64,000 bases of DNA, taken from contig NZ_CP034346.1 in the NCBI RefSeq assembly GCF_003991425.1, positions 3,137,501 through 3,201,500 of the forward strand, written 5' to 3'. A program made the translations under genes and the position numbers. Under the pieces are notes generated by a model. The model saw only the letters and a list, made by a program, of their open reading frames with translations, made no database searches and was not told the origin of the DNA. Source of the DNA: Paenibacillus lutimineralis. GTDB lineage: Bacteria > Bacillota > Bacilli > Paenibacillales > Paenibacillaceae. This document shows positions 1 to 64,000 of the stretch, piece by piece; position 1 is the first letter of the stretch; every line of letters starts with the position of its first letter.

Positions 1-933
1 ATCCAATTATTCTGTAACAAAAAATTCCTGGAACACGGCAGACAGTACTATATCGATTTTTTTCGGGGCAAGCCCAACGAATTGAACTTTAACAATCCAT
101 TTCTTCTCACATGCTCCGTCAATTATACGATTCTGGAGAGTTTGGCATTAGAGTCCTGGCCGAAATTCTTCGCAGATCAAATCCGCAACGGCTATTATTG
201 TGTCGTTTTTTTGGATGAAGCGAAGCTCTCTCCAGCGGCATCTTATCAGAAAGAACCGTTTCCGCATCATCTGTTTTTATATGGTTTTGATTGGGAAGCA
301 AGTGTCTTCGATGCTTCGATGTTCGACAATACGGGAGTATATCGCAATTTGCAGATCCCGTTCCAGGAGTTGGTGGATGCTATCAAGTCTATGAGACAGC
401 TCCTGAAAAACAACCTTACGTCTGATCATCATACGTATTTTTACAAATACGAACCCCATTCTCCTTATCCTTTCGATAAAATGGCTGCGATCGATCAGTT
501 GCGTGATTACCTTAACGGAGAGACTCATCTAAACCGGATCAATTATAATCCCGATGAGGAAGAGGCTTTCGGAATCAAGGTATACGACTATTTGCAAATG
601 TACTACGATGCTGTAGAGAACAACGACACCAGGTTAGTTGACCGTAATGATGTGAGGCATCTTCACGTCCTCTGGGAGCATAAAAGAATGATGAGTGAGC
701 GTATTGAATTTCTGGTGGATGAGGGGATAATCCCTTACGATGGAGAGCTAGTGGAAGGCTACAAGGAGATGAGCAATAGAATGTTAAAACTGAGGGATCA
801 GTACATTCGTCATGAGATCCGCGCAGATAAGGAAATGTATAAACGGCTGAGGCTTCGGATTAATGAACTCCGGGAGGAAGAGCCTGTATTATTGCAAAAG
901 CTGATTACACTGCTCGAAGGTAGGCATCTATGA
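1..933 (+). CDS. C39-peptidase-like / BtrH-N-like protein, 5'-truncated by window edge
   Basis: The reading frame is open from base 1 to the TGA at 931-933, so the true start lies outside the window; the TTG at 82 is inside the frame and is not needed as a start. The visible 310 residues begin with a Cys-containing stretch (LFCNKKFLEHGRQYY). Further in, a GYYCVVFLDE strand is followed by HHLFLYGFDWE and VFDASMF, the His/aromatic pattern seen in C39-like cysteine peptidase folds and in BtrH-N-type proteins found near peptide biosynthesis clusters. The C-terminal third is charged and helical. No transmembrane segment is visible. Assignment to the C39-like fold is inference from pattern, and the function is unknown. 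It stands alone, closed by the terminator just downstream. Confidence 0.45.
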   Translation: MQLFCNKKFLEHGRQYYIDFFRGKPNELNFNNPFLLTCSVNYTILESLALESWPKFFADQIRNGYYCVVFLDEAKLSPAASYQKEPFPHHLFLYGFDWEASVFDASMFDNTGVYRNLQIPFQELVDAIKSMRQLLKNNLTSDHHTYFYKYEPHSPYPFDKMAAIDQLRDYLNGETHLNRINYNPDEEEAFGIKVYDYLQMYYDAVENNDTRLVDRNDVRHLHVLWEHKRMMSERIEFLVDEGIIPYDGELVEGYKEMSNRMLKLRDQYIRHEIRADKEMYKRLRLRINELREEEPVLLQKLITLLEGRHL

Positions 934-946
934 TCTGAATACCACT

Positions 947-988
947 AAAATCGCTTTGCTCTTCAACCGAGGGGCAAGGCGATTTTTT
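947..988 (+). terminator. Rho-independent terminator
   Basis: AAAATCGC and TTGC pair with GCAA and GCGATTTT across a short loop, followed by T residues. It closes the gene ending at 933. The rest of 934-1240 shows nothing recognisable. Confidence 0.75.
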
Positions 989-1240
989 CGCTAAAGCCTG
1001 CTGTATGAGGCACAAATTAAACACGAAGTTTACAGAATAGATATTATGTTAACTTAAAGGAGTAATTGGTAACTCTTTAGACTTTTCTATAAACAGAGCC
1101 ATCTTTCTTTCAGTTAACAGGTGGTCATACCCTGAGGAAACTAATGAAAGATAAAGGTATCTGAAGGATTTACCTGCGGTTGGTGGAATATTATTACTAT
1201 GCTAAGGAAGGCTTTATATACAGAAGAGGAGCTGGTAAAA

Positions 1241-1804
1241 TTGACACCTATTATTCTAGGAATTGCGGGCGGCTCGGGCAGTGGTAAATCAACTTACTGC
1301 GAAATTTTAGTAAAAGAACTTAAAGATTATCAAGTAGCTGTTATCTCAACAGATGATTTCTATAAAAATGATTTGCCAAAGATGATATCGCCTGTATCCA
1401 ATGTGGAATACGACGATTTTAACCATCCAGATGCATTGGACTATAACAAGTTAATGGAATACATAAACAACTTACTGAGTACTAAAAATCATCCTGAAGT
1501 AGTAATCTTAGAAGGCATTTTCACACTTTACTTTGAAGAGATAAGAGAAATGTTAGATTTAAAGATCTTTGTTGATCTTGATTCAGATGAACGTATGTAT
1601 CGAAGGATAAGCAGAAATGTGAAAACTTGGGGCATGGATTTTGAGGAAGTTGCAACATATTACCTAGATGCTGCAAAACATAGAGAAATAGAATTTGTAC
1701 TGCGTACTAAAAATTTTGCTGATTTAGTCATTAATGGCAACCAACTAGAGGGCATATCGAAAAATATTATCTGTAGTTGGATAAGTAGTATGATAAGGAA
1801 ATGA
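1241..1804 (+). CDS. Uridine kinase-like P-loop nucleoside kinase
   Basis: Small P-loop kinase of the uridine kinase/phosphoribulokinase group, expected to transfer the ATP gamma-phosphate to a nucleoside or small metabolite in the cytoplasm. The Walker A motif GGSGSGKST lies about 10 residues from the start. STDDFYKND and the following NHPDALDY match the substrate-binding region of uridine kinases, and VVILEGIF is the Walker B-like strand. I prefer the TTG at 1241, which has AGAGGAG eight to ten bases upstream and puts the P-loop at the usual distance; the frame also opens at ATG 1199. About 187 residues, slightly short for the family. The exact substrate cannot be read from sequence. The gene is not in an operon. 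Confidence 0.7.
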   Translation: MTPIILGIAGGSGSGKSTYCEILVKELKDYQVAVISTDDFYKNDLPKMISPVSNVEYDDFNHPDALDYNKLMEYINNLLSTKNHPEVVILEGIFTLYFEEIREMLDLKIFVDLDSDERMYRRISRNVKTWGMDFEEVATYYLDAAKHREIEFVLRTKNFADLVINGNQLEGISKNIICSWISSMIRK

Positions 1805-1853
1805 GCCATCTTTAACTTATGGAAAAACGGATAGTGCAATATGGAACAGCAAA

Positions 1854-1898
1854 GGCAGCGATCACTTTGATCAGCTGCCTTTGCTCAACTCTAACGGG
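1854..1898. repeat. Dispersed hairpin with TAACGGG tail (copy 1)
   Basis: GGCAGC-GATCA pairs with TGATC-A-GCTGCC, followed by TTTGCTCAACTCTAACGGG. A nearly identical hairpin and tail occurs at 42326-42371, and related hairpins with the same tail recur elsewhere in the window. It sits downstream of the kinase gene and may double as its terminator. Confidence 0.6.
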
Positions 1899-2002
1899 TA
1901 TCGATCACAGCCCTGATATCCGATCGCCGGCGCCGCTTGATGCCGTGTTTCATCAGGAGAATTATGACAAAGTTGGACAAGTGTCAAAATCTTTATTCAA
2001 TA

Positions 2003-2064
2003 TTGACAGACATATATTAGATATGTATATTGTAATTACCGACTAGGCGGTCAGTAATTACAAT
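2003..2064 (+). promoter_or_regulatory. Promoter with large palindromic operator upstream of CPBP-TetR operon
   Basis: TTGACA at 2003-2008 and TATATT at 2026-2031 are separated by 17 bases. Directly after the -10 lies a 36-base imperfect palindrome (2029-2064) whose arms read ATTGTAATTAC and GTAATTACAAT around a GAC...GTC core. Its position over the start site suits repression by the TetR-family protein encoded at 2953. Confidence 0.65.
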
Positions 2065-2082
2065 AAGAAATGGGTGTATGTC

Positions 2083-2934
2083 ATGGAAAGAAGTTATGGT
2101 CTTCAACCTCCGATAAGGTTCAGTATCAAATCTTTAGCAGGATTCATCGTCATTTTTTTGATTTGGCAAGGTGGCACTTTATTATGGTTAAATCTACTTA
2201 ATGCTTTGATTCCCGCTACTCGCTCAGGATTACCTAGTCTAATCACGCTTTATTTGTCCTTTGTTTTCCTGATTCTCGGAGTCTTCATTATCACCAGATA
2301 TTTCTTCAAGATTCCTTTTAGAATATTTTTGTTTGAAGGTAAAAGGCCCGATTTCCGGAAGTTTGTAATTTATTTTCTATGGTATTTATTTGCACTTATC
2401 CTGTATTTGCTTGTCGATATAGGCGTGCATTCTCAAGCTTTTACGCTTCATTTTGATCCGCTTCCTTGGTTAGGTGTACTCATTGTTACCGCTCCTTTGA
2501 TTTTGGTTCAGAGCTCTGCTGAAGAGATTTTGTTCAGAGGCTACATGTTCCGTATGTTCAGATCATTAAGAGGCGGTGTATTCTGGTCCATCTTCGTCAC
2601 TTCCCTAACCTTTGCCCTGATCCATGGTTTTAACCCCGAAATGCTAAGCTACGGGATTTTTGGACCGTTGTATTACCTGCTGGGGGCATTCTTTCTGGGA
2701 TTCGTTGCTTACCACACCAATGGTCTGGCTGCTCCCATCGGGATCCATTTTGCTACGAACATTTTTAATACATCCATTTGGGGGTATGGGTCTTCGACAT
2801 TGGAAAACATGGGGCTGCAAAGCATTGTATACCGCCACACGCTAGATATGCCGTTTGCATTCTTTGGGATTTTTGCTATCGTTATCTCATATGGTGCTTT
2901 TCAATTTTTCAAGTATAAAAGGAACCGTTCATAA
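2083..2934 (+). CDS. CPBP family intramembrane metalloprotease
   Basis: Polytopic membrane protein of the CPBP/Abi (CAAX protease and bacteriocin-processing) family. The family motifs are present: EEILFRGYMFR with the Glu-Glu pair and Arg, then FALIHGF with the second-motif His, and GIHFATN with the third-motif His/Asn. About eight hydrophobic segments are visible across 283 residues, the normal length. ATG 2083 is chosen as start; a GTG lies three codons upstream and the ribosome-binding site is weak. It is followed after 18 bases by a TetR-family gene, and both lie behind a strong promoter overlapped by a palindrome. Family members process peptides or give bacteriocin self-immunity; the substrate here is unknown. 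Confidence 0.85.
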   Translation: MERSYGLQPPIRFSIKSLAGFIVIFLIWQGGTLLWLNLLNALIPATRSGLPSLITLYLSFVFLILGVFIITRYFFKIPFRIFLFEGKRPDFRKFVIYFLWYLFALILYLLVDIGVHSQAFTLHFDPLPWLGVLIVTAPLILVQSSAEEILFRGYMFRMFRSLRGGVFWSIFVTSLTFALIHGFNPEMLSYGIFGPLYYLLGAFFLGFVAYHTNGLAAPIGIHFATNIFNTSIWGYGSSTLENMGLQSIVYRHTLDMPFAFFGIFAIVISYGAFQFFKYKRNRS

Positions 2935-2952
2935 GGTTCCGGGAGGAGCTTT

Positions 2953-3561
2953 ATGACTAGAAGACGATTGCCGGCAGAAGAAGCAAAAACGATTATTTTA
3001 AACCATGCCAAGTTGTTATTTATCGAAAAAGGTTATGATCGAGCTACAATGGACGACTTATGTGCATCGACACAGATGAGTAAAGGCAATTTGTATCATC
3101 ATTTTAAAAATAAAGAGGTGCTCTTTCTCCAATTGCTTGCCCAGCATGCCGAACAAATGTCGCAAAAGTGGCTTCGTTCGATGGAGCATTCCACGTCTCC
3201 CAGCGAGCAGTTGCTTGAAATGGCTGATTTATTCGGAAGAGATTGTGAAAGTCCATTAATCCAAGCACTCGAAGAGTATGCCAGAACACTTTCTAGCGAA
3301 TCCGAATCATTGGCTACATTGAGAGAGATCACAGAAGTAGCCTATTGTGCAATAAGACAAGTGCTGCAAACAGGGCTTGACCAAGGCGTTTTTATTAATG
3401 AAGATATCGAAACGTTGAGTTTTGGTGTAATGTCTACATTGACTGGAGCAACGCAGCTCTGTCTAACGATGCCAAATCTAAGCGGGGACGAATATGCAGC
3501 ACTGCATGTCAAGGCAATCAAGCTGCTATTAAAGGGAATCTCGATTGATGATTCCAACTAA
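2953..3561 (+). CDS. TetR/AcrR family transcriptional regulator
   Basis: Typical 202-residue TetR regulator. The N-terminal helix-turn-helix (about residues 12-60) shows the family sequence pattern ATMDDLCAST...SKGNLYHHFKNKEVLF. The C-terminal ligand-binding domain is all-helical. Start ATG 2953 has GGGAGGAG at the right spacing. Second gene of a two-gene operon with the CPBP protease; the palindrome at 2029-2064 is the obvious candidate operator, suggesting autoregulation. The ligand is unknown. Confidence 0.9.
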   Translation: MTRRRLPAEEAKTIILNHAKLLFIEKGYDRATMDDLCASTQMSKGNLYHHFKNKEVLFLQLLAQHAEQMSQKWLRSMEHSTSPSEQLLEMADLFGRDCESPLIQALEEYARTLSSESESLATLREITEVAYCAIRQVLQTGLDQGVFINEDIETLSFGVMSTLTGATQLCLTMPNLSGDEYAALHVKAIKLLLKGISIDDSN

Positions 3562-3732
3562 AAAAAGAGAACGCACTTACTACGTGAGAGGTAGGGAAGT
3601 GACATATGTTACTCGGACCCATGGAAGCTTCATAGTAGGTATCTGTAAACATGAGCATCAACGTGTTGAAGAGTTACGACCCTTAGATTAGAATTGCGCA
3701 CTTCTTCAAGAAATACGCAGCTTTTCTTATCC

Positions 3733-3761
3733 TTGACGTTATGAAACGTAATAGTTAATAT
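3733..3761 (+). promoter_or_regulatory. Sigma-A-type promoter of the Rrf2 gene
   Basis: TTGACG (3733-3738) and TAATAT (3756-3761) with a 17-base spacer, 35 bases before the Rrf2 start codon. Confidence 0.55.
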
Positions 3762-3795
3762 AGATATATTAAGTCTGTGTTTGAGGTGATTATGA

Positions 3796-4197
3796 ATGAA
3801 GTTTTCCAAGGCTACCGATTATGCTCTTCATACGATGCTCTTTCTAACTGCGGCGACTGCCCAAAAACCAATAGGTGTACAGCAATTGGCTGAACGACAA
3901 AAGGTGTCGCCAACCTATTTGTCCAAAATACTGACCAAGTTGGTGAAGGCGGACATGATCGAATCGATAACGGGGGTGAATGGCGGTTATCGACTCAAAC
4001 GAAATTGGGAAAATATTTCGTTCCTAGATATTATCCATGCGATTGAAGGCTCGGCCTCCTTGTTCGATTGCAGTTTTAATCATGGACCAGGATGCCCGAT
4101 TCAAATGGTGGTGTTATCAGCAGAAGAGAAGATGGAAGAACAATTGAGAAATCAGAAAATGTCTGATCTTGTGAAGGAACATAATATCGTCATCTGA
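3796..4197 (+). CDS. Rrf2 family transcriptional regulator
   Basis: 133-residue winged-helix regulator. MKFSKATDYALHTMLFL is the conserved Rrf2 N terminus, followed by the recognition helix region SPTYLSKILTKLVKADMI and the wing GVNGGYRL. Two cysteines occur in the segment FDCSFNHGPGCPI, the place where Fe-S-binding or thiol-sensing Rrf2 proteins carry theirs; a third cysteine is lacking, so thiol/disulfide sensing is more likely than a cluster. ATG 3796 follows GAGGTGATT. The next genes encode a DinB protein and a CxxC flavoprotein, consistent with a redox-responsive unit. The regulatory link is inference. Confidence 0.85.
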   Translation: MKFSKATDYALHTMLFLTAATAQKPIGVQQLAERQKVSPTYLSKILTKLVKADMIESITGVNGGYRLKRNWENISFLDIIHAIEGSASLFDCSFNHGPGCPIQMVVLSAEEKMEEQLRNQKMSDLVKEHNIVI

Positions 4198-4245
4198 TAC
4201 TTCTTTTTTTAAGTTGATTAAGGATAACAACAATCTTTAAAATCC

Positions 4246-4267
4246 ATAATACTGATTTATTACGGAT
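4246..4267. promoter_or_regulatory. Candidate operator upstream of the DinB gene
   Basis: Imperfect 22-base palindrome with arms CCATAATA and TATTACGG, 40 bases before the DinB start codon and 48 bases after the Rrf2 gene. Its AT-rich dyad resembles Rrf2-class sites in general shape only. Confidence 0.35.
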
Positions 4268-4307
4268 GAAAGATTTTAAACCTTATTACTAAAAGGAGAG
4301 CGATAAG

Positions 4308-4778
4308 ATGGATGTATTCGAAAGCCAGTACGATTTGATTCAACGCACAAGGGAATCACTATTTCGTTATTGCGAAATTTTGTCCCCCGCAGATTATGTT
4401 AAAGAAGTTGAATCATTAGGCGGAAATTCTATTCGCAGTCTGCATGCACATGTAGCCGATTGTTATCAGGTATGGTTGGGGATTCGTGCCCTTGGTAAAT
4501 CACTTCCCAAAATAAAACCAGAATCCGTTGACAATGTACAGGAAATGCGTGAAGTTTTTAAGAAAACGGATGCCCTGGTTCATGAATTTCTGAATGAATT
4601 TAAAGACAAATGGGATCCTACCATTCAAGCACCCTGGCAGAGTGACAGTGTAGAGTTAACCGAATTATGGCTTTTCACGCACACCATCACCCACGAATTT
4701 CATCATAGAGGGCAAATTGTAAAAATAGGCAGGCAACTCGGGTATATTCCACCTAAAATGAACCTCGTTAAACCTTAG
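4308..4778 (+). CDS. DinB family protein
   Basis: 156-residue four-helix-bundle protein of the DinB/YfiT superfamily. The metal-ligand histidines are visible: LHAHVADCYQVW in the first half and THEFHHRGQI near residue 130. Such proteins act as metal-dependent thiol transferases (for bacillithiol in Firmicutes) or remain uncharacterised. Start ATG 4308 has AAGGAGAG upstream. It is followed after 69 bases by a thioredoxin-reductase-like flavoprotein, so a thiol-metabolism role is plausible. The exact reaction is not readable. Confidence 0.85.
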   Translation: MDVFESQYDLIQRTRESLFRYCEILSPADYVKEVESLGGNSIRSLHAHVADCYQVWLGIRALGKSLPKIKPESVDNVQEMREVFKKTDALVHEFLNEFKDKWDPTIQAPWQSDSVELTELWLFTHTITHEFHHRGQIVKIGRQLGYIPPKMNLVKP

Positions 4779-4847
4779 TGATTTCATGGAGATAATGTGG
4801 TAGCCATAAATATCGAATAACATACTAACGAGGAGAGTTAAACATTT

Positions 4848-5759
4848 ATGAACAAAGTGGATGTAGCGATTATCGGAGGAGGTCCCGCCGGCTTGAGCGC
4901 CGGACTTATGTTGGGACGCGCCAGGAAGCAGACGATTGTCATTGATGAGGGACGCCCTCGTAATGCCGTGACCCGGGAGGCGCACGGGTTTTTGACGCGG
5001 GACGGTATCAGCCCTAGTGAATTCCGACGTATTGCGAAGGAGCAGCTGCGCGTCTATCCGTCGGTTTCCCAGGCGGAAGATACCGTTGTATCAATCTCGG
5101 GGGAGGACGGATACTTCTTGCTGGAGACGGCCACAGGGAAGAAGATCGCCAGCAAGAAGCTGCTGTTTGCCGGAGGCATGAAGGATCGCAAGCTGGGGAT
5201 TCCGGGATTGGCCGAGGTCTACGGAAAGAGTGCGTTTGTTTGCCCGTATTGCGATGGTTGGGAATTAAGGGATGAGCTGCTGGTTGTCATTAGCAGAGGA
5301 GCGGCACTCATGCATTTCGCTCCATTGTTGTCGGGGTGGACGAAGCGGTTTGTCGTTTGCACGAATGGCCCCGATGAATTGAGCGAGGCTGAACGCGATG
5401 AATTGCGGGATCATCATATTCCGCTATTTGATACGCCGATTCGCGCCATTTTATCTAACGAGGGCATGGTGAACCATGTTGTTCTTGAGAATGGGACAGA
5501 AATTCCGTGCACGGGAATCTTCTTCAAGTCGGAACTGGTTCCGGGAACGGATTTGCCGCAGTCCCTTGGCTGCCGCATATCGGATACGGGGGTGATTGCC
5601 GTCGACGAATTTGGAAAATCCAGTATCCCTGGCGTTTACGCAGCGGGTGACGCGTCTTCACTAATGCATCAATCCATTGCAGCAGCCGCATCAGGGGCTG
5701 TAGCTGCGGCAGCAATAAATGGAGAATTAAATCAGGAAGCTTGGCAGAAAACACAATGA
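4848..5759 (+). CDS. Thioredoxin-reductase-like NAD(P)/FAD oxidoreductase with CPYC centre
   Basis: 303-residue class II pyridine nucleotide disulfide oxidoreductase. FAD-binding IIGGGPAGLSAGL is at the N terminus. The redox motif VCPYCDGWE falls near residue 130, where thioredoxin reductases carry CATC. The C-terminal FAD motif GVYAAGDASS is present. Between them, the NADPH-domain dinucleotide motif GxGxxA is not clearly preserved (VVISRGAALMH), so the electron donor may differ. CPYC with this architecture is typical of the many uncharacterised thioredoxin-reductase-like flavoproteins of Bacillales and actinobacteria. ATG 4848 has GAGGAGAG upstream. It forms a likely unit with the Rrf2 and DinB genes and is closed by a strong terminator. 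Confidence 0.85.
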   Translation: MNKVDVAIIGGGPAGLSAGLMLGRARKQTIVIDEGRPRNAVTREAHGFLTRDGISPSEFRRIAKEQLRVYPSVSQAEDTVVSISGEDGYFLLETATGKKIASKKLLFAGGMKDRKLGIPGLAEVYGKSAFVCPYCDGWELRDELLVVISRGAALMHFAPLLSGWTKRFVVCTNGPDELSEAERDELRDHHIPLFDTPIRAILSNEGMVNHVVLENGTEIPCTGIFFKSELVPGTDLPQSLGCRISDTGVIAVDEFGKSSIPGVYAAGDASSLMHQSIAAAASGAVAAAAINGELNQEAWQKTQ

Positions 5760-5797
5760 ATGATCCAACCGAGGAAACCCAAATATCTACTTTAGGT

Positions 5798-5828
5798 AAA
5801 ACCCAGTCCGAATCGGGCTGGGTTTTGT
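5798..5828 (+). terminator. Rho-independent terminator
   Basis: AAAACCCAG / CTGGGTTTT stem with inner CCGA-TCGG pairing, 38 bases after the flavoprotein stop codon. Confidence 0.85.
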
Positions 5829-5929
5829 CATGTCCAAAAGATGGGTAAGCTGATGAGAACGGCTTTGGAATGAACTTAAAGTACTGTAGATTTGAAGCCG
5901 TTAACGTATATTAAGGAGGAAATGATGCT

Positions 5930-7084
5930 ATGGCAGCTGTAAGACCAATGATTGCTATCACAGGAATCGGTACCGCGTTGCCGCCTTATCACATGGACCA
6001 GGCTGATACGGCACGCCGGATCGTAGACGCGCTGAGCAGTAGCCCGGATTCAGCCCGTTGGGCCAGAAGAATATTCAAGCAATGCGGTGTCGAGAGCCGG
6101 TATACCTGCGAGCCGGATCTGCTGCAAGAAGCATCGATATGCCGTTACCTGCCGCAAGAAGATCGATCGAAAGTGCCGTCGACGGCAGAACGAATGGCGG
6201 TCTATAAGCGGGAATCCGTCCCCCTCGCTTTATCTGCGGCGAGAGCGGCCTTAGCGGATGCGAAGATGGATGCCGAGCAGATCACGCATCTGATCACGGT
6301 TAGCTGCACCGGGCAATTCCTGCCGGGCATCGATGCGGCTTTGATTCGAGAGCTGGGACTTGTGCCTTCGGTCATGCGAATCCCGCTCACCTTCATCGGA
6401 TGCGCTGCCGGGATGAAGGCGATATGTTTGTCGAAGCAGCTGGTGTCCGGAGATCCGAAGGCAAACGTATTGATTGTGTGCGTGGAATTGTGCACTCTCC
6501 ATATCCAGCCTTCCGGGGATCGGGAAGCTTTGTTCGGCGCTTCTTTCTTCGGCGATGGAGCTTCGGCTTGTGTAATTGGCGTGGCGTCTTCGCAGCATCA
6601 GCATGTTTATCAGCTTGGAGATGAACGTTCGGTACTGCTCCCTGGGGGCGCCGATGAAATGATTTGGGAAATCGGCAATGATGGGTTTGACCTATATCTG
6701 TCCCCGAATATTCCGAGATTAATTAGAGATCATGTTCCAGCTGAAGTAGCGCATCTCGGTGGTGATGAGCATACCGAATTATGGGCGATTCATCCGGGAG
6801 GCAAAGGAATTGTCGAAGCGCTGCAATCGAGATATGGTCTGAAGGATGAACAGGTTGCGCCAAGTCTCGATGTCCTGCGAGACATTGGAAATGTGTCCTC
6901 CGCCACCATTTTGTTCGTAATGAAGAAGATGAGGGAACAGCTGCAGGAGCAAGGTACGGAGCGGGCATCCGGACTCGCGTTAGCCTTCGGCCCAGGTTTG
7001 ACGGCTGAAATGATCAAAATTACTTATGTTGCTTCCAGTGTGCCATCTAAGCGCCGCTCAGAGAATGCACATTATGTTTCCTAA
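5930..7084 (+). CDS. Type III polyketide synthase (chalcone synthase-like)
   Basis: 384-residue homodimeric ketosynthase expected to extend an acyl-CoA with malonyl-CoA and cyclise the product to an alkylpyrone, resorcinol or similar. The catalytic triad is complete: Cys158 in FIGCAAGMKA, His288 in IHPGGKG and Asn321 in GNVSSATI. The C-terminal AFGPGLTAEM signature closes the family pattern. ATG 5930 has AAGGAGG. The next gene starts inside this one (ATG 7074), and a flavoprotein follows, giving a synthase-methyltransferase-oxidoreductase cassette. Related Bacillus BpsA makes alkylpyrones; the cassette here is different from bpsAB because it has a soluble methyltransferase and a flavoprotein. 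GC content is clearly higher than in the surroundings. Product unknown. Confidence 0.92.
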   Translation: MAAVRPMIAITGIGTALPPYHMDQADTARRIVDALSSSPDSARWARRIFKQCGVESRYTCEPDLLQEASICRYLPQEDRSKVPSTAERMAVYKRESVPLALSAARAALADAKMDAEQITHLITVSCTGQFLPGIDAALIRELGLVPSVMRIPLTFIGCAAGMKAICLSKQLVSGDPKANVLIVCVELCTLHIQPSGDREALFGASFFGDGASACVIGVASSQHQHVYQLGDERSVLLPGGADEMIWEIGNDGFDLYLSPNIPRLIRDHVPAEVAHLGGDEHTELWAIHPGGKGIVEALQSRYGLKDEQVAPSLDVLRDIGNVSSATILFVMKKMREQLQEQGTERASGLALAFGPGLTAEMIKITYVASSVPSKRRSENAHYVS

Positions 7085-7805
7085 GCTGTATCGGCGGGCA
7101 TCGGGAGCTGAGCTCATGGACGATTTCACAAGTGGCGGTGAGGAGCTTCGTGAGGCACTACGGGTGCTTCGCCGCTTAAATCGCCTGTTCGCGGCAAGTG
7201 CACCAACGCTTTACGGAATTAAGCAATTATGGCGAGAGGCGGGCAAGCCGAAGCAGTTGTCCATTACAGACGTCGGTGCGGGCTCCGGTGATGTGAATCG
7301 GCGCGTTCTACAGTGGGCATCGCGGCAAGGCGTTACCTTGATGATCACGCTGGTCGATATGACGGAAGAAGCTTGCGCCGAAGCGCGCCAATTGTACCTT
7401 GATGAGCCGCGCGTTCAGGTCATACGTGGCAATTTGTTTGCGCTCCCTGAGGCGAGAACGGATATTGTGACAGGCACACAGATTCTGCATCATTTTTCAG
7501 AGGAAGAGCTGCCCCATGCCGTTGCAAGCATGCTACGGGGTGCCCGGCTTGGCGTTGTTGTGAATGATATCCATCGACACTGGATCGCTTGGACGGCGGT
7601 ATGGCTTGCGACCCGGGCTATTTCATCGAACAGGTATATCTTAAATGACGGCCCTTTGTCTGTGGCCAAAGGCTTTCGCTCGCAGGATTGGAAGCGCCTT
7701 AAGCAGGCGATGGGGATCAATCAGATCATGTATTCCTGGAGGCCGTTGTTCCGTTATGCAGTCGTGATCGGTAAGCCTGATTCATATTTAAGCGGACGGA
7801 GCTGA
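7074..7805 (+). CDS. Class I SAM-dependent methyltransferase of the PKS cassette
   Basis: About 243 residues starting MFPKLYRRAS. The SAM-binding motif I is ITDVGAGSGDVNRR; the acidic residue ending strand 2 is in TLVDMTEEA; and the post-motif GTQILHHFSEEEL is typical of class I methyltransferases. ATG 7074 is preferred because it overlaps the synthase end by 11 bases (translational coupling); the frame also opens at 7026. Likely methylates a hydroxyl of the polyketide product, by analogy with methyltransferases beside type III synthases. The C-terminal region after residue 160 has an aromatic-rich patch that may bind a lipophilic substrate. Confidence 0.82.
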   Translation: MFPKLYRRASGAELMDDFTSGGEELREALRVLRRLNRLFAASAPTLYGIKQLWREAGKPKQLSITDVGAGSGDVNRRVLQWASRQGVTLMITLVDMTEEACAEARQLYLDEPRVQVIRGNLFALPEARTDIVTGTQILHHFSEEELPHAVASMLRGARLGVVVNDIHRHWIAWTAVWLATRAISSNRYILNDGPLSVAKGFRSQDWKRLKQAMGINQIMYSWRPLFRYAVVIGKPDSYLSGRS

Positions 7806-7810
7806 TCGAG

Positions 7811-8980
7811 TTGGAGCATAATGTGGATGTTGTCGTTCTCGGTGGAGGCATCGCGGGAAGCTGTATCACTAAGGCACTCGCGAACAAGCAGTGGGAGACG
7901 GCCTTGATCGACCGGCGGACCTTCCCACGTCATAAAGTTTGCGGGGAATTCCTTTCGCCAGAAGCCAAGAGCACGCTGCACGCTCTAGGATTAACCGAGA
8001 CAGTCGTGTCGCTTCTCCCGTCGCGGATTGAACGGGCTAAGATCATCTTCGAGCGGGGCGGTGAAGTCGAGCTTCCGATCCCTGGCGCTGCCTGGGGACT
8101 TAGCCGATACGTGATGGACGAGGCGTTGCATCGAGCCGCGTTGCAGGCTGGAGCACAGCTGCACCTATCGACCACGGTTACTGGAATTGAACAGCATGGA
8201 AAAGGTTATACCGTTCGAACGAAGCAGGGAACGGATACGAACCTGTTCCATGCCAGGACTGTCATTGCTGCCTGGGGAGCGAACTCGCGGATTACGAATG
8301 CAGGACGTCGACCGGATACAGCCGCTTCGTCCCAGAAAGCCTACATTGGCGTTAAAACCCATTATAACGGTTTAAAAATGGAGCCGGTGATTGAGATGTA
8401 TTTCTTCCACGGTGGATATTTAGGATTATGTCCGGTCGAGGATGGCAGCGTGAATGCTGCGGCGCTGCTTAACCGTAGCGAATTTGTGAAGGCGGGCAAA
8501 TCGGTGTTGTCCATTCTGGAAGCGGCGATTCAGCGCAACCGAAGACTCGCCGAGAGGCTTGCAACAGCTGTGCCCGTCTACGATACTCAAGCTGCCATTG
8601 CTCCCGTCTATCTCCAGCATAAGCCAGCGCCATGGGACGGGCTACCTCGGCTAGGCGACGCTGCCGCGATGATCGCTCCTCTGTGCGGTGACGGGATGTC
8701 AATGGCGCTGCGCTCGGCTGCATTATGCGCTCCGCTCGCCGACAGTTTTTTGCGGGGAAGCATTTCTTTACTGGAATGGGAACAACGCTATACGCAAACG
8801 ATCCGGCAGGAATTCGCCAGCCCTTTAAGATGGGGTAGCGTGCTGCAATGGCTCATGAGCAAGCCTACCGTTCAGCAGTTTCTGCCAAGTGCGGCCCGAT
8901 TTGCGCCTCTGCTGGCAAACGGTTTAGTTCGAGCGACAAGATTGAAGCCGCTAGAACCGCAGGAATTTTATACAAAGTGA
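7811..8980 (+). CDS. FAD-dependent oxidoreductase, geranylgeranyl-reductase-like
   Basis: 389-residue flavoprotein of the PHBH/geranylgeranyl reductase superfamily. The N-terminal dinucleotide motif VVVLGGGIAGSC and the KVCGEFLSPEA segment, with the family's Cys-Gly, are present. GDAAAMIAPLCGDGMSMA is the second FAD motif. Start TTG 7811 lies six bases after the methyltransferase stop, with GGAG upstream. Expected to hydroxylate or reduce the polyketide made by the upstream synthase; halogenation is unlikely since no halogenase WxWxIP motif is seen. Third and last gene of the cassette. Confidence 0.85.
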   Translation: MEHNVDVVVLGGGIAGSCITKALANKQWETALIDRRTFPRHKVCGEFLSPEAKSTLHALGLTETVVSLLPSRIERAKIIFERGGEVELPIPGAAWGLSRYVMDEALHRAALQAGAQLHLSTTVTGIEQHGKGYTVRTKQGTDTNLFHARTVIAAWGANSRITNAGRRPDTAASSQKAYIGVKTHYNGLKMEPVIEMYFFHGGYLGLCPVEDGSVNAAALLNRSEFVKAGKSVLSILEAAIQRNRRLAERLATAVPVYDTQAAIAPVYLQHKPAPWDGLPRLGDAAAMIAPLCGDGMSMALRSAALCAPLADSFLRGSISLLEWEQRYTQTIRQEFASPLRWGSVLQWLMSKPTVQQFLPSAARFAPLLANGLVRATRLKPLEPQEFYTK

Positions 8981-9314
8981 TGATTGAAATACAATTGAAC
9001 GATATACGCCGCTACATAGCCTCTTCTAAGTTTGTTGAACTTGGGAGAGGTTTTATGTTGCCAACTTTGTTTATTATATGGGGAAAAATAGGTTGTATGA
9101 AGGTAAGATGTAAACAAAACATCCGAACAAGCATTATATGCTGATAGATAGAGAAGTGTTCCTGATAGATTCATAAAAGTAGGGGACATGCTGGGGAGGT
9201 TTTGCCTATTTTCCTATAAATATACGAAAGCCTACCACAAAAAAAGATATTCACCTAGCTCAAGTACCTTCAGCATGAATACATTGGACTAATCATAATA
9301 GGAGGTGTTGATCA
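8981..9314. other. Intergenic region, no gene seen
   Basis: AT-rich. No convincing reading frame or hairpin was found. It must contain the promoter of the collagen-like gene, and an AGGAGGTG ribosome-binding site ends it. Confidence 0.5.
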
Positions 9315-10214
9315 TTGAGTTGTCTGAATAAGGAGCACTGCAAAAAGAGAAGGGTAATTCTCTGCCCCTCAAAGAAAAAGAGAAGAAAAGTGAAGGTAAT
9401 AAAAAAGATCGTTCAAGTTAGCTGCCCTCCGCCGAAAGTCAAAGTTGTAGCGCCAACTGGACCTCAGGGACCTCAGGGACCTCAGGGACCGCAAGGACCT
9501 CAAGGACCGCAAGGACCTCAGGGACCGCAAGGCCCACAAGGCCCACAAGGCCAGCAAGGACAACAAGGACAACAAGGACAACAAGGAGAAAAAGGACAAC
9601 AAGGAGAGAGAGGGCCACAAGGACCACAGGGGCCACAAGGACCACAGGGGCCACAAGGACCACAAGGACCACAAGGACCACAAGGACCGCAGGGGCCACA
9701 AGGGCCGCAGGGAGCAACAGGAGCACCGGGAACACCGGGAGCACCTGGCGGTCTAGCATCGTTCATGTTCCTCTGTAGTTCAGAACAGCAGACACTTGCA
9801 GGGGCACCAACGCCAGGAGGGAAAGGGCAGGCCGTATCATTTATGACTACGGACTCTGTTATTGTTGGACCAGGACTTTCATTTACATCTCCAACCAATA
9901 TCAATATCCTACAAACCGGTTTCTACAATATAAGTTGGCAAGTATTTCCGAGGGAAGGCAACACGGCATTTGCTTTATTTTTTGATCCGGATGGCGCAGG
10001 GCCAGCAACGGCAGCAATTGTCCCTTGCAGTAATTACGGTTCGGGTTCCGGTAACCAGACTTATCAGGGGCAAGTTGTCGCGCTCCTTACTGCAGGAGGA
10101 ATTCTCACATTAAACCGTAACGATAACACGGGTACTGTTACGATTCTGAATGCAATAGGCGGCGGCACGCCTGTGACAAGTGCATCTATCGTGATCGAGC
10201 AACTGGCAACGTAA
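9315..10214 (+). CDS. Collagen-like surface/exosporium protein (BclA-like)
   Basis: 299 residues in three parts. A basic N terminus (about 1-45) is rich in Cys and Lys ([12 protein letters not shown]). It is followed by about 30 uninterrupted Gly-X-Y triplets, mostly Gly-Pro-Gln with a central Gly-Gln-Gln/Glu-Lys block. A C-terminal globular domain of about 150 residues starts [11 protein letters not shown] and contains [10 protein letters not shown], like the C1q/TNF-like trimerisation heads of BclA-type exosporium glycoproteins. There is no classical signal peptide, as in spore-surface proteins assembled from the mother cell. Start TTG 9315 has AGGAGGTG six bases before. The triplet region would form a rod projecting from the spore and could carry glycans. 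Promoter class not identified. Confidence 0.85.
9460..9750 (+). repeat. Collagen-encoding 9-base tandem repeat
   Basis: Tandem GGACCTCAG/GGACCGCAA/GGACCACAA units coding Gly-Pro-Gln. Synonymous variation clusters in blocks (CTCAG early, CCACAA late), suggesting local expansion by slippage. Confidence 0.85.
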
Positions 10215-10298
10215 GCCATAAATCAATAAATCCCAACTATAAACCAACTCATTTAGAATACGTTGAGATTGGCTTGATGAATTTAGAAAATCTGAGCT

Positions 10299-10365
10299 GG
10301 ACGACCACAAAATCAATTACAGGCTTGAAGTTCTTGTGAGTCTGAAGTTGATTGTAGGGTCGTCC
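10299..10365. terminator. Long hairpin after the collagen-like gene
   Basis: GGACGACC...AATCAATTACAG pairs with ...TTGATTGTAGGGTCGTCC across a 67-base inverted repeat. It lies 85 bases after the stop codon and has a weak T-tract (TTC), so it could be a terminator or an inserted palindrome. Confidence 0.5.
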
Positions 10366-10780
10366 TTCATACATATATATCAGTCCTTATTCAAGCGTTT
10401 TCGTCAGATCGACTCTCAGAACAGCTTGAATGAGCTAGTTTTATTCTATACTCTCTAGTAATGAAATAAACTAGAGGAATTAAAACCACATTCTAAGCAA
10501 ATTTCTTGATGCTATGTATGGTATAGCATAACAAGCGTTTTGATGACTCAATGCGATGCTGTAACAAATATTCTATAGGTGAACAATTCAAAAACGAATG
10601 AAGGCAGCGGGACGTTTCACTTTTACTTATGTTGGCAAAAACTGAAATATCCTGCAGCGAAACTTCGTTCATGTAATTCTAATGAATAAAAGGCAGCATT
10701 TTTTGCAATCGTACGGAAGTTCAGAATTTAAATGTATATCAGGAAAAGCACCAAAAGGACTCTTCAGGCCATATTGGTAG

Positions 10781-10894
10781 GAAACTCATTTTGACCATGT
10801 TGAATTTTTTCATAAAGCGTATGGTCCAGATGCAAGGAGTCTAGATCATGTGAAACCTCGCAATTGGCAATATAGTTATATGAATAGAGAATAA
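10781..10894 (+). pseudogene. Possible C-terminal gene remnant in 10366-11022
   Basis: After a stop codon, 37 codons read ETHFDHVEFFHKAYGP then RSLDHVKPRNWQYSYM before a stop. The composition looks protein-like but the family is not recognised. The rest of 10366-11022 is AT-rich with no reading frame of note. Confidence 0.25.
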
Positions 10895-11022
10895 AGTACA
10901 TTTTTTATCATCCGCTCGATGATATAATCTTATCTTGTAAAACAGAAACACACTATATTAAAGTTAAATAATGAATGATTCTTCTCACGATGAGCGAAAT
11001 TGGACAATGATCAGGAGGGCTT

Positions 11023-11619
11023 ATGAATATCGAAGAAATAAAGCAGATGATTAATTCTGGGGAAATGTATGATGATGCTGGGAAAGAAGTATCAGCACTT
11101 AGAGCACATGCGATATCAAGATGTCGGAAGTACAATCATAAAGTAAATACCAATGATGATTACGATATGTCCATTTTGAGAGAGTTATTTTCTGAAGTTG
11201 GGGGAAATGTGTATATCGAATCCAACTTCCGGTGCGAATTTGGTTTCAATATTTCTATCGGAAATGATGTTTATATCAATCATGACATGATCATTCTTGA
11301 CTGTAACGAAGTAAAGATCGGTAACGATGTCTATATCGGTCCTAGAGCCGGACTATATGCAGCAAACCATGCTGAAGATCCTTATGAACGTGCAGACAAA
11401 GGGGTGTATTCCGCACCCATAATACTGGAAGACAATGTATGGCTTGGTGGTGATGTTAAGATTACGCAGGGTGTGACCATCGGTAAAAATAGTATTATCG
11501 GAGCAGGAAGTGTTGTCACTAAAGATATTCCCCCTAATTCTATTGCTGCCGGAATTCCGTGTAAAGTGATCAGACCGATCCGATTTTCTGACCATCCATG
11601 GAAAAGACCCTCGATTTAA
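11023..11619 (+). CDS. Maltose/galactoside O-acetyltransferase family (hexapeptide repeat)
   Basis: 198-residue left-handed beta-helix acetyltransferase. The N-terminal helical segment has the Mac domain look (MINSGEMYDDAGKE). The hexapeptide turns run from VYIESNFRCEFGFNISIG to the C terminus, with the catalytic His in YAANHAEDP and the acetyl-CoA-binding IGAGSVVTKDIPPNSIAAG loop. ATG 11023 has AGGAGGGC upstream. It transfers acetyl from acetyl-CoA to a sugar hydroxyl in the cytoplasm; the natural acceptor of such enzymes is usually unclear. Single gene. Confidence 0.9.
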   Translation: MNIEEIKQMINSGEMYDDAGKEVSALRAHAISRCRKYNHKVNTNDDYDMSILRELFSEVGGNVYIESNFRCEFGFNISIGNDVYINHDMIILDCNEVKIGNDVYIGPRAGLYAANHAEDPYERADKGVYSAPIILEDNVWLGGDVKITQGVTIGKNSIIGAGSVVTKDIPPNSIAAGIPCKVIRPIRFSDHPWKRPSI

Positions 11620-11709
11620 CCTAAAATAGTAATTGTTCAAAGGGGAGATCCTTTTCGGCGATTCGCCTGCTTTTAAATTTGCGATACCATTAATATTGAG
11701 GTGGTAAAA

Positions 11710-12327
11710 TTGGAAGTTAAGTGGCTTGAATGGGCAAAGCATCTGCAGTCTATAGCACAAGCGGGGTTAACCTACTCAAAAGATCCATTTGATTTAGAAA
11801 GATTTCAGCAGATACGAGATATCAGCGTAGAAATTATGTCGAAGTATACAAGTACAGAAATGAAATTAATCAAAGACCTTTTTGCAAATGAAACTGGCTA
11901 TGCCACACCCAAAGTTGATATTAGAGCCGTAATATTTAAAGATGATCAAATACTCATGGTAAGAGAAAAAATGGACGGGAGGTGGGCTCTACCTGGTGGG
12001 TGGGCTGATATTGGTCTATCTCCAAGTGAAGTAGCAGTAAAGGAAGCAAAAGAGGAGTCTGGGTTTGATGTGAGAGCTATAAGACTGTTAGCAGTGCATG
12101 ACAAAAAACTCCACCCGCATCCTCCTTCAGCTTATCATGTATATAAGCTCTTTATACAGTGTGAAATTGTTGGTGGGCAAGCTGCTATAGGTGCAGAAAC
12201 AAGTGAAGTTAAATTCTTTTGTGAAAATAATCTACCTGATGAACTATCTATTGAAAGGAATACGGAATCGCAGATAAGAATGGCCTTTAATCTTAGCAGG
12301 AAGAAAGGGCGCGTGGAGTGTGACTAA
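11710..12327 (+). CDS. Nudix hydrolase (ADP-ribose pyrophosphatase-like)
   Basis: About 205 residues. The N-terminal 65-residue helical extension is that of the YjhB-type Nudix group; the catalytic Nudix box is GGWADIGLSPSEVAVKEAKEE, matching Gx5Ex7REUxEE with a Lys in place of Arg. The TTG at 11710 has GAGGTGG five bases before; a GTG at 11701 is the alternative. It hydrolyses nucleoside diphosphate-linked substrates with Mg2+; the substrate is not readable. In-frame codons after the stop (12328-12450) look like a different gene's tail, so the stop itself is genuine. Confidence 0.85.
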   Translation: MEVKWLEWAKHLQSIAQAGLTYSKDPFDLERFQQIRDISVEIMSKYTSTEMKLIKDLFANETGYATPKVDIRAVIFKDDQILMVREKMDGRWALPGGWADIGLSPSEVAVKEAKEESGFDVRAIRLLAVHDKKLHPHPPSAYHVYKLFIQCEIVGGQAAIGAETSEVKFFCENNLPDELSIERNTESQIRMAFNLSRKKGRVECD

Positions 12328-12450
12328 TCGATAGTCGGACAACCGCAATCGGCCATATTGATCGTATTGGTTAGTCCCGTAACAGCGGTTTTTGTCGCTT
12401 TCAGTATTATAGATTTGCTTGGCACGATCCAAAGGCCAGATGTAAGGTAG
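12328..12450 (+). pseudogene. C-terminal remnant of a membrane protein
   Basis: Directly after the Nudix stop, 40 open codons end in a hydrophobic stretch SAILIVLVSPVTAVFVAF followed by SIIDLLGTIQRPDVR and a TAG. It looks like the last transmembrane helix and tail of a lost membrane protein. No start codon or ribosome-binding site serves it. Confidence 0.35.
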
Positions 12451-12474
12451 AAGTAGAAATAGGAGAAGGTGACG

Positions 12475-13425
12475 ATGGCAAACATTAAAGAAATCGCAAA
12501 GCGTGCCGGCGTGTCCGTATCGACGGTTTCAAGGGTGTTGAATCAACATCCTTACGTGTCGGATTTGAAGCGAGCAGCTGTACAACGTGTGATTGATGAA
12601 CTGGACTATACCCCTAACCGATTAGCTGTCGATTTAATTCGCAAGGAAACAAGAAGTATCGGTGTGATCATGCCGTACAACAACAATCAAGCATTTGATC
12701 AATTGCTTCATGGCGTACTTAATCGATCGGTTGAGCTTGATTATACCGTGGTGATTCTGCCCACCAAGTACGATCCGGATAAAGAGCTCAGTTACTTAAA
12801 TATGCTGAAAAATAAACTACTGGATGGAATCATCATTACCTCTCGTTCGAACACTTGGGATGCAATTCTTCCATATACCAAATATGGGACAATCGTGGCC
12901 TGCGAGTTTTCGGATCATCCTGAGATTGGCTGTGCTTACATGGATCGATATGAATCTTATGTAAATACATTTCAATTGTTAAAAGATAAAGGGCATTCCC
13001 AAGTCGCTTTTACAACAGCAAGAGGAGAAGAGAGCAATAGTACGAAGCTGACGATAAAAGCGTATCAGAATATCTTTGGCGATCTGCCGTCGGAATACCA
13101 TATCAGGGACTGCTACAGTATTGATGACGGGGTAAGAGCTGCTCAACAACTGCTTCATTTAGATCCAAGACCAACTGCAGTTTACGCGAACGGCGACGAG
13201 GTTGCGTCAGGCATCTATCAGCACGCGAGAAGCCTACAGCTGAGAGTCCCGGAGGATCTGGCGATTATCGGCCAAGAAAACCAGCCTGTTGGAATTGGGT
13301 TGAGCTTATCAACGGTTGATCATCAATTAGTGAAAGTGGGAGAACAAGCTTTTGATCTAACAATGAACAGATCTAAGGATAAGATAGAGATTCCGTATCA
13401 AATTATTGTACGGCACACTACATAA
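12475..13425 (+). CDS. LacI family transcriptional regulator
   Basis: 316 residues. The helix-turn-helix MANIKEIAKRAGVSVSTVSR and hinge region PNRLAVDLIRK are textbook LacI; a periplasmic-binding-like effector domain follows, with RSIGVIMPY and the C-terminal STVDHQLVKVGEQAF. ATG 12475 has AGGAGAAGG upstream. It stands alone without an adjacent sugar-uptake operon, so its targets are probably elsewhere. The effector is unknown. Confidence 0.92.
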   Translation: MANIKEIAKRAGVSVSTVSRVLNQHPYVSDLKRAAVQRVIDELDYTPNRLAVDLIRKETRSIGVIMPYNNNQAFDQLLHGVLNRSVELDYTVVILPTKYDPDKELSYLNMLKNKLLDGIIITSRSNTWDAILPYTKYGTIVACEFSDHPEIGCAYMDRYESYVNTFQLLKDKGHSQVAFTTARGEESNSTKLTIKAYQNIFGDLPSEYHIRDCYSIDDGVRAAQQLLHLDPRPTAVYANGDEVASGIYQHARSLQLRVPEDLAIIGQENQPVGIGLSLSTVDHQLVKVGEQAFDLTMNRSKDKIEIPYQIIVRHTT

Positions 13426-13554
13426 CGAATTCGCCTAGTTCTTCACAATCTATTAAGGTGGCACGGCGGGAGCGGAAATAAAAAAGTTAAGATTGACCTA
13501 TATTTTTACGTATGGGAAAATAATGGTAACTTAAAAATGAAAGGAAAACAATGC

Positions 13555-14931
13555 ATGAGCAACCCTTTCCAATTCATTCCTATTCGTCAACTTGCAGATA
13601 AGTTTCCGGAAGGCTCTTGGTGGGCGAAGTTTTATCAGGATTTTAGTGACGAGCAACTTGCAGCTTATTATGAAGGGGATTTGACGCTGCCTTCTCTCAA
13701 TCTGGATTGGGAGGAGCCTTTTCCGCAACAAAAAGAGGTAATCATCATTTTTATTGATGGAAATTTTACCGTAGACAATCTCTATAATAAAGAAACTGAT
13801 GGCGCCATAGGGCTTATGGTGACCGGTAATTTGAGTGCAAAAAATATAGCTGTAGGCGGTCAGGAAATTTATGTTTCGGGCAATCTGATGATTCAGGAAA
13901 TATTGTGCGGTTCCTATAATCATGGGGAAACGATCGTTAAAGGTGATCTCAGCGCTGCGGTTTTAGTTCAGGATGACGAGTACAACCTCAAAGTAGGCGG
14001 GCAAAAATCAATCGCATGCATCGTTAATGTGTGGGAGGGGGACGGCGTATTTCAGGAGCTTCCGGTGGGCATTCATGAAGTGTTGGTCGATGAAGTTTTT
14101 CTGGATATGGAAGAGGAGGATTCTAGCTTTTCTTTTGTCACTCTAGTGACCCTTATTGAAGAAGGGAGTTCCCCATTAAAAAAAATAGATGAATCGCTCA
14201 CGAAAAAGGAAGCAATTCATTTATATTTTACCCGTAACACGATCAATGAGGAAAATATATTGAAATTAACTCAGTCTATATTAATACCGAATGACAAGCC
14301 ATCTTTTGATTTTCAGGAGGACGGCGTATTTTTCAAAGTTCAGCAGGAGCATATTGATGCTGACGGAGATCAACGGGATCTCAGCGTTTATATGAAAGAT
14401 AACCAGCATCACTATTATATTTGGGTGGAGAAAGATCATTCCGTTGGTTTGTTGAGGAGAACCGTAGATGAAGGGTCTGAGTGGGAGGACATTACAGAAG
14501 AGTCTCAGGAAGAACTATCAGAGATTAGCGATTGCTGGACGATGCTGCTGACCTGCGTTAATATGGCTGAGCTTTATTTGCGCAAGATTGAGGTACAGGA
14601 TGTGCAAGACATTTTGCAGTATCCTGTAATTCAAGCATTATCTTTGGAAGAGGCGGAGAATGACGGATTCTGGGACGGCTCAAAATGTTACACCTTCCGT
14701 CAAGCGCGTACAGACGAAGATGGAGACTACTTACATGCTCGAATTGAGATCCAGACTCCTGATGGAGCGTATTATTTTTATACACTGGACAATGGAACTT
14801 ATGTTTCCCGGCATTATCAGCCGCCCAATCAATATGGCATGCAGGACTTGTCCTATTTGGACCTTAGGCGCTGGGAAGCATCAGAGCAGTATTTTGCAAG
14901 ATTCAAACAATTTATTGCTCAGAAGATATAA
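13555..14931 (+). CDS. Bactofilin-like (polymer-forming) protein of unknown function
   Basis: 458 residues. Residues about 60-150 contain the right-handed beta-helix pattern of polymer-forming proteins (IIIFIDGNFTVDNLYN, GLMVTGNLSAKNIAVGG, IYVSGNLMIQEILCG, GETIVKGDLSAAVLV), in which each turn repeats a G(N/D)L step. The remainder is acidic with no recognised domain. ATG 13555 has AAAGGAAA; a second ATG lies six codons upstream. Large acidic proteins with such repeats occur among immunity-type proteins of polymorphic toxin loci and also as free-standing proteins; neither role can be decided here. Isolated gene. Confidence 0.55.
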   Translation: MSNPFQFIPIRQLADKFPEGSWWAKFYQDFSDEQLAAYYEGDLTLPSLNLDWEEPFPQQKEVIIIFIDGNFTVDNLYNKETDGAIGLMVTGNLSAKNIAVGGQEIYVSGNLMIQEILCGSYNHGETIVKGDLSAAVLVQDDEYNLKVGGQKSIACIVNVWEGDGVFQELPVGIHEVLVDEVFLDMEEEDSSFSFVTLVTLIEEGSSPLKKIDESLTKKEAIHLYFTRNTINEENILKLTQSILIPNDKPSFDFQEDGVFFKVQQEHIDADGDQRDLSVYMKDNQHHYYIWVEKDHSVGLLRRTVDEGSEWEDITEESQEELSEISDCWTMLLTCVNMAELYLRKIEVQDVQDILQYPVIQALSLEEAENDGFWDGSKCYTFRQARTDEDGDYLHARIEIQTPDGAYYFYTLDNGTYVSRHYQPPNQYGMQDLSYLDLRRWEASEQYFARFKQFIAQKI

Positions 14932-15011
14932 GTCTTTCCCTCTGGAAGATTCGAGTATGGAGAAAATATTCTAGGTGCAGCTCTTAGTCTTTAAAAATAA
15001 CAGTAATTAAA

Positions 15012-15057
15012 ACGCGGCTGTCGGCATGATCGACAGCCGCGTTGTGCTAACTGGCAG
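15012..15057. repeat. Dispersed hairpin with CTAACTGGCAG tail (copy 2)
   Basis: ACGCGGCTGTCG pairs perfectly with CGACAGCCGCGT, followed by GTGCTAACTGGCAG. The stem differs from the copy at 37084-37109 by paired changes. It can also terminate transcription from either side. Confidence 0.65.
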
Positions 15058-15124
15058 ATTTGTTGAATCAGGTGTACAACCAGCAAGATCAAGATAATTA
15101 TTTTGAATGGCTGCCTTTAGCTTG

Positions 15125-16240
15125 TTATTTGAAAATTCTAGGAACTCTCTGACTCAAGTTACAAGCAACTTCAAATGATATAGTTCCCAACATATCTGCC
15201 ACATCATCTAATGATATAAAATGATTTCCTTGACCTCCATAAACTACTACCTCATCACCAATATTTACACCCATAATATCAGTTACATCGATCATACAAA
15301 AATCCATACATATTCTACCGAAAACAGGAGCCTTTTGTCCGTGAATAAGAACGTAAGCCATACCAGATAATTGTCTCGAATATCCATCCCCATACCCAAT
15401 TGGAATAGTTGCAATAACTGCTTTACCTCTTTCAATTTTAGTTGCTCCATATGATATACCATACCCTTTCTCAAATGTTTGGATATGGATGACTTTTGTT
15501 TTTAACTGCATTACTTGTCTAAGCTTAACCTTTGCCTTATTCACCTCTTTGGATGGATAAAGACCATACATTGAAATTCCGATTCGAACCATATCGTAGG
15601 TCATATTTGGATTTTCGATAGTTGCAGCACTATTTGCAATATGAAGTAGGGGAATAGAAACTTTTCGTTGATCCAATTCTTCCAATAAACTTTCCCATCG
15701 CTTCTTTTGTTTTTCTGCATACCATTTGTCAGCTTCATCTGCGGTAGCAAAATGTGAGAATACTCCTTCTAGATAGATCCCCTCCAATTTTGAAACGATA
15801 TCGATAAAATCACTTGCTTCTTCTGCTTGCAGTCCCAATCGTCCCATTCCTGTATCCACCTTGACGTGAACCTTTGCCTTTTTCCCTAAGATCTGCCCAG
15901 ACTTTGATAAAGATTCTGCATGTTTCATATCAAAAATTGATTGTGTTAAATCCCAATACACAACAAGATTCGATGCTGAAGGAGGTGTATATCCAAGTAT
16001 AAGTATAGGTGCTTGAATGTCTGATTTTCGTATTTCAATGGCTTCTTCTAAACTAGCCACCGCTAAATAATCCACTCCACTATCAATCGCTTTTTTGGAA
16101 ACCTCGACAGCACCATGTCCATAACCATTCGCTTTTACTACTGCCATTATTTTTGTTGAGTTAGGTATTATTCTTCGAAATTCACAAATATTATGTGAAA
16201 TATTACTAAGGCTAATTTCAGCCCATATTGGTCTATACAT
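15125..16240 (-). CDS. alr: Alanine racemase
   Basis: 371-residue fold-type III PLP enzyme interconverting L- and D-alanine for peptidoglycan. The PLP lysine motif VVKANGYGHG lies at about residue 36, VDTGMGRLG is the middle signature, RIGISMYGLYP is in the core, and the C-terminal beta domain carries the FGRICMDFCMIDVT catalytic-Tyr-side segment. Two ATGs are adjacent; the second (16240) gives the MYRPIWAEISLSNI start with GAGGAG upstream. Lower GC than the neighbours and divergent from the phosphonate operon. Probably a second, accessory racemase since such genomes carry another with acpS; that is inference. Confidence 0.93.
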   Translation of the reverse strand: MYRPIWAEISLSNISHNICEFRRIIPNSTKIMAVVKANGYGHGAVEVSKKAIDSGVDYLAVASLEEAIEIRKSDIQAPILILGYTPPSASNLVVYWDLTQSIFDMKHAESLSKSGQILGKKAKVHVKVDTGMGRLGLQAEEASDFIDIVSKLEGIYLEGVFSHFATADEADKWYAEKQKKRWESLLEELDQRKVSIPLLHIANSAATIENPNMTYDMVRIGISMYGLYPSKEVNKAKVKLRQVMQLKTKVIHIQTFEKGYGISYGATKIERGKAVIATIPIGYGDGYSRQLSGMAYVLIHGQKAPVFGRICMDFCMIDVTDIMGVNIGDEVVVYGGQGNHFISLDDVADMLGTISFEVACNLSQRVPRIFK

Positions 16241-16634
16241 CATATCTCCTCACTTTGATTTTATATTTTAGCAATCTTCAACAGAGCCTTCCATAAGCTT
16301 AAAATAGTTAAATACTGCATTCGCCCCTTGCTAAAATTTTTACATATCTACACCAATCCCAAAAGGTCCACACAATATGTATTTTTACGGTCTTGTGGTA
16401 GGGTGTGTAACTATAAAGATTGTCTTTGAATAATTGAAAAATCCGGAGAAGTTATAGGTATGAAAGAGACGATTACTATTTATTCCTTTTGTAAAATGTC
16501 AACAACTTAAAGGATTTACGAGAAGATTTAATAAAACATATTTCTCCATTAGGATGGGAGCATATCAACTATTTCCTTAGCGTTGTAATTCGCGTTTTGT
16601 TTGTGGTATTCCAATTAAAAAAATAAAGCAGGCT

Positions 16635-16709
16635 CCTACGGTTAAGGCGCACGCCCTTAACGTAAACCGTAGGCGCGACTAAGCGCACCGTGATAGGTGC
16701 CTTTTTTTT
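16635..16709 (+). promoter_or_regulatory. Structured leader with intrinsic terminator upstream of the phosphonate operon
   Basis: A long stem (CCTACGGTTAAGG at 16635-16647 with CCTTAACG...CCGTAGG ending 16673) is followed by a terminator hairpin GCACC-GTGATA-GGTGC (16685-16700) and eight T residues. It lies 139 bases before the first operon gene, and no + strand gene lies between it and the divergently transcribed racemase. A terminator in that place fits leader attenuation. I do not recognise a known riboswitch class. The rest of 16244-16847 shows no gene. Confidence 0.5.
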
Positions 16710-16847
16710 GTTTTCTGGATTGTTATCGAAATGAAATTCCGGCGATAGCGATTGTATTTTTCCTTTATGGGAAATTAGTCTATACAGCAGGGCATTTAGA
16801 TGAATATGCTCTTTGTATCTGTATCCCAACATGAGAAGAGGATGTCA

Positions 16848-17609
16848 ATGTCCATTGGAAAAATGAAGAAGTATAAGGAGATGGTAGTTAACCCTGTCTT
16901 ACGTCCACATTTGCCCGAAACTTACTGGATGACAGATTCAAGGACATTACGAATGCTGAAAACCTACTCATCTGTTTTCATAAAACCAAATTTCGGGAGT
17001 GGAGGCAGCGGAATCATTCGTGTCAAGAGATTGCGTAATGGATATGAGGTTCGTTGCGGTCCAAGTCGAAAGGTCGTTGGAGCTCATTCTGTCTTAAAGT
17101 CAATTCATTCATATCGGAAATCAAAGGACCATTATTTAGTGCAGAAAGGCCTGCGAATAGCGGAGTATCAAGGGAAAATCTTTGATATCCGTGTATACCT
17201 TCAGAAGCCAGAGGATAAATGGAGGATTTCGGGTATGACAGCCCGTGTAGCCGCACCTCATAAATTTGTGACCAATTATCAAAAAGGAGGACACGCTGAA
17301 TCCTTGCAAAAGGTTCTTTTAAACCTTTTTCAGAATAACCAGATCAAAGTTGCCAACTGTTTTCGTAAAATAGAACAACTATCCATTACCGTTGCCAACA
17401 CAGTAAATAAATGGCATTCGATTCATGAACTAGGAGTTGATCTTGCCCTAGACAAGAACGGCCACATGTGGATCATTGAAGCGAACTCACATCCGGGTCA
17501 TCAATTGTTCACTCAACTTCCTGACCATACAATGATCAAAACCATTATGGATAACAAACGAAGGATCGAAGAAAAAAACAACAAAATTAATTTAAAGGGA
17601 AGGAGATAA
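16848..17609 (+). CDS. YheC/D-type ATP-grasp protein, first gene of phosphonate operon
   Basis: 253 residues of the YheC/YheD endospore-coat-associated ATP-grasp family. Visible elements: HLPETYWM near the start, the ATP-binding loop [16 protein letters not shown] (Lys and glycine-rich loop), [11 protein letters not shown], and the C-terminal metal/ATP motif [22 protein letters not shown] with the Glu-x-Asn pair. ATP-grasp enzymes make acyl-phosphates and join a carboxylate to an amine. ATG 16848 has AGAAGAGG; the frame also opens at 16800 without a site. Six bases separate it from the PEP mutase gene. The likely role is ligation of a 2-aminoethylphosphonate-related amine to a carboxylate; this is inference from context. 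Confidence 0.8.
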
Positions 17610-17614
17610 GTTCA

Positions 17615-18514
17615 ATGAATAAACCTAAGCAGCTTAGACGCTTAATCAGCTCCGGCCAACTAGAATTTATCATGGAGGCCCATAATGGTCTGTCTGCCAA
17701 AATTGTAGAGGAGGCAGGATTTGAAGGGATTTGGGCTAGCGGATTATCAATCTCTGCGGCAATGGGAGTAAGAGACAATAACGAAGCCTCCTGGACCCAA
17801 GTTCTAGATGTCCTGGAATTCATGAGCGATGCAACGTCCATCCCGATTCTACTGGACGGGGATACTGGATACGGCAACTTCAATAATGCAAGACGATTGG
17901 TTAAGAAGCTGGAACAGCGAGATATTGCGGGTGTTTGTATTGAAGATAAGCAATTTCCAAAAATGAACTCCTTCTTAAACGGTCAATTACAGCCGATGGC
18001 CGATATCGAAGAATTTTGCGGTAAAATCAAGGCGATGAAAGATACGCAAACCGACGATGATTTTGTAGTTGTAGCCAGAGTAGAAGCTTTTATTACAGGG
18101 AGAGGACTTGGAGAGACGCTGCGGCGGGCGGAAGCATACCGGAAGGCAGGCGCCGACGCGGTTCTCATACACAGCAAAAGGCCAGATTTCATGGAGATTG
18201 AGGCGTTCATGAAGGAATGGGCGGGAAGATTGCCCGTAGTTATCGTACCTACGAAGTATTATTTGACTCCAACCGTCAAGTTTCGTGAGTCGGGGATTAG
18301 TCTTGTGATTTGGGCCAACCATAATTTGCGATCATCCATTGAGGCCATGAAACAAGTATCCCGCAGAATTTATCAGGATGAGAGCCTTGCCCATATCGAA
18401 AAGGATGTTGCAACATTAGAGGAAGTTTTCAGGCTTCAAGGAGCAGAAGAGCTAGAAGATGCAGAACAACAATATCTCCCGGTGTCGGAGATCAGATCTA
18501 ATGAGGGGATATAA
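17615..18514 (+). CDS. pepM: Phosphoenolpyruvate mutase
   Basis: 299 residues of the isocitrate lyase/PEP mutase superfamily. It rearranges phosphoenolpyruvate to phosphonopyruvate, the C-P bond-forming first step of nearly all phosphonate pathways. The diagnostic mutase signature [10 protein letters not shown] is at residues 110-119; the paralogous lyases lack the Asn-Ser ending. WASG (40-43), Mg-binding DGDTGYG (81-87) and [12 protein letters not shown] are also in place. Length is normal for a stand-alone mutase. ATG 17615 has AAGGAGAT. Its stop overlaps the next start (TAATG), giving translational coupling. The equilibrium of this reaction is unfavourable, so the following decarboxylase is needed. 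Confidence 0.95.
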
Positions 18515-19674
18515 TGGACACGAAGAAGTTTGGAGAAGAACTCCAAAAATTAGGATTTAATTTTTTCAGCGGTGTACCGTGCTCCTACCTGAAAAATTTA
18601 ATCAATTACGCCATCAACGAATTCGATTATGTTGCAGCAGCTAACGAAGGAGATGCCGTTGCTATCGCATCTGCTGCTTATGTTGGAGGGCAGAAATCCG
18701 CTGTGCTTATGCAAAATTCAGGGCTAACCAACGCCGTTTCACCGCTAACGTCCCTTGTCTACCCTTTTCGTATTCCGCTGCTTGGATTTGTCAGCCTTCG
18801 CGGAGAGCCGGGGATTCCTGATGAGCCACAACATGAGCTTATGGGCAGGATCACGACGCAGCTGCTGGAATTGATGAACGTAGAATGGCAATATCTTTCC
18901 AAAGATTTGGAGGAGGCCAAAAAACAACTGATTCTGGCCAATGAGCAAATTACCGGAAATCGGCCATTTTTCTTTGTGGTGAAGAAAGGAACCTTTGACA
19001 GAGAGCCTTTGAAAAAGCAACAAAACTCCATTCATTCAAATCAGATCATACGGCATGCACATAAGGACAATCAGATGCCTGCGCGGCATGAGGCGTTAGC
19101 TGCAATTAATTCGGTGAAAGACGGGGATACGATTCAGCTTGCAACCACAGGCAAAACAGGACGGGAATTGTATGAAATTGAAGATGCAAGCAACAATCTG
19201 TACATGGTTGGCTCGATGGGGTGCGTCAGCTCTTTCGGGCTTGGGCTTGCACTGAGTCAGCCTGACAAGAATATTGTCGTGATTGACGGAGACGGTTCTT
19301 TATTGATGCGCATGGGAAGCCTTGCGACAAACGGGTATTATAACCCCAACAATATGATTCATATTCTTCTCGATAATAATGCCCACGAATCGACTGGCGG
19401 GCAAAGCACGGTATCCCATAATATTGATTTCGTGAATATTGCTGCTTCCTGCGGTTACACGAAGTCGATCCATGTCCATAACCTCGAAGATCTGAAAGTT
19501 TGTTTGCAAGAATGGAAAGAGACTAAAGGGCTAACTTTCCTGTATATGAAAATATCCAAGCAATCCAAGGATCAGCTTGCCCGCCCGGGCATAAAACCTC
19601 ACGAAGTAAAGGAACGCCTACAGCGATTTATCCGAAACGATCACGAAAAGATCAAGGAAGTGGATGGCTCATGA
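18514..19674 (+). CDS. ppd: Phosphonopyruvate decarboxylase
   Basis: 386-residue thiamine diphosphate enzyme that decarboxylates phosphonopyruvate to phosphonoacetaldehyde and pulls the mutase step forward. The N-terminal half holds the cofactor-activating Glu45 in NEGDAVA and the family segments FFSGVPCSYLKNLI and MQNSGLTNAVSPLTSL. The C-terminal half holds the TPP motif GDGSLLMRMG...NN with DNNAHESTGGQ. Both domains are fused in one chain, as in most Ppd proteins. It starts on the last base of pepM's stop and ends in an ATGA overlap with the transaminase gene. Ppd is distinguished from sulfopyruvate decarboxylase mainly by context, which here is clear. Confidence 0.94.
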   Translation: MDTKKFGEELQKLGFNFFSGVPCSYLKNLINYAINEFDYVAAANEGDAVAIASAAYVGGQKSAVLMQNSGLTNAVSPLTSLVYPFRIPLLGFVSLRGEPGIPDEPQHELMGRITTQLLELMNVEWQYLSKDLEEAKKQLILANEQITGNRPFFFVVKKGTFDREPLKKQQNSIHSNQIIRHAHKDNQMPARHEALAAINSVKDGDTIQLATTGKTGRELYEIEDASNNLYMVGSMGCVSSFGLGLALSQPDKNIVVIDGDGSLLMRMGSLATNGYYNPNNMIHILLDNNAHESTGGQSTVSHNIDFVNIAASCGYTKSIHVHNLEDLKVCLQEWKETKGLTFLYMKISKQSKDQLARPGIKPHEVKERLQRFIRNDHEKIKEVDGS

Positions 19675-20816
19675 GTTCTACCGTAAAAAGAAATATTTTG
19701 CTTACTCCAGGTCCGGCAACGACTACAGAAAGCGTGAAATGGTCACAGGTGGTTCCGGATATATGCCCACGCGAAGCCGAGTTTGGCGAAATCATGGAGC
19801 ATATTTCTACAGAGCTTACCTGTTTGGTTGCGGATCCGGGTGGCTATCAGACCGTGTTATTTGGCGGATCGGGAACTGCAGCTGTGGAATCGATGATCAG
19901 TTCTGTCCCCGGCAATGAAACCATGGTAATTATCAATAATGGCGCTTATGGAAAACGAATGTGCGAAATCGCGGCGGTCTTTGGAATCGATTATTTGGAA
20001 TTCAAAAGTCCATTTGATGATGCGATTCATTTGGCTGACTTAGAACGTTACATCCAATCTTCTGGTCGAAAGATAACTCATCTTGCCGTCGTGCATCATG
20101 AGACAACGACAGGCCTTCTGAACAAGATAAAGGAAATTGGTTTATTATGCAAAAAAAATCATATCGACATGATCGTGGATGCAATGAGTTCGTTTGCTGC
20201 CATTCCGATTGACATGAAGGAGATGAACATTTCCTTCTTAGCATCCAGTTCGAACAAGAACCTGCAGGGAATGCCCGGCGTTTCGTTCGTCATCGCGGAG
20301 AAAAGTAAGCTAGAGAGTTTGAAGGACAGGAAACCAAGAAGTTATTATTTGAATTTGTACGCTCAATATCGATATTTTGCGGAACATTTGCAGATGCGGT
20401 TTACACCACCGGTACAGATATTGTATGCGCTTAGGCAGGCTATCGAGGAATTAAAGCAGGAGAGTGTGGCCAAACGTCATGAAAGATATGTGGCATCCTG
20501 GAATACTTTAATCAGCGGTCTAAAAAGGCTGGGCTTAACCTATATTGTCCCCGAAGAGCATCACTCCAAGATGATTACATCCATTCGTGAACCCTATGTA
20601 GATTTTGATTTCCAATCCATGCATGATTTTTTCTATAGTAAAGGTGTTATGATTTATCCGGGTAAGCTGGAGGAACTAAAGACGTTCCGAATTGCCAATA
20701 TCGGGGATATTACGTCCGAAGATATCGAGTTTTTTTTGGAATTGTTTGAAGATTATCTAGGCGGCATATCGAATATGAGAAAGGCGGAGAATCATGAGAA
20801 CAAGAACAAGAAATAA
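19671..20816 (+). CDS. phnW: 2-aminoethylphosphonate--pyruvate transaminase
   Basis: 381-residue class V aminotransferase (PLP). Working here in the biosynthetic direction, it converts phosphonoacetaldehyde to 2-aminoethylphosphonate with alanine as donor. LLTPGPATTTESVK is the family start; Asp170 in VDAMSSFAAIPI and Lys196 in SSSNKNLQG are the cofactor-binding residues; the C-terminal YPGKLEELKTFRIANIGDI closes the family signature. The catabolic partner phosphonatase (phnX) is absent and pepM/ppd are present, so the pathway runs toward the amine. ATG overlaps the ppd stop by four bases. Its last 23 bases overlap the start of the second ATP-grasp gene. Confidence 0.95.
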   Translation: MSSTVKRNILLTPGPATTTESVKWSQVVPDICPREAEFGEIMEHISTELTCLVADPGGYQTVLFGGSGTAAVESMISSVPGNETMVIINNGAYGKRMCEIAAVFGIDYLEFKSPFDDAIHLADLERYIQSSGRKITHLAVVHHETTTGLLNKIKEIGLLCKKNHIDMIVDAMSSFAAIPIDMKEMNISFLASSSNKNLQGMPGVSFVIAEKSKLESLKDRKPRSYYLNLYAQYRYFAEHLQMRFTPPVQILYALRQAIEELKQESVAKRHERYVASWNTLISGLKRLGLTYIVPEEHHSKMITSIREPYVDFDFQSMHDFFYSKGVMIYPGKLEELKTFRIANIGDITSEDIEFFLELFEDYLGGISNMRKAENHENKNKK

Positions 20817-21624
20817 ATGGATTAAATATTTGTTTATGAAAAAAAATGCATCCTTAGCTCCCTACCTGCCGGAAACCAGAAAAATGAGCAATCAAGCCCT
20901 TTGGAGCCTGCTTGAGAAACACAGGCATGTCATGGTTAAGCCAGTTTGGGGGAGCCGTGGACGGGGAGTTATCCAAGTCTCGGATTTGGGGAATGACAAC
21001 TACATCATACATTTCGAGAATATGAGAACGATGAAACGGGGAAAAAAGAATGCCTATCGTTATATCAAAAGTAAAATAGGGTCTTCCGCTTATATGGTTC
21101 AACGAAGAATTACCCGTCCTACTATAAATAAACGTCTCTTTGATATGAGAGTCATTGTTCAACGGAAAAGAAATTCATCGGACTGGGTAGTTACGGGAAA
21201 GGTAATCAAGGTAGCGGGCAAAGGTTATATTGTTTCCAACAATACGCGGAGTCATGGACAACTGCTTAGGTTTAAGCCGGGTATCCAACGTTCATCTATT
21301 AGACATTTGCCTATTACCGAATTGGAAACTCAAATAGATAAGGTTTCACTTCTTTCCGCAGATACATTAAGACCATTGTTCCCTAATCATCGTATTTATG
21401 GCTTGGACATTGCAACCGATCGGCAAGGTCATGTTTCCATTATTGAAGCCAACCTTTATCCGGCAATGTCCCATTTCCTTAAACTGAAGGATGGGGTAAT
21501 GTATCGCCGAATACTCTCTTATAAAAATGAACCACCACTGTTGAGTAACCGAAAAATGATTATAAACAAGCGTTATGTTTCGAATCATTTAGCTGACTCG
21601 TCCAATCCCCTCATATTCCATTAA
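20794..21624 (+). CDS. Second YheC/D-type ATP-grasp protein, last gene of phosphonate operon
   Basis: 276 residues, paralogous to the operon's first gene but well diverged. Same family landmarks: YLPETRKM, the ATP loop VMVKPVWGSRGRGVIQV, the central KRLFDMRVIVQRK, and the end motif YGLDIATDRQGHVSIIEAN. It has a basic N terminus (MRTRTRNKWIKYLF) and a C-terminal extension of about 35 basic residues that the first protein lacks. ATG 20794 lies inside phnW with AAAGGCGGAG upstream, so translation is coupled. Two ATP-grasp enzymes around one aminophosphonate pathway suggest successive ligations or two different acceptors; this is inference. Confidence 0.8.
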   Translation: MRTRTRNKWIKYLFMKKNASLAPYLPETRKMSNQALWSLLEKHRHVMVKPVWGSRGRGVIQVSDLGNDNYIIHFENMRTMKRGKKNAYRYIKSKIGSSAYMVQRRITRPTINKRLFDMRVIVQRKRNSSDWVVTGKVIKVAGKGYIVSNNTRSHGQLLRFKPGIQRSSIRHLPITELETQIDKVSLLSADTLRPLFPNHRIYGLDIATDRQGHVSIIEANLYPAMSHFLKLKDGVMYRRILSYKNEPPLLSNRKMIINKRYVSNHLADSSNPLIFH

Positions 21625-21655
21625 CGCAACGGGAAAGGTTGCCCAATCGTTTATA

Positions 21656-21686
21656 GAGGCTGCACGATTTATTACGCGGCAGCCTC
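21656..21686 (+). terminator. Hairpin after the phosphonate operon
   Basis: GAGGCTGC (21656-21663) pairs with GCAGCCTC (21679-21686). It lies 32 bases after the operon's last stop, preceded by AACGGGAAAGGTT, and belongs to the dispersed hairpin family as well. Confidence 0.6.
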
Positions 21687-21726
21687 GCTCGATTAGAATA
21701 GAAGTAGCAACACAGGAGGAGAGATC

Positions 21727-22047
21727 ATGCGGAGAATTATTGCCATTATCTTGCTAATCGTCGGAGCGTGCTTTCTGATTTTGGATGCCAGACAACAGGT
21801 TAACTCAAAGAAAGAACTTGAAGAAACCAATGCGCTGATTACGCAGTCATCAACAACAGTAAATTCGGAAGAAAAACGTACAATAGATGTATCGTACCTC
21901 ACTCCTACGGTCAGTAGAGCGGAATTCCATCCAAAACAGAACGATCTCATTATGCTTGAATTCCCGCATTCCCTATGGATGGTGAACAAATACTACTGTC
22001 GAGATATCAGAATACCGTTTTTTAAAATTTTGACAAACTGTCGGTAG
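21727..22047 (+). CDS. Small membrane-anchored protein, probably truncated
   Basis: 106 residues starting at ATG 21727 with GGAGGAGAG upstream. The first 20 residues form one hydrophobic segment (IIAIILLIVGACFLIL) preceded by two Arg, a signal anchor. A polar, extracellular-looking linker follows with LEETNALITQSSTTVN. The layout resembles the N terminus of class D sortases, which are about twice as long, but no catalytic His/Cys/Arg region is present, and the last 15 residues (CRDIRIPFFKILTNCR) look like out-of-frame readthrough. Possibly a 5' fragment left after a deletion. Confidence 0.35.
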   Translation: MRRIIAIILLIVGACFLILDARQQVNSKKELEETNALITQSSTTVNSEEKRTIDVSYLTPTVSRAEFHPKQNDLIMLEFPHSLWMVNKYYCRDIRIPFFKILTNCR

Positions 22048-22143
22048 GAGACCGCATTTTGATTAAACTGACATATGTGCCCGTTACTTGAATAATTCAT
22101 TTCTGAATCTGACCGCGTCTGTTTGGAAAAATCCCCACAAAAA

Positions 22144-22181
22144 AAGCGCCAGCTCACGATGTTATCATGAAACCGGCGCTT
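22144..22181. terminator. Hairpin terminator near the SLH remnant
   Basis: AAGCGCC pairs with GGCGCTT; A-run on one side and T on the other would serve the minus strand gene whose tail is at 22235. Confidence 0.55.
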
Positions 22182-22234
22182 ATTCGATCGTTTCTACATA
22201 TACGTTCAAATGGAGGCTCTGTTAGGAAGCCCCG

Positions 22235-22312
22235 TTAATTGATGAAATGGAGTTGCTTTAACAAACGTTCCAAGAGCACCGCTGCTTCCATCCGGGTCGT
22301 ATGCGCCAAGCG
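22235..22312 (-). pseudogene. S-layer homology (SLH) domain protein, C-terminal remnant
   Basis: On the minus strand 25 codons ending in TAA read TTRMEAAVLLERLLKQLHF, which matches the end of an SLH domain (TRAEAAVLLYRLL pattern). Upstream the homology stops abruptly; the rest of the gene is missing. SLH domains anchor secreted proteins to pyruvylated wall polymers, so a secreted protein gene once ended here. Confidence 0.6.
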
Positions 22313-22393
22313 TGATCAGCGCTGCGCCAATGTGCCTACTCGCCCCATTGGGCACCTCGGTACTCCGGCTGGTTGCTATTCAGAAAGCGTGTG

Positions 22394-23284
22394 TCAATTG
22401 CGATGAGCCGTTCGCTCTATGCTATCAGCGGTTACTTTGTACAGTTGGTGCGGCAGGTCGTGTCCCATGCCGTCAATCAACATTAGCTCGGCTCCCGGGA
22501 TGGCAGAAGCCGTATCCTCGCCACATGCCGGGACGAACAAGGGATCGTTCACTCCATGAATGACAAGTGCTGGTACTTTTATGGTTGCCAGCCGCGGACG
22601 ACGATCACCAGAAACAGCGATCGCAGCAATTTGTCGTCCGACACTGCTTGGATCGTAGGCACGCTGGACTTCCTCCAGAATGAGCGCCCGATAAGCGTCC
22701 TCTTCAAACGGAAAGCCACTGCCAGCGATACGCTTGGCAAAAGAAAGGCTGTGCGCCAAAAATCCTGCTTCATCCTCAAATGGATTCGGCGCCGGTTTAG
22801 TCATCAATGCCATGACATCCGGGGGAGATTGCGGAAGGTCGGGATTACCTGAACTGGACATAATCGAGGTGAGTGATAACACCCGTTCAGGGTACTCACT
22901 GGCTGCAATCTGGGCGATCATTCCGCCCATTGACCTGCCAACGAAATGTGCCTGGTCAATTGAAAGGGCGTCGAGCAGTCCGATAGCGTCGCTTGCCATG
23001 TCATCGAGAGTGTAAGGGATGTCCGGTCGCTGTCCCGACATGAGAGCAGTCGCTAGTGCGTCAAAATCCAGCGTCCGATAATGGCTAAAGTGCGTTGAGC
23101 AACCTACGTCGCGATTGTCAAAGCGGATCACCCGAAAGCCCCGCGCTGCCAATATTTCGCAAAACGGAACCGTCCATCGGATCATCTGGGTTCCAAGCCC
23201 AGCGATTAGGATAATAGCCTCGTCATTTTCGTCACCGAAACTATCATAGGCCAACTCAACACCGTTGACTTTCAGAATGTTCAT
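22394..23284 (-). CDS. Alpha/beta hydrolase
   Basis: 296 residues with a complete alpha/beta-hydrolase pattern: LIAGLGTQMIRW oxyanion region, FDNRDVGCS, the nucleophile elbow HFVGRSMGGMIAQ with Ser, Asp in VIHGVNDPLF, and His in GMGHDLPH. ATG 23284 (MNILKVNGVEL) has AAGGAG nine bases upstream; another ATG lies two codons before. Members hydrolyse esters or lactones and the substrate is not readable. It is next to the DUF2239 gene in the same orientation, 100 bases apart, with possible co-transcription. Confidence 0.87.
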   Translation of the reverse strand: MNILKVNGVELAYDSFGDENDEAIILIAGLGTQMIRWTVPFCEILAARGFRVIRFDNRDVGCSTHFSHYRTLDFDALATALMSGQRPDIPYTLDDMASDAIGLLDALSIDQAHFVGRSMGGMIAQIAASEYPERVLSLTSIMSSSGNPDLPQSPPDVMALMTKPAPNPFEDEAGFLAHSLSFAKRIAGSGFPFEEDAYRALILEEVQRAYDPSSVGRQIAAIAVSGDRRPRLATIKVPALVIHGVNDPLFVPACGEDTASAIPGAELMLIDGMGHDLPHQLYKVTADSIERTAHRN

Positions 23285-23402
23285 GATCATGTTCTCCTTC
23301 AATTAATGGGGTATCGGAAGTTCTGTATAGGCAGAAGGCGTGAATCTTGATCGCTGCAGTCCGATGTCCGATACCGTTTTTTACGCCTCCACATGCTTTC
23401 AT

Positions 23403-24014
23403 TCATAAGTTCCCTTCAGGGAATGCATTAGCGGCTAGTCTTTTGATGTGGTTTCTGATATCAGGTGCCCAGTCATCGATGAAGTGGTAAAAGCGATCCA
23501 AATCACCAGCATACAGTGCCCGAAGAGCTTCTTCGTATTGAGGGAAGTTCCCGGCCATAGCTGTCATAAAGTAATGTGTTGCTTCTTGTGACTCTCGGAG
23601 ATTGCTCTGTTTTTCTCCAGCTCGGCGAGCCTCATCAATAAGTTTTCGTAATGTTACCGACGCCCCTCCAGGTTGAGCCTTGAGCCATTCCCAATGCCGT
23701 GGCAATAACGTAACCTCACCGGATACAACCCCCAGCTTGGGTCGACCGACCCGCCGTGTAGGCTGGTGATTCACTTCCGTAACAGGTAAGTCACCAGACG
23801 ATTCTCCTAATCGTTTAAGCACGTCATCTGTCTTTCCACGAAAATCAACATCTATTTGCTTCCCTGTGGAATCGTCAAATATAAGCAGCTGTGCGAGGTC
23901 TCTGTCATCCAGAGCATCCTTCACAGTAGAAACAACATGCTGTAACGAACCACTGGTGACGACTCCCACACCCAAAAATGCTGTGTAGTAAAAGCGCGTT
24001 AGGTCATTACTCAT
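23403..24014 (-). CDS. DUF2239 family protein
   Basis: 203 residues. The family pattern is clear: YYTAFLGVGVVTSGSL at the start, LLIFDDSTGKQIDVDFRG, and the strongly conserved RPKLGVVSGEVTLLPRHWEW followed by LKAQPGGASVTLRKLIDEAR. Function unknown. ATG 24014 is chosen because GAGGAGGT precedes it at ideal spacing; the frame extends a few codons further up. It is mostly known from proteobacteria and actinobacteria, so lateral transfer is possible. Two CCCGG-containing repeats lie just upstream. Confidence 0.82.
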   Translation of the reverse strand: MSNDLTRFYYTAFLGVGVVTSGSLQHVVSTVKDALDDRDLAQLLIFDDSTGKQIDVDFRGKTDDVLKRLGESSGDLPVTEVNHQPTRRVGRPKLGVVSGEVTLLPRHWEWLKAQPGGASVTLRKLIDEARRAGEKQSNLRESQEATHYFMTAMAGNFPQYEEALRALYAGDLDRFYHFIDDWAPDIRNHIKRLAANAFPEGNL

Positions 24015-24047
24015 GCTGACCTCCTCTCTGAACACCTCACCAATTAT

Positions 24048-24088
24048 ACCCGGATAAAATTAAGAAATCAATATTACCCGGGTAAAAT
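24048..24088 (-). promoter_or_regulatory. Repeated operator upstream of the DUF2239 gene
   Basis: ACCCGGATAAAAT (24048-24060) and ACCCGGGTAAAAT (24076-24088) are direct repeats 28 bases apart. The second contains the perfect palindrome TTACCCGGGTAA. Likely repressor sites in the promoter of the minus strand genes; no regulator gene is adjacent. Confidence 0.5.
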
Positions 24089-24425
24089 ATATTTTATCGT
24101 TCGGTATGGAGGGAATAAATGCAAAAAACACGACCTAAGAGGAATCGCGCTGTTGAGAATATCGGAAAATAAAAAACGAATATGAGTCAAGTTTTCAAGA
24201 TTGCTACATGCAGTTTTCAAAAATGATGTTTATGAATTGTCACTAGATCGATGGAGCGGATCCATCGCTTTTGCTATGCTTAAGGGCAGACATGGACTGG
24301 AAGCCGCGTTGCGATTGGGCAGGGTAATATATCCGGAAGATTTCCAGATTAATAGCATAAGTCCAAGCAAACATATTAACCAATTCATATACTGTCACTA
24401 TCTTAAATTGAGGAGAGTGAAAGGG

Positions 24426-24800
24426 ATGGGGTTAATATTTAATCGAAATGTTAGAGTTACTTTTTTCTCGGGTTTTAACTTTACTGGAAGAAGTCTAACA
24501 TTTAGACGAGGCGTGGCAGTTTCAAATCTGGGATTATTCGGTTTTAACAACATTATTTCCAGTTTTCGGCTAAGAAATGTTGTAATTCCCAGTCAAGTTA
24601 CGTTAGTACTGTTTTCAGGCCGCAACTTTACAGGGGATTTTCGCATTTTCCGTGGTAGCCAGAACATTTCAGACTTACGAGCTTTTAACTTTAACAATGT
24701 AACCTCGTCGTTTATTCTGGTTGGATTCCGGATAACAACTTCTCAGATTCGTACCATTCAACGCACAGGCAGAATGCCAAGCCAAATTTCCAAATTATAG
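24426..24800 (+). CDS. Beta/gamma-crystallin-like protein
   Basis: 124 residues made of two Greek-key motifs: RVTFFSGFNFTGRSLTF...SNLGLFGFNNIISSFRL and VTLVLFSGRNFTGDFRIF...SDLRAFNFNNVTSSFIL. The FxGxxFTG and N/D-N-x-x-S-S-F positions are those of microbial beta/gamma-crystallins, which often bind Ca2+ at N/D-N/D-x-x-S/T-S sites; both NNxxSS sites are present (NNIISS, NNVTSS). ATG 24426 has AGGAGAG and AAAGGG upstream; the frame continues 75 codons further up without support. No signal peptide. Related proteins occur in spores or biofilm settings, but the role is not known. A weak hairpin follows. Confidence 0.8.
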   Translation: MGLIFNRNVRVTFFSGFNFTGRSLTFRRGVAVSNLGLFGFNNIISSFRLRNVVIPSQVTLVLFSGRNFTGDFRIFRGSQNISDLRAFNFNNVTSSFILVGFRITTSQIRTIQRTGRMPSQISKL

Positions 24801-24894
24801 GCTGAAGGGACATTTGCTCTTTTTTCTTCAGATTTTTCTTGAATGAAGGGAAGGATTGAGGCCTTTAGAACTTTTGTCGGCAGCCTCACTAAAC

Positions 24895-24911
24895 CTAACG
24901 GGACACGTTAG
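24895..24911. repeat. Dispersed element tail, inverted CTAACG/CGTTAG
   Basis: CTAACG-GGACA-CGTTAG is a perfect short inverted repeat and matches the head segment of the dispersed hairpin family. It lies directly before the truncated APH gene. Confidence 0.45.
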
Positions 24912-25009
24912 TTCAATATACTAGTGGCAGTCTAGGACTTTATTTTCCAGTCCAAGACTGCCGCTGATTCATTTTAAAATTTATTTTTCGGTGCATTTGA
25001 GAAGAAACT

Positions 25010-25676
25010 TTGGATGATCGAGATCAAGGACTTTGGATACATTGTGGAGAGCATGTGAGATTTAACTGTGAGCTTATACGTAGTAAGAAGTTTACAGAGG
25101 AGAAACATGGCTTCACCTGTTCCATGCAAACTGTCCGGCATTTAAGAAAACTTCATAGTATTAAAAGTTCTATGGTAGGTGATTTGAAGTATTCAAGGGA
25201 AGAAGCTTTTTCTTGCAAGGAGTACATTAAACAATCCTTAGATGATGCACTAATGTATCTTTTTGAAAATTATGAACCTATTGCTAAACTAAAGAGACAA
25301 TTAATAGATGCAAGTAATGAACTTTATGCAAAAATTGAAGAAAGAAAAGAGTACTCACTTATACATTTTGAATTGGGACCTAACCATGTTATGGTAGACC
25401 AACAAGGGAAAACATATATCATAGACTTTGAAGGGATGAAGTATTTTGATTTAGAGTATGAATACAGTTTTTTTTAAACTTCGTTATGGCAAATATTATC
25501 CTGAGTTGAAGAGCATGTCAATTGATGATAATAGAATGAAATATTATTTACTATACCATCATATTACGGCTATAAAGGGAGCACATCAGCTAATGACACA
25601 GGATTACTATGATTTAGAGGATATTAAGGGAATGATACACTATAATAATGAAGCAATCCTTACATATTATTTATAA
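25010..25676 (+). pseudogene. Aminoglycoside phosphotransferase-like kinase, truncated and frameshifted
   Basis: C-terminal two-thirds of an APH/choline-kinase-fold protein. LIHFELGPNHVMVDQQG corresponds to the catalytic loop (usually HGDLxxxN; here HFELGPN, so Asp is replaced by Glu) and YIIDFEGM is the DFE/DFG metal motif. The frame stops at 25475-25477 inside a run of eight T residues and continues in the next frame from YSF-KLRYGKYYP to 25676. One extra T explains the break. The N-terminal lobe is missing and a dispersed repeat lies at the broken end. Confidence 0.75.
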
Positions 25677-25955
25677 TTAGCTTGATGTTATAAATACAAG
25701 TGAAATACACAAGGCGATCCATTACTACAAATGGGTCGTTTTTGAATGGATCGGTATAGTAGAGGAGGGGCTAAAACATGTTAGAGTTGGCAATTTCGGT
25801 TACTCATTCTAAGTCTATCTTGAAGCGTTCCGCTCTGGAACAACCTAACTGCAGTAAAAGAAGGACATGCATGTCTACTAAATCTGAAATGGTGAGAGCT
25901 ATTGACGTTCTCAAAATCTTAATTTTATTTAGGATTTCTCAGTACTACTCCTATA

Positions 25956-26348
25956 TTGGATCTTGGAAAAAATAACTTCACAATTTTGCAGGAATTTTTT
26001 AACAGTTGGTTGGAAATAGCAGAGGAGGGTAGTGAAAAAATTTATACACCATCATGGACTGAAATTGAGATTATGAAACAAAGATGTTTACCTAAGGTAG
26101 CATTTAAATTGGAATCAACAAATAGTGAATATAATTTAGTTGAGTATTACCATTTAAGTGAAGAAAGAAATCTTGATATCAAAAAACTATCCTGTCCAAA
26201 TCAGTCGGAGGAAAGCGTACAAAGAATTAAGAATATGAAAAGGTATTTACCTATAGACATAGCAATGTTAATTTATCAAAATCCAACACCAGAAAATAAA
26301 CTCCTAAAAGAATATGTCGAACGTTATGTTCGAAAATTGAATTTCTAA
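25956..26348 (+). CDS. Hypothetical protein
   Basis: 130 residues starting LDLGKNNFTILQEFF. Acidic, helix-rich, with no recognised family. A weakly supported start; upstream codons (25778-25955) read in another frame and may be its broken N terminus. A 38-base piece of a related gene occurs at 62166-62203, so at least one more copy existed here. Low GC compared with the PKS region. Confidence 0.4.
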   Translation: MDLGKNNFTILQEFFNSWLEIAEEGSEKIYTPSWTEIEIMKQRCLPKVAFKLESTNSEYNLVEYYHLSEERNLDIKKLSCPNQSEESVQRIKNMKRYLPIDIAMLIYQNPTPENKLLKEYVERYVRKLNF

Positions 26349-26402
26349 GATTGACCACTGAATTTCGAATCAGTAGTCTTTTAAATTAACAGTGAAGACG
26401 GA

Positions 26403-26580
26403 CGGTTAACGATATATGTTTTTGTCCTCCGACAGGTACTGTCGAGGGACAAAACATAGTCCCATAATAACCCGCGCCCAGCGCGGTTTTTCTTTTTTAA
26501 GGGACCAAGTTCTTGTCTTTTTCTCAGGACAAGAACTTGGTCCCATTGCCGAAAATGGACAAGAACTTGGTCTTATAACC
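26403..26580. mobile_element. IS21-like element ends, family A, head-to-head with hairpins
   Basis: A minus-oriented end (TGTC-led when read on the minus strand, ending at 26434) and a plus-oriented end (TGTCGAGGGACAAAACATAG from 26440) face away from each other across GGTAC. The plus end continues with a terminator hairpin CCGCGC-CCA-GCGCGG plus T-run, then a perfect 17-base inverted repeat GGGACCAAGTTCTTGTC (26501-26517) / its complement (26528-26544), and another GGACAAGAACTTGGTC. Multiple internal copies of the terminal motif are typical for IS21-family ends. No transposase gene remains. Confidence 0.5.
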
Positions 26581-26729
26581 GATTTGACTTGAGGCTCTTG
26601 AAAGGTGGGGAGTATTTTACGTTTACTTTCAGGCGTTGAAGGTGTGTTGGGTTTGACGCTTACCCAGACTGGGTATACGGCGGTTCAACCGTTTAAGTGC
26701 CATTGACGCAAGCGCTCGTGGTGGTGTAT

Positions 26730-26884
26730 TGTCTAGTGACACAAAAGTGGCTACTTTTAATAAAGCTGAGAAGCCTGATACTTCGGGCTTTTTTATTTTA
26801 ATGTGGCCAAAATTGTGTCATATAAAAATGCATAAAAGTGACCACATTGTAGGATTTTGACACAAAAGTGGCTACATTGTAAGG
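26730..26884. mobile_element. IS21-like element end, family B
   Basis: Starts TGTCTAGTGACACAAAAGTG, then a terminator hairpin (CCTGA-TAC-TTCGGG with T-run), an inverted copy (GTGGCCAAAATTGTGTCA), and two direct copies with GTGACCACATTGTAGG and GACACAAAAGTGGCTACATT. The order of parts is the same as in family A although the sequence differs. No coding sequence. A second, shorter copy is at 37188-37250. Confidence 0.5.
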
Positions 26885-27212
26885 AGAATATTGCGACATA
26901 AGTCCAGATAAATCTAACCATGAATAAATGTCGCTGCTAGTAGCAAAAGCAAGAGTTTAGTCCATCTAAGTTGGGCAACTGTATCACTTGACTTTGTATT
27001 GCGATTCTGCTTAAGCGACCGACAAAAAACGAGATCCATATGATTCATTTAGTGGATATCCTGCCAGGTGACTCCAACTGATACTGCGTCCCTTTTTTAT
27101 ATAATTGATGTGACACCGATGTTACAAAAATGTAATATCAATCTAAATAATGTTATATGATTCGATGGTAGAACCATCTAATTTTCTTTTACGATGTACT
27201 AAAAGAGAGTGG

Positions 27213-27839
27213 ATGGTGTTGAGTTTGAATATTTCAGAAGTTAATATATCATTATTTAGGTTTGTTAATGACTTAGGAAAAGAATATCCCTTTTTGAATC
27301 CCACATTTATTTTTATTGCTGAATATATGGTTTTTTTACTTGCACTGAGTGTTCTTTTTATTTGGTTTACAAGAGATACGGACAATAGAATAATGATTCT
27401 TTGTGCATCAATCGCTTTCATTTGTGCCTTTATAATAGGAAAGGTTTCAGGAGTATTTCACTCGAATTATCAACCTTTCGTTGAATTGACTGATGTTAAT
27501 AAACTGATACAAAAAGAAAAAGACAATTCTTTTCCAAGTGATCATACCATTTTATTCTTCTCATATTGTTTTTCATTCTGGCTCTTTAAGAGAGGCTGGT
27601 CAATTTTATGGGTATTGTTAGCTGTTCTTGTGGGAGTCTCCCGTATATGGGTTGGGGTTCATTATCCTTTAGATGTTTTAACAGGAATATTAATTAGCCT
27701 AGCTACTGCAACTTTAATATATTTTATATTCCCAAAACTGAGTGTTACTCAAACCACCATAAAAATTTATGAGAAATATGAAAACAATCTTCTTCTTCGG
27801 TTCAAAAAAACAATGGGAAACAAGTCAAAAAACTCTTAA
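27213..27839 (+). CDS. bcrC: Undecaprenyl-diphosphatase, BcrC-type (PAP2)
   Basis: About 208-residue membrane phosphatase that recycles undecaprenyl pyrophosphate for cell-wall synthesis and gives bacitracin resistance. Five to six hydrophobic segments. The PAP2 motifs are FHSNYQPFVEL (the BcrC variant of motif 1), NSFPSDHTILFF (motif 2 with Ser/His) and GVSRIWVGVHYPLDVL (motif 3 with Arg/His/Asp). Start choice is between ATG 27213 and a nearby TTG; AAGAGAGTGG lies just upstream. Active site faces outside. In Bacillus it is driven by ECF sigma factors; no such promoter could be established here. Confidence 0.9.
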   Translation: MVLSLNISEVNISLFRFVNDLGKEYPFLNPTFIFIAEYMVFLLALSVLFIWFTRDTDNRIMILCASIAFICAFIIGKVSGVFHSNYQPFVELTDVNKLIQKEKDNSFPSDHTILFFSYCFSFWLFKRGWSILWVLLAVLVGVSRIWVGVHYPLDVLTGILISLATATLIYFIFPKLSVTQTTIKIYEKYENNLLLRFKKTMGNKSKNS

Positions 27840-27979
27840 AATTATTCAATAATTAATTAGCGCAATTACGGAAATGGTCATTTAATAAATAGGCTTTATC
27901 ATAAGGGAATATGTCCAATCTGTGTTACAAAAAATTGAATAGGATGGTGTGTACTCTAAATGCAAGGAGGTATGTACAC

Positions 27980-28099
27980 ATGGGTGAAGTATTTGGCGGT
28001 GTAGGCGGTAGCTGTGGCGGTGGATTATTTACATCAACTGCAGCGATTTTAGTTCTGTTCATTTTGCTTGTTATCATTACTCGAGCCTTTGTTTTTTAA
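27980..28099 (+). CDS. YjcZ family sporulation protein
   Basis: 39-residue protein, glycine-rich at the start (MGEVFGGVGGSCGGG) and with one hydrophobic helix (AAILVLFILLVIITRAFVF) at the end. This is the YjcZ pattern of tiny sporulation-associated membrane proteins. ATG 27980 has a perfect AAGGAGG at nine bases. A spurious longer frame starts at 27911. Function unknown. Confidence 0.85.
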   Translation: MGEVFGGVGGSCGGGLFTSTAAILVLFILLVIITRAFVF

Positions 28100-28306
28100 T
28101 TGATTACTCTAATATCAGTTCAACTTTTCATTAGTTGGGGTGATATGTAATTCGTCATCTGCCCATGCCGTCGTGCAATCCGAAAGAATCGGTATAAGAG
28201 AAGCCCACTTGCCTTAGGGACTGGAAACGTGAAACAAATCAAAACACCTTCAAGAGAATCGAACCATGTCGTAAGATATGGAGATAACCTTGGAGGTGTT
28301 TTTGCG

Positions 28307-28495
28307 TTGGCAACTAAAGGGAGTTATCCCAAAGAAATATAGATGAAAGCCATAGAAATGAGACTGGCAGGAGTTCTGATCAGAGAAGTTATGGAACAGC
28401 TGGGAATACGGAATAAGACACAGCTAAAGACATGGATGAGATGGTATCGGAAGGGCGAAGTACATCGTTTGGAGCAGCCCGTGGGTAAACAATAA
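28307..28495 (+). pseudogene. IS3-family transposase orfA remnant
   Basis: TTG 28307 with GGAGGT upstream opens MATKGSYPKEI, interrupted by TAG at 28340-28342. The frame continues MKAIEMRLAGVLIREVMEQL and TQLKTWMRWYRKGEV, the helix-turn-helix of IS3/IS150-type orfA, and ends early after EQPVGKQ. No orfB follows. Both a nonsense codon and a 3' truncation make it dead. An inverted ACACCTTCAAG/CTTGGAGGTGT pair lies upstream (28245-28299). Confidence 0.75.
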
Positions 28496-28692
28496 ACTAT
28501 GGAGTTGATATTTACTCTTGGTATTGGGTCGACAACATAATGGGGAAAAGCACAGGTGAGTGAAGCAATTTTTGCCTAATGGAAACACTTTAAATTAGGT
28601 TCTACTTCATTGAAATATTGCAAAAAGGTTTCTGTAGACCCACACGATATTCGTTTGCTAATGTTTATTTTACACGAATAAAAAAGGTTGTG

Positions 28693-29583
28693 ATGTGCTT
28701 GAATAGTTCAAAGACTGCTTTCTTATCTGTACTCAGCAACACATTTGTCGTTTTGCTAAAACTTGCTATAGGAATAGTAACGGGGTCTGTAGCCGTTATT
28801 TCGGAAGCAATCCACTCCACCTTGGATTTAGTTGGTTCGTTAATAGCCTTCTTCTCGGTCCGATTATCTAGTCGTTCTGCGGACAAAAACCATCCATATG
28901 GCCATGGCAAAGTGGAAAATATTTCAGGAACGATTGAAACCATACTTATCTTTGTTGCCGGAATCTGGATTATTTATGAGTGTGTCCATAAAATATTGAA
29001 TCCAACTACCATCAAACTTCCCTTTCTGGGTATCATCGTTATGCTTGTTGGAGCAGGGGTCAATTTTATTGTTTCTCGGAAGGTTAAAAAGGCGGCGGAT
29101 GAATTTCATTCTGTTGCAATGAAATCTAATGCCCTGCATTTGCTTACTGATGTTTTCACATCTTTGGGTGTTGCGGTCAGTTTATTATTGGTCACCCTTA
29201 CCGGATGGACGATACTGGACCCTATTATTGGGATCGTCTTGGCCCTTTATATCATGAGAGAAGCCTATAAGCTTATGAAAGAATCATTTCCTCCTCTGAT
29301 TGACGCACGATTGACAGAAGAAGAGGAGAGCGAAATTCTACGGGTAATTGAACTATTCAAAGAGAGATATATTGAATTTCATGATTTTCGCACCCGGAGA
29401 TCTGGTCCAGAAGAATATGTGGACTTCCACCTTGTGACTCCATCCACGATGGATGTTCTTACTGCGCATCAACTATGCGACGAAATTGAACAAGCCATTA
29501 AGGCAGTATTTGAACATTCCCAGGTATTGATTCACGTTGAACCGGATCACGAGCGGCTGGCAAATCAACCTCTGTCATCATAA
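28693..29583 (+). CDS. Cation diffusion facilitator family transporter
   Basis: About 296 residues, membrane metal/proton antiporter (Zn, Fe, Mn or Co export). Six transmembrane helices. The two metal-site helices show AIHSTLDL (HxxxD) in TM2 and HLLTDVFTSLGV (HxxxD) in TM5. RSADKNHPYGHGKVE is the family loop. The C-terminal cytoplasmic domain has HDFRTRRSG and VDFHLVTP metal-binding strands. HxxxD in both helices favours Zn2+/Cd2+-type specificity. ATG 28693 is a plausible start (AAGGTTGTG before it); the frame also opens at 28618. Confidence 0.9.
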   Translation: MCLNSSKTAFLSVLSNTFVVLLKLAIGIVTGSVAVISEAIHSTLDLVGSLIAFFSVRLSSRSADKNHPYGHGKVENISGTIETILIFVAGIWIIYECVHKILNPTTIKLPFLGIIVMLVGAGVNFIVSRKVKKAADEFHSVAMKSNALHLLTDVFTSLGVAVSLLLVTLTGWTILDPIIGIVLALYIMREAYKLMKESFPPLIDARLTEEEESEILRVIELFKERYIEFHDFRTRRSGPEEYVDFHLVTPSTMDVLTAHQLCDEIEQAIKAVFEHSQVLIHVEPDHERLANQPLSS

Positions 29584-29708
29584 AAAAGAGTTGAAGATAT
29601 GTTTAAAAACTTATTCATAAAAAATAAAGCATCCCATTGAGGAAACCAAACGGGAACATGGTCACGGCAAAGAGTATTAAAGCAGTACCCAGGGGAGGAA
29701 GATGGGGA

Positions 29709-30491
29709 TTATGGCTCAATTATTTGTTTGCCCACATTCACCTCGTCTACCTTCCATTGGTTATCAACAAATTTATAGAATACATAACGATCAACGAGCT
29801 CGAGATTGATAGGACCACTTTCAAAGTAAGCAGATTGGTGCATTCTCGCCGCTGTGGTGCTGTCGTAGGTAATATCGGCCTTTTTTGTTAGTATAGCGTT
29901 ATTTTTAATACCATTACTATGAATAATCTTGTTTATAAATGAGTCCGTGAAATAAGGTCTGAAATATGTTCGAATTTGCGAATAGCTCGAGGGATCGGTG
30001 GCTTCATTTATCTTTGTATTAAGCACGTTTGTTCTCTCCTGACTCATTCTAGGCTTGGGCGACTCTGTATGGATAAAGATCTGTTGCTGTCCGATCGTAA
30101 TGGTTGCTTTTCGTTCTTGTTCGGACCACAGCGCTGTTCCGCCAAAGACTTCAGCAAAAATACGTGCTGGTACATAAGTTGTTCCATTATCAATTTTTGC
30201 TGGTAAATCAAGCTTGAAAGCAGCGTTATTTAATAAAGCAGTCCGAGAATTAACACGCAGCAATAGCTCTTGTTTGCCACGAATAATCGTAATGCTTTTT
30301 TTTGCCTGGTTCCAGATCACTTCTGAATTGAATCTCTCTGAAACAGCACGTAATGGAATCAGCACTCGTCCATTTTCAAGTTTTCCATTGTCAACCGTAT
30401 TCGAAAAATTATTGGCGAAGCTTATCGTTGGATTACCGATTAGTAAGGTACACACTAAAGAAAGTGTTAGTGCGATTATTGTTTTTTTCAT
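29709..30491 (-). CDS. Secreted stalk-domain (copper amine oxidase N-terminal-like) protein
   Basis: 260 residues. A signal peptide is visible (MKKTIIALTLSLVCTLLIG ending ISFANN). It is followed by a stalk domain of the copper-amine-oxidase N-terminal type: GRVLIPLRAVSERFNSEVIW and GTTYVPARIFAEVFGG are its two repeats. The C-terminal 110 residues (TYFRPYFTDSFINKII and following) resemble an NTF2-like/DUF fold. Common secreted proteins in Paenibacillus, thought to bind the cell wall; catalytic function is not implied by the name. Single gene. Confidence 0.85.
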   Translation of the reverse strand: MKKTIIALTLSLVCTLLIGNPTISFANNFSNTVDNGKLENGRVLIPLRAVSERFNSEVIWNQAKKSITIIRGKQELLLRVNSRTALLNNAAFKLDLPAKIDNGTTYVPARIFAEVFGGTALWSEQERKATITIGQQQIFIHTESPKPRMSQERTNVLNTKINEATDPSSYSQIRTYFRPYFTDSFINKIIHSNGIKNNAILTKKADITYDSTTAARMHQSAYFESGPINLELVDRYVFYKFVDNQWKVDEVNVGKQIIEP

Positions 30492-30984
30492 AGATGTTTC
30501 CTTCCATGGTTCTATTAAATTCTTGACCCTAGCTCAATTCTTGTCGTCGGAAATTCTTCGCGATACGCTCCTCTTCAGTTAGATAAACGCAATCTTTATG
30601 GATAATGTTGCAGAATATAATATAGAACTATACCAACTTTGTAATATACGAATCAGGAGAAAACGTATGGGATACAAGACTCCACCATGTTACTCCAGTT
30701 ATGCCAGTAATGTATAGTGCCAGTTCATGATAAAACTTGACATGAAATGGTTATTATTCAATAATATATACATCCATTTACTGTAATATATCTTTCGTTT
30801 CTGTCTGGCCCATACATCAAATTCACTTGGCTTCATGACACTCCGCTAATACTCCATTGTGACGAAACTCTATTATACCTATCTATATAGATTCCTCCAT
30901 ATTGAGACATGATTCCATTCCCCTCCATGCTTTCCCCCTAGGTGTACTTACTTGGTTTTGATCCCAACATAGTTGCGCGCTATG
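30492..30984. other. Intergenic region, no gene seen
   Basis: AT-rich. It contains the promoter side of the stalk protein gene and, at the right end, the lost 5' part of the LPMO pseudogene. No reading frame or strong hairpin was found. Confidence 0.5.
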
Positions 30985-32241
30985 AATGTCCACGAAGATT
31001 TCCAACCGCTTGTTTACGCTTCTCACGGCCAGCCGCGCGATCCAGTGTAAAAACAGATTGAATACCAACTGCGGCCCGATCATCTATGAGCCTCAGAGCC
31101 TGGAGGGGCCGAAAGGTTTTCCTGCTGCCGGACCCCCTGACGGCAAAATCGCCAGCGCCGGCCTTGCCAGCTTCGCTCCGCTTGACCAGCAATCAGCTAC
31201 GCGCTGGAACAAGGTGAACATGACGAGCGGCACCAACAACTTTACTTGGATTTTTACCGCTCGTCATGCCACGACAAGCTACCGTTATTTCATCACCAAG
31301 CCGGATTGAATCCCAATGCACCGTTGACCCGCGACCAGTTTGATCTGACTCCGTTCTGCACGATTAACGGAAATGGCCAGCAGCCGCCGGCCACGTTAAC
31401 CCAAACCTGCAACGTGCCGCAAAGAGAGGGTTACCATGTCATCCTCGGCGTGTGGGATATCGCGGATACCCAAAATGCCTGGTACATCGTTATCGATGCC
31501 CAATTCGGTCCTGACGACAGCATTGCGCCTACGGCGCCGACTAATTTGGCCGTCAGCAACGTTGGCACAACGACGGCCACGCTGACTTGGGGGGCCTCGA
31601 CGGACAACAATGCCGTCACGGGTTATGAGGTGTACAACGGAGTCAATGTCATCGCCACTATACCTGCCAATCAGACGAGCGCCAATCTCACCAATCTATT
31701 GGCAGGCACGACCTATAACCTAGCTGTGAAGGCGTTCGACGCTTCCGGCAATCGGTCGCCGTTCAGCAATAGTGTCCAGTTTACGACCACGCAGCTTCCG
31801 GTTGACGTGACGCCGCCGACCAATCCGACCGGCCTGCATGTGATGGGCACCCCAACGTCGACGTCAGTCACGTTGATGTGGAATGCATCCACAGATGCTT
31901 CCGGCATCGCTGGTTACCGGATTTACAACGGCAACACGGTGATCGCTACCGTCACTGGAACGGCAACCGAGAAGGTCGTTACCGGTTTGTCGCCGAACTC
32001 GCAATATACGTTTACAGTCCGCGCTTACGACCCGTCAAACAACGAATCTGGTGACAGCAATGCCGTGACAGTGTCAACGCCTAACGGTCCGAGTGCAACG
32101 CCATGGGAGCCAAATACCGCTTATGAGGTCAATGCGCTCGTATCCTATAACGGCAAGGTGTACAAATGCATCCAGGCCCATACCTCCTTGCCGGGTGGGG
32201 AGCCGAGCAACGTGCCCGCGCTCTGGCAGCTAGAACCGTAA
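30985..32241 (+). pseudogene. AA10 lytic polysaccharide monooxygenase with two FnIII and a CBM5/12 domain, broken
   Basis: Secreted chitin-active copper enzyme of family AA10. Domain order: AA10 ([34 protein letters not shown], then [39 protein letters not shown]), two fibronectin type III domains (about 31530-31790 and 31810-32075), and a CBM5/12 chitin-binding module with [20 protein letters not shown] at the end. The N-terminal His follows from YASHG, but the frame is lost between there and SRAIQ with a few codons missing; a second single-base shift occurs near 31306 (KPD-stop, continued as NPNAPL one frame over). The signal peptide is not in frame. GC is much higher than in flanking DNA. 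Confidence 0.85.
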
Positions 32242-32263
32242 ACACAGGCTTTAGAAGAGCAGG

Positions 32264-32300
32264 AAGCCCGCCGCTTGCAAAGAGCGGCGGGCTTATTTTT
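32264..32300 (+). terminator. Rho-independent terminator
   Basis: AAGCCCGCCGCT pairs with AGCGGCGGGCTT, then ATTTTT. Closes the LPMO gene. The stretch 32301-32627 that follows shows no gene. Confidence 0.9.
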
Positions 32301-32627
32301 CATGGTCGATTCGATCGAATGGATTCCATGCAATGACTCTACCATGCTAATACTACCAGTGTGAAATATACAGGTTAGAAGGGGGGGATAGCAAACCGAA
32401 CCCGGACGAGTATTGCACCGTAGATTGACATCTTGACAGTTTAGATATAATGAAATTAATCGGAATTTCAAGCGGATATAAAAACCTACCCCAATCATCC
32501 CTGCCGTGAATCACTGTCATACAGCTTTTTTAAATTGTTTTGCCAAAAAAATCGGTCAGCTTATAATTTTCGGTTGGTCTTAATGATAACTAACCGTACT
32601 AGAGAATGTGAAGATTGAAACCGTATT

Positions 32628-32813
32628 GTGCTAGAGAATAAATTTTTTGTGGATGATTTTATCATAATAACAGGTGGGCCTGGTGCCGGTAAAACAACTC
32701 TGCTCTATGAAATACAAAAAAATGGCTATAGCTTCATTCCGGAAGTCGCAAGGGAAATTATACAAACACAGGTTTCTTCTATATTGGTTCCGTTGATGAG
32801 ATGCTTATTCTAG
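32628..32813 (+). pseudogene. AAA-family ATPase/kinase, 5' remnant
   Basis: GTG 32628 opens FIIITGGPGAGKTTLLYEIQ followed by IPEVAREIIQTQ, the P-loop and downstream helix of small AAA_28-type nucleotide kinases. The homology ends after about 50 codons in a frame change, and a dispersed CTAACGGGCAGG element sits where the rest of the gene should be. Confidence 0.65.
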
Positions 32814-32823
32814 CCGGACAGAT

Positions 32824-32847
32824 TACGCTAACGGGCAGGATAGCGTA
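32824..32847. repeat. Dispersed element tail (TACGCTA...TAGCGTA)
   Basis: TACGCTA-ACGGGCAGGA-TAGCGTA is a perfect inverted repeat around the family's ACGGGCAGGA core. It marks the broken end of the AAA gene. Confidence 0.55.
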
Positions 32848-32951
32848 ATACTTTGGTTGTAGTTATAATGTTTTATACGGGCATAAATGGCTCCAATTCA
32901 TTAGGAGTTATCTATGACCTGTGTCGAAATATTCGAAAAGGGGCAAGTTAT

Positions 32952-33332
32952 GTGCAAAAGACTGAAAAGATTTACAACACTGCAGTAGAGGCAACTCTAG
33001 AGGTGATTGGTGGTAAATGGAAACCTGTTATTCTCTTTCATCTGACATTTGGTAAGAAACGTAATAATGAATTTAGGTGCTTGATCCCCGCAATTACTCA
33101 AAAGGTGTTAACGCAGCACCTTCGGGAACTTGAAGAGGAGGGCGTTATCTTACGTACTTCCTATAATCAGGTACCACCGAGAGTTGAGTATGAATTGACA
33201 GACTACGGCTGGAGTCTAAAGGAACTCCTACATCTGATGTGCCGTTGGGGGGATTCGCATATAGAGAGAAAGTACGAGGGAAAGGCTACCGTTCTGGTTA
33301 ATCCAATGCATACAGACGTAAATAACAGTTAA
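32952..33332 (+). CDS. HxlR family transcriptional regulator
   Basis: 126 residues. Winged-helix pattern of HxlR/YodB proteins: YNTAVEATLEVIGGKWKPVILFHL, then QKVLTQHLRELEEEGVI and PRVEYELTDYGWSL. GTG 32952 has AAAGGGG at eight bases; longer frames upstream are unsupported. The only early cysteine of redox-sensing YodB-type members (around position 6) is missing, so thiol sensing is doubtful. It is convergent with the SDR-type gene downstream, whose promoter carries an HxlR-shaped site (34468-34487). Confidence 0.85.
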   Translation: MQKTEKIYNTAVEATLEVIGGKWKPVILFHLTFGKKRNNEFRCLIPAITQKVLTQHLRELEEEGVILRTSYNQVPPRVEYELTDYGWSLKELLHLMCRWGDSHIERKYEGKATVLVNPMHTDVNNS

Positions 33333-33365
33333 GAAACCGACCCAATATATACGGTCGGCTTTCTT
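33331..33365. terminator. Bidirectional terminator between convergent genes
   Basis: GAAACCGACC pairs with GGTCGGCTTTC; T-rich on both sides. It serves HxlR (+) and the reductase (-). Confidence 0.7.
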
Positions 33366-33380
33366 ATTTTATACGATAGT

Positions 33381-34451
33381 TTACGGGATAACTTTACGTT
33401 TGCGGAAGTCGTCGAAGATGTTCATAAACATTGCTTCGGTATCGACGAATTCGTGAAAGCCTAAACGACGAGCCTTCGTTCCGTCGGCAAAAAAATCGTA
33501 ATCCCATGCAAACACGAAATCGCCGAATTGCCAAGAGGATACATCTTTATAGGTATTCCGAGCAAGCCCATGCTTCTCAACCATTTTGATCCAAAGCTTC
33601 TCCTTGTCCGCCATAACAACGTCCAGAGACATCTGCAACGGAGGCGCAGTTTCCATGCCAAAGTATTGAGCGATCTTCGGCCATAACTCACTCCAACGAA
33701 ACAGATCCCCGTTCGTAATGTTGAATGCCTGATTCGTACAGCGCTCGTCGGTCGCCGCCCACACTGTTGCCTTTGCGAGAAGCCCAGCGTCTGTCATCTC
33801 CAATAGGCTGTTGTAAGCTCCCGGCTTACCTGGAAACCGCAAAGGGATTCCAAGTTCCTTCGAAATTGAAGCATAAATCGCTATGACCATTGCGAGGTTC
33901 ATCGGATTTCCAAGCGAGAAGCCGCAGACTACAGAAGGACGGAGTGCCGACCAAGTCCAAGCCTTACCTTTTTGCCGCTGTTCTAAGAAATCTTGCTGAT
34001 CAATATTGAACTCAGGAGGCATGTGGTTGGCGTCTGTCTCACGAGCAGGAGTTTTGAACGGGCCGAGATGTGCACCGTATACCTTGTATCCCTGCATCAG
34101 ACTGACATGTTTTAAGCCCGGCGCGATTGGTTCGATCACTTCTATGATGTTCACTAACATGGCGAGATTCGGTGGAACAAGTTCAGCCCAAGTTGGACGG
34201 TCTTGGTAAGCAGCATAAAAAATGTGTGTTACCTCAGTTAAATCACTTAACTTCTCGTGAAGATTGTCTATATTGAGTAGATCCGCAGCCACATATCGAA
34301 CATGATTGCTAGATTCCCCACCGCGACGCGATACGCCGATTACGTCCCAATCAGGGAGAGTGATGAGGTGATCGATGAGGTTGCGACCTATAACACCATT
34401 TGCACCTACGACCAAGGCGACTTTACGTGTTGTTGTAGATTCATTATTCAT
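33381..34451 (-). CDS. SDR/NAD-dependent epimerase-like reductase (PRISE-type)
   Basis: 356 residues, extended short-chain dehydrogenase. NAD(P)-binding VALVVGANGVIGRNLIDHL is at the N terminus; the second signature GVSRRGG follows. The catalytic Tyr region is MQGYKVYGAHLGP, and WSALRPSVVCGFSLGNPMN is shared with progesterone-5-beta-reductase/iridoid-synthase-like (PRISE) reductases. Those reduce enones with NADPH; bacterial homologues are uncharacterised. ATG 34451 has AGGAGAT upstream. The promoter side contains a TTGTAC-N8-GTACAA palindrome. Confidence 0.85.
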   Translation of the reverse strand: MNNESTTTRKVALVVGANGVIGRNLIDHLITLPDWDVIGVSRRGGESSNHVRYVAADLLNIDNLHEKLSDLTEVTHIFYAAYQDRPTWAELVPPNLAMLVNIIEVIEPIAPGLKHVSLMQGYKVYGAHLGPFKTPARETDANHMPPEFNIDQQDFLEQRQKGKAWTWSALRPSVVCGFSLGNPMNLAMVIAIYASISKELGIPLRFPGKPGAYNSLLEMTDAGLLAKATVWAATDERCTNQAFNITNGDLFRWSELWPKIAQYFGMETAPPLQMSLDVVMADKEKLWIKMVEKHGLARNTYKDVSSWQFGDFVFAWDYDFFADGTKARRLGFHEFVDTEAMFMNIFDDFRKRKVIP

Positions 34452-34467
34452 ATTGTTGCATCTCCTT

Positions 34468-34487
34468 TTGTACTATTCTTTGTACAA
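34468..34487 (-). promoter_or_regulatory. HxlR-shaped operator
   Basis: TTGTAC (34468-34473) and GTACAA (34482-34487) form a perfect dyad with an 8-base spacer, just upstream of the reductase ribosome-binding site. The GTAC-N8-GTAC form is that of HxlR/YodB-family sites, and an HxlR gene lies at the other end of the reductase gene. Confidence 0.55.
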
Positions 34488-34739
34488 CTGTATTTTGCAT
34501 CAACTACCCATACATAGGAAGTACGCACTTTAAAGTAACATAAGCACATTAAAGTAATCGAGGGATATTCAGACGAAAAGAAGTGAGTCAACTTTCTCGT
34601 TGCTTTCTTAATCATCATTTTTATGATACGGATCAGCGCGTTAGCAGTAATGGCAAGTTTTTCTCACTGATATTTCTTTATGATTTTCGTTAATATATAG
34701 TATTGGATAAAGTAGATTTGATAAGGAGTCAGTTGTGAA

Positions 34740-35561
34740 ATGCTAAAGATTAGTGCTTTTTCAAAGTTAAGTGGTATTTCCGTCAAGGCATTAAGATTTT
34801 ACGATAGCGTGAAGCTGCTCGAGCCCGCCGTTATAGATCCTAATAATGGCTATCGGTACTACACCCAGGAGCAGCTTCTGACCGTTAAGCGCATTACCGC
34901 CTTTAAGGAACATGGCTTCACGCTGGATCAAATAAAAACCCTTCTGGAAGAACATCCATTACCTGAAGTAAAACTAAAGTTAGCCGATAAGAAGAAAGAA
35001 CTTGAGCGTTCCATCCTGGAAGCGCAGCAGCAGTTGAAAGAAATCGATAACAGGATTGCCCGCGTCGAAGAAGCGGATCAGCGCCAACATGAAACACCGA
35101 TAACCGTTCGCAGCGTTCAGCCTCAACTTACGGCTTCGATTCGTGATATCGTTCCGCGTGCGCATCTATGTCTACTGCTTGACGAACTCACAAAGTATGT
35201 CAATTCGTATGGAGAGGGCGAAGGACGTGACCTGACGATTCTATGGTATGATCATGGCGGCACGTACACGGATCAAGTCGAGCTAGAGGTTGCAGTACCG
35301 CTGACAAAGACTATTCCAAGCAACGAAAGAGTGAATGTCCGCTTACTGCCCGAGTTAAAAGCGGCCGCTTCCCTTGTACACCTCTGTAGCCCTTACGATG
35401 ACTCTTGCCTTGCTGCCGATCAGTTAGCATCATGGATCTCGTCTCAAGGCTATGTCCGTTCCTATATAGATCCGATCCGTGAAACCTATTTAACTTCGGA
35501 CAAAGATATTTACGGAAAAATGCGCTTGGCCGAATTGCTCTTTCCCCTTGAGCTTGGTTAA
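34740..35561 (+). CDS. MerR family regulator with GyrI-like effector domain
   Basis: 273 residues. The N-terminal MerR domain (MLKISAFSKLSGISVKALRFYD, NGYRYYTQEQL, ITAFKEHGFTLDQIK) is followed by a dimerisation coiled coil (about residues 75-115) and a C-terminal GyrI-like/BmrR-type small-molecule domain ending GKMRLAELLFPLELG. This is the multidrug-sensing BmrR layout. The next gene, an SDR, has a MerR-type promoter and is the likely target. ATG 34740; weak ribosome-binding site (AAGGAG a bit far at 34722). Confidence 0.88.
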   Translation: MLKISAFSKLSGISVKALRFYDSVKLLEPAVIDPNNGYRYYTQEQLLTVKRITAFKEHGFTLDQIKTLLEEHPLPEVKLKLADKKKELERSILEAQQQLKEIDNRIARVEEADQRQHETPITVRSVQPQLTASIRDIVPRAHLCLLLDELTKYVNSYGEGEGRDLTILWYDHGGTYTDQVELEVAVPLTKTIPSNERVNVRLLPELKAAASLVHLCSPYDDSCLAADQLASWISSQGYVRSYIDPIRETYLTSDKDIYGKMRLAELLFPLELG

Positions 35562-35631
35562 GATCATTAGTATCTCCGTGCCTCCTTCCGGAGTTCATTT
35601 TTTCTCACTGAAAATAGTTTTGTAATCCCTC

Positions 35632-35661
35632 TTGACTCTCCCCTTTACGGGAAGGTATACA
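35632..35661 (+). promoter_or_regulatory. MerR-type promoter of the SDR gene
   Basis: TTGACT and TATACA are separated by 18 bases, longer than usual, and the spacer carries the dyad CTCCCC-TTTACG-GGAAGG. Overlong spacers with a central dyad are the hallmark of MerR-activated promoters. Confidence 0.65.
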
Positions 35662-35693
35662 GTAGCATTACACATCATAAGGGAGTGAGATCT

Positions 35694-36458
35694 ATGAAAC
35701 GATTGGAAGGAAAAATTGCATTAGTCACAGGCGGAAGTCGTGGTATTGGAAAAGGAATTGCGCTGCAACTGGCGCAAGAGGGCGCTCTGGTTATCGTTCA
35801 CTATGGCAACCGCCGTGTTGCTGCAGAAGAAGTTGTCCACGCCATTAGAGCGCATGGTGGACAAGCTTTGGCTATAGGAGCAAATCTCGATACCGTTGCC
35901 GGGGTAACGGATTTGGTTCAAACAATGAAGGAAACGCTCCTTCGCCTAACTGGCCAGAACCGGATCGATATTCTCGTAAATAATGCCGGTATAGGAACTT
36001 CCAAAACATTAGAGGAAACTACGGAGGAAGAATTCGACGCGATATTTGCAGTGAATGTAAAAGCACCGTTTTTTCTCGTCCAGCAAACTTTGCAGCTTCT
36101 ACGTGACGGAGGAAGAGTGATTAACATCTCTTCAGGCGTTACACGAATTGCGTATCCCCATATCATGGCGTACAACTTGACGAAAGGTGCTATAAATACG
36201 TTTACACTGCAACTTGCGAAATTATTAGGGCCCCGCGGTATTACAGTTAATGCCGTACTCCCTGGCATCGTCGATACGGACGTGAATGCGGAATGGCTGC
36301 ATACGCCGGAAGGCCAACAACATGCAGCCGAAATGTCAGCACTTGGCAGGATCGGCGAACCTTCGGATATTGCGGACATCGTGGCTTTCCTCTCGTCATC
36401 GGACGGCCGTTGGATTACCGGACAGATGGTCGATGCCACAGGCGGATCACACTTATAA
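35694..36458 (+). CDS. Short-chain dehydrogenase/reductase
   Basis: 254-residue classical SDR. Cofactor motif VTGGSRGIGKG, NNAG motif in ILVNNAGIG, and the Ser-Tyr-Lys catalytic set SSGV...YNLTKGA. The C terminus AFLSSSDGRWITGQMVDATGG is that of FabG-like reductases. NADPH is likely from the GGSRG-type loop. ATG 35694 has GGGAGTGAG. Probably switched on by the upstream MerR protein in response to a lipophilic compound. Substrate unknown. Confidence 0.9.
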   Translation: MKRLEGKIALVTGGSRGIGKGIALQLAQEGALVIVHYGNRRVAAEEVVHAIRAHGGQALAIGANLDTVAGVTDLVQTMKETLLRLTGQNRIDILVNNAGIGTSKTLEETTEEEFDAIFAVNVKAPFFLVQQTLQLLRDGGRVINISSGVTRIAYPHIMAYNLTKGAINTFTLQLAKLLGPRGITVNAVLPGIVDTDVNAEWLHTPEGQQHAAEMSALGRIGEPSDIADIVAFLSSSDGRWITGQMVDATGGSHL

Positions 36459-36699
36459 GTTCAATCATCAGTCCTTCTAGGCAAATGGAGGGGCTGTTTT
36501 TTATGTTTAATCATCGTAAAACTTGCCTTTACTTATGGTAAATTAACGGTGAGCTCGTTGAATTATCAGTATACCGTGGGAAGTTCTCCTTATTGTCAAC
36601 ACTGCCAGTAGGTGCGGTTATTCTCGCTAATTCGCAGAACTTCAAATGCTTTACGAAAGTCATCATGAGTAGGGCTTTTACAATTCGGGTCTTGCGGTA

Positions 36700-36909
36700 G
36701 TGTTGTTTGGACACCTTCCGATAGCAATCGTATATGTACATTACATTACTGTAAATAATTTGGCTACAGTTTGGGATTATGTAATTGGTATAGCTTTCAT
36801 GATTATTTGTTATGTAGTTGTTATACGTATGATTATTCCAAAATGTGTGGCAGACATAAATTCTTCTTATCCTTTTGATGAAGTAGAAATGAATAGATTT
36901 AAGGAGTGA
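36700..36909 (+). CDS. Small membrane protein, possibly a fragment
   Basis: About 69 residues with two hydrophobic segments (LFGHLPIAIVYVHYITV and VIGIAFMIICYVVVIRMII) and a polar tail ending DEVEMNRFKE. A TTG at 36700 or a GTG one codon before could start it; the in-frame stop is close upstream and no good ribosome-binding site is seen. No family recognised. Confidence 0.3.
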   Translation: MLFGHLPIAIVYVHYITVNNLATVWDYVIGIAFMIICYVVVIRMIIPKCVADINSSYPFDEVEMNRFKE

Positions 36910-37027
36910 AAAGGTAGTTTTATACTTCAATCTTAATCTTCATATAAATGACAGACTGCCGGGTGGAGTATCCCGCTTTTCTGTTAAGTTTTCAGAGTAT
37001 ATCATGGATCTTGTTCTAACAACCAAA

Positions 37028-37109
37028 GGGGATTAACACTGTTAAGCTAACGGAACACGATAACTTAATAAATTTGTAAAACGCGGCTGCCGGCATATAT
37101 CGGCAGCCG
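37028..37109. repeat. Dispersed hairpin (copy with head segment)
   Basis: A head segment GTTAAGCTAACGGAACACGATAAC is followed by CGGCTGCCG (37084-37092) pairing with CGGCAGCCG (37101-37109). Compare 15012-15042, whose stem carries paired changes. Confidence 0.6.
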
Positions 37110-37151
37110 ATTTGAGCAAACCGGATCAGCGGTGAGTTGTGTACGTAGAGG

Positions 37152-37250
37152 TGTCGGAGGACAAGAACATAGACCTAATTGAATCCGTGTCTAATGACAC
37201 AAATGTGACCCCATTGTAGGATTTTGACACAAAATTGGGTACATTGTAGG
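37152..37250. mobile_element. IS21-like end relics, families A and B adjoining
   Basis: TGTCGGAGGACAAGAACATAG (family A, from 37152) is followed 36 bases later by TGTCTAATGACACAAATGTG (family B, from 37188) and its direct copies GACCCCATTGTAGG and GACACAAAATTGGGTACATT. No coding capacity remains. Confidence 0.5.
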
Positions 37251-37365
37251 CTCAATAGGTTGAAGTTCAAAATAATTGGATTCTTCAACTTTAAGAATAT
37301 TTGAGACTTCTTTTGGAAAAAGTAATCTGTAATATATTTTTGGTTTTATGATTAATAATTTTTGA

Positions 37366-37518
37366 TTATTCTGCTACATGACGTGCATCTTCTACAGTTA
37401 GCTTTCCAGTTACAATATCGTTCATCAAGTTTAATGCCATAAAATTCGCTGCTTCTTGGTCACATTTAGCCGTAGCTTCACCAACCGTTCGTTCTGGATA
37501 TAAACTACCTAAAACCAT
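37366..37518 (-). pseudogene. Small reading frame, probable C-terminal gene remnant
   Basis: On the minus strand 50 codons read MVLGSLYPERTVGEATAKCD, then EAANFMALNLMNDIVTGKLT and a stop. The composition is protein-like and the start lacks a ribosome-binding site. It abuts the remnant on the plus strand at 37519. Family not recognised. Confidence 0.4.
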
Positions 37519-37716
37519 GCTAAGTCTTCAAAAAATGAACAGGGACTTTATAATCAATGGTTTGTTCTAAATAATCAAGATACGGAGTTGGAGAGTTATA
37601 AAGGACTGTCCGCTGATGAACAATCGTCCGCTTCCAAGGACCATTATTATGCTGCATGGCTAAGCAAAAGGGATTTCGAGGAAGATTATTCAGCAGACAA
37701 CTCTGCATTGGCTTAG
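37519..37716 (+). pseudogene. C-terminal gene remnant
   Basis: 66 codons, open from the junction at 37519 to TAG, reading NEQGLYNQWFVLNNQDTELE and DHYYAAWLSKRDFEEDYSAD. No start codon or ribosome-binding site. It begins exactly where the minus strand remnant ends, marking a recombination joint. Confidence 0.4.
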
Positions 37717-37923
37717 TCCGTCGGGGTTCTGTTAACTATAAGATTTGATGAGTACACCTAAATGAAGCACAAGCAAGTGTGGATTAGACAGAATAAGAGA
37801 CGATCTTTGGAGATCGTCTCTTGCGGTACGCCCAGCATGGGCGTTATCTATACGGTGAAAGTCCGGAGCACATGTTATAAAAGCTTGAGCTTTGGGAATA
37901 TAAGAATGAACGGAGGAAAGTCT

Positions 37924-38457
37924 ATGAATAAAAAAAATACTACTGCATTACTAATAATTGATGTTCAAATAGGTTCATTTTGGGAGAAGAAACCCTTATT
38001 TGAAGGTGATGAATTATTGAATAACATTCAAATCCTCATTTCACAGGCACATATTAAGCAGGCACCAGTATTTTTTACGAAACACAATGGGAAAGTAGGT
38101 TCTCTTATTCAAAAAGGAACTCCTGGTTGGGATATCCATCCATCGATCCATCTATTAAATGAGGAAATTATAATAGAAAAGAATCATCCTGATTCATTCC
38201 AGCAGACAGACCTCGAACAACAATTAGTAACTAAGAAAATAAGTCGAATCATTATAACAGGAATTTAATCGGAAATTTGCGTAGATGCTACTTGTCGACG
38301 AGCCTTTAGTAAAGGCTATGAAGTTATTCTTGTTAAAGATGGACATAGTACATACAATTCAAATATTTTTACAGCTGCTCAAATTATTGATCACCACAAT
38401 GAAATACTTGGCCAATGGTTTGCCAATGTAAAAAAGACGGAAGAGATTGTCTTTTAG
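37924..38457 (+). pseudogene. Isochorismatase-family cysteine hydrolase with in-frame stop
   Basis: ATG 37924 with GGAGGAAAG opens a normal isochorismatase-like hydrolase of 177 codons. ALLIIDVQIGSF holds the catalytic Asp, PVFFTKHNGK the catalytic Lys, and EICVDATCRRAFSKGYEV the nucleophile Cys and following helix. The codon before SEICVDATCR is TAA (38266-38268), exactly where the family has a Gln in G(L/I)QTExCV, so a single C-to-T change explains it. The rest of the frame, to TAG 38457, is intact. Either a very recent pseudogene or a sequencing error. The catalytic Cys lies after the stop. Confidence 0.85.
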
Positions 38458-38687
38458 ATTCATTTTTTGTCTCAGTGCACTGCTAAAGAGTTAAGTACAT
38501 TTATATGTTGTCTTTATAATTATGGTGCTGAGTTGGCCCGAATTGAATTGCAACCCACGCTGAGCCAAAGCGATGATGAAAATTTGTGCTTCCGAACATG
38601 CTAAGTGAAAAGACATCAAGGGAGTGGAGCAGGATGGCAAGAAGAAAGAGGAGATATGCGTTACCAGGGGTGAGCCAAAATCAATCA

Positions 38688-38745
38688 TGTCGGAGGACAA
38701 GAACATACACGCATAAGTCGCTGATTCAGCGGCTTTTTATTTTCT
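38688..38745. mobile_element. IS21-like end relic, family A, with terminator
   Basis: TGTCGGAGGACAAGAACATAC followed by a hairpin GTCGCTGA-TTC-AGCGGC and T-rich tail. It lies at the broken 5' end of the GNAT remnant that starts at about 38765. Confidence 0.5.
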
Positions 38746-38770
38746 GGCGGATTTTTAGAACCTTTGTCGA

Positions 38771-39283
38771 ATGAGTGGAAGTCAGAAGGAATCTAAGAGG
38801 TGTATTTCGTATATGAAATGGAATAGGTCTACGCTGAAAGGGTGGTTGTATCATGCAGACGTCAATTATCCTAATAATGAAGCTTTCTTTAAAGAAGTCT
38901 TGTTGCAACTCCACAACCAAGAACGCACACACCTCTCTTATCTTGAAATAAATGGCCATACCGCTGCAGCCTGGCTCACTATGATCTATGCAGACAAAGC
39001 ATATATGTACATGATCGCATCACCTAAGCATTACGCGGAATATGGAGTTGGGTTAGTATTGACCAATCAGGTGATTCGTCATCTCATGAATACCAGTAGC
39101 TGCTTGCGAGAAATCGATTTTCTAAGCGGTCAGCAGGATTACAAATTTTACTGGGCAGATCGCATAAAAATCAACTATCATATCCGGTTCATTAACCGAG
39201 CACGTAGAACCAAGCTGCTTCGGGCCTATTCCCTCATTCAATTCAATAAGCCGCGATTGAAGTCGCTCCTCACACAACGTTAA
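38771..39283 (+). pseudogene. CelD/BioF2-type GNAT acetyltransferase, C-terminal half
   Basis: 170 codons corresponding to the C-terminal half of an Acetyltransf_6 (CelD/FemAB-like GNAT) protein, about 330 residues when complete: FFKEVLLQLHNQERTHLSYL, YAEYGVGLVLTNQVIRHLMN and the end signature IDFLSGQQDYKFYWAD. Family members modify cell-surface polysaccharide precursors. The N-terminal half is replaced by a family A element. A short internally deleted copy of its 3' end and downstream DNA is found at 60984-61085. The first ATG has no good ribosome-binding site. Confidence 0.65.
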
Positions 39284-39587
39284 CTCGCAAAACCCAATCC
39301 CTCCGTTAGGGTGGGGGATTGATTAAAGACTTCTCTGTATTGCTCCTATTTAGAGCGATATACGAACTCCTCTACCTTCACCCAGTACTTGAACCAGTCT
39401 GATCATCGCACTGTCATAGTCTCCTGTTAAGCTGAGAAGTATGCCTCGTGACATCCAGCTTTGCCCGCCGCGGACTTCGCAGTGTCTCCGTTGCGATACG
39501 GTAAGAGTGGATCTAGTCTATAGGTCTTCATCCAAGCGTTTCCCCCCTGGAGTCCATAAAATGATATATACGAATGGAGGGGGAGCA

Positions 39588-40289
39588 TTGAACAAACCTA
39601 GCGTCTCGATCATTGCCTGCACGAATCGTCCTGAGTTTTTCACAAACATCTTGAACAACTACCGCAATCAGCGCTATCTATATAAAGAGTTAATCATCAT
39701 CGTCAACAAGAATGCTATCGATATCCGACCGCTTCGCCAACAAGCGCGTTCACTTCCGAACGTATCGGTTTATCAGGTCCCCGAGCGAATCTCGTTAGGC
39801 CAATGCCTGAATTGCGGCATCGCAAGAGCCAGGCACACACTAATTGCCAAGTTTGATGACGACGATTATTACGCTCCGAACTATCTAAAGGAGCAGGTCA
39901 AGGCTCTCATTCTTACACGTAGCTCCGTTGTCGGTAAACACTCCTGTCTCGTCTACCTCGCCGGCAGCAAGAAATTGGTTATCCGGTCTCCGGAGGAGAG
40001 AGATAAATTTGTGAATTTTGTTCAGGGGGGAACTATCTTATTCCGGAGCAACGTACTGAAGGATGTGCGGTTTGCCGATATCTCCCTTGGGGAAGACGTG
40101 CGGTTTTTAAGAAGTTGTGGCAAGAAAGGGCACAAGATATACTCCACTTCCCCATATAACTACGTTTACATTCGCAGAAAGAATAAAGGTACTCATACTT
40201 GGAAGGTAAACGACCGATTTTACTTGCGAGGAAGCCAGTCGGTCGCGGTGACCAAGCATTATCGCTCTTTCGCTAATCGGAAAGCATAA
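39588..40289 (+). CDS. Glycosyltransferase family 2 protein
   Basis: 233 residues of a GT-A fold transferase. VSIIACTNRPEFFTNILNNY is the N-terminal strand, the metal/nucleotide-binding FDDDDYYAPNYLKEQ carries the DxD, and ISLGEDVRFLRSC provides the ED catalytic acid region. TTG 39588 has GGAGGGGG six bases before; the frame also runs up to 39441 without support. It adds a sugar to an unknown acceptor at the cytoplasmic face. No transmembrane segment. Common in spore/cell-surface glycosylation islands of Paenibacillus. Confidence 0.87.
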   Translation: MNKPSVSIIACTNRPEFFTNILNNYRNQRYLYKELIIIVNKNAIDIRPLRQQARSLPNVSVYQVPERISLGQCLNCGIARARHTLIAKFDDDDYYAPNYLKEQVKALILTRSSVVGKHSCLVYLAGSKKLVIRSPEERDKFVNFVQGGTILFRSNVLKDVRFADISLGEDVRFLRSCGKKGHKIYSTSPYNYVYIRRKNKGTHTWKVNDRFYLRGSQSVAVTKHYRSFANRKA

Positions 40290-40366
40290 CGCTAAAGGAG
40301 TTAAAAAGGCCCTGTATGCCATTTGATCGAAGATTTTTGATAGAAAAGAGAAAGTGGCAAATCAGG

Positions 40367-40430
40367 TGTCAGGTGACAAGAACATATACCGTTTACCGAT
40401 CTTGGACAAGAACATGTATCGTTAACCGTA
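40367..40430. mobile_element. IS21-like end relic, family A (left-type)
   Basis: TGTCAGGTGACAAGAACATA with CCGTTTACCG, followed by a second copy GGACAAGAACATGTATCGTT. It matches the minus strand of 26403-26434, so this is the opposite end type from 26440-26580. Confidence 0.5.
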
Positions 40431-40589
40431 ATTAAGATTGATTATCAATTAAGTGCTATGGGAATGATCTAAATGTGGGGATGGGGGAGTGCTTTTTATT
40501 AATCTATCCCCGAAAATTCTCGAATTCACTTTATGGTCATACTGAGATGAACGCATCGTTATGGGACCCTAAAGTAGTGATTCACTTCG

Positions 40590-40921
40590 GTGTCAACTTC
40601 TGTCCGAGCGACCATAAGCGACGAAGAACTAGAGTACTATCGCAGAGGACAGTTGATCTTGCGACTCGAATTAGCGGAAGTCCGACGAGCACAAGGGATT
40701 GACCTCTGGATCTCACCAGCACAAGGGGATGTAGCCCGCCCTATGGTGGGCGCACAGGATTTGCGGGCATGACTGCTATTTGGTCGTACGCGGGGTTGCC
40801 GACGATTAGCCTCCCAGGAGGTCAAGCGAAAGGGTTGCCGCTTGGTTTTCAATGCATTGCCGATTTTGGACAGGATGAATTTTTGCTGCACCATGCTGAG
40901 CGAATAGCTCGACTGTTGTAA
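40590..40921 (+). pseudogene. Amidase-signature enzyme, C-terminal remnant
   Basis: The first part reads SDEELEYYRRGQLILRLEL and DLWISPAQGDVARP; after a frame change near 40745 it continues GGRTGFAGMTAIWSYAGLPT, SLPGGQAKGLPLGFQ and ends HHAERIARLL. This is the C-terminal region of an amidase-signature hydrolase, with a few residues lost at the joint. The catalytic Ser-Ser-Lys part is missing. Confidence 0.7.
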
Positions 40922-41139
40922 GAAGAATCGTTGATGTTCTTACGCTTATCGGTGAGGTTAGTATCTTATTTTAAAAACGAGAGACCATAGATCAAAACAA
41001 AAAAATTGATATAATTGTGTCACAATCATTACATTTGACTCCGCAAACGGGGCATCTTGAGAGTATTGTGTTGGTGACAAGAAAACAGAATGAGTAACGT
41101 AGGAAATTAATTTATTTACACTTTACTACGGGGGTACAT

Positions 41140-41795
41140 ATGAAAATTCACTATTATTTAGGTTGGTTTAACAATTTTTTTCCAGAGAATCTGAGCAAGG
41201 TGTTACAGGAGGATATAACTGATAGAAAATCGCTTGCTATGATTAGCTCGAATCCATCTTTTTATGAAGATGATGGTACTACTGAACGCTCGTGGCTTGA
41301 CCAGGCCGGCATTATGTTTGATGAATATCATTTAATTAACTATCGCGTACAGAAGGAAGATGCCCAAACGTTAATTCAAAATGCTTCAGTCATTTTCTTG
41401 TTGGGTGGAATACTATTAAACAAAATGGGTTTTTGATGGAATATGAATTGTCGGATTTGATTAAAAAAAGCAGAGCCGTTGTGATTGGAGCAAGCGCTGG
41501 TGCGATCAACATGTCCGCTAAATGGTTATGCTCGAAAAACTTTGGCTATAAAGTTGAAATAAGCTCTGTTTACGACGGAATCGGCCTTGACGATTTTTCC
41601 GTCCTGTCTCATTTTGATCTTGAAAATAACATTGCGTTGGTTCAAGGCGAACTGTCTCCCTTATCGGAAGAAATGAATATTTATGCGTCGAACAAAGATT
41701 TCGCTGTACGTGTAAAGGGAGACAAAATCGACATTTTAGGCAATGTATATTTAATTTCCCACTCAAAGATTCAGAAATTAGATGAGACGCTCTAG
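41140..41795 (+). pseudogene. Peptidase S51 (dipeptidase E-like), frameshifted
   Basis: ATG 41140 after GGGGG. The frame breaks near 41408: FLLGG is followed out of frame by NTIKQNGFLMEYEL, restored by one added A. The nucleophile motif GASAGAINMSAKW lies in the second part; such enzymes cleave aspartyl dipeptides or related substrates with a Ser-His-Glu triad. Total length fits a 218-residue family member. A one-base deletion is the only defect, so it may be a sequencing error. Confidence 0.75.
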
Positions 41796-42270
41796 TTGTG
41801 GTGAATGGCTAACACACGAGTTTTTTCTTGTTATCAACGAGTTTGAATTTAAAGACAGATATGAATGGTACAGTACTGATCGGCATATATGGGAAAATAA
41901 AGCTGTATTATCGGATGATATTATCCTGTACATGATGGACTTCTTGAACTGGGTTCCCTCATTTAACCCCGAAACTAAAGAGAGTGGAAATGGACTAAAT
42001 TACTATGGGATAACCGTTATTCATAACGTTGGTGCAGATAAGCTAATAAGTGTATTAGACAAGTGGCTGAATTTATTTGATGAAGCACCAGACACATTTA
42101 GTTTAAGAGGAGATACCATTTGGAAAGAAGAGGATAACGGAGAAGGTTACTGGGAGCAAACAATAAATAGGATGAATAGAGAAAGAATGCAAAGTGAATT
42201 AAACCAATTGATTGGGTTAGCTGTCAAAGCTACGAATAATAATCAATTAATTATTCATTTTGGAATCTAA
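41782..42270 (+). CDS. Hypothetical acidic protein, immunity-like
   Basis: 162 residues, start ATG 41782 overlapping the previous frame by 14 bases; the ribosome-binding site is poor, so the N terminus (MRRSSCGEWLTHEFFLVI) may be a recombined joint. Acidic and aromatic (EWYSTDRHIWENKAV, YMMDFLNWVPSFNPET), ending in a repeated Asn-rich tail. The composition resembles immunity proteins of polymorphic toxin systems, but no family is recognised. Confidence 0.45.
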   Translation: MRRSSCGEWLTHEFFLVINEFEFKDRYEWYSTDRHIWENKAVLSDDIILYMMDFLNWVPSFNPETKESGNGLNYYGITVIHNVGADKLISVLDKWLNLFDEAPDTFSLRGDTIWKEEDNGEGYWEQTINRMNRERMQSELNQLIGLAVKATNNNQLIIHFGI

Positions 42271-42295
42271 AACAACCAGGTCCATTAAATTAACG

Positions 42296-42371
42296 AGGAA
42301 CTTTAGTGCAAAATGCAATAATAAGGGCAGCGATCACTTAGATCAGCTGCCTTTGCTCAACTAACGGGCAG
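42296..42371. repeat. Dispersed hairpin with CTAACGGGCAG tail (complete copy)
   Basis: Head AACGAGGAACTTTAG, hairpin GGCAGCGATCA / TGATC...GCTGCC with CTTA loop (42326-42351), tail TTTGCTCAACTAACGGGCAG. Nearly identical to 1854-1898. Confidence 0.65.
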
Positions 42372-42440
42372 TTTAGCGAAGTAGATAAGTTGATTATGGT
42401 TTATGTTAGAATTGACCAAAGGGAAACGGGAGGAATCTTG

Positions 42441-42944
42441 ATGAATATTAGAGTTTTGGATGAGCACGATGCAAGGTTCTATCAGGAATTGCGATTAAGT
42501 GCCCTGAGAATAAATCCAGAGGCTTTTGGTTCGACTTACGAGCGAGAAGTAAAATTTTCATTGGAAATGGTAGTAGAGCGAATTAAGCCCACAGAGGGCA
42601 AGTTTGTACTTGGAGCTTTTGATAATAATGGTTCGTTAGTTGGAATCGTAGCTTTTGTAAGGGAAAGCGTTCTGAAAACCGTCCATAAAGGCAATGTTTT
42701 CGGGATGTATGTGGCACCCGAAAAGAGAGGTATAGGCTTGGGGAAATCGCTATTGCTTGAACTAATTAATAAAGCAAGAGCGTGCGAAGGAATAGAGCAA
42801 ATAAACTTAGCCGTTATGTCTGAAAATGACTATGCAAAAAAGCTTTACAATTCCATAGGATTCAAAGTATATGGTGTGGAACAAAGAGCCTTAAAGTACA
42901 ACGGTATGTATTTTGATGAGGATTTTATGGTTCTAAGACTGTAA
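42441..42944 (+). CDS. GNAT family N-acetyltransferase
   Basis: 167 residues. The acetyl-CoA-binding motif VFGMYVAPEKRGIGLGKSLL (R/Q-x-x-G-x-G/A) and the C-terminal INLAVMSENDYAKKLYNSIGF are typical of RimI/YkkB-type GNATs. ATG 42441 has GGGAGGAAT; the frame also opens at 42390. It acetylates an unknown amine. Intact single gene. Confidence 0.9.
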   Translation: MNIRVLDEHDARFYQELRLSALRINPEAFGSTYEREVKFSLEMVVERIKPTEGKFVLGAFDNNGSLVGIVAFVRESVLKTVHKGNVFGMYVAPEKRGIGLGKSLLLELINKARACEGIEQINLAVMSENDYAKKLYNSIGFKVYGVEQRALKYNGMYFDEDFMVLRL

Positions 42945-43128
42945 ATCCGCTCAACAAACGGATACGATAGTTCAACAAATACATGGAGCAGTTTGCCGGT
43001 GGCAGCTTCTCCATGTATTTGTTGATGCATTTATGCGTGGTGACGGAAACAATCACCACCGCTGCAATCATTTCTTAATCTACTAATAGTAAGTTTAAGC
43101 GAGTAATAAGCGACTATTCAACTAACCT

Positions 43129-44342
43129 TTAAATTCCATAAAGATTGTTAGCCGCGCGAACATTACGAGATAATAGGAATCGGAATGATAGATATGAGAC
43201 GACAAGTAGTATAGAGACGATTATAAATAATACAGAGCCACTTGTCTGGATGAATACGATACCGCCTAAATAAGGTCCAATGGAACGAGATATATCCCAA
43301 TGTGTTCCATGAATTGAGAAGTATAGCGCTCGATTCGTAACTGGTGCAATACCAGCGACGTACTGATGAAGCCTAGTAGTCCTAAGCTTTCTCCGATTGT
43401 CATCGTCAATTGAGCCACCAGTAAAGGCCATAACACGGAGGAGAACCCGTATAAAAGTGATGTCATGGTATAACAGAGACAAGTGATTAACATGATGGTT
43501 ATGAGCGACATATGCTCCGTTTTTTTGATAAGCCAGACTTGCAGTCCAACAGATAGGCAAGCTTTTACGGTAGCCAGAATTGCGATCACAGACAAGTGAT
43601 CGGTAAAGATAGCTTGAGCATGTATACGAAAAGTTGTTTCTGTCTGTGCATAAAAGAAACTGATTGGTAATGTACACAGCATAAGAAGGATCACATGCTG
43701 GTGAAGGAAAACGAACTGTTTTGTTCGTCTGAATACAGATCGTGACTTATCTATAGAACGATCGCTCTGAGAATCTTGAACAACGACCGTTGCCAAAGGT
43801 TCATTCAGGTGATTTAGCGGTGCAGTCTCATGGGTGGTCTTCCAAAATACAAGCAAGTAGATGAGGAGCGAACATGCTTGCAAACCGAATACGAGAGCGG
43901 GCTCCAAGACAAATACCAGCAAACCGAGTACAGGACCAAGTCCTTGCCCGATATACCCCAAGGTGTTTAATACACCATATACTTCCGCACGCTTCTCATC
44001 CGGGACAATATCGGCAATCTGAGCCCGTTCTGCCGGAATGTAGAGGGACTGGCCAATTCCATTCAGGATATATAAAAATGCGAATAACCAAACTGAATCA
44101 GCAAGCATAAATCCTGTCATCGCTCCCATTTGTAATGACAAGGCGAATATGATGATGAGCTTTCTCCCGTAACGATCCGTAATACTGCCGCCTGCGATGG
44201 TAACTACAATCTCTGCTAAAGGTTGCAATCCGACGATAATCAAAGGCAACAGAACGGAACCGTCCAACTTCTCGTATAAGTACAAGAGTAGAAAGGGCGC
44301 TAGCATCGAACCAGTTAGACTTGTTAGCAACTCTCCAAACAT
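43129..44342 (-). pseudogene. MFS drug-efflux-type transporter, frameshifted
   Basis: Major facilitator with about 12 helices split by a frame change near 43370-43390. The first part (from 44342) has the MFS motif GGSITDRYGRKLIII between TM2 and TM3 and PAERAQIADIVPDEKRAEVYG. It runs through TM11-like LLGFISTS, after which the real continuation is YVAGIAPVTNRALYFSIHGT and SIGPYLGGIVFI in the next frame, to 43129. The start is also doubtful: ATG 44342 lacks a ribosome-binding site and the frame upstream closes in 14 codons. Probably inactive. Confidence 0.75.
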
Positions 44343-44414
44343 TCTGACTTGCAGCGTGGTATGATAGTTTTCACGAAAGGTAGTCTATTGAACGATCGGG
44401 AGGGAGTTATATTT

Positions 44415-45164
44415 TTGCGTTATGACATTGAGATTGCTTGCACATCTTATCTGACACTTCACGAACAAAAACAGCGGATCAAGTCGTTTTTGATAGAGTA
44501 TGTTGGCACAGTGCACTTTTCTCTTATTGAGACAGGTTCATCTATAACAGCCGTACAAGAGGAAACCGTTTTTTTCGAATGGGTTAATGCAGGCAGACCA
44601 GACCGAACAACTAAAGAATTGTTTCTTTTTGAGTGGACGGAACAAGAGAGACGGAGTGGGCATTTCTTATTGAAATGTAGCTTTTTTAACCGTTTGGAAG
44701 ATAACAGCAGACAGAAGCAATTCGAGAAAATCGTCTTGCAAATAAAAGAGCATATGGAACATCCCACTTTGACACTCTATATCACTCAAAAAGATAATCT
44801 CATCGATGTACGGCAATTTCATCGTCGTGGTGATGGGAATATCGGCTACGGCTTGTACCCTTATGCTGAAGATGAGAAGGGGCATTGGCGTGATAATTTG
44901 GGTGTCGGCTTATGGATATATCGCGAGGATTTTCATCTTTTATACGAAGGAATCAAGGAGGTATATCCACTTAAGGGCTTTGAGAATTTTGATCATACCG
45001 CTATGAATTTCATTAGTAAATCGGAATGGAAAGTGATCCTGAACCATTGGTCTATACTAGCAATCAGTAACCCATCCAGCGCTGAATTTATTGATTATGT
45101 AGGTCGATGGGTGGTAGCAACGCTAGAGCATGTGGATGAAATTGCTATCGAAGGGAATTTGTAA
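44415..45164 (+). CDS. Hypothetical protein
   Basis: 249 residues. TTG 44415 has GGGAGGGAG upstream; the frame also opens at 44349. Mixed alpha/beta composition with YDIEIACTSYLTLHEQKQRI near the start and a central ITQKDNLIDVRQFHRRGDGN. No family recognised. It starts the run of immunity-like genes and may be one itself; that is inference from context. Confidence 0.5.
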   Translation: MRYDIEIACTSYLTLHEQKQRIKSFLIEYVGTVHFSLIETGSSITAVQEETVFFEWVNAGRPDRTTKELFLFEWTEQERRSGHFLLKCSFFNRLEDNSRQKQFEKIVLQIKEHMEHPTLTLYITQKDNLIDVRQFHRRGDGNIGYGLYPYAEDEKGHWRDNLGVGLWIYREDFHLLYEGIKEVYPLKGFENFDHTAMNFISKSEWKVILNHWSILAISNPSSAEFIDYVGRWVVATLEHVDEIAIEGNL

Positions 45165-45278
45165 TTTGCTGATGCAAAGGAGATAGAGGCGCTGGATGTT
45201 GGGAACTGATTCCGGTGTTTTTTATGTGACACAATAAGTAGAAAGGTAGAAGTTGGCAATTAGGAACGGAGGGAAAGC

Positions 45279-46121
45279 TTGCTTAAGTGGAATAGCGATG
45301 TATGGGGAAAGCTGACAGGACCGTACAGTTCTGCAGAAAACGTATCTGTGTTATTGCAGCAGCTAATGCGGCATTATAGTCAGGAGATTTTTGATGAAAT
45401 CTTCGAAGAGTACTTGTACCATCAAAATACGATATATACGGCTACATATGCAGCGATGCCATTTTTGGCACAAATAGCATGTTCCACATCTGATGCTGAA
45501 GTGCGCAAAGAGCTGTTTGTCAATTGCGGTATAATCGAGGCAAGCCGTGATGGGCACGATGAGGAGCCATTTCCAGAATCTTGGTCTGAACTGGCTGAAG
45601 ATGTAGGCAGCTCTGTCTGTTCTGGATTGTATCGCGAATATGTAGAGGCCATTGAGAAACTCAAGGCGCTTACAGAGGAAGTATTCACCTATACAGCCCG
45701 TCATTCCATCGATGAGACGGAGAAACGTTTTATTCTTGTTGCGGATGCCGCTTATCGAGGTTCGTATATGCTTGCCGATATGTTGATGACTTTTATTAAC
45801 GGTGATGAGTATGTGGCCGTGTGTCCGGCCTGCGAAAATGATATATTCATCTGGCCTCATGAAGATAATTCTGTAGAAATCGAAATACTTCAAGCCTATG
45901 AACAAGATCCCGTCTTTCACACTGATCAGGAATCCCATGTGATCGTCCCGGTCACGTCATTTGCAGATGAAGAAATACGAACATTAGTGGAGCGGGCGGA
46001 AGCGATCGGGGAGCAAACATTGGTTAGGCATCTGTATTATTTAGCAGGGGAAACATTTTGTCCATCCTGCCGTGAGAAAATTTCCGTATGGCCGTCTTTA
46101 CTTAGCACATTTTCAAAGTAG
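45279..46121 (+). CDS. Hypothetical protein with paired CxxC zinc motifs, HEAT-like, immunity-type
   Basis: 280 residues starting at TTG 45279 or nearby with GGAGGG upstream. A helical N-terminal part (residues 20-170, e.g. NTIYTATYAAMPFLAQIACS) looks HEAT-like. Two CPxC motifs (VCPACENDIFIWP, FCPSCREKISVWP) would bind one zinc. Proteins of this type are common in Paenibacillus genomes beside SMI1/KNR4 and Imm genes. No enzymatic motif is seen. Confidence 0.55.
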   Translation: MLKWNSDVWGKLTGPYSSAENVSVLLQQLMRHYSQEIFDEIFEEYLYHQNTIYTATYAAMPFLAQIACSTSDAEVRKELFVNCGIIEASRDGHDEEPFPESWSELAEDVGSSVCSGLYREYVEAIEKLKALTEEVFTYTARHSIDETEKRFILVADAAYRGSYMLADMLMTFINGDEYVAVCPACENDIFIWPHEDNSVEIEILQAYEQDPVFHTDQESHVIVPVTSFADEEIRTLVERAEAIGEQTLVRHLYYLAGETFCPSCREKISVWPSLLSTFSK

Positions 46122-46178
46122 AGCGCAAGTTATAAGTGAGCGAATCCCTTTTTATGTTACTGAAAGTAGGTCTTTCAA

Positions 46179-46559
46179 ATGTATGCTAATGATTTTAACG
46201 GAGAAATTGTAGTAAATACAGAATCGCAGGTAGCTGAGTTTATTCAAAATCGTCCAGCATTTAATGCCAATCAGTTTATTTTTACCTTTGAAGAAAGTGG
46301 TATCTCTCAATTATGTGCTTTTGTTCGAAATGATTATTGTGTGTTGTATTTTTTAGATTCTGAACACAAGGGAACTTTTGCTTCTCACGGTGACGACAAT
46401 ATTAGGGACGAAACGATTACCTTTTACGAAAATGTTCTCGGCGGAGAAGTAGTTATAGCAAGTGCAATGGTTATTACAGTCGAACAAATGAATGATGCGT
46501 GCACAGAATTTTTCAAGACGAAAACTCGTCCAACATGTATTAAATGGATCGAATTGTAG
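46179..46559 (+). CDS. Imm1 family immunity protein
   Basis: 126 residues with the Imm1 pattern: CVLYFLDSEHKGTFASHGDD, a hydrophobic EVVIASAMVITVEQM and the closing CTEFFKTKTRPTCIKWIEL, in which the RPxxIxW ending is characteristic. Imm1 proteins neutralise nuclease or deaminase toxins of contact-dependent or WXG/LXG toxin systems. No toxin gene is in the window, so it is an orphan. ATG 46179 with AAAGTAGG some distance upstream. Confidence 0.75.
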   Translation: MYANDFNGEIVVNTESQVAEFIQNRPAFNANQFIFTFEESGISQLCAFVRNDYCVLYFLDSEHKGTFASHGDDNIRDETITFYENVLGGEVVIASAMVITVEQMNDACTEFFKTKTRPTCIKWIEL

Positions 46560-46589
46560 TTTGTTAGTATATCGCTTTAACGTTGTAGG

Positions 46590-46841
46590 ATGGGAGGACC
46601 GGTCCCATTAAGTATCCTTAAGATAGCTTTCGGGCTGTGCCTTTACGTCAAGCTAGCGAACGGCAACGTGACAGTATCTGCTCCACTCTCAATGAGCGAC
46701 GAGGCGATAGAGCGGTTTGTGTGGACCAAAGTCAGTTGGATAAAGAAGCAGACTACGAATGTTCTACGCGTACTGAACGCTGCACTTGTACGTGGCGTAA
46801 CCGTGGTGGGTAAGCGCTTCAAGCTTGAAAAATTGAAATAA
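46590..46841 (+). pseudogene. YgjP-like metallopeptidase (DUF45), N-terminal remnant
   Basis: 82 codons in which LYVKLANGNVTVSAPLSMSD and IERFVWTKVSWIKKQT match the N-terminal part of YgjP/DUF45 zinc peptidases. The HExxH part and the rest are missing. It ends only 12 bases before the next gene. Confidence 0.6.
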
Positions 46842-46853
46842 GGAAGTGGCGAA

Positions 46854-48218
46854 ATGTCAAAAGAATTGTTGGACAAGCTGCAAAGCTGGTATGACGATGA
46901 TCAGCATGACAAAATTGTTGAAGCGATCGAGCAACTACCTGAATCGGAGCGGGACTACGAATTGGTGGGCCACTATGGCCGAGCGCTTAACAACTTGGGG
47001 CGCTACACGGAAGCTTTGCAACAGCTGCTGTCGGTAGAACAGCAAGGAAGACAGGATGCGACATGGAACTGGCGCATCGGCTATTCTTATTTCTACATGC
47101 ATCAATGGGAAAAGGCGCTGTCCGCATTCGAGCAGTTCGATCGTCTGGAGCCTGGCGATGCAGATGTGGATAAGTACATAGAGGCTTGCCACGATATTAT
47201 GGAGAGACAATCCGTGGCGATCAGGGAGATTACTCGTGTGCCTTTTCGCGAGCGCGACTTCAGTCAGTTCTGGGAGATGAGCGATTATGCGGACAAGAGT
47301 TATGTAGAGGCGCCGCCTACTGCCGAGATGATTGCTTCTATAGAAGAGGAGCTTGGGTACAAGCTTCCGGCAGATTATATTTGGCTGATGCAGCAACAGA
47401 ATGGCGGCGTACCGGTCAATACTTGTTTTCCGACTGCCGTCTCGACCTCCTGGGCGGAGGATCATGTAGCCATTACGGGCATGATGGGGATCGGGCGCGA
47501 GAAAGCTTATAGTCTGGGCGGCAGTTTGGGCAGCAATTTTATGCAGGAAGAATGGGGCTATCCGGACATTGGGGTTGTCCTGTGCGATTGCCCGTCGGCA
47601 GGGCATGATGTCATTATGCTGGATTATCGCGCATGCGGCCGGGACGGTGAGCCTGCAGTTGTACATGTGGATCAAGAGGCTGGTTATTGGGTTACCTTCC
47701 TTGCGCCTAACTTTGCAACCTTTATCGCAGGACTGGTCAATGAGGAAGTATTCGACACCTCGGAGCAGGACAAGCTCGATGATTTGGACAAGGTGGAGTA
47801 TGCGCAATTCTCATCTTTATTGCAATCTTTATGCGAGAACGCCGACGGAATAGATCGGATTGAAGCGGTCATTCGCAATATTTGTACCCAGATCGTAGAG
47901 GACAAAGGCTATTTTGCTTTTCATGCGGACGAGTTGTCCATGCTGATGTATGATATCCAGTTCTGGTTGTACGCCGGGGCAAACCCGGGAGTGACGCGAG
48001 CGCAGTATTTGGCGGAGTACGAAAAGATGATCGCCTTTGCGCAAGGCTTTAGCACCGGAGGATACGCGCCAGATTTTGTTTCCAGTTGGCTGGATGAACG
48101 GATCAAGCAGGGAGATATCGTAAACAAGGGAGGCGTGTTGAGCTTTACGGCGGCTGCAACAGAGCGGTTAGTGGGTAAGCTGATAGCGATCGAATCCGGC
48201 TTGGGTGATGAAGGGTGA
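46854..48218 (+). CDS. TPR plus SMI1/KNR4 (SUKH) domain immunity-like protein
   Basis: 454 residues. Residues 1-115 form three TPR-like helical hairpins (GHYGRALNNLGRYTEALQQL, WRIGYSYFYMHQWEKALSAF). Residues about 150-300 carry an SMI1/KNR4 (SUKH) domain: ASIEEELGYKLPADYIWLMQ, QNGGVPV, and DCPSAGHDVIMLDYRACG. The C-terminal 130 residues are helical. SUKH proteins are immunity proteins to many nuclease toxins; the TPR fusion is a known variant. ATG 46854 has AAGGAAG. Markedly GC-richer than its neighbours, which suggests separate acquisition. Confidence 0.85.
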   Translation: MSKELLDKLQSWYDDDQHDKIVEAIEQLPESERDYELVGHYGRALNNLGRYTEALQQLLSVEQQGRQDATWNWRIGYSYFYMHQWEKALSAFEQFDRLEPGDADVDKYIEACHDIMERQSVAIREITRVPFRERDFSQFWEMSDYADKSYVEAPPTAEMIASIEEELGYKLPADYIWLMQQQNGGVPVNTCFPTAVSTSWAEDHVAITGMMGIGREKAYSLGGSLGSNFMQEEWGYPDIGVVLCDCPSAGHDVIMLDYRACGRDGEPAVVHVDQEAGYWVTFLAPNFATFIAGLVNEEVFDTSEQDKLDDLDKVEYAQFSSLLQSLCENADGIDRIEAVIRNICTQIVEDKGYFAFHADELSMLMYDIQFWLYAGANPGVTRAQYLAEYEKMIAFAQGFSTGGYAPDFVSSWLDERIKQGDIVNKGGVLSFTAAATERLVGKLIAIESGLGDEG

Positions 48219-48626
48219 GTAACTACACAAGTTCTACTATAGTCATTACTATGCACAACAAAAATCGAAAAATATAACGGTTAGCTCAGAAGTAACTTGA
48301 ATCAAATCCGAGAGCGAGATCAATTAATGGTCAAATCACAAGAATCAGTTACGCTTTAAAAATTTTCTCAAATAACTGGGAATGGGACATGATAAAGCAG
48401 CTATCGAGTCCAGTCATCTCAGTATTAGCAATGAGATAAAGGAAAAAGCGAAGAAGACGAGCGTGTCATTACGGCATCACGAATCTCGTTGTCACGGATG
48501 GAAGTGCCGACGGCTGAATATTCTCTCAGCAGGAATTAACATAATTGAGTGGAATGTTACAGGAAGACGAAGTTGAACAAGAAGTCTAACAAACGCAGCT
48601 CGTAATCATGGAGAAGGAGGAGAAAC
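48219..48626. other. Intergenic region, no gene seen
   Basis: No supported reading frame. The sequence looks like degraded coding DNA without a recognisable family, ending in the GAAGGAGGAG site of the next gene. Confidence 0.45.
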
Positions 48627-49412
48627 ATGGAAGAGCATAACAACCTTATCGTTAAAGAATTCAAGAAACAAGCGAAGGACTTTTCAAATCAGACATTATC
48701 GATGAACAATCAGGATTACATCAAATGGATGATACGATCTTTACAATTGAATAAACAGATGAAAGTGCTGGATGTTGCAGCTGGGACTGGAATTCTCAGC
48801 CGCGCGATAGCTCCGTACGTAGATCGTGTCGTTTCCGTTGATATATCTGAGGCCATGATTGAAGAAGGGATAACCCAGAACGATTTACAAGGTATCAACA
48901 ATATCGAGTATATACATGGTCACGTTGAACAGCTTCCATTCGAAGAAGATACATTTGATCTGGTCATAAGCAGATTTGCTTTCCACCACTTTCTTAATCC
49001 GCTTCTTGTTCTTACTGAGATGACACGAGTATGCAAGAGCCAGGCAGACGTTGCTGTTATTGATATGATATCCGACGAAGATGAAACGTTGTCTGAGCAA
49101 TATAATTATTATGAGAGATTACGAGATCCTTCCCATACACTTGCACTGACAAAGACACAGTTTATGGATTACTTCAATCAAGCAGGATTGGAAATACAGA
49201 CTGAGGATGTTTTACAGGTACCTGTTAACGTAAATTCATGGCTAACTTTGACGAAAACAGAAGATAAGATTGCACAACATATTAAAACCTCATTACAACA
49301 AGAACTGATATCAAGTAATGAAATGACGGGGATGTTTCCTTTTGTGCAAGGAGATGAGTTGATGTTTAAGCAAACTTGGCTCCAAATCATCGGTAAAAAG
49401 AGAGCAATGTAG
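48627..49412 (+). CDS. Class I SAM-dependent methyltransferase
   Basis: 261 residues of the YcgJ/UbiE-like methyltransferases. Motif I VLDVAAGTGILSRAI, acidic loop VVSVDISEAMIEEG, post-I HVEQLPFEEDTFDLVISRFA and FHHFLNPLLVLTEMTRVCK. ATG 48627 has GAAGGAGGAG. The substrate cannot be read. Single gene. Confidence 0.9.
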   Translation: MEEHNNLIVKEFKKQAKDFSNQTLSMNNQDYIKWMIRSLQLNKQMKVLDVAAGTGILSRAIAPYVDRVVSVDISEAMIEEGITQNDLQGINNIEYIHGHVEQLPFEEDTFDLVISRFAFHHFLNPLLVLTEMTRVCKSQADVAVIDMISDEDETLSEQYNYYERLRDPSHTLALTKTQFMDYFNQAGLEIQTEDVLQVPVNVNSWLTLTKTEDKIAQHIKTSLQQELISSNEMTGMFPFVQGDELMFKQTWLQIIGKKRAM

Positions 49413-49588
49413 AGACAGTCACAGTTTCAGTTGATGAGAATGGGTTAGAGATGAATGGAGTCCCCGGGTTTATTCATTGAACCCGTTTGACACTTGATCG
49501 TGCTCTTTCAACCATTCACTCAGGTTGTGCAGATCATCTGAGGTTATATTTTTAGCTTGTACAGCAAACGTTGATGGAGGCAGGGAAA

Positions 49589-50370
49589 ATGTTTCGAAAG
49601 CTAACGCCAATAGAGATGAAGGCAATCTTGAGTTCGATAAATAGGGAACAGCATTTTCAATACTATTCATACCTTACTTTCCGTAAACAAAATACGGTGC
49701 ATTATGGACAGTATACAAACCAGGGCGAGTTGCTTGGAGTATTAGCCTTTTTAAAAGGGCTTCCATTTTGCGCCTTTTCTGTATTTCCCGTGCAGAAGTC
49801 ATTTTGTTTTCGGTTAATGCTGTCGTTCATGAACGAACAACTGAATTTACCTAACGATACCGTCGGTAACGTTATTGTTAATGAAGAAGAAATGGAAGCT
49901 CTCGCTTCTCAGCTTGAGTTTCACAAGTCTCCGAAAAAGTTGCTTCTAATGAAACATATCCATAAGAAAGCGCTGCCTCCGGTGGATAAACGCATCTTAC
50001 ACTTGGGGCCACCTTATTTTGAGCTTATTGAGTCGAAAATGGCCGATCTGGGTACAATTGCTTTTACAAAAGAAGAATTACGGTACCCATTCTATGGAGT
50101 GATGGAACAAGATGAGCTGATTGCGGTAGGTGGATACCATATTTATAGTGAGGATTATGTTGAACTGGGAAATATCGGGACAGACGTCGCATGGAGAAGA
50201 CAAGGCTATGGAAAAAAGATCTGTGCAGAGCTAACTCGATGGGGAGAACGATAACACCAAATGTTTATCTGAATGTCCTAGAGGAGAATGTAGGGGCAAT
50301 CCGTCTATATCAGTCGATTGGTTACGAAATCATTTGTAAACAGTATATGGTTGAATTTGTTATTGATTGA
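49589..50370 (+). pseudogene. GNAT acetyltransferase, frameshifted near the C terminus
   Basis: ATG 49589 with GGAGG at eight bases. The protein has an N-terminal non-catalytic half and a C-terminal GNAT domain: LGNIGTDVAWRRQGYGKKIC is the acetyl-CoA loop. The frame stops at 50252-50254 (WGER-stop), and one base over continues TPNVYLNVLEENVGAIRLYQ and SIGYEII to 50370, the normal GNAT ending. One missing A restores it. Confidence 0.8.
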
Positions 50371-50544
50371 GTTTATTTCTCTAGTTGCCGATTACAATCG
50401 TTTTGGAGTTTTCTTAATACAACACAAAATAGCAACTTAGAGCAAAACTATACGCTAAACCAGTGATACAGTGGCTTTAGCGTATTTTTTCGGATTAAGA
50501 TGTTGGCGGTATCCCTTCTAAATTCATATGACGGGAGTATAATA

Positions 50545-51102
50545 ATGATCGAAATAAGAAAACACCTTAATTTTATTAAAGAAGTTGAAGGTTTGAAGTC
50601 TGTCACAAGGACGGCTTGGATGCAATCAGGACGCCAAGAGAGCACGGCTGAACATTCATGGAGATTAGCGCTTTTCGCAGCAATCACAGCCAAACAATTT
50701 CCAGAATTAGATTACGAAAAAGTATTATTTATGAGCTTAATCCATGATCTTGGGGAACGTTATAGTGGAGACCAATCCGCAGTATTATTGCCAGATAAAA
50801 CTGAAAAAGAAAAAGAAGAAAAGATGGCAGTTAAAAAGTTAGCAAGTTTTTTACCGTTAATAGAAGGTAATCAATTAATTGCAGTGTGGAATGAATACGA
50901 GGAGGGTGTAACGAAAGAAGCGCTTTTCGTTAAAGCACTTGATAAGGCTGAGACCATAATACAGCATAATCAGGGGGAAAACCCTCCCGACTTCGACTAT
51001 GAATTTAATCTCACCTATGGCTTAAAACATTTTGAACAGGAAGCTTTCTTAAAAAGTTTAAGAGTAGAATTGGATAGAGAGACAAGAAACAAATTAGATT
51101 AA
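50545..51102 (+). CDS. HD-domain phosphohydrolase (YfbR-like)
   Basis: 185 residues. HD-domain ligands: STAEHSWRLAL (His), LIHDLGERYSGD (His-Asp) and a C-terminal Asp in ALDKAETI. This matches 5'-deoxynucleotidase-type HD hydrolases that dephosphorylate dNMPs with a divalent metal. ATG 50545 has GGGAG upstream; the frame also opens at 50500. A hairpin terminator is 140 bases downstream. Confidence 0.85.
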   Translation: MIEIRKHLNFIKEVEGLKSVTRTAWMQSGRQESTAEHSWRLALFAAITAKQFPELDYEKVLFMSLIHDLGERYSGDQSAVLLPDKTEKEKEEKMAVKKLASFLPLIEGNQLIAVWNEYEEGVTKEALFVKALDKAETIIQHNQGENPPDFDYEFNLTYGLKHFEQEAFLKSLRVELDRETRNKLD

Positions 51103-51242
51103 AGAACCCTTCAATTAATGCTAAAAACTAAATTACAGTAAGATGAGATATACTTCAAGTTATCCCTTCAGAAATATATAAGTTTATACTACTAGGTATC
51201 TCAATGATTAATTGAGTAAAAGAATATTAATAGTGAAGAATT

Positions 51243-51280
51243 AAAGCCGATGATTCCTTAGTGTAGGAAGAATTGGCTTT
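51243..51280 (+). terminator. Hairpin, probable terminator
   Basis: AAAGCCGATGATTCCT pairs with AGGAAGAATTGGCTTT. The rest of 51103-51581 has no supported gene. Confidence 0.5.
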
Positions 51281-51581
51281 ACTCATGCAAAAATTTACTT
51301 AGCGTATAATATCCGCGTTTTGTCGGTAGGACCCCAGGAATGAATTTTCTCAAACCACTGATTTTTGGCTTAGTTCAATCTATCAAGGATTTGACACCTT
51401 ACATTTCGGAAGATTTTATTATTCAAGAGCGGTGAACTAGATTCTGAACCAGGACAGCTCACTACTAGACCAAACGACGCTGCGTGAAGTTGTCCAATTA
51501 AGCAACCAATTGGCGGTGCGGTGGGATGGTGTTTGTAAACTGCTTTTAAAATATTACTTGCAGAAAACAGCACTTAAAGCG

Positions 51582-52037
51582 TCAGAGATAATGAGCACGA
51601 AGATATGCTATATCTTCCCTTACTCCTCCATGATAGGTTCGATAAAGCAGTGCCCCCATTGGTGCCCCTAGATCTACTCTGAGTTGTGTATCCTCAGACT
51701 CCCCATTACTGTTCAGAGGGTTATGAATAGTGTGTGTGAATTTTCCAATCAGAACATCCGCTGCACTTTCTTCTAGAAATGCGCGAACTTCGATGTCAAA
51801 GTGTCTTTCATTATCTCCGTTACCTATACCTCTACTATTGAACCAATCGCTTGTATTAGGTTCCAGTTTTGGAGTTTCTCGATGATCTCCATCAACATCC
51901 CGAGTCCAGATTAATCTAAATGTCACGCCCGGAAGATCCAATGTAGCAAAATCAATGTGTGTATCATTCTTTATAGTAAGTTTGTCACGCTTTGTAATTA
52001 TGTCGTCATTTTTTCCATATGCTAAATTGGTATCTAT
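51582..52037 (-). CDS. Hypothetical protein, tandem paralogue lacking a normal start codon
   Basis: About 151 residues, strongly similar to the next gene (52109-52642): both share LDLPGVTFRLIW, DGDHRETPKLEPNTSDWFNS and NDERHFDIEV-type segments. By alignment the start should be at 52037, but the codon there is ATA where the paralogue has ATG, after an intact GGGAGGA site. A TTG at 51941 would give a 119-residue product. It is also shorter at the C terminus. No family recognised; beta-rich composition. Confidence 0.55.
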   Translation of the reverse strand: MDTNLAYGKNDDIITKRDKLTIKNDTHIDFATLDLPGVTFRLIWTRDVDGDHRETPKLEPNTSDWFNSRGIGNGDNERHFDIEVRAFLEESAADVLIGKFTHTIHNPLNSNGESEDTQLRVDLGAPMGALLYRTYHGGVREDIAYLRAHYL

Positions 52038-52108
52038 TAATATCCTCCCTCGTTAACTTTCATGTTCGTCTAGCTCTGCTCATTCTTATAATCGAATTCG
52101 AGATATCT

Positions 52109-52642
52109 TTATAAGCTGTCATCGGATATGTCCTGTAATTTTGGTTGTTCTATATCAGCGCTTAAAGTTGCTGGATGCTCGAAATGAGGGCGAAGGTAGC
52201 CGATTACCTCAGTAAGATCATCCGTGTGATTATATGGTCTAAAGTACCGAAAAAGAAGAGGTCCTTCTGTTGCATTTATATTTACTCTAAGTTGTGTTTC
52301 TTCATTTTCACCATTACTGCCAGGGGGGTTAATAACAGTGTGCGTGAATTTTCCAATCAGAACATCCGCTGCACCTTCTTCTAGAAATGCACGAACTTCG
52401 ATGTCAAAGTGTCTTTCATTATCTCCGTTACCTATACCCCTACTATTGAACCAATCACTTGTATTAGGTTCTAGTTTTGGAGTTTCTCGATGATCTCCAT
52501 CAACATCCCGAGACCAGATTAGCCTAAATGTTACACCAGGAAGATCCATTATAGCATAATCAATGTGTGTATCATTCTTTATAGTTAGCCTGTCACGCTT
52601 CGTAATTACCTCATCGTCTTTACCATAGATTTGATTGGTCAT
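52109..52642 (-). CDS. Hypothetical protein, intact member of tandem pair
   Basis: 177 residues starting MTNQIYGKDDEVITKRDRLT with AAGGGAGGA upstream. Predicted beta-rich (LPGVTFRLIWSRDVDGDHRE, HFDIEVRAFLEEGAADVLIG), cytoplasmic or released without signal peptide. It differs from the neighbour mainly after the RVNI segment, where it has a longer C-terminal tail. No known domain. The DNA of the two genes is mostly identical, indicating recent tandem duplication. Confidence 0.6.
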   Translation of the reverse strand: MTNQIYGKDDEVITKRDRLTIKNDTHIDYAIMDLPGVTFRLIWSRDVDGDHRETPKLEPNTSDWFNSRGIGNGDNERHFDIEVRAFLEEGAADVLIGKFTHTVINPPGSNGENEETQLRVNINATEGPLLFRYFRPYNHTDDLTEVIGYLRPHFEHPATLSADIEQPKLQDISDDSL

Positions 52643-53024
52643 AAAATCCTCCCTTGTTAATAAAGTGTTTCTACCTTAGATAATTCCCGACTTTGAAAAG
52701 ATTTATCCATCTTATTTATCTTTTCAAACATATCAAACGTGTTGCTTACCGAGAAATAGGGGAGGATGTTTGACGCCCACTTTTTCCGGGAGTTGACACT
52801 AAGCGAAACTACCGTACTCTTTGGAACGACAATGAGTAGCGTCTTACAATCACATGTCGTGTATAGGAAGTGGAGGTGAACCACAATAGAGTAATAGACT
52901 TATGTAAATTTAAAAACAACCTGTACAAAGATTAGGCTGCCATGAAGTTCATCGGCAGGAGTAGGCGGGCTTTGTATTGATTGAGATCAACGAAATGTAA
53001 AACGGATGGTGAAGTTAAAAGAGC

Positions 53025-53065
53025 AAAAGCAGCCCATCCTCGGGTGAGGATGAAGCTGCTTTTTC
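53025..53065. terminator. Long hairpin terminator
   Basis: AAAAGCAGC...CATCCTC pairs with GAGGATG..GCTGCTTTT around a GGGT loop. No gene ends nearby on the plus strand, so it may be a leftover. The remainder of 52643-53191 shows no gene. Confidence 0.6.
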
Positions 53066-53191
53066 CATAGCATCGTATCTTTTTTCAGTTTCGAGCCCTA
53101 ACTACCATTAAGCGAGGCTTTCGCAGGGCTCTCCAGATGGAGTCTTAAAGATTTCAAAAATATGGCATTGAGCCCTCTTAATATAATTACA

Positions 53192-53240
53192 TTGACCATA
53201 GTCTAATTAGACTATATAATATTTTTGAGTCTAATTAGAC
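53192..53240 (+). promoter_or_regulatory. Promoter with two palindromic operators (esterase-PadR operon)
   Basis: TTGACC (53192-53197) and TATAAT (53215-53220) are exactly 17 bases apart. The spacer is filled by the palindrome TAGTCTAATTAGACTA (53199-53214), and a second copy, GTCTAATTAGAC, lies at 53229-53240 just after the -10. Binding of a dimer would block RNA polymerase; the PadR protein encoded by the second gene is the likely repressor. Confidence 0.75.
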
Positions 53241-53271
53241 CATAATAGTGATGTAAAGGAATGAAGAGTAA

Positions 53272-54114
53272 ATGATAAAGTCATTTTTAATGCTGGGTCA
53301 GTCTAATATGGCGGGCCGTGGATTTTTGCATGAAGTCGATCCTATCTATAAAGAAAAAATAAAAATGCTGCGCAATGGACAGTGGCAAATGATGACAGAG
53401 CCGATTAATTACGACCGTCCGGTTTCCGGTGTAAGCCTGGCAGCGTCTTTTGCCGATGCATGGTCGAAAGCCAATCCCGATGAAGAAATCGGTTTGATTC
53501 CTTGTGCGGAAGGTGGCAGTTCCTTGAGTGACTGGCATCCGGAAGGCATCCTTTTTCAGCATGCTTTGTCCGAAGCCCGCTTCGCTCAGCGGTCCAGTCA
53601 AATCCAAGGAATCCTTTGGCACCAGGGTGAGAGCGATAGTTATGGTTCACTACATGAAACTTATTACGAGAAATTAACCCTTATCATCGAGATCCTAAGA
53701 AATGAATTGAATCTTAATGAGGTACCTTTGATCATTGGCGGACTTGGTGATTTCCTTGGGATGACCGGTTTTGGACAGCACGCGACAGAGTATCGACAGG
53801 TCAATGAACAATTACAGCGTTTCGCCAATGAACAGCGAAATTGTTATTTTGTAACAGCGGCAGATTTGACTGCGAATCCTGATGGCATTCATTTAGACGC
53901 TGTTTCGCAACGCAAATTCGGCTACCGTTATTTCGAGGCTTTTTCGAAAAAATGTCATGTCCTGGAACCCATCCCAGGAGAGGAGCAATCGCTGGTAATG
54001 AAACGCGACTATTCGACAAAAGAACAGATTTACCTTCATAGCTTGGATTTGGCTTCGGGTAAAATCACGTATGCGGAATTTAATACGAAGATGGCGAAGG
54101 TGATGCAGCCTTGA
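53272..54114 (+). CDS. SGNH-type carbohydrate esterase (sialate O-acetylesterase-like)
   Basis: 280 residues. MLGQSNMAGRG gives the block I Ser in GQSN, the SASA/DUF303 form of the SGNH fold; GILWHQGESD is block III; NPDGIHLDAVSQ is the catalytic Asp-x-x-His block V. No signal peptide, so it acts inside the cell, removing acetyl groups from sugars taken up or made there. ATG 53272 with GGAATGAAG upstream. The stop overlaps the TTG start of the PadR gene. It is an unusual partner for a PadR regulator. Confidence 0.85.
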   Translation: MIKSFLMLGQSNMAGRGFLHEVDPIYKEKIKMLRNGQWQMMTEPINYDRPVSGVSLAASFADAWSKANPDEEIGLIPCAEGGSSLSDWHPEGILFQHALSEARFAQRSSQIQGILWHQGESDSYGSLHETYYEKLTLIIEILRNELNLNEVPLIIGGLGDFLGMTGFGQHATEYRQVNEQLQRFANEQRNCYFVTAADLTANPDGIHLDAVSQRKFGYRYFEAFSKKCHVLEPIPGEEQSLVMKRDYSTKEQIYLHSLDLASGKITYAEFNTKMAKVMQP

Positions 54115-54650
54115 TCCCCTTACTCATCCTTGGCTTGCTCATCCAAAACCCCGGCGCTCACGGCTACGAACTACTGGCCTTAATGGAAAAACGCCATTAC
54201 AAATATATTGTAAACTTCACGAAAGGCTCGTTTTATTACAATCTGCAGCAACTTGAAGAAAAAGGTTGGATTGAACAGATTCAGCAGAATCCTTCAACCA
54301 GTGGGCGCGAAATTCGGAACTTTAAAATCACCGGATCGGGAATGGCTGAATTCGAAAAATTAATGGCCAAATACGGCACAAAATCGGAATATGTGAACCT
54401 GCAATTTTATGGGACGCTGCTCTTTGCCGATGAATACGACAAAAACAAATTGCTGGAACTGATCCAATCGCAAATAGACCAGACTAAAACCCGAATCGCC
54501 CTCCTTGATGAATACTTGTCCAACACACAAGAACTTCCCGGCACAATCGATTATTACCGCCGAATGAACGAAAATTCCCGTTCCCATCACTTGGTTAACT
54601 TAGAGTGGTTTGAACAATTGAGAGCAGAAATAGAGGGACATATTGCATGA
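54111..54650 (+). CDS. PadR family transcriptional regulator
   Basis: 179 residues. N-terminal winged helix with IQNPGAHGYELLALMEKRHY and FTKGSFYYNLQQLEEKGWIE (the PadR recognition helix and wing); a C-terminal Vir_C-like helical dimerisation domain with KLLELIQSQIDQTKTRIALL. TTG 54111 overlaps the esterase stop by four bases (TTGA), a translationally coupled arrangement. Likely represses its own operon through the TCTAATTAGA palindromes. The inducer is unknown. Confidence 0.87.
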   Translation: MIPLLILGLLIQNPGAHGYELLALMEKRHYKYIVNFTKGSFYYNLQQLEEKGWIEQIQQNPSTSGREIRNFKITGSGMAEFEKLMAKYGTKSEYVNLQFYGTLLFADEYDKNKLLELIQSQIDQTKTRIALLDEYLSNTQELPGTIDYYRRMNENSRSHHLVNLEWFEQLRAEIEGHIA

Positions 54651-54785
54651 TAAAAAAAGAAGCTTTGGTGTAAGCGCGAACGTTTGGACGTACAAGGTCA
54701 GATCGATACAACCCAAACCAAGCGTTTGACATTCTTAATCGATGCTGTCGCCCGAGTCATCATGGCCTATACCCTTGTTAAATTA

Positions 54786-54858
54786 ACAGGGAACAATAGC
54801 TCCATAATACACAATGTAGGCGACCGGAAAAAATTCGGCCGCCTTCGTTAGTTAACGG
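54786..54858. repeat. Dispersed hairpin with TTAACGGGCAGG tail
   Basis: Head TTAACAGGGAACAATAG, hairpin GGCGACCG...CGGCCGCC, tail GTTAGTTAACGGGCAGG. Same layout as 42296-42371. Confidence 0.6.
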
Positions 54859-54921
54859 GCAGGACTCAGGTTTTGTTATCCTTGATTATTGGTTATTGGC
54901 CAAAAGAAAAACCGCCTATAA

Positions 54922-55140
54922 TTAGACATCGGAAGGCGTTAATTCGTACAGGCTACGCACCTCGCACTGAAGCGTATCGGCGATCGAAATCGCGAGCTTA
55001 AGAGACATCACTCTTTTATTGTCGATAAAGTCATCCAGCCGCTCCCGTCTCACCCGCAGTTCAAGCGCCAGCCGTTCCAGTGGCATTCCTCCTTTATGAA
55101 GCCTTTCCTCTAGCAGGCAACGGCCAAGTTCGTACTTCAA
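54922..55140 (-). CDS. Small Cro/C1-type helix-turn-helix protein
   Basis: 72 residues starting LKYELGRCLLEERLHKGG. The HTH runs over MPLERLALELRVRRERLDDF and the C terminus TLQCEVRSLYELTPSDV is typical of small XRE-type regulators of Bacillales. TTG 55140 has GAGAGGGG upstream; the frame extends further up without a site. It is followed upstream by a kinase remnant, so it may be part of a degraded regulatory locus. Confidence 0.65.
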   Translation of the reverse strand: MKYELGRCLLEERLHKGGMPLERLALELRVRRERLDDFIDNKRVMSLKLAISIADTLQCEVRSLYELTPSDV

Positions 55141-55180
55141 TATGCATATGCCCCTCTCAGAAAAAATCGTCCAACGAATC

Positions 55181-55300
55181 TTATGATTTCCTTTCCGCTT
55201 TAGCTTCATCCCCGGGTTGGATCTCGGGAATCGTGAGCGTAAACAGCGTGCCCGTCCCAGGCACGCTTGATGGATACCTCTCCGTCCAGCGCCCGGTATT
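55181..55300 (-). pseudogene. Sensor histidine kinase, C-terminal remnant
   Basis: On the minus strand, LDGEVSIK followed with a small frame change by SVPGTGTLFTLTIPEIQ and DEAKAERKS-stop. This is the G2-box end (S-x-x-G-x-G-T-x-F-x-x-x-I/L-P) of a histidine kinase. The rest of the gene is missing. Confidence 0.65.
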
Positions 55301-55340
55301 ACTAAACTTTAATGATAATCGGCCTTAGCAGCCCATTAAG

Positions 55341-55358
55341 CTAACAGGCAGGTTAGTT
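55341..55358. repeat. Dispersed element tail
   Basis: CTAACAGGCAGGTTAGTT, tail of the dispersed hairpin family, with the hairpin itself missing. Confidence 0.45.
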
Positions 55359-55461
55359 GAAGAAGGATTAACTTCCAAACAAGAAGGAAAGTTTATAATA
55401 AGCATTGAATTTATATAGGGCTGAGTGATTACTGCATCTCTATATCAGGAGGCTGTTAGGT

Positions 55462-55878
55462 ATGTCGAGAGAATTATGGTTGAACCTTCCAGTACGAGAA
55501 CCAGAACGGGCAAAGGCGTTTTATACCCAGCTCGGTTTTCGGTTGAATGAGCAGTATGCGAGTCAAGACGGCTCATTCAGCTTGATCGTCGGCGACAATC
55601 AGGTTGTTTTGATGCTCTTCCCGGAATCCGCGTTCCGCGGTTTTGCTGGTAATGCGGTTGCGGATTCGTGGCAGGGCACTGAAGTGTTATTCTCTCTGGG
55701 GGCGAACTCCAGGGATGAAGTTGATGAGTTCGCCTTGAAAGCTGAATGTGCCGGCGGTACTGTATTCAGCAAGCCAGGCGAAAAAGGTGGCTGGATGTAC
55801 GGCTGCGGTTTTGCCGATCCGGACGGTCATCGGTGGAACGCGTTGTATATGGATATGAGCAAAATACCGCAAGGCTGA
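55462..55878 (+). CDS. VOC family protein (glyoxalase/extradiol fold)
   Basis: 138 residues. Two beta-alpha-beta-beta-beta repeats: LWLNLPVREPERAKAFYTQL to VVLMLFPES, and TEVLFSLGANSRDEVDEFAL to DPDGHRWNALYMD. The DPDGH segment before the last strand is characteristic. Metal ligands are incomplete, as in many VOC proteins of the PhnB/YycE sort. ATG 55462 with AGGAGG upstream. Function unknown; possible resistance or detoxification role. Confidence 0.85.
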   Translation: MSRELWLNLPVREPERAKAFYTQLGFRLNEQYASQDGSFSLIVGDNQVVLMLFPESAFRGFAGNAVADSWQGTEVLFSLGANSRDEVDEFALKAECAGGTVFSKPGEKGGWMYGCGFADPDGHRWNALYMDMSKIPQG

Positions 55879-55978
55879 AAACCCGATTCGCCATTTCGTG
55901 ACGAGTGTTGAAACAGAAAGTCAAATAAAGTTACACAAGTAAGAGAATCAACCAAACAAAAGCGAAAAACTGTTTTAA

Positions 55979-56121
55979 GTCACAGGACAAGAACATAGTC
56001 CTTTAAGTAACTGCGCCCCGCGCAGTTTTCTAATTTAAGGGATCAGGTTCTTGTCCTTTACTCGAGACAAGAACCTGATCCCTTTGCTGATAATGGACAA
56101 GAACATAGTCTTATTGCTGAT
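55979..56121. mobile_element. IS21-like end, family A, second full copy
   Basis: GTCACAGGACAAGAACATAG, then hairpin CTGCGC-CCC-GCGCAG with T-run, then GGGATCAGGTTCTTGTC (56039-56055) pairing perfectly with 56066-56082, then GGACAAGAACATAGTC. Same order as 26440-26580; both hairpins show paired substitutions relative to that copy. Confidence 0.55.
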
Positions 56122-56314
56122 TTGTTAAAGTAAAGTTAACAAAGCTCAATAGTTACGACATGAATGAGTACCTAAAAGTTTTAACAATACACCGATACGG
56201 GGAGATAACTCAACTCATTATTAACGAACGATAAAATTGTCTTAACTGGAAGCTATTTTTTAGATTGTGTTAATCTGTTTAATAGTGAACTCAATTTAGA
56301 GAGAGGGATGTTAC

Positions 56315-56992
56315 TTGAAAACAAACGTATTATATATTGAGGATAATGAGAAAATAGGCAGTTGGGTGAAAGAAGAATTGGAACAGCGAGGATTTTCAGT
56401 TCAGTGGTTGCTTTCTGGTGAAGGAGCCGAAAAAGAAGTAAATCAGCATGAAATCGTTATTTTGGATATCATGTTACCCGGTTTAGACGGATTTACTGTG
56501 GGAAAACGATTAAAAAAGGCAGCTCCTGCTGTTCCTATTTTGCTGTTATCTGCTCGAACATCGATAAATGATAAGGTAGACGGTTTACAATTTGCTGATG
56601 ACTATTTAACGAAACCATTCCATACGGATGAATTGGTTGCAAGATTAGAAGTATTAATCCGTCGAAGAGGTGGAACATATTCCGAACGCATTTCATTAGG
56701 AGATCATATTGAAGTAGATCCGGAAGTTCAAATGGTATATGACAAACTCACAGGAGAAGAAATTATATTGACTGGGAAACAACATCAAATTTTAATGTAC
56801 TTCTTACGCCACCCCAATCAAGTTCTACCAAAAGAACAAATCTATGAAGCCATTTGGCAAGAAACTTATATCACTGGTGATAAAACCATAATGGTACATA
56901 TCCATCGACTTCGTCAAAAGCTGGAACGTCATCCCGATTCACCAGAGATTATTGAAACGTTGAAGGGAATAGGCTATCGGGTGAAACTATGA
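56315..56992 (+). CDS. OmpR-family response regulator
   Basis: 225 residues. The receiver domain has the acidic pair (YIEDNEK), phospho-acceptor Asp51 in IVILDIMLPGLDG, and Lys in DYLTKPFH. The winged-helix effector domain runs from about residue 130 with DKTIMVHIHRLRQKLE and LKGIGYRVKL. TTG 56315 has GAGAGGGATG. It overlaps the sensor kinase gene by four bases. It probably activates the downstream ABC genes; binding sites were not identified. Confidence 0.9.
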   Translation: MKTNVLYIEDNEKIGSWVKEELEQRGFSVQWLLSGEGAEKEVNQHEIVILDIMLPGLDGFTVGKRLKKAAPAVPILLLSARTSINDKVDGLQFADDYLTKPFHTDELVARLEVLIRRRGGTYSERISLGDHIEVDPEVQMVYDKLTGEEIILTGKQHQILMYFLRHPNQVLPKEQIYEAIWQETYITGDKTIMVHIHRLRQKLERHPDSPEIIETLKGIGYRVKL

Positions 56993-57996
56993 AACAGAAT
57001 AGACCATTATTTCGTCGTTTTCTAAAAGTACATTTTCTATTTATCTTTCTTCCTCCTATTGTGCTTATTTTCTTCAGTGCATTTGCTGGGTTTTCTAACA
57101 CTGGGGAACAACTGAATACGTTAAATCTATTTTACGCTACATTACTTTTGTTTGGTTTTATTATTGTCGCATTTGTTATATTATCTTGGCTGTTCTTCTT
57201 GAAACTTCAAAAACGTCTCGCCCGCTTACAGGAAGTCATGTCATCTTCCGCGAAAAATAAATCATTTCCGAAACCCATATCTGTTCAAGCGGATCGTATG
57301 GATGAGATAGACCAGTTGGGAAGTTCTTTTAATTGGATGATTCAGCAGCTTGAAGACAGCCGCAAGCGAGAATATGAAGAGGAATTATTACGACATCGAC
57401 TCATTGCGAATTTATCTCACGACTTACGAACGCCACTTACCATTTTGAGAGGACATGTCACCAGATTAAATAAAGAATTAATAAGTTTAGAAGGACAAAA
57501 CTCATTAACAGAGATAAACCATATGATTACAAGAATCGGAGATCTAATGGATGATTTACTTACCTATACATTGCTTACCTCCGGAAAACATCCTTTTGAG
57601 CCCACATCAACAGATATTGGACGTTTAGTAAGAGCATCTGTTGCTGCGTGGTACCCTGCATTTGAAGAAAAAGAAATTCAGCTGGACGTTGATTTACCGA
57701 CAGAGGAGACTTTTTATTGGGAAGCAGATCCGAAATGGATGACACGGGTTATGGATAATTTATTTCAGAATATTCTTCGCCATGCAGCAGAGGGAAAATA
57801 TGCAAACATTGTGGTTGATGTAGAAAAAGAACTGATTATTGTTGTAGACAGAGGACCGGGTATGGATAACTCTCCCTATGAGCGTGGGGCGGGGATTGGT
57901 TTATCGACTTCAAATTATATGTTGAAAAAAATGAAGCTGAAAGCTGACTTTACATCAAATGAAAATGGCACAAGAGTAGCTATTGGTAGAGCGTAA
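56989..57996 (+). CDS. Sensor histidine kinase
   Basis: 335 residues. Two transmembrane helices (about 12-34 and 48-72) with only a short external loop, a HAMP-like linker (ADRMDEIDQLGSSFNWM), phospho-acceptor His144 in LIANLSHDLRTPLT, N box in MDNLFQNILRHA, and G boxes DRGPGMDNSPYERGAGIGLS. The short external loop recalls intramembrane-sensing kinases that respond through a partner transporter. ATG overlaps the regulator stop (ATGA). Confidence 0.9.
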   Translation: MKQNRPLFRRFLKVHFLFIFLPPIVLIFFSAFAGFSNTGEQLNTLNLFYATLLLFGFIIVAFVILSWLFFLKLQKRLARLQEVMSSSAKNKSFPKPISVQADRMDEIDQLGSSFNWMIQQLEDSRKREYEEELLRHRLIANLSHDLRTPLTILRGHVTRLNKELISLEGQNSLTEINHMITRIGDLMDDLLTYTLLTSGKHPFEPTSTDIGRLVRASVAAWYPAFEEKEIQLDVDLPTEETFYWEADPKWMTRVMDNLFQNILRHAAEGKYANIVVDVEKELIIVVDRGPGMDNSPYERGAGIGLSTSNYMLKKMKLKADFTSNENGTRVAIGRA

Positions 57997-58088
57997 CCTA
58001 AAGTTAACCCATAAGTAAACACCATGATAACCGAGATGTAACTTCGCTTCTTTATAATTAGAACCATAACAGAAAGGAAGTGTTATGG

Positions 58089-58802
58089 TTGCTTTCAATT
58101 AATAACTTAGTCAAACATCGCGGAACTGGGGAAATCTTATCAGGTATCAGTTTTAAAGCTAGACCCGGTAGAGTAACTGGTTTTTTAGGTCCAAATGGGG
58201 CAGGTAAAAGTTCTACACTTCGCATCCTGCTTGGATTAGATCATGCCACCTCAGGGAGTGCACTAATTAATGGAAAGCCATTCACAGAATTACATAATCC
58301 TCTAGCAACAGTAGGGGCCGCACTTGATGGATTTGGAGCTCATCGTATGCGAACAGGACGGGCACACTTGCGTTGGATTGCTCGTGCCGCAGGATTGCCT
58401 CGATCACGTGTCGAGGAAGTTCTGGGAATAGTTGGTCTTACGAATGCAGCTGGGAAAAGGGTTGGGAGTTATTCACTTGGTATGGGGAGAAGACTTGGAA
58501 TGGCAGCTGCACTTCTTGGTGATCCCGAAATATTGGTCTTAGATGAACCCGTAAACGGGCTCGACCCACAAGGAATTCGGTGGATTCGGACATTTTTACG
58601 TGAACGTGCTGCGTCTGGTAACACGGTGTTACTATCCAGTCATCTAATGGGAGAGCTTGCAGAAACTGTTGATGATGTGGTGATTATTAATCACGGAAAA
58701 ATCGTCGCAGATGGAACATTGGAAGAAGTAATAGGTAATCATTCCACGCTGGAGGAAGCCTTTTTTTCCCTGACAACTGAAGATGCAGGTGCTGTTGTAT
58801 GA
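58089..58802 (+). CDS. ABC transporter ATP-binding protein
   Basis: 237 residues. Walker A GFLGPNGAGKSSTLR, signature SYSLGMGRRLGMAAALL, Walker B ILVLDEPVNGLDPQG, and H-loop LLSSHLMGELA. TTG 58089 with AAAGGAAG eight bases before is preferred; GTG 58080 is directly on the site. The segment ARAAGLPRSRVEEVLGIVGL and the signature variants are closest in style to actinobacterial drug-type ABC ATPases. It works with the two permeases that follow, which overlap by four bases each. Confidence 0.9.
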   Translation: MLSINNLVKHRGTGEILSGISFKARPGRVTGFLGPNGAGKSSTLRILLGLDHATSGSALINGKPFTELHNPLATVGAALDGFGAHRMRTGRAHLRWIARAAGLPRSRVEEVLGIVGLTNAAGKRVGSYSLGMGRRLGMAAALLGDPEILVLDEPVNGLDPQGIRWIRTFLRERAASGNTVLLSSHLMGELAETVDDVVIINHGKIVADGTLEEVIGNHSTLEEAFFSLTTEDAGAVV

Positions 58803-59548
58803 GAGCATTCAACGCGGAACTATCTAAATTGTTCTCCCTGCCGAGCATTTGGCTTGCCTTTCTTATTGGAGCTTTTGCCCCAGCGGTCATTGCTACCTTG
58901 GACAGTATAGCACAAAAAGAGGAGATAATAGCTGGAGTTAGCACACAGCTATCGGAAGTTGGCTATATTGGATTAGCTCTTGGTGTGCAAGGTGTTATTA
59001 TTCTTGGTGTACTTGCTGTCAGCAGTGAGTATTTGACAGAGAGCAGTGAGTCGGGTGGAGGACAACAGATTACAACAAGTTTAACGGTTGTTTCATCACG
59101 GCTTCATTTTTTGCTGGCAAAAGCATGCGCTGTGACAGTGATCAGCATCCTGCTTTGTATTGTAGCTATTATGACAACTGTGTCAGCCACGCATCTTATT
59201 CTCGGTGATTATACCCCTGCATTTGAATGGTCTAAACTGATCGGTGCAGTTTGTTACTGGGCATTCACTGCTCTTTTAGCATTTGGGATTACGGTTCTAA
59301 CTAAGAATGGCATTATTCCGATTGCTGTGCTCATCATAAATACATCCCTTGTATCATTCAGTTTCCTGCTTTCTAAGATTACAAAGTTGGCGTTATACTT
59401 ACCAGATCGAGTTGGCCTTGAAATGTTTATGTTTATGAGCGACAGATTTCTTACCCCGTTCATAGGTGGTTTAGTCATGTTTGCTTGGGTAATCGTTCTT
59501 TTCATTGTTGCAGCTATTGTATTCCATAGGAGGGATGTTGCAGCATGA
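58799..59548 (+). CDS. ABC-2 type permease
   Basis: 249 residues, six transmembrane helices. It begins MRAFNAELSKLFSLPSIWLA, the common start of ABC-2 permeases of antibiotic/bacteriocin exporters, and has SSEYLTESSESGGGQQITTS, the conserved cytoplasmic loop. ATG overlaps the ATPase stop (ATGA). A likely heterodimer with the next gene. Confidence 0.85.
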   Translation: MRAFNAELSKLFSLPSIWLAFLIGAFAPAVIATLDSIAQKEEIIAGVSTQLSEVGYIGLALGVQGVIILGVLAVSSEYLTESSESGGGQQITTSLTVVSSRLHFLLAKACAVTVISILLCIVAIMTTVSATHLILGDYTPAFEWSKLIGAVCYWAFTALLAFGITVLTKNGIIPIAVLIINTSLVSFSFLLSKITKLALYLPDRVGLEMFMFMSDRFLTPFIGGLVMFAWVIVLFIVAAIVFHRRDVAA

Positions 59549-60294
59549 GTGTCTCTTCTAGTAGAAAGATAACACAAATCCTTGGTGCTGAACTGGATAA
59601 ATTAGTTACATTACCATTGATATGGCGCACTCTTATTGTTACATTCATTGTTAATTTAGTTTTAGCCGCAGCTTTTACTTCTGTTGGTCTACAAGGGGCA
59701 GCAGGAACGCAAAGTATACTGAATATAGGACTTGCTTCTATGAGATATCTTCATGCAGGGTTCATTATTCTTGGTATCTTAGCAACTTGTTCGGAGTATA
59801 CTGGTGGACAGATTCGAACTACTTTAACTGCGATACCATGGCGTAGGATTCAATTATCCACGAAGTATTTGGCTTTGGCAATTATAACCATTCCCGTGGC
59901 GTTTATAATTGCTGCATCAGGTGTACTATACACTTTTGTCATGATGAGAGACAGAGCAGTAGTGATTGAAATAGATACAATGATAAAAACATTAGTAGGT
60001 GCAACAGGCTATCTAACATTAACCACACTTATCAGTGCAGCTATAGGTGGTTTACTAAGACGAACCACTCCTGCCTTAGTAATACTTCTTGGTTATTATT
60101 TTATTGTCAGTCCATTGTCGAGAGATTTTCTACCTAATTATTTTCCGGATACGGCAGGATATTATATGTATATGCCGCCTTCCTCTAATGAAATAAATAT
60201 CCTTACACCAATGCAAGGGACAGGTATTTTAATGTTATGGACACTGATCTTTATTACAGTAGCTATTGTATTTTACCGTAAACGAGATGCCTAA
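59545..60294 (+). CDS. ABC-2 type permease, paralogue
   Basis: 249 residues, six transmembrane helices, homologous to the previous protein: ILGAELDKLVTLPLIWRTLI, TCSEYTGGQIRTTLTAIP. ATG overlaps the upstream stop by four bases. Together the five-gene unit resembles a self-protection or export module controlled by its own two-component system. Confidence 0.85.
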   Translation: MSVSSSRKITQILGAELDKLVTLPLIWRTLIVTFIVNLVLAAAFTSVGLQGAAGTQSILNIGLASMRYLHAGFIILGILATCSEYTGGQIRTTLTAIPWRRIQLSTKYLALAIITIPVAFIIAASGVLYTFVMMRDRAVVIEIDTMIKTLVGATGYLTLTTLISAAIGGLLRRTTPALVILLGYYFIVSPLSRDFLPNYFPDTAGYYMYMPPSSNEINILTPMQGTGILMLWTLIFITVAIVFYRKRDA

Positions 60295-60319
60295 GTAATC
60301 GCGGCTTTTCGTATTATTA

Positions 60320-60370
60320 GGTCAGCCAGAGTTTTCTGGTTGGCCTATACTAACGGGCAGGATAGTTTAA
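60320..60370. repeat. Dispersed hairpin with CTAACGGGCAGG tail
   Basis: GGTCAGCCAGA pairs with TCTGGTTGGCC across a GTTT loop, then TATACTAACGGGCAGGATAGTTTAA. It may serve as the terminator of the ABC operon. Confidence 0.65.
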
Positions 60371-60469
60371 TCATTTCTCGAATATTTTCTGAGTAGGATA
60401 ATTTTATGAACTTTGTGAATATAACGTTATCTGAAAAATTCGAAAATCTTATATGTGAGGGTGATTCGT

Positions 60470-60980
60470 TTGAAGCAAGGGCTCATTGTGTTGATGAACG
60501 GAACTTCAAGTTCAGGAAAGACTAGTATTTCTATGGAACTGATCAATCAGAATTTCCAGATCTTAAACCTGTAAGAGAAGTGGATGATCAAGTTGTCGTA
60601 CAAATACTTTTTGATCCCATAATCTCCATGTACTATTCGACAATTAAACTGTTTTCAGAAATGGGTTTGAATGTAATCGTCGATACCGTAATCGACAATG
60701 ACAAGCGATTTAATGATTACCTTGATGTACTTTTTGATCATCCTACATTATTTGTAGGTGTAATATGCTCGAAAGAAGAACTCATAAGAAGAGAGCAAAT
60801 AAGAGGAGATCGAAAAATTGGACTAGCAAATTCCCAGTTCAACACAGTATATTGCTTTAATGAATATGACCTTGAATAAATACTGAAGAGTTGAATCCAA
60901 CAGAATGTGCCGAAAAGATATTAAGTTTTATTAAGTCTGGTAAGGATTACTCGGCATTTAAGAAATTAAGTAAAAGAGAT
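60470..60980 (+). pseudogene. Chloramphenicol phosphotransferase-like kinase, multiply broken
   Basis: TTG 60470 opens LIVLMNGTSSSGKTSISMEL, a P-loop of the CPT type (GTSSSGKTS). The middle is deleted; the second frame (from 60580) has REVDDQVVVQILFDPIISMY, VIVDTVIDND and ICSKEELIRREQIRGDRKIG. A one-base shift at about 60877 then leads to NTEELNPTECAEKILSFIKS. At least three lesions. The family phosphorylates small hydroxylated molecules. Confidence 0.7.
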
Positions 60981-60983
60981 ATT

Positions 60984-61085
60984 ACTCGGAATATGGAGTT
61001 GGGTTAGTCTCCGTTTGAGTGGTGGATTGATTAAAGACTTCCCTGTAGCTTCTATTTAAAGCGATATACGAACTCCTTTACCTTA
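60984..61085 (+). repeat. Internally deleted copy of 39031-39381
   Basis: CGGAATATGGAGTTGGGTTAGT matches 39034-39056 (inside the GNAT remnant), then CTCCGTT...GGATTGATTAAAGACTT and GCGATATACGAACTCCT match 39301-39381. About 245 bases between are missing. Confidence 0.7.
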
Positions 61086-61173
61086 ATCCTGTATCATTCC
61101 TACTAATATGTGGAAATAGATTGGTAGAAATGATATGATATCAGGGATTTAAGGGATAAATGGGGGAACACAT

Positions 61174-62136
61174 GTGTGGAAATATATTTTTAACCGTACA
61201 TTGCAATCTATTTTCGTACTGTTTGTGGTTTCTTCCATATCTTTTGTTCTCATGCATTCCATGCCAGGGAATCCTTGGGCGAGCATTGGAATGACGGAAG
61301 AGCAGCACAAATGGGTAGAAGAGCAAAAACAGCTTCACGGACTCGATCTACCAATATACTTGCAATATATCCATTGGCTCAAAGGCCTTACGAAAGGTTA
61401 TTTGGGACTGGATTATCAGTTTTATTCGATTGATAGCTACTTATGGCTATATGCACAAAACAGCTTTATCCTTTTGGGAACGGCCTGGGTCATTACGTTG
61501 ATGATCGCCATACCATGGGGGATACATAACAGTATTAAGCCATATGGTATATCAGACCGGCTGGCTATGTTATTTGGGTTCATCGGATTTAGCATACCCG
61601 CCTTTGTACTGGGTTTCTGGCTACAGCAGATTTTTGCCATGAAGTTGCTGTGGTTGCCGCCCAGTAGCATGCATACACCTTCGAAAGAAGGCAATATCCT
61701 TGACTTAATTCAGCATATGATTCTTCCTGTATCGACGGTAATCTTAGGTATGCTAGCCTATTATTTAAAGTTCATCCGATATGGCATGTTAGAAATTTTG
61801 GACACCCAATACCTGTTGACTGCCAGAGCCAAAGGAGTATCCGACAGAGGTGTTATATACCGCCACGCATTGAAAAATGCCATGATTCCAATTATTACGT
61901 TAATTGCACTCGATATTCCCGCACTTATAGGCGGATCAGTTATTATTGAAAATATATTTAATTGGTACGGACTGGGTTTCTTGATGCTACAATCCGCCTT
62001 AAAGCGAAATTTTCCGGTTTTGATTGCTATCATTCTGGTTTTGTCTGCTTTTATCATCTTGGCCAATTGGTTGGCGGATGTGCTCTATTCGGTGGTTGAC
62101 CCGCGTGTTCGGAGGAATGGAAATAAGAGATGCTAA
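61174..62136 (+). CDS. ABC transporter permease, DppB/OppB-like
   Basis: 320 residues, six transmembrane helices, BPD_transp_1 family. The N terminus MWKYIFNRTLQSIFVLFVVS is typical of the DppB subunit. The EAA loop is ILDTQYLLTARAKGVSDRGV, which contacts the ATPase. GTG 61174 has GGGGGAAC. A DppC-type partner and ATPases should follow but do not; after the stop only a family A element and remnants are found, so the operon is truncated. A lone permease is not expected to work. Confidence 0.85.
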   Translation: MWKYIFNRTLQSIFVLFVVSSISFVLMHSMPGNPWASIGMTEEQHKWVEEQKQLHGLDLPIYLQYIHWLKGLTKGYLGLDYQFYSIDSYLWLYAQNSFILLGTAWVITLMIAIPWGIHNSIKPYGISDRLAMLFGFIGFSIPAFVLGFWLQQIFAMKLLWLPPSSMHTPSKEGNILDLIQHMILPVSTVILGMLAYYLKFIRYGMLEILDTQYLLTARAKGVSDRGVIYRHALKNAMIPIITLIALDIPALIGGSVIIENIFNWYGLGFLMLQSALKRNFPVLIAIILVLSAFIILANWLADVLYSVVDPRVRRNGNKRC

Positions 62137-62165
62137 AATTGTAAGCGGTCTAATAGACCGGCGGC

Positions 62166-62203
62166 TGGAGGGTAGTAAGAAAATTTGTGCACCATCATGG
62201 ACT
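62166..62203 (+). pseudogene. 38-base remnant of a gene like 25956-26348
   Basis: GAGGGTAGT-AAAATTT-CACCATCATGGACTG matches 26023-26061 with a few changes and stops exactly where the family A element begins. Confidence 0.6.
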
Positions 62204-62320
62204 GTCAGGTGACAAGAACATAGTAACATTGAAAACCGCATAAATTGCGGCTTTTTTTGTTTTGTGTTATCAAGTTCTTGTCAATATGAAATGACAAGAA
62301 CTTTAACCGTATCACAAGTA
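62202..62320. mobile_element. IS21-like end, family A, inserted in a gene remnant
   Basis: TGTCAGGTGACAAGAACATAG, a terminator hairpin (ACCGCA-TAAA-TTGCGGC with T-run), then GTTCTTGTCA / TGACAAGAAC inverted copies. Same order as the copies at 26440 and 55979, with a less regular stem. Confidence 0.55.
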
Positions 62321-62458
62321 GGGCGAATTTTTGGGTGGAGTCTCTCCTATAGGAAAAACACTATAACAATTTCCAATTATTCATTATAATAGAGTGAACT
62401 AAGTCAACATTTATAATTTTTTTACAAAAGCTACAATGAGAAACTAGGTGAAAATGAA

Positions 62459-64000
62459 ATGTGGCCGGAGGAGTTAAACAAAGAACTGAGCAAGTTGAAG
62501 GATGATGAAAATTATATCATTAAAATATGTGAAAAAATAAGAGGAACTGAGCCTAAAGTTGCAATAGGGGCCTACGAAGCAGCTACTAAATTTGTAAGAG
62601 AGAATAATATGTTAATCTGTGCTTACCCATGGATTCTTTATTTTAAAGGCTGGTTATACTTTGAATCGACAGACTTTAAAACTGCGACCGCTCTTTATGA
62701 AGAGGCTTATCATATTTTTAAAGAAAATAACAATATAGATGGACAATTGGCGACTAGCAGTGCATTTGTAAGTGGTTATTCGGTACAACAGAAACTTTCC
62801 AAAGCCATTGAGCATGGTATGGAGGGTATAGAACTAGCAGAAAAAGTGGGTAACTATGAGCGACTAACTCAAATCAAAGGGAACCTTGCAGCGCTGTATA
62901 TGGAAATCGATGAGTATGAAAAGGCAAAAGAGCTATTAGATCAGATCGAAAACATACCTCGTGTTTATAATAATGCTTTTAAAGTGGCTTGTTACATTAA
63001 TCAAGCTGAATGTTGCAACCATTTGGACGATCTAGATCAGGCGATAGTGTATATAACGAAGGCGCTTGAATTAGCAGAGGAATACACTCCCAGTATGATG
63101 CCCAATGTGTTAAAAGAAATGGCTCATATTTACGCGACTAAAGGGTGCTACGGTACAGCAGAAGAATACTTCGTCAAGAGTGTAGAAATGGCGAAAGCGG
63201 GAGGAGCGCAACTGTATCTTCAAGATGCACTATTGTACTGGGCAGAGCTAGATTTGGTACAAGGTCGATATAAGGAGACTATTGATAAGCTGCAACAAGT
63301 AGAAGAAGGGATAGAAAAGGCCAATTCTATAAGGAATTTACATAAAGTGTATTTGAATATGAGCAAAGGATTTAAAGGTCTGGGGAATTATGGACAAGCC
63401 TATGCGTATTTAGAAAAACATATGGAATTAGAAAAAGAAATGCAAGCTATTCGCAGTGCTGAGAGTATGGAAATGCTGAATCGAAAAAGAGAAGAGGAAG
63501 AGGGGAAAATCTACAAGTTTCTCTATAATCAAACTGAAGCATTGAATGGTGTGGGTCAGAAAATCCTGTCTAACTTGGACAAGGAAAGTATCTTTAATAT
63601 TGTTACCAAAGAAATACAGGATTTGATCCAAGCGGATATTATTCAAATTGGCATTTATAACGAAGAGGAAGGGATCCTTAACAATGAGTTGTCTATCGAA
63701 AAGGGACAACGGTTGGTCAAGGGGCCTATGTCTATATTAGAAGATAGCTTTTGGGCGTATAGTGTCAAGCACAAGCAGGATATCTTTATTAAGGATATTG
63801 AAAAGGAATATAGCCGATATTTTGATGATTTTAAGGAATATTTAGAGAAGGTAAGGAAGAAAAAGGAGTATGTAATAGAGACAATACCTTATTCTCTTAT
63901 ATTTGTACCTATTATTCTGAAAGATAAGGTAATAGGGGTGATAAGTACTCAAGCTTATAAGAAAAACTCTTTTAACTTAAAAGACTTGAGTACATTAAAG
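62459..64000 (+). CDS. TPR-GAF signalling protein, runs off the window
   Basis: The frame is open for 514 codons from ATG 62459 to the last base, with AGGTGAAA upstream. Residues about 30-345 form a series of TPR repeats (YPWILYFKGWLYFESTDFKT, NLAALYMEIDEYEKAKELLD, HIYATKGCYGTAEEYFVKSV). A coiled coil (LEKEMQAIRSAESMEMLNRK) leads into a GAF domain from about residue 365 (NLDKESIFNIVTKEIQDLIQ, YSLIFVPIILKDKVIGVIST). Proteins of this layout usually end in a GGDEF or kinase/PAS domain; that part is beyond the window. Cytoplasmic, no transmembrane segment. Likely a signalling protein; its output is unknown. Confidence 0.8.
   Translation, partial: MWPEELNKELSKLKDDENYIIKICEKIRGTEPKVAIGAYEAATKFVRENNMLICAYPWILYFKGWLYFESTDFKTATALYEEAYHIFKENNNIDGQLATSSAFVSGYSVQQKLSKAIEHGMEGIELAEKVGNYERLTQIKGNLAALYMEIDEYEKAKELLDQIENIPRVYNNAFKVACYINQAECCNHLDDLDQAIVYITKALELAEEYTPSMMPNVLKEMAHIYATKGCYGTAEEYFVKSVEMAKAGGAQLYLQDALLYWAELDLVQGRYKETIDKLQQVEEGIEKANSIRNLHKVYLNMSKGFKGLGNYGQAYAYLEKHMELEKEMQAIRSAESMEMLNRKREEEEGKIYKFLYNQTEALNGVGQKILSNLDKESIFNIVTKEIQDLIQADIIQIGIYNEEEGILNNELSIEKGQRLVKGPMSILEDSFWAYSVKHKQDIFIKDIEKEYSRYFDDFKEYLEKVRKKKEYVIETIPYSLIFVPIILKDKVIGVISTQAYKKNSFNLKDLSTLK

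Follow-up and report, generated by a model that had tools for sequence, protein, structure and literature searches.

What becomes of 2-aminoethylphosphonate (AEP) is the question raised by a run of five genes at positions 16848-21624 of the window, the 64,000-nucleotide stretch of Paenibacillus lutimineralis DNA analysed here. All five lie on the + strand and, from the ORF calls and family profiles, encode a YheC/D-type ATP-grasp ligase (G1, 16848..17609), a phosphoenolpyruvate mutase (PepM, 17615..18514), a phosphonopyruvate decarboxylase (Ppd, 18514..19674), a 2-aminoethylphosphonate aminotransferase (PhnW/AepZ, 19671..20816) and a second YheC/D-type ATP-grasp ligase (G2, 20794..21624). An earlier sequence-only reading had assigned the same five identities, and in profile searches each protein passed the cut-off of its curated family. 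The PepM/Ppd, Ppd/PhnW and PhnW/G2 junctions (TAATG, ATGA and a 23-base overlap) are as that reading described them, but the gap between G1 and PepM is 5 bases (17610-17614) and not 6. The mechanical reading frame of G1 opens at 16800; the start at 16848 given earlier is the better coordinate, because the ATG there is the start position common to the orthologues, and it yields a protein of 253 aa. A terminator-like hairpin with a T-run lies 5' of the cassette (16685..16710, + strand), and the pattern scan that found it gave no excess of such sites over chance (4 against 6.9 expected in shuffles). A megablast search for plasmid copies of the cassette gave no match. We propose, as on balance the probable reading of these sequences, that the cassette makes an amide of AEP, with the three central enzymes yielding AEP and the two ligases joining its amine to a carboxylate.

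The first part of this proposal is that PepM, Ppd and PhnW make AEP, which is likely from family membership and motifs. PepM scored 382.8 bits against TIGR02320 (equivalog cut-off 319.55), Ppd 416.4 bits against TIGR03297 (equivalog cut-off 312.5) and PhnW 381.7 bits against TIGR03301 (cut-off 360.8). The motifs claimed for the three proteins were all located: the ten-residue PepM motif (EDKxxxxxNS) begins at residue 110, GDG...NN of Ppd begins at residue 259 and the SSNKN lysine of PhnW is residue 196. We take these to be catalytic, with lysine 196 as the PLP lysine. PepM would thus convert phosphoenolpyruvate to phosphonopyruvate, Ppd would convert phosphonopyruvate to phosphonoacetaldehyde and CO2, pulling the unfavourable PepM step, and PhnW would convert phosphonoacetaldehyde to AEP. 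The cassette copy was the sole PepM detected in a search of the genome. PhnW likely runs towards AEP; against the catabolic-type model TIGR02326 it scored 331 bits, below the cut-off of 400.8. There is no phnX beside it, and the single phnX in the genome over cut-off (362 bits) sits with its own PhnW about 2.85 Mb from the cassette, a separate pair through which the genome can likely degrade AEP.

The five-gene order is more than chance: G1-PepM-Ppd-PhnW-G2 recurs in the same order at 24 of 80 related pepM loci, these being a subset of 216 relatives picked by likeness to the present PepM, with a phmmer score above 180 required for the G1 and G2 clade sets. Among the 24, the G1 frame is shortened at L055 and Ppd is in pieces at L062. 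When operons were defined by gaps of less than 250 bases, ignoring opposite-strand genes, a YheC/D-type ATP-grasp gene was present in the pepM operon at 52 of 66 Bacillota loci and at 0 of 14 others (two of the latter without phylum assignment). The AEP genes and the two ATP-grasp genes do therefore form one conserved unit, as had been suggested. The 14 Bacillota operons that lack a YheC/D gene count against an AEP amide, as do some loci with G2 alone (L078, L102).

The earlier reading had held that its proposal would fall if the ligase genes were not kept with pepM, and here the two ligases differ. G2 mostly is kept: it occurs in 31 of 394 family genomes and PepM in 28 of these 31, two of the three exceptions looking like damaged cassettes (Fisher p 1e-26, uncorrected for genome relatedness and with overlaps counted by eye from hit lists). 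G1 is kept less firmly, being accompanied by PepM in 24 of 33 genomes; the other nine count against an AEP amide, as does an unlinked G1 paralogue in the present genome (68% identical), the G1 clade including stand-alone copies. PhnW adjoins G2 in 27 of the 30 G2 loci fetched. In one genome, G287, a G1-G2 pair 99 bases apart lies without the core, while PepM-Ppd-PhnW and a second G2 are on another contig, as would be expected if G1 and G2 both act on AEP made elsewhere. Fusion-sized proteins (PepM of at least 480 or PhnW of at least 580, a length proxy that misses free-standing nucleotidyltransferases) were found at 0 of 32 G2-clade loci against 28 of 48 other loci; at L061, Pfam confirmed the PhnW fusion and gave no nucleotidyltransferase match in the 504-aa PepM. 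We count for the AEP amide the conserved order, the YheC/D gene in most Bacillota pepM operons and in none of the others, the co-occurrence of G2 with PepM, the adjacency of PhnW and G2, the G287 arrangement and the lack of fusion-sized proteins, together with the ligase folds and the partner genes of sister loci discussed below.

Another possibility is that the ATP-grasp genes are bystanders and that PepM-Ppd-PhnW work only in storing or turning over AEP. The distant phnW-phnX pair would fit this, and the available text on P. polymyxa CR1 and E681 assigns pepM and ppd to degradation and phnW possibly to storage (PMC4209062). The overlapping genes, the 28 of 31 genomes in which G2 and PepM occur together and the core-less G1-G2 pair in G287 all argue the other way, and we regard this explanation as very improbable.

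G1 and G2 scored 187 and 155 bits against PF14398 (gathering cut-off 26.8), and orthologue alignments gave invariant ATP-grasp residues K46, R115, D198, E211 and N213 in G1 and K49, R119, D205, E218 and N220 in G2, each in its own numbering, to which we presume catalytic roles; G2 also has invariant residues specific to it. The two fall in separate clades (SH-aLRT 99 for G1 and 98 for G2), apart from 11 of the 12 other YheC/D-type genes of the genome, in a quick-search tree with long branches flagged that does not include B. subtilis YheC or YheD. Their predicted structures (pLDDT 95.2 for G1 and 88.9 for G2) most closely resemble ArgX/LysX, RimK and tubulin ligases, ArgX being the nearest solved structure to the G1 model. 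A sequence search for solved relatives of G1 gave one match (E 0.3), and a profile of G2 and its relatives matched 20 distinct sequences of solved proteins weakly, all of them tubulin ligases or Pby1-type. ArgX/LysX, RimK and tubulin ligases form amides; that a fold does not name its substrate counts against the proposal. The likely role of G2 is to activate a carboxylate with ATP as an acyl phosphate and then transfer it to the amine of AEP. G1 likely adds a second ligation, and this second amide bond, the weakest step of the scheme, might either extend an amino-acid part or cap a second carboxylate.

The carboxylate partner would most likely be an amino acid or short peptide, judging from genes at sister loci. 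A KamA-family radical-SAM gene lies inside or adjoining the pepM operon at 10 of the 80 loci, and MurF-like and COOH-NH2 ligases are encoded at the single Bacillus-type locus scanned; the family scans covered this locus, one Cohnella locus and six of the ten KamA-type proteins. Taken together, these genes suggest amino-acid partners. A KamA-type aminomutase as a general partner of the five-gene cassette was tested and dropped. The close relative in the present genome, which shares 68-77% identity with the ten copies found in clusters, is unlinked; it occurs in 102 of the 394 family genomes, with no match at the same cut-off in three that have cassette genes (G012, G014 and G028). This relative has Arg where lysine aminomutase 2a5h has an aligned Asp, a residue that we assume to have a role in that enzyme, and the change is a hint of an acidic substrate.

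A further explanation is that both enzymes place AEP on protein or polymer carboxylates, working as tubulin ligases or RimK do, and so decorate a spore coat or surface protein and yield no small molecule. The nearest solved structures to G1 and G2 do use protein carboxylates, and one G2 relative (P0089) carries a low-complexity, basic tail some 230 residues long. In the available portions of the B. subtilis literature, YheD forms a shell on the forespore, with its function stated as unknown (PMC7911427), and yheC and yheD are sigma-E/SpoIIID genes (PMC517825). These spore data are not directly transferable, because G1 and G2 form clades apart from 11 of the genome's 12 other family members in a tree built without the B. 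subtilis proteins. No conserved acceptor protein gene adjoining the cassette was seen in the flanks of related loci, which vary between groups, and the KamA-family and MurF-like partners of sister loci fit small acids better. For a published qPCR target in a relative, with primers that fit the present pepM, transcription is reported in every growth phase assayed, exponential included, which misfits a role confined to spores. We consider decoration of a protein or polymer unlikely, if still worth weighing.

Tests with sporulation sigma consensus sequences found no clear sporulation promoter upstream. For sigma-E, 23 related upstream regions scored 10.04 against 9.61, a small excess that none of 60 shuffles equalled, and the window's own upstream match is 9 of 14. 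For sigma-K, 3 of 60 shuffles scored as high, and sigma-G, F, A and H showed no enrichment in the related upstream regions. A sigma-70 scan gave 18 sites against 18.0 in shuffles, the RNA fold of 16600-16760 had a z of -1.33, and Rfam gave no match in the whole window at gathering score and one chance-level match upstream when E values as high as 5 were admitted.

The amide would probably stay in the cell, or remain after mother-cell lysis. The flanks of related loci, in which a minority of genes were annotated, showed no gene for a transporter, for resistance or for a nucleotidyltransferase that is conserved across groups, so the product is likely retained rather than exported as an antibiotic or displayed on the surface as a CMP-activated head group. 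Pfam found no nucleotidyltransferase domain in the five cassette proteins, and no clear PntC-like protein was found elsewhere in the genome (best match 34.4 bits). A pump is not absent everywhere, because an ArsB-type pump gene (474-484 aa) follows the cassette, along with an ArsR gene (103-117 aa), at four loci (L052, L053, L055 and L115; Pfam for L052 only), and this counts against the AEP amide. AEP is moreover a common, non-toxic metabolite, which, with the lack of a conserved transporter or resistance gene, speaks against a secreted phosphonopeptide antibiotic or signal of the rhizocticin or phosphonoalamide kind. Such a product has precedent in ATP-grasp-built phosphonopeptides, Bacillus included (PMC11867202), and antiSMASH labels the cluster type in a relative as phosphonate biosynthetic (PMC7829367), as far as the available texts go; we hold it to be distinctly improbable.

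We put forward more tentatively, as a possibility that we would not yet favour, that spore-forming Bacillota hold a class of phosphonates made through AEP amide ligation by a dedicated YheC/D branch. G2 would be the AEP ligase, with a basic signature of its own, and the partner acids would be lineage-specific: Paenibacillus would use plain amino acids, Cohnella-type loci beta-amino acids made by KamA, and Bacillus-type loci peptides built by MurF. The products would come to rest on the spore, and the YheC/D family would gain a first chemistry. As the sequence-only reading had anticipated in knowing of no pathway of this exact composition, the literature searched gave no description of pepM-ppd-phnW with YheC/D-type ATP-grasp genes. 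If the amide proposal is correct, it would add a phosphonate-amide class absent from that literature. The usual interpretation of phosphonate clusters in bacteria is either CMP-activated surface chemistry or antibiotics (PMC6697681, available text). A widespread ATP-grasp branch that uses AEP as its amine would be an additional fate for AEP, and would offer a testable activity for the YheC/D family, including the YheD found around B. subtilis spores (PMC7911427, in part). The cassette is small and self-contained.

Comparison with known systems places the cassette near several of them. Argolaphos has aminomethylphosphonate as its head group, made by a longer route. Its cluster, as given in the available text, likewise combines PepM, Ppd and an ATP-grasp candidate and joins an aminophosphonate to amino acids, but it is from Streptomyces, and just one of its three amidoligase candidates is of the ATP-grasp type (PMC8976061). 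The CMP-AEP/PntC pathways also make AEP with PepM, Ppd and an aminotransferase but, in the text available, activate it as CMP-AEP (PMC6697681), whereas the cassette has no PntC. The relatives P. polymyxa CR1 and E681 likely carry the same core genes, reported there as degradation or storage with flanking ATP-grasp genes unmentioned in the part of the paper available (PMC4209062). B. subtilis YheC and YheD share the Pfam family PF14398 (PMC7911427, PMC517825, both in part), whereas within it G1 and G2 form clades of short proteins with one domain. The phosphonoalamide clusters (PnaA-PnaD), present in Bacillus too, are alike in using a PEP mutase and two ATP-grasp ligases to build a phosphonate peptide, but their head group is phosphonoalanine, that is transaminated phosphonopyruvate, made without Ppd (PMC11867202, available portions); in the cassette Ppd is present over its cut-off and the ligases are YheC/D-type.

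The cassette of the sequence-only reading was recovered as five same-strand ORFs (16848-21624, + strand) in the order G1, PepM, Ppd, PhnW and G2, opened and closed on that strand by the YheC/D-type ATP-grasp proteins G1 (253 aa) and G2 (276 aa). All five proteins exceeded their curated family cut-offs and a sequence check confirmed the motif positions. The three overlapping junctions (TAATG, ATGA and 23 bases) held, but the reported 6-base gap, between G1 and PepM, is 5 bases. The P. lutimineralis genome is one contig of 6.5 Mb, and genome-wide searches gave a single PepM match and 14 matches to PF14398, two of them in the cassette. A G1 paralogue in this genome (L124, 6710-7447; ~278.7 kb) stands alone, with 68% identity to G1 and distant from any pepM. 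An alanine racemase gene (PF01168, PF00842; 15125-16243, - strand) adjoins the 5' end of the cassette, and G2 is followed by a 106-aa ORF (21727-22047) that has a start resembling a membrane anchor, lacks a Pfam match and is possibly a gene remnant. Collagen-like repeats of the GPQGPQ kind are seen on spore surfaces; an ORF at 9315-10214, 6.6 kb from the cassette, carries long repeats of this type.

The cassette is a real, conserved unit. Named genomes were scanned with the window PepM and the best 80 of 216 loci were kept; the search proposed from sequence, for pepM-ppd-phnW flanked by two PF14398-type genes, found G1- and G2-clade members around the core in 24 of these 80 (22 Paenibacillaceae and 2 Thermoactinomycetaceae). 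A wider profile placed a YheC/D-type ATP-grasp gene within the pepM operon at 52/66 Bacillota loci vs 0/14 others. G2 is the sole ligase in Shimazuella (L078) and P. roseus (L102), and Chengkuizengella has a reordered form, PepM-G2-Ppd-PhnW-ligase. Flanking genes vary between groups; ArsR-type and ArsB-type pump genes lie 3' of the cassette in four P. tyrfis/P. elgii loci (Pfam: L052 only). Across 394 family genomes (E <= 1e-70 for PepM, 1e-60 for G1 and 1e-50 for G2), PepM was present in 48, G1 in 33 and G2 in 31; PepM accompanied G2 in 28 of its 31 genomes and G1 in 24 of its 33. PhnW adjoins G2 in 27/30 fetched G2 loci, and PepM was present at 17/30 fetched G1 loci. Among G2 genomes without PepM, G077 has the PepM start joined in-frame to the Ppd end, G347 retains Ppd-PhnW-G2 and G076 has a single, weaker G2-like gene. 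In P. macerans (G012) and P. oralis (G014), G1 shares a contig with the cassette at distances of ~21 and ~27 kb, respectively, and genome G287 has an isolated G1-G2 pair, with PepM-Ppd-PhnW and a second G2 on another contig.

PepM, Ppd and PhnW likely synthesize 2-aminoethylphosphonate (AEP). Pfam detected no nucleotidyltransferase domain in the five cassette proteins, and a PntC-like protein was not evident in the genome (best match 34.4 bits). Fusion-sized PepM/PhnW proteins, with length as a stand-in for fusion, occurred at 0/32 G2-clade loci vs 28/48 others, and the phnX above cut-off lies 2.85 Mb away, paired with its own phnW. The nucleotidyltransferase, fusion and phnX results make ligation of the AEP amine the most direct reading, with G2 the probable enzyme forming the amide.

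Sister loci point to amino acids as candidate acid partners. A radical-SAM gene (CxxxCxxC) accompanies PepM and one to four YheC/D-type genes in 10/80 loci, within the pepM operon in eight (Cohnella L079, L082, L083, L084 and L093; L067, L076 and L092) and nearby in L065 and L087. Six scanned proteins exceeded the KamA family cut-off (208-217 bits vs 199.2) and fell under those for lysine and glutamate aminomutases. The KamA-family gene beside PepM and YheC/D-type genes may indicate that the partner at these loci is a beta-amino acid. KamA as a requirement of the five-gene cassette was rejected on genome distribution. A second build occurs in Bacillaceae and Brevibacillus, with families scanned in Bacillus-type L061 (5889-14911) only: a PF14395-PF14398 fusion (COOH-NH2 ligase and YheC/D domain) and a MurF-like ligase lie 5' of PepM, followed by Ppd, a nucleotidyltransferase-PhnW fusion and a NUDIX gene. 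Sequence clusters repeat this order in L059, L064, L066, L069 and L070. AEP genes are thus accompanied by amide ligases in more than one type of locus.

A spore role for the cassette, suggested initially, is possible. The groups carrying it are known endospore formers. By analogy, a spore role may also be suggested by family members: YheD, related to G1/G2 at family level, encircles the B. subtilis forespore (PMC7911427), and yheC and yheD are controlled by sigma-E and SpoIIID (PMC517825). Against this, one study describes transcripts from the clusters it tested, a phosphonate cluster among them, in the exponential, the transition and the stationary phase (PMC7829367). Because its strains are absent from the loci analysed, we infer from primers that this cluster would be of the present type: on the P. 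terrae cassette (L045) the reverse pepM primer matches exactly and the forward with one mismatch, predicting a 175-bp product of the reported size. Promoter scans of upstream sequences gave a small sigma-E-like excess over shuffled sequence and revealed no clear sporulation promoter.

Among the 120 of 270 matches listed, G2 relatives carry names such as 'YheC/YheD family protein', 'ATP-grasp', 'RimK-type ligase-like' or 'hypothetical protein'. One, P0089, named as Paenibacillus xerothermodurans, has 477 residues, the ligase domain being followed by a basic low-complexity tail of ~230 residues. The literature searched gave no report coupling AEP synthesis with YheC/D-type ligases; pepM/ppd/phnW of P. 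polymyxa CR1 and E681 were interpreted as degradation or storage genes (PMC4209062). Phosphonoalamides are described with two ATP-grasp ligases and phosphonoalanine as head group (PMC11867202), and argolaphos with a candidate ATP-grasp protein in addition to PepM and Ppd (PMC8976061). The cassette is apparently an undescribed build of this known type, a phosphonate combined with an ATP-grasp ligase.
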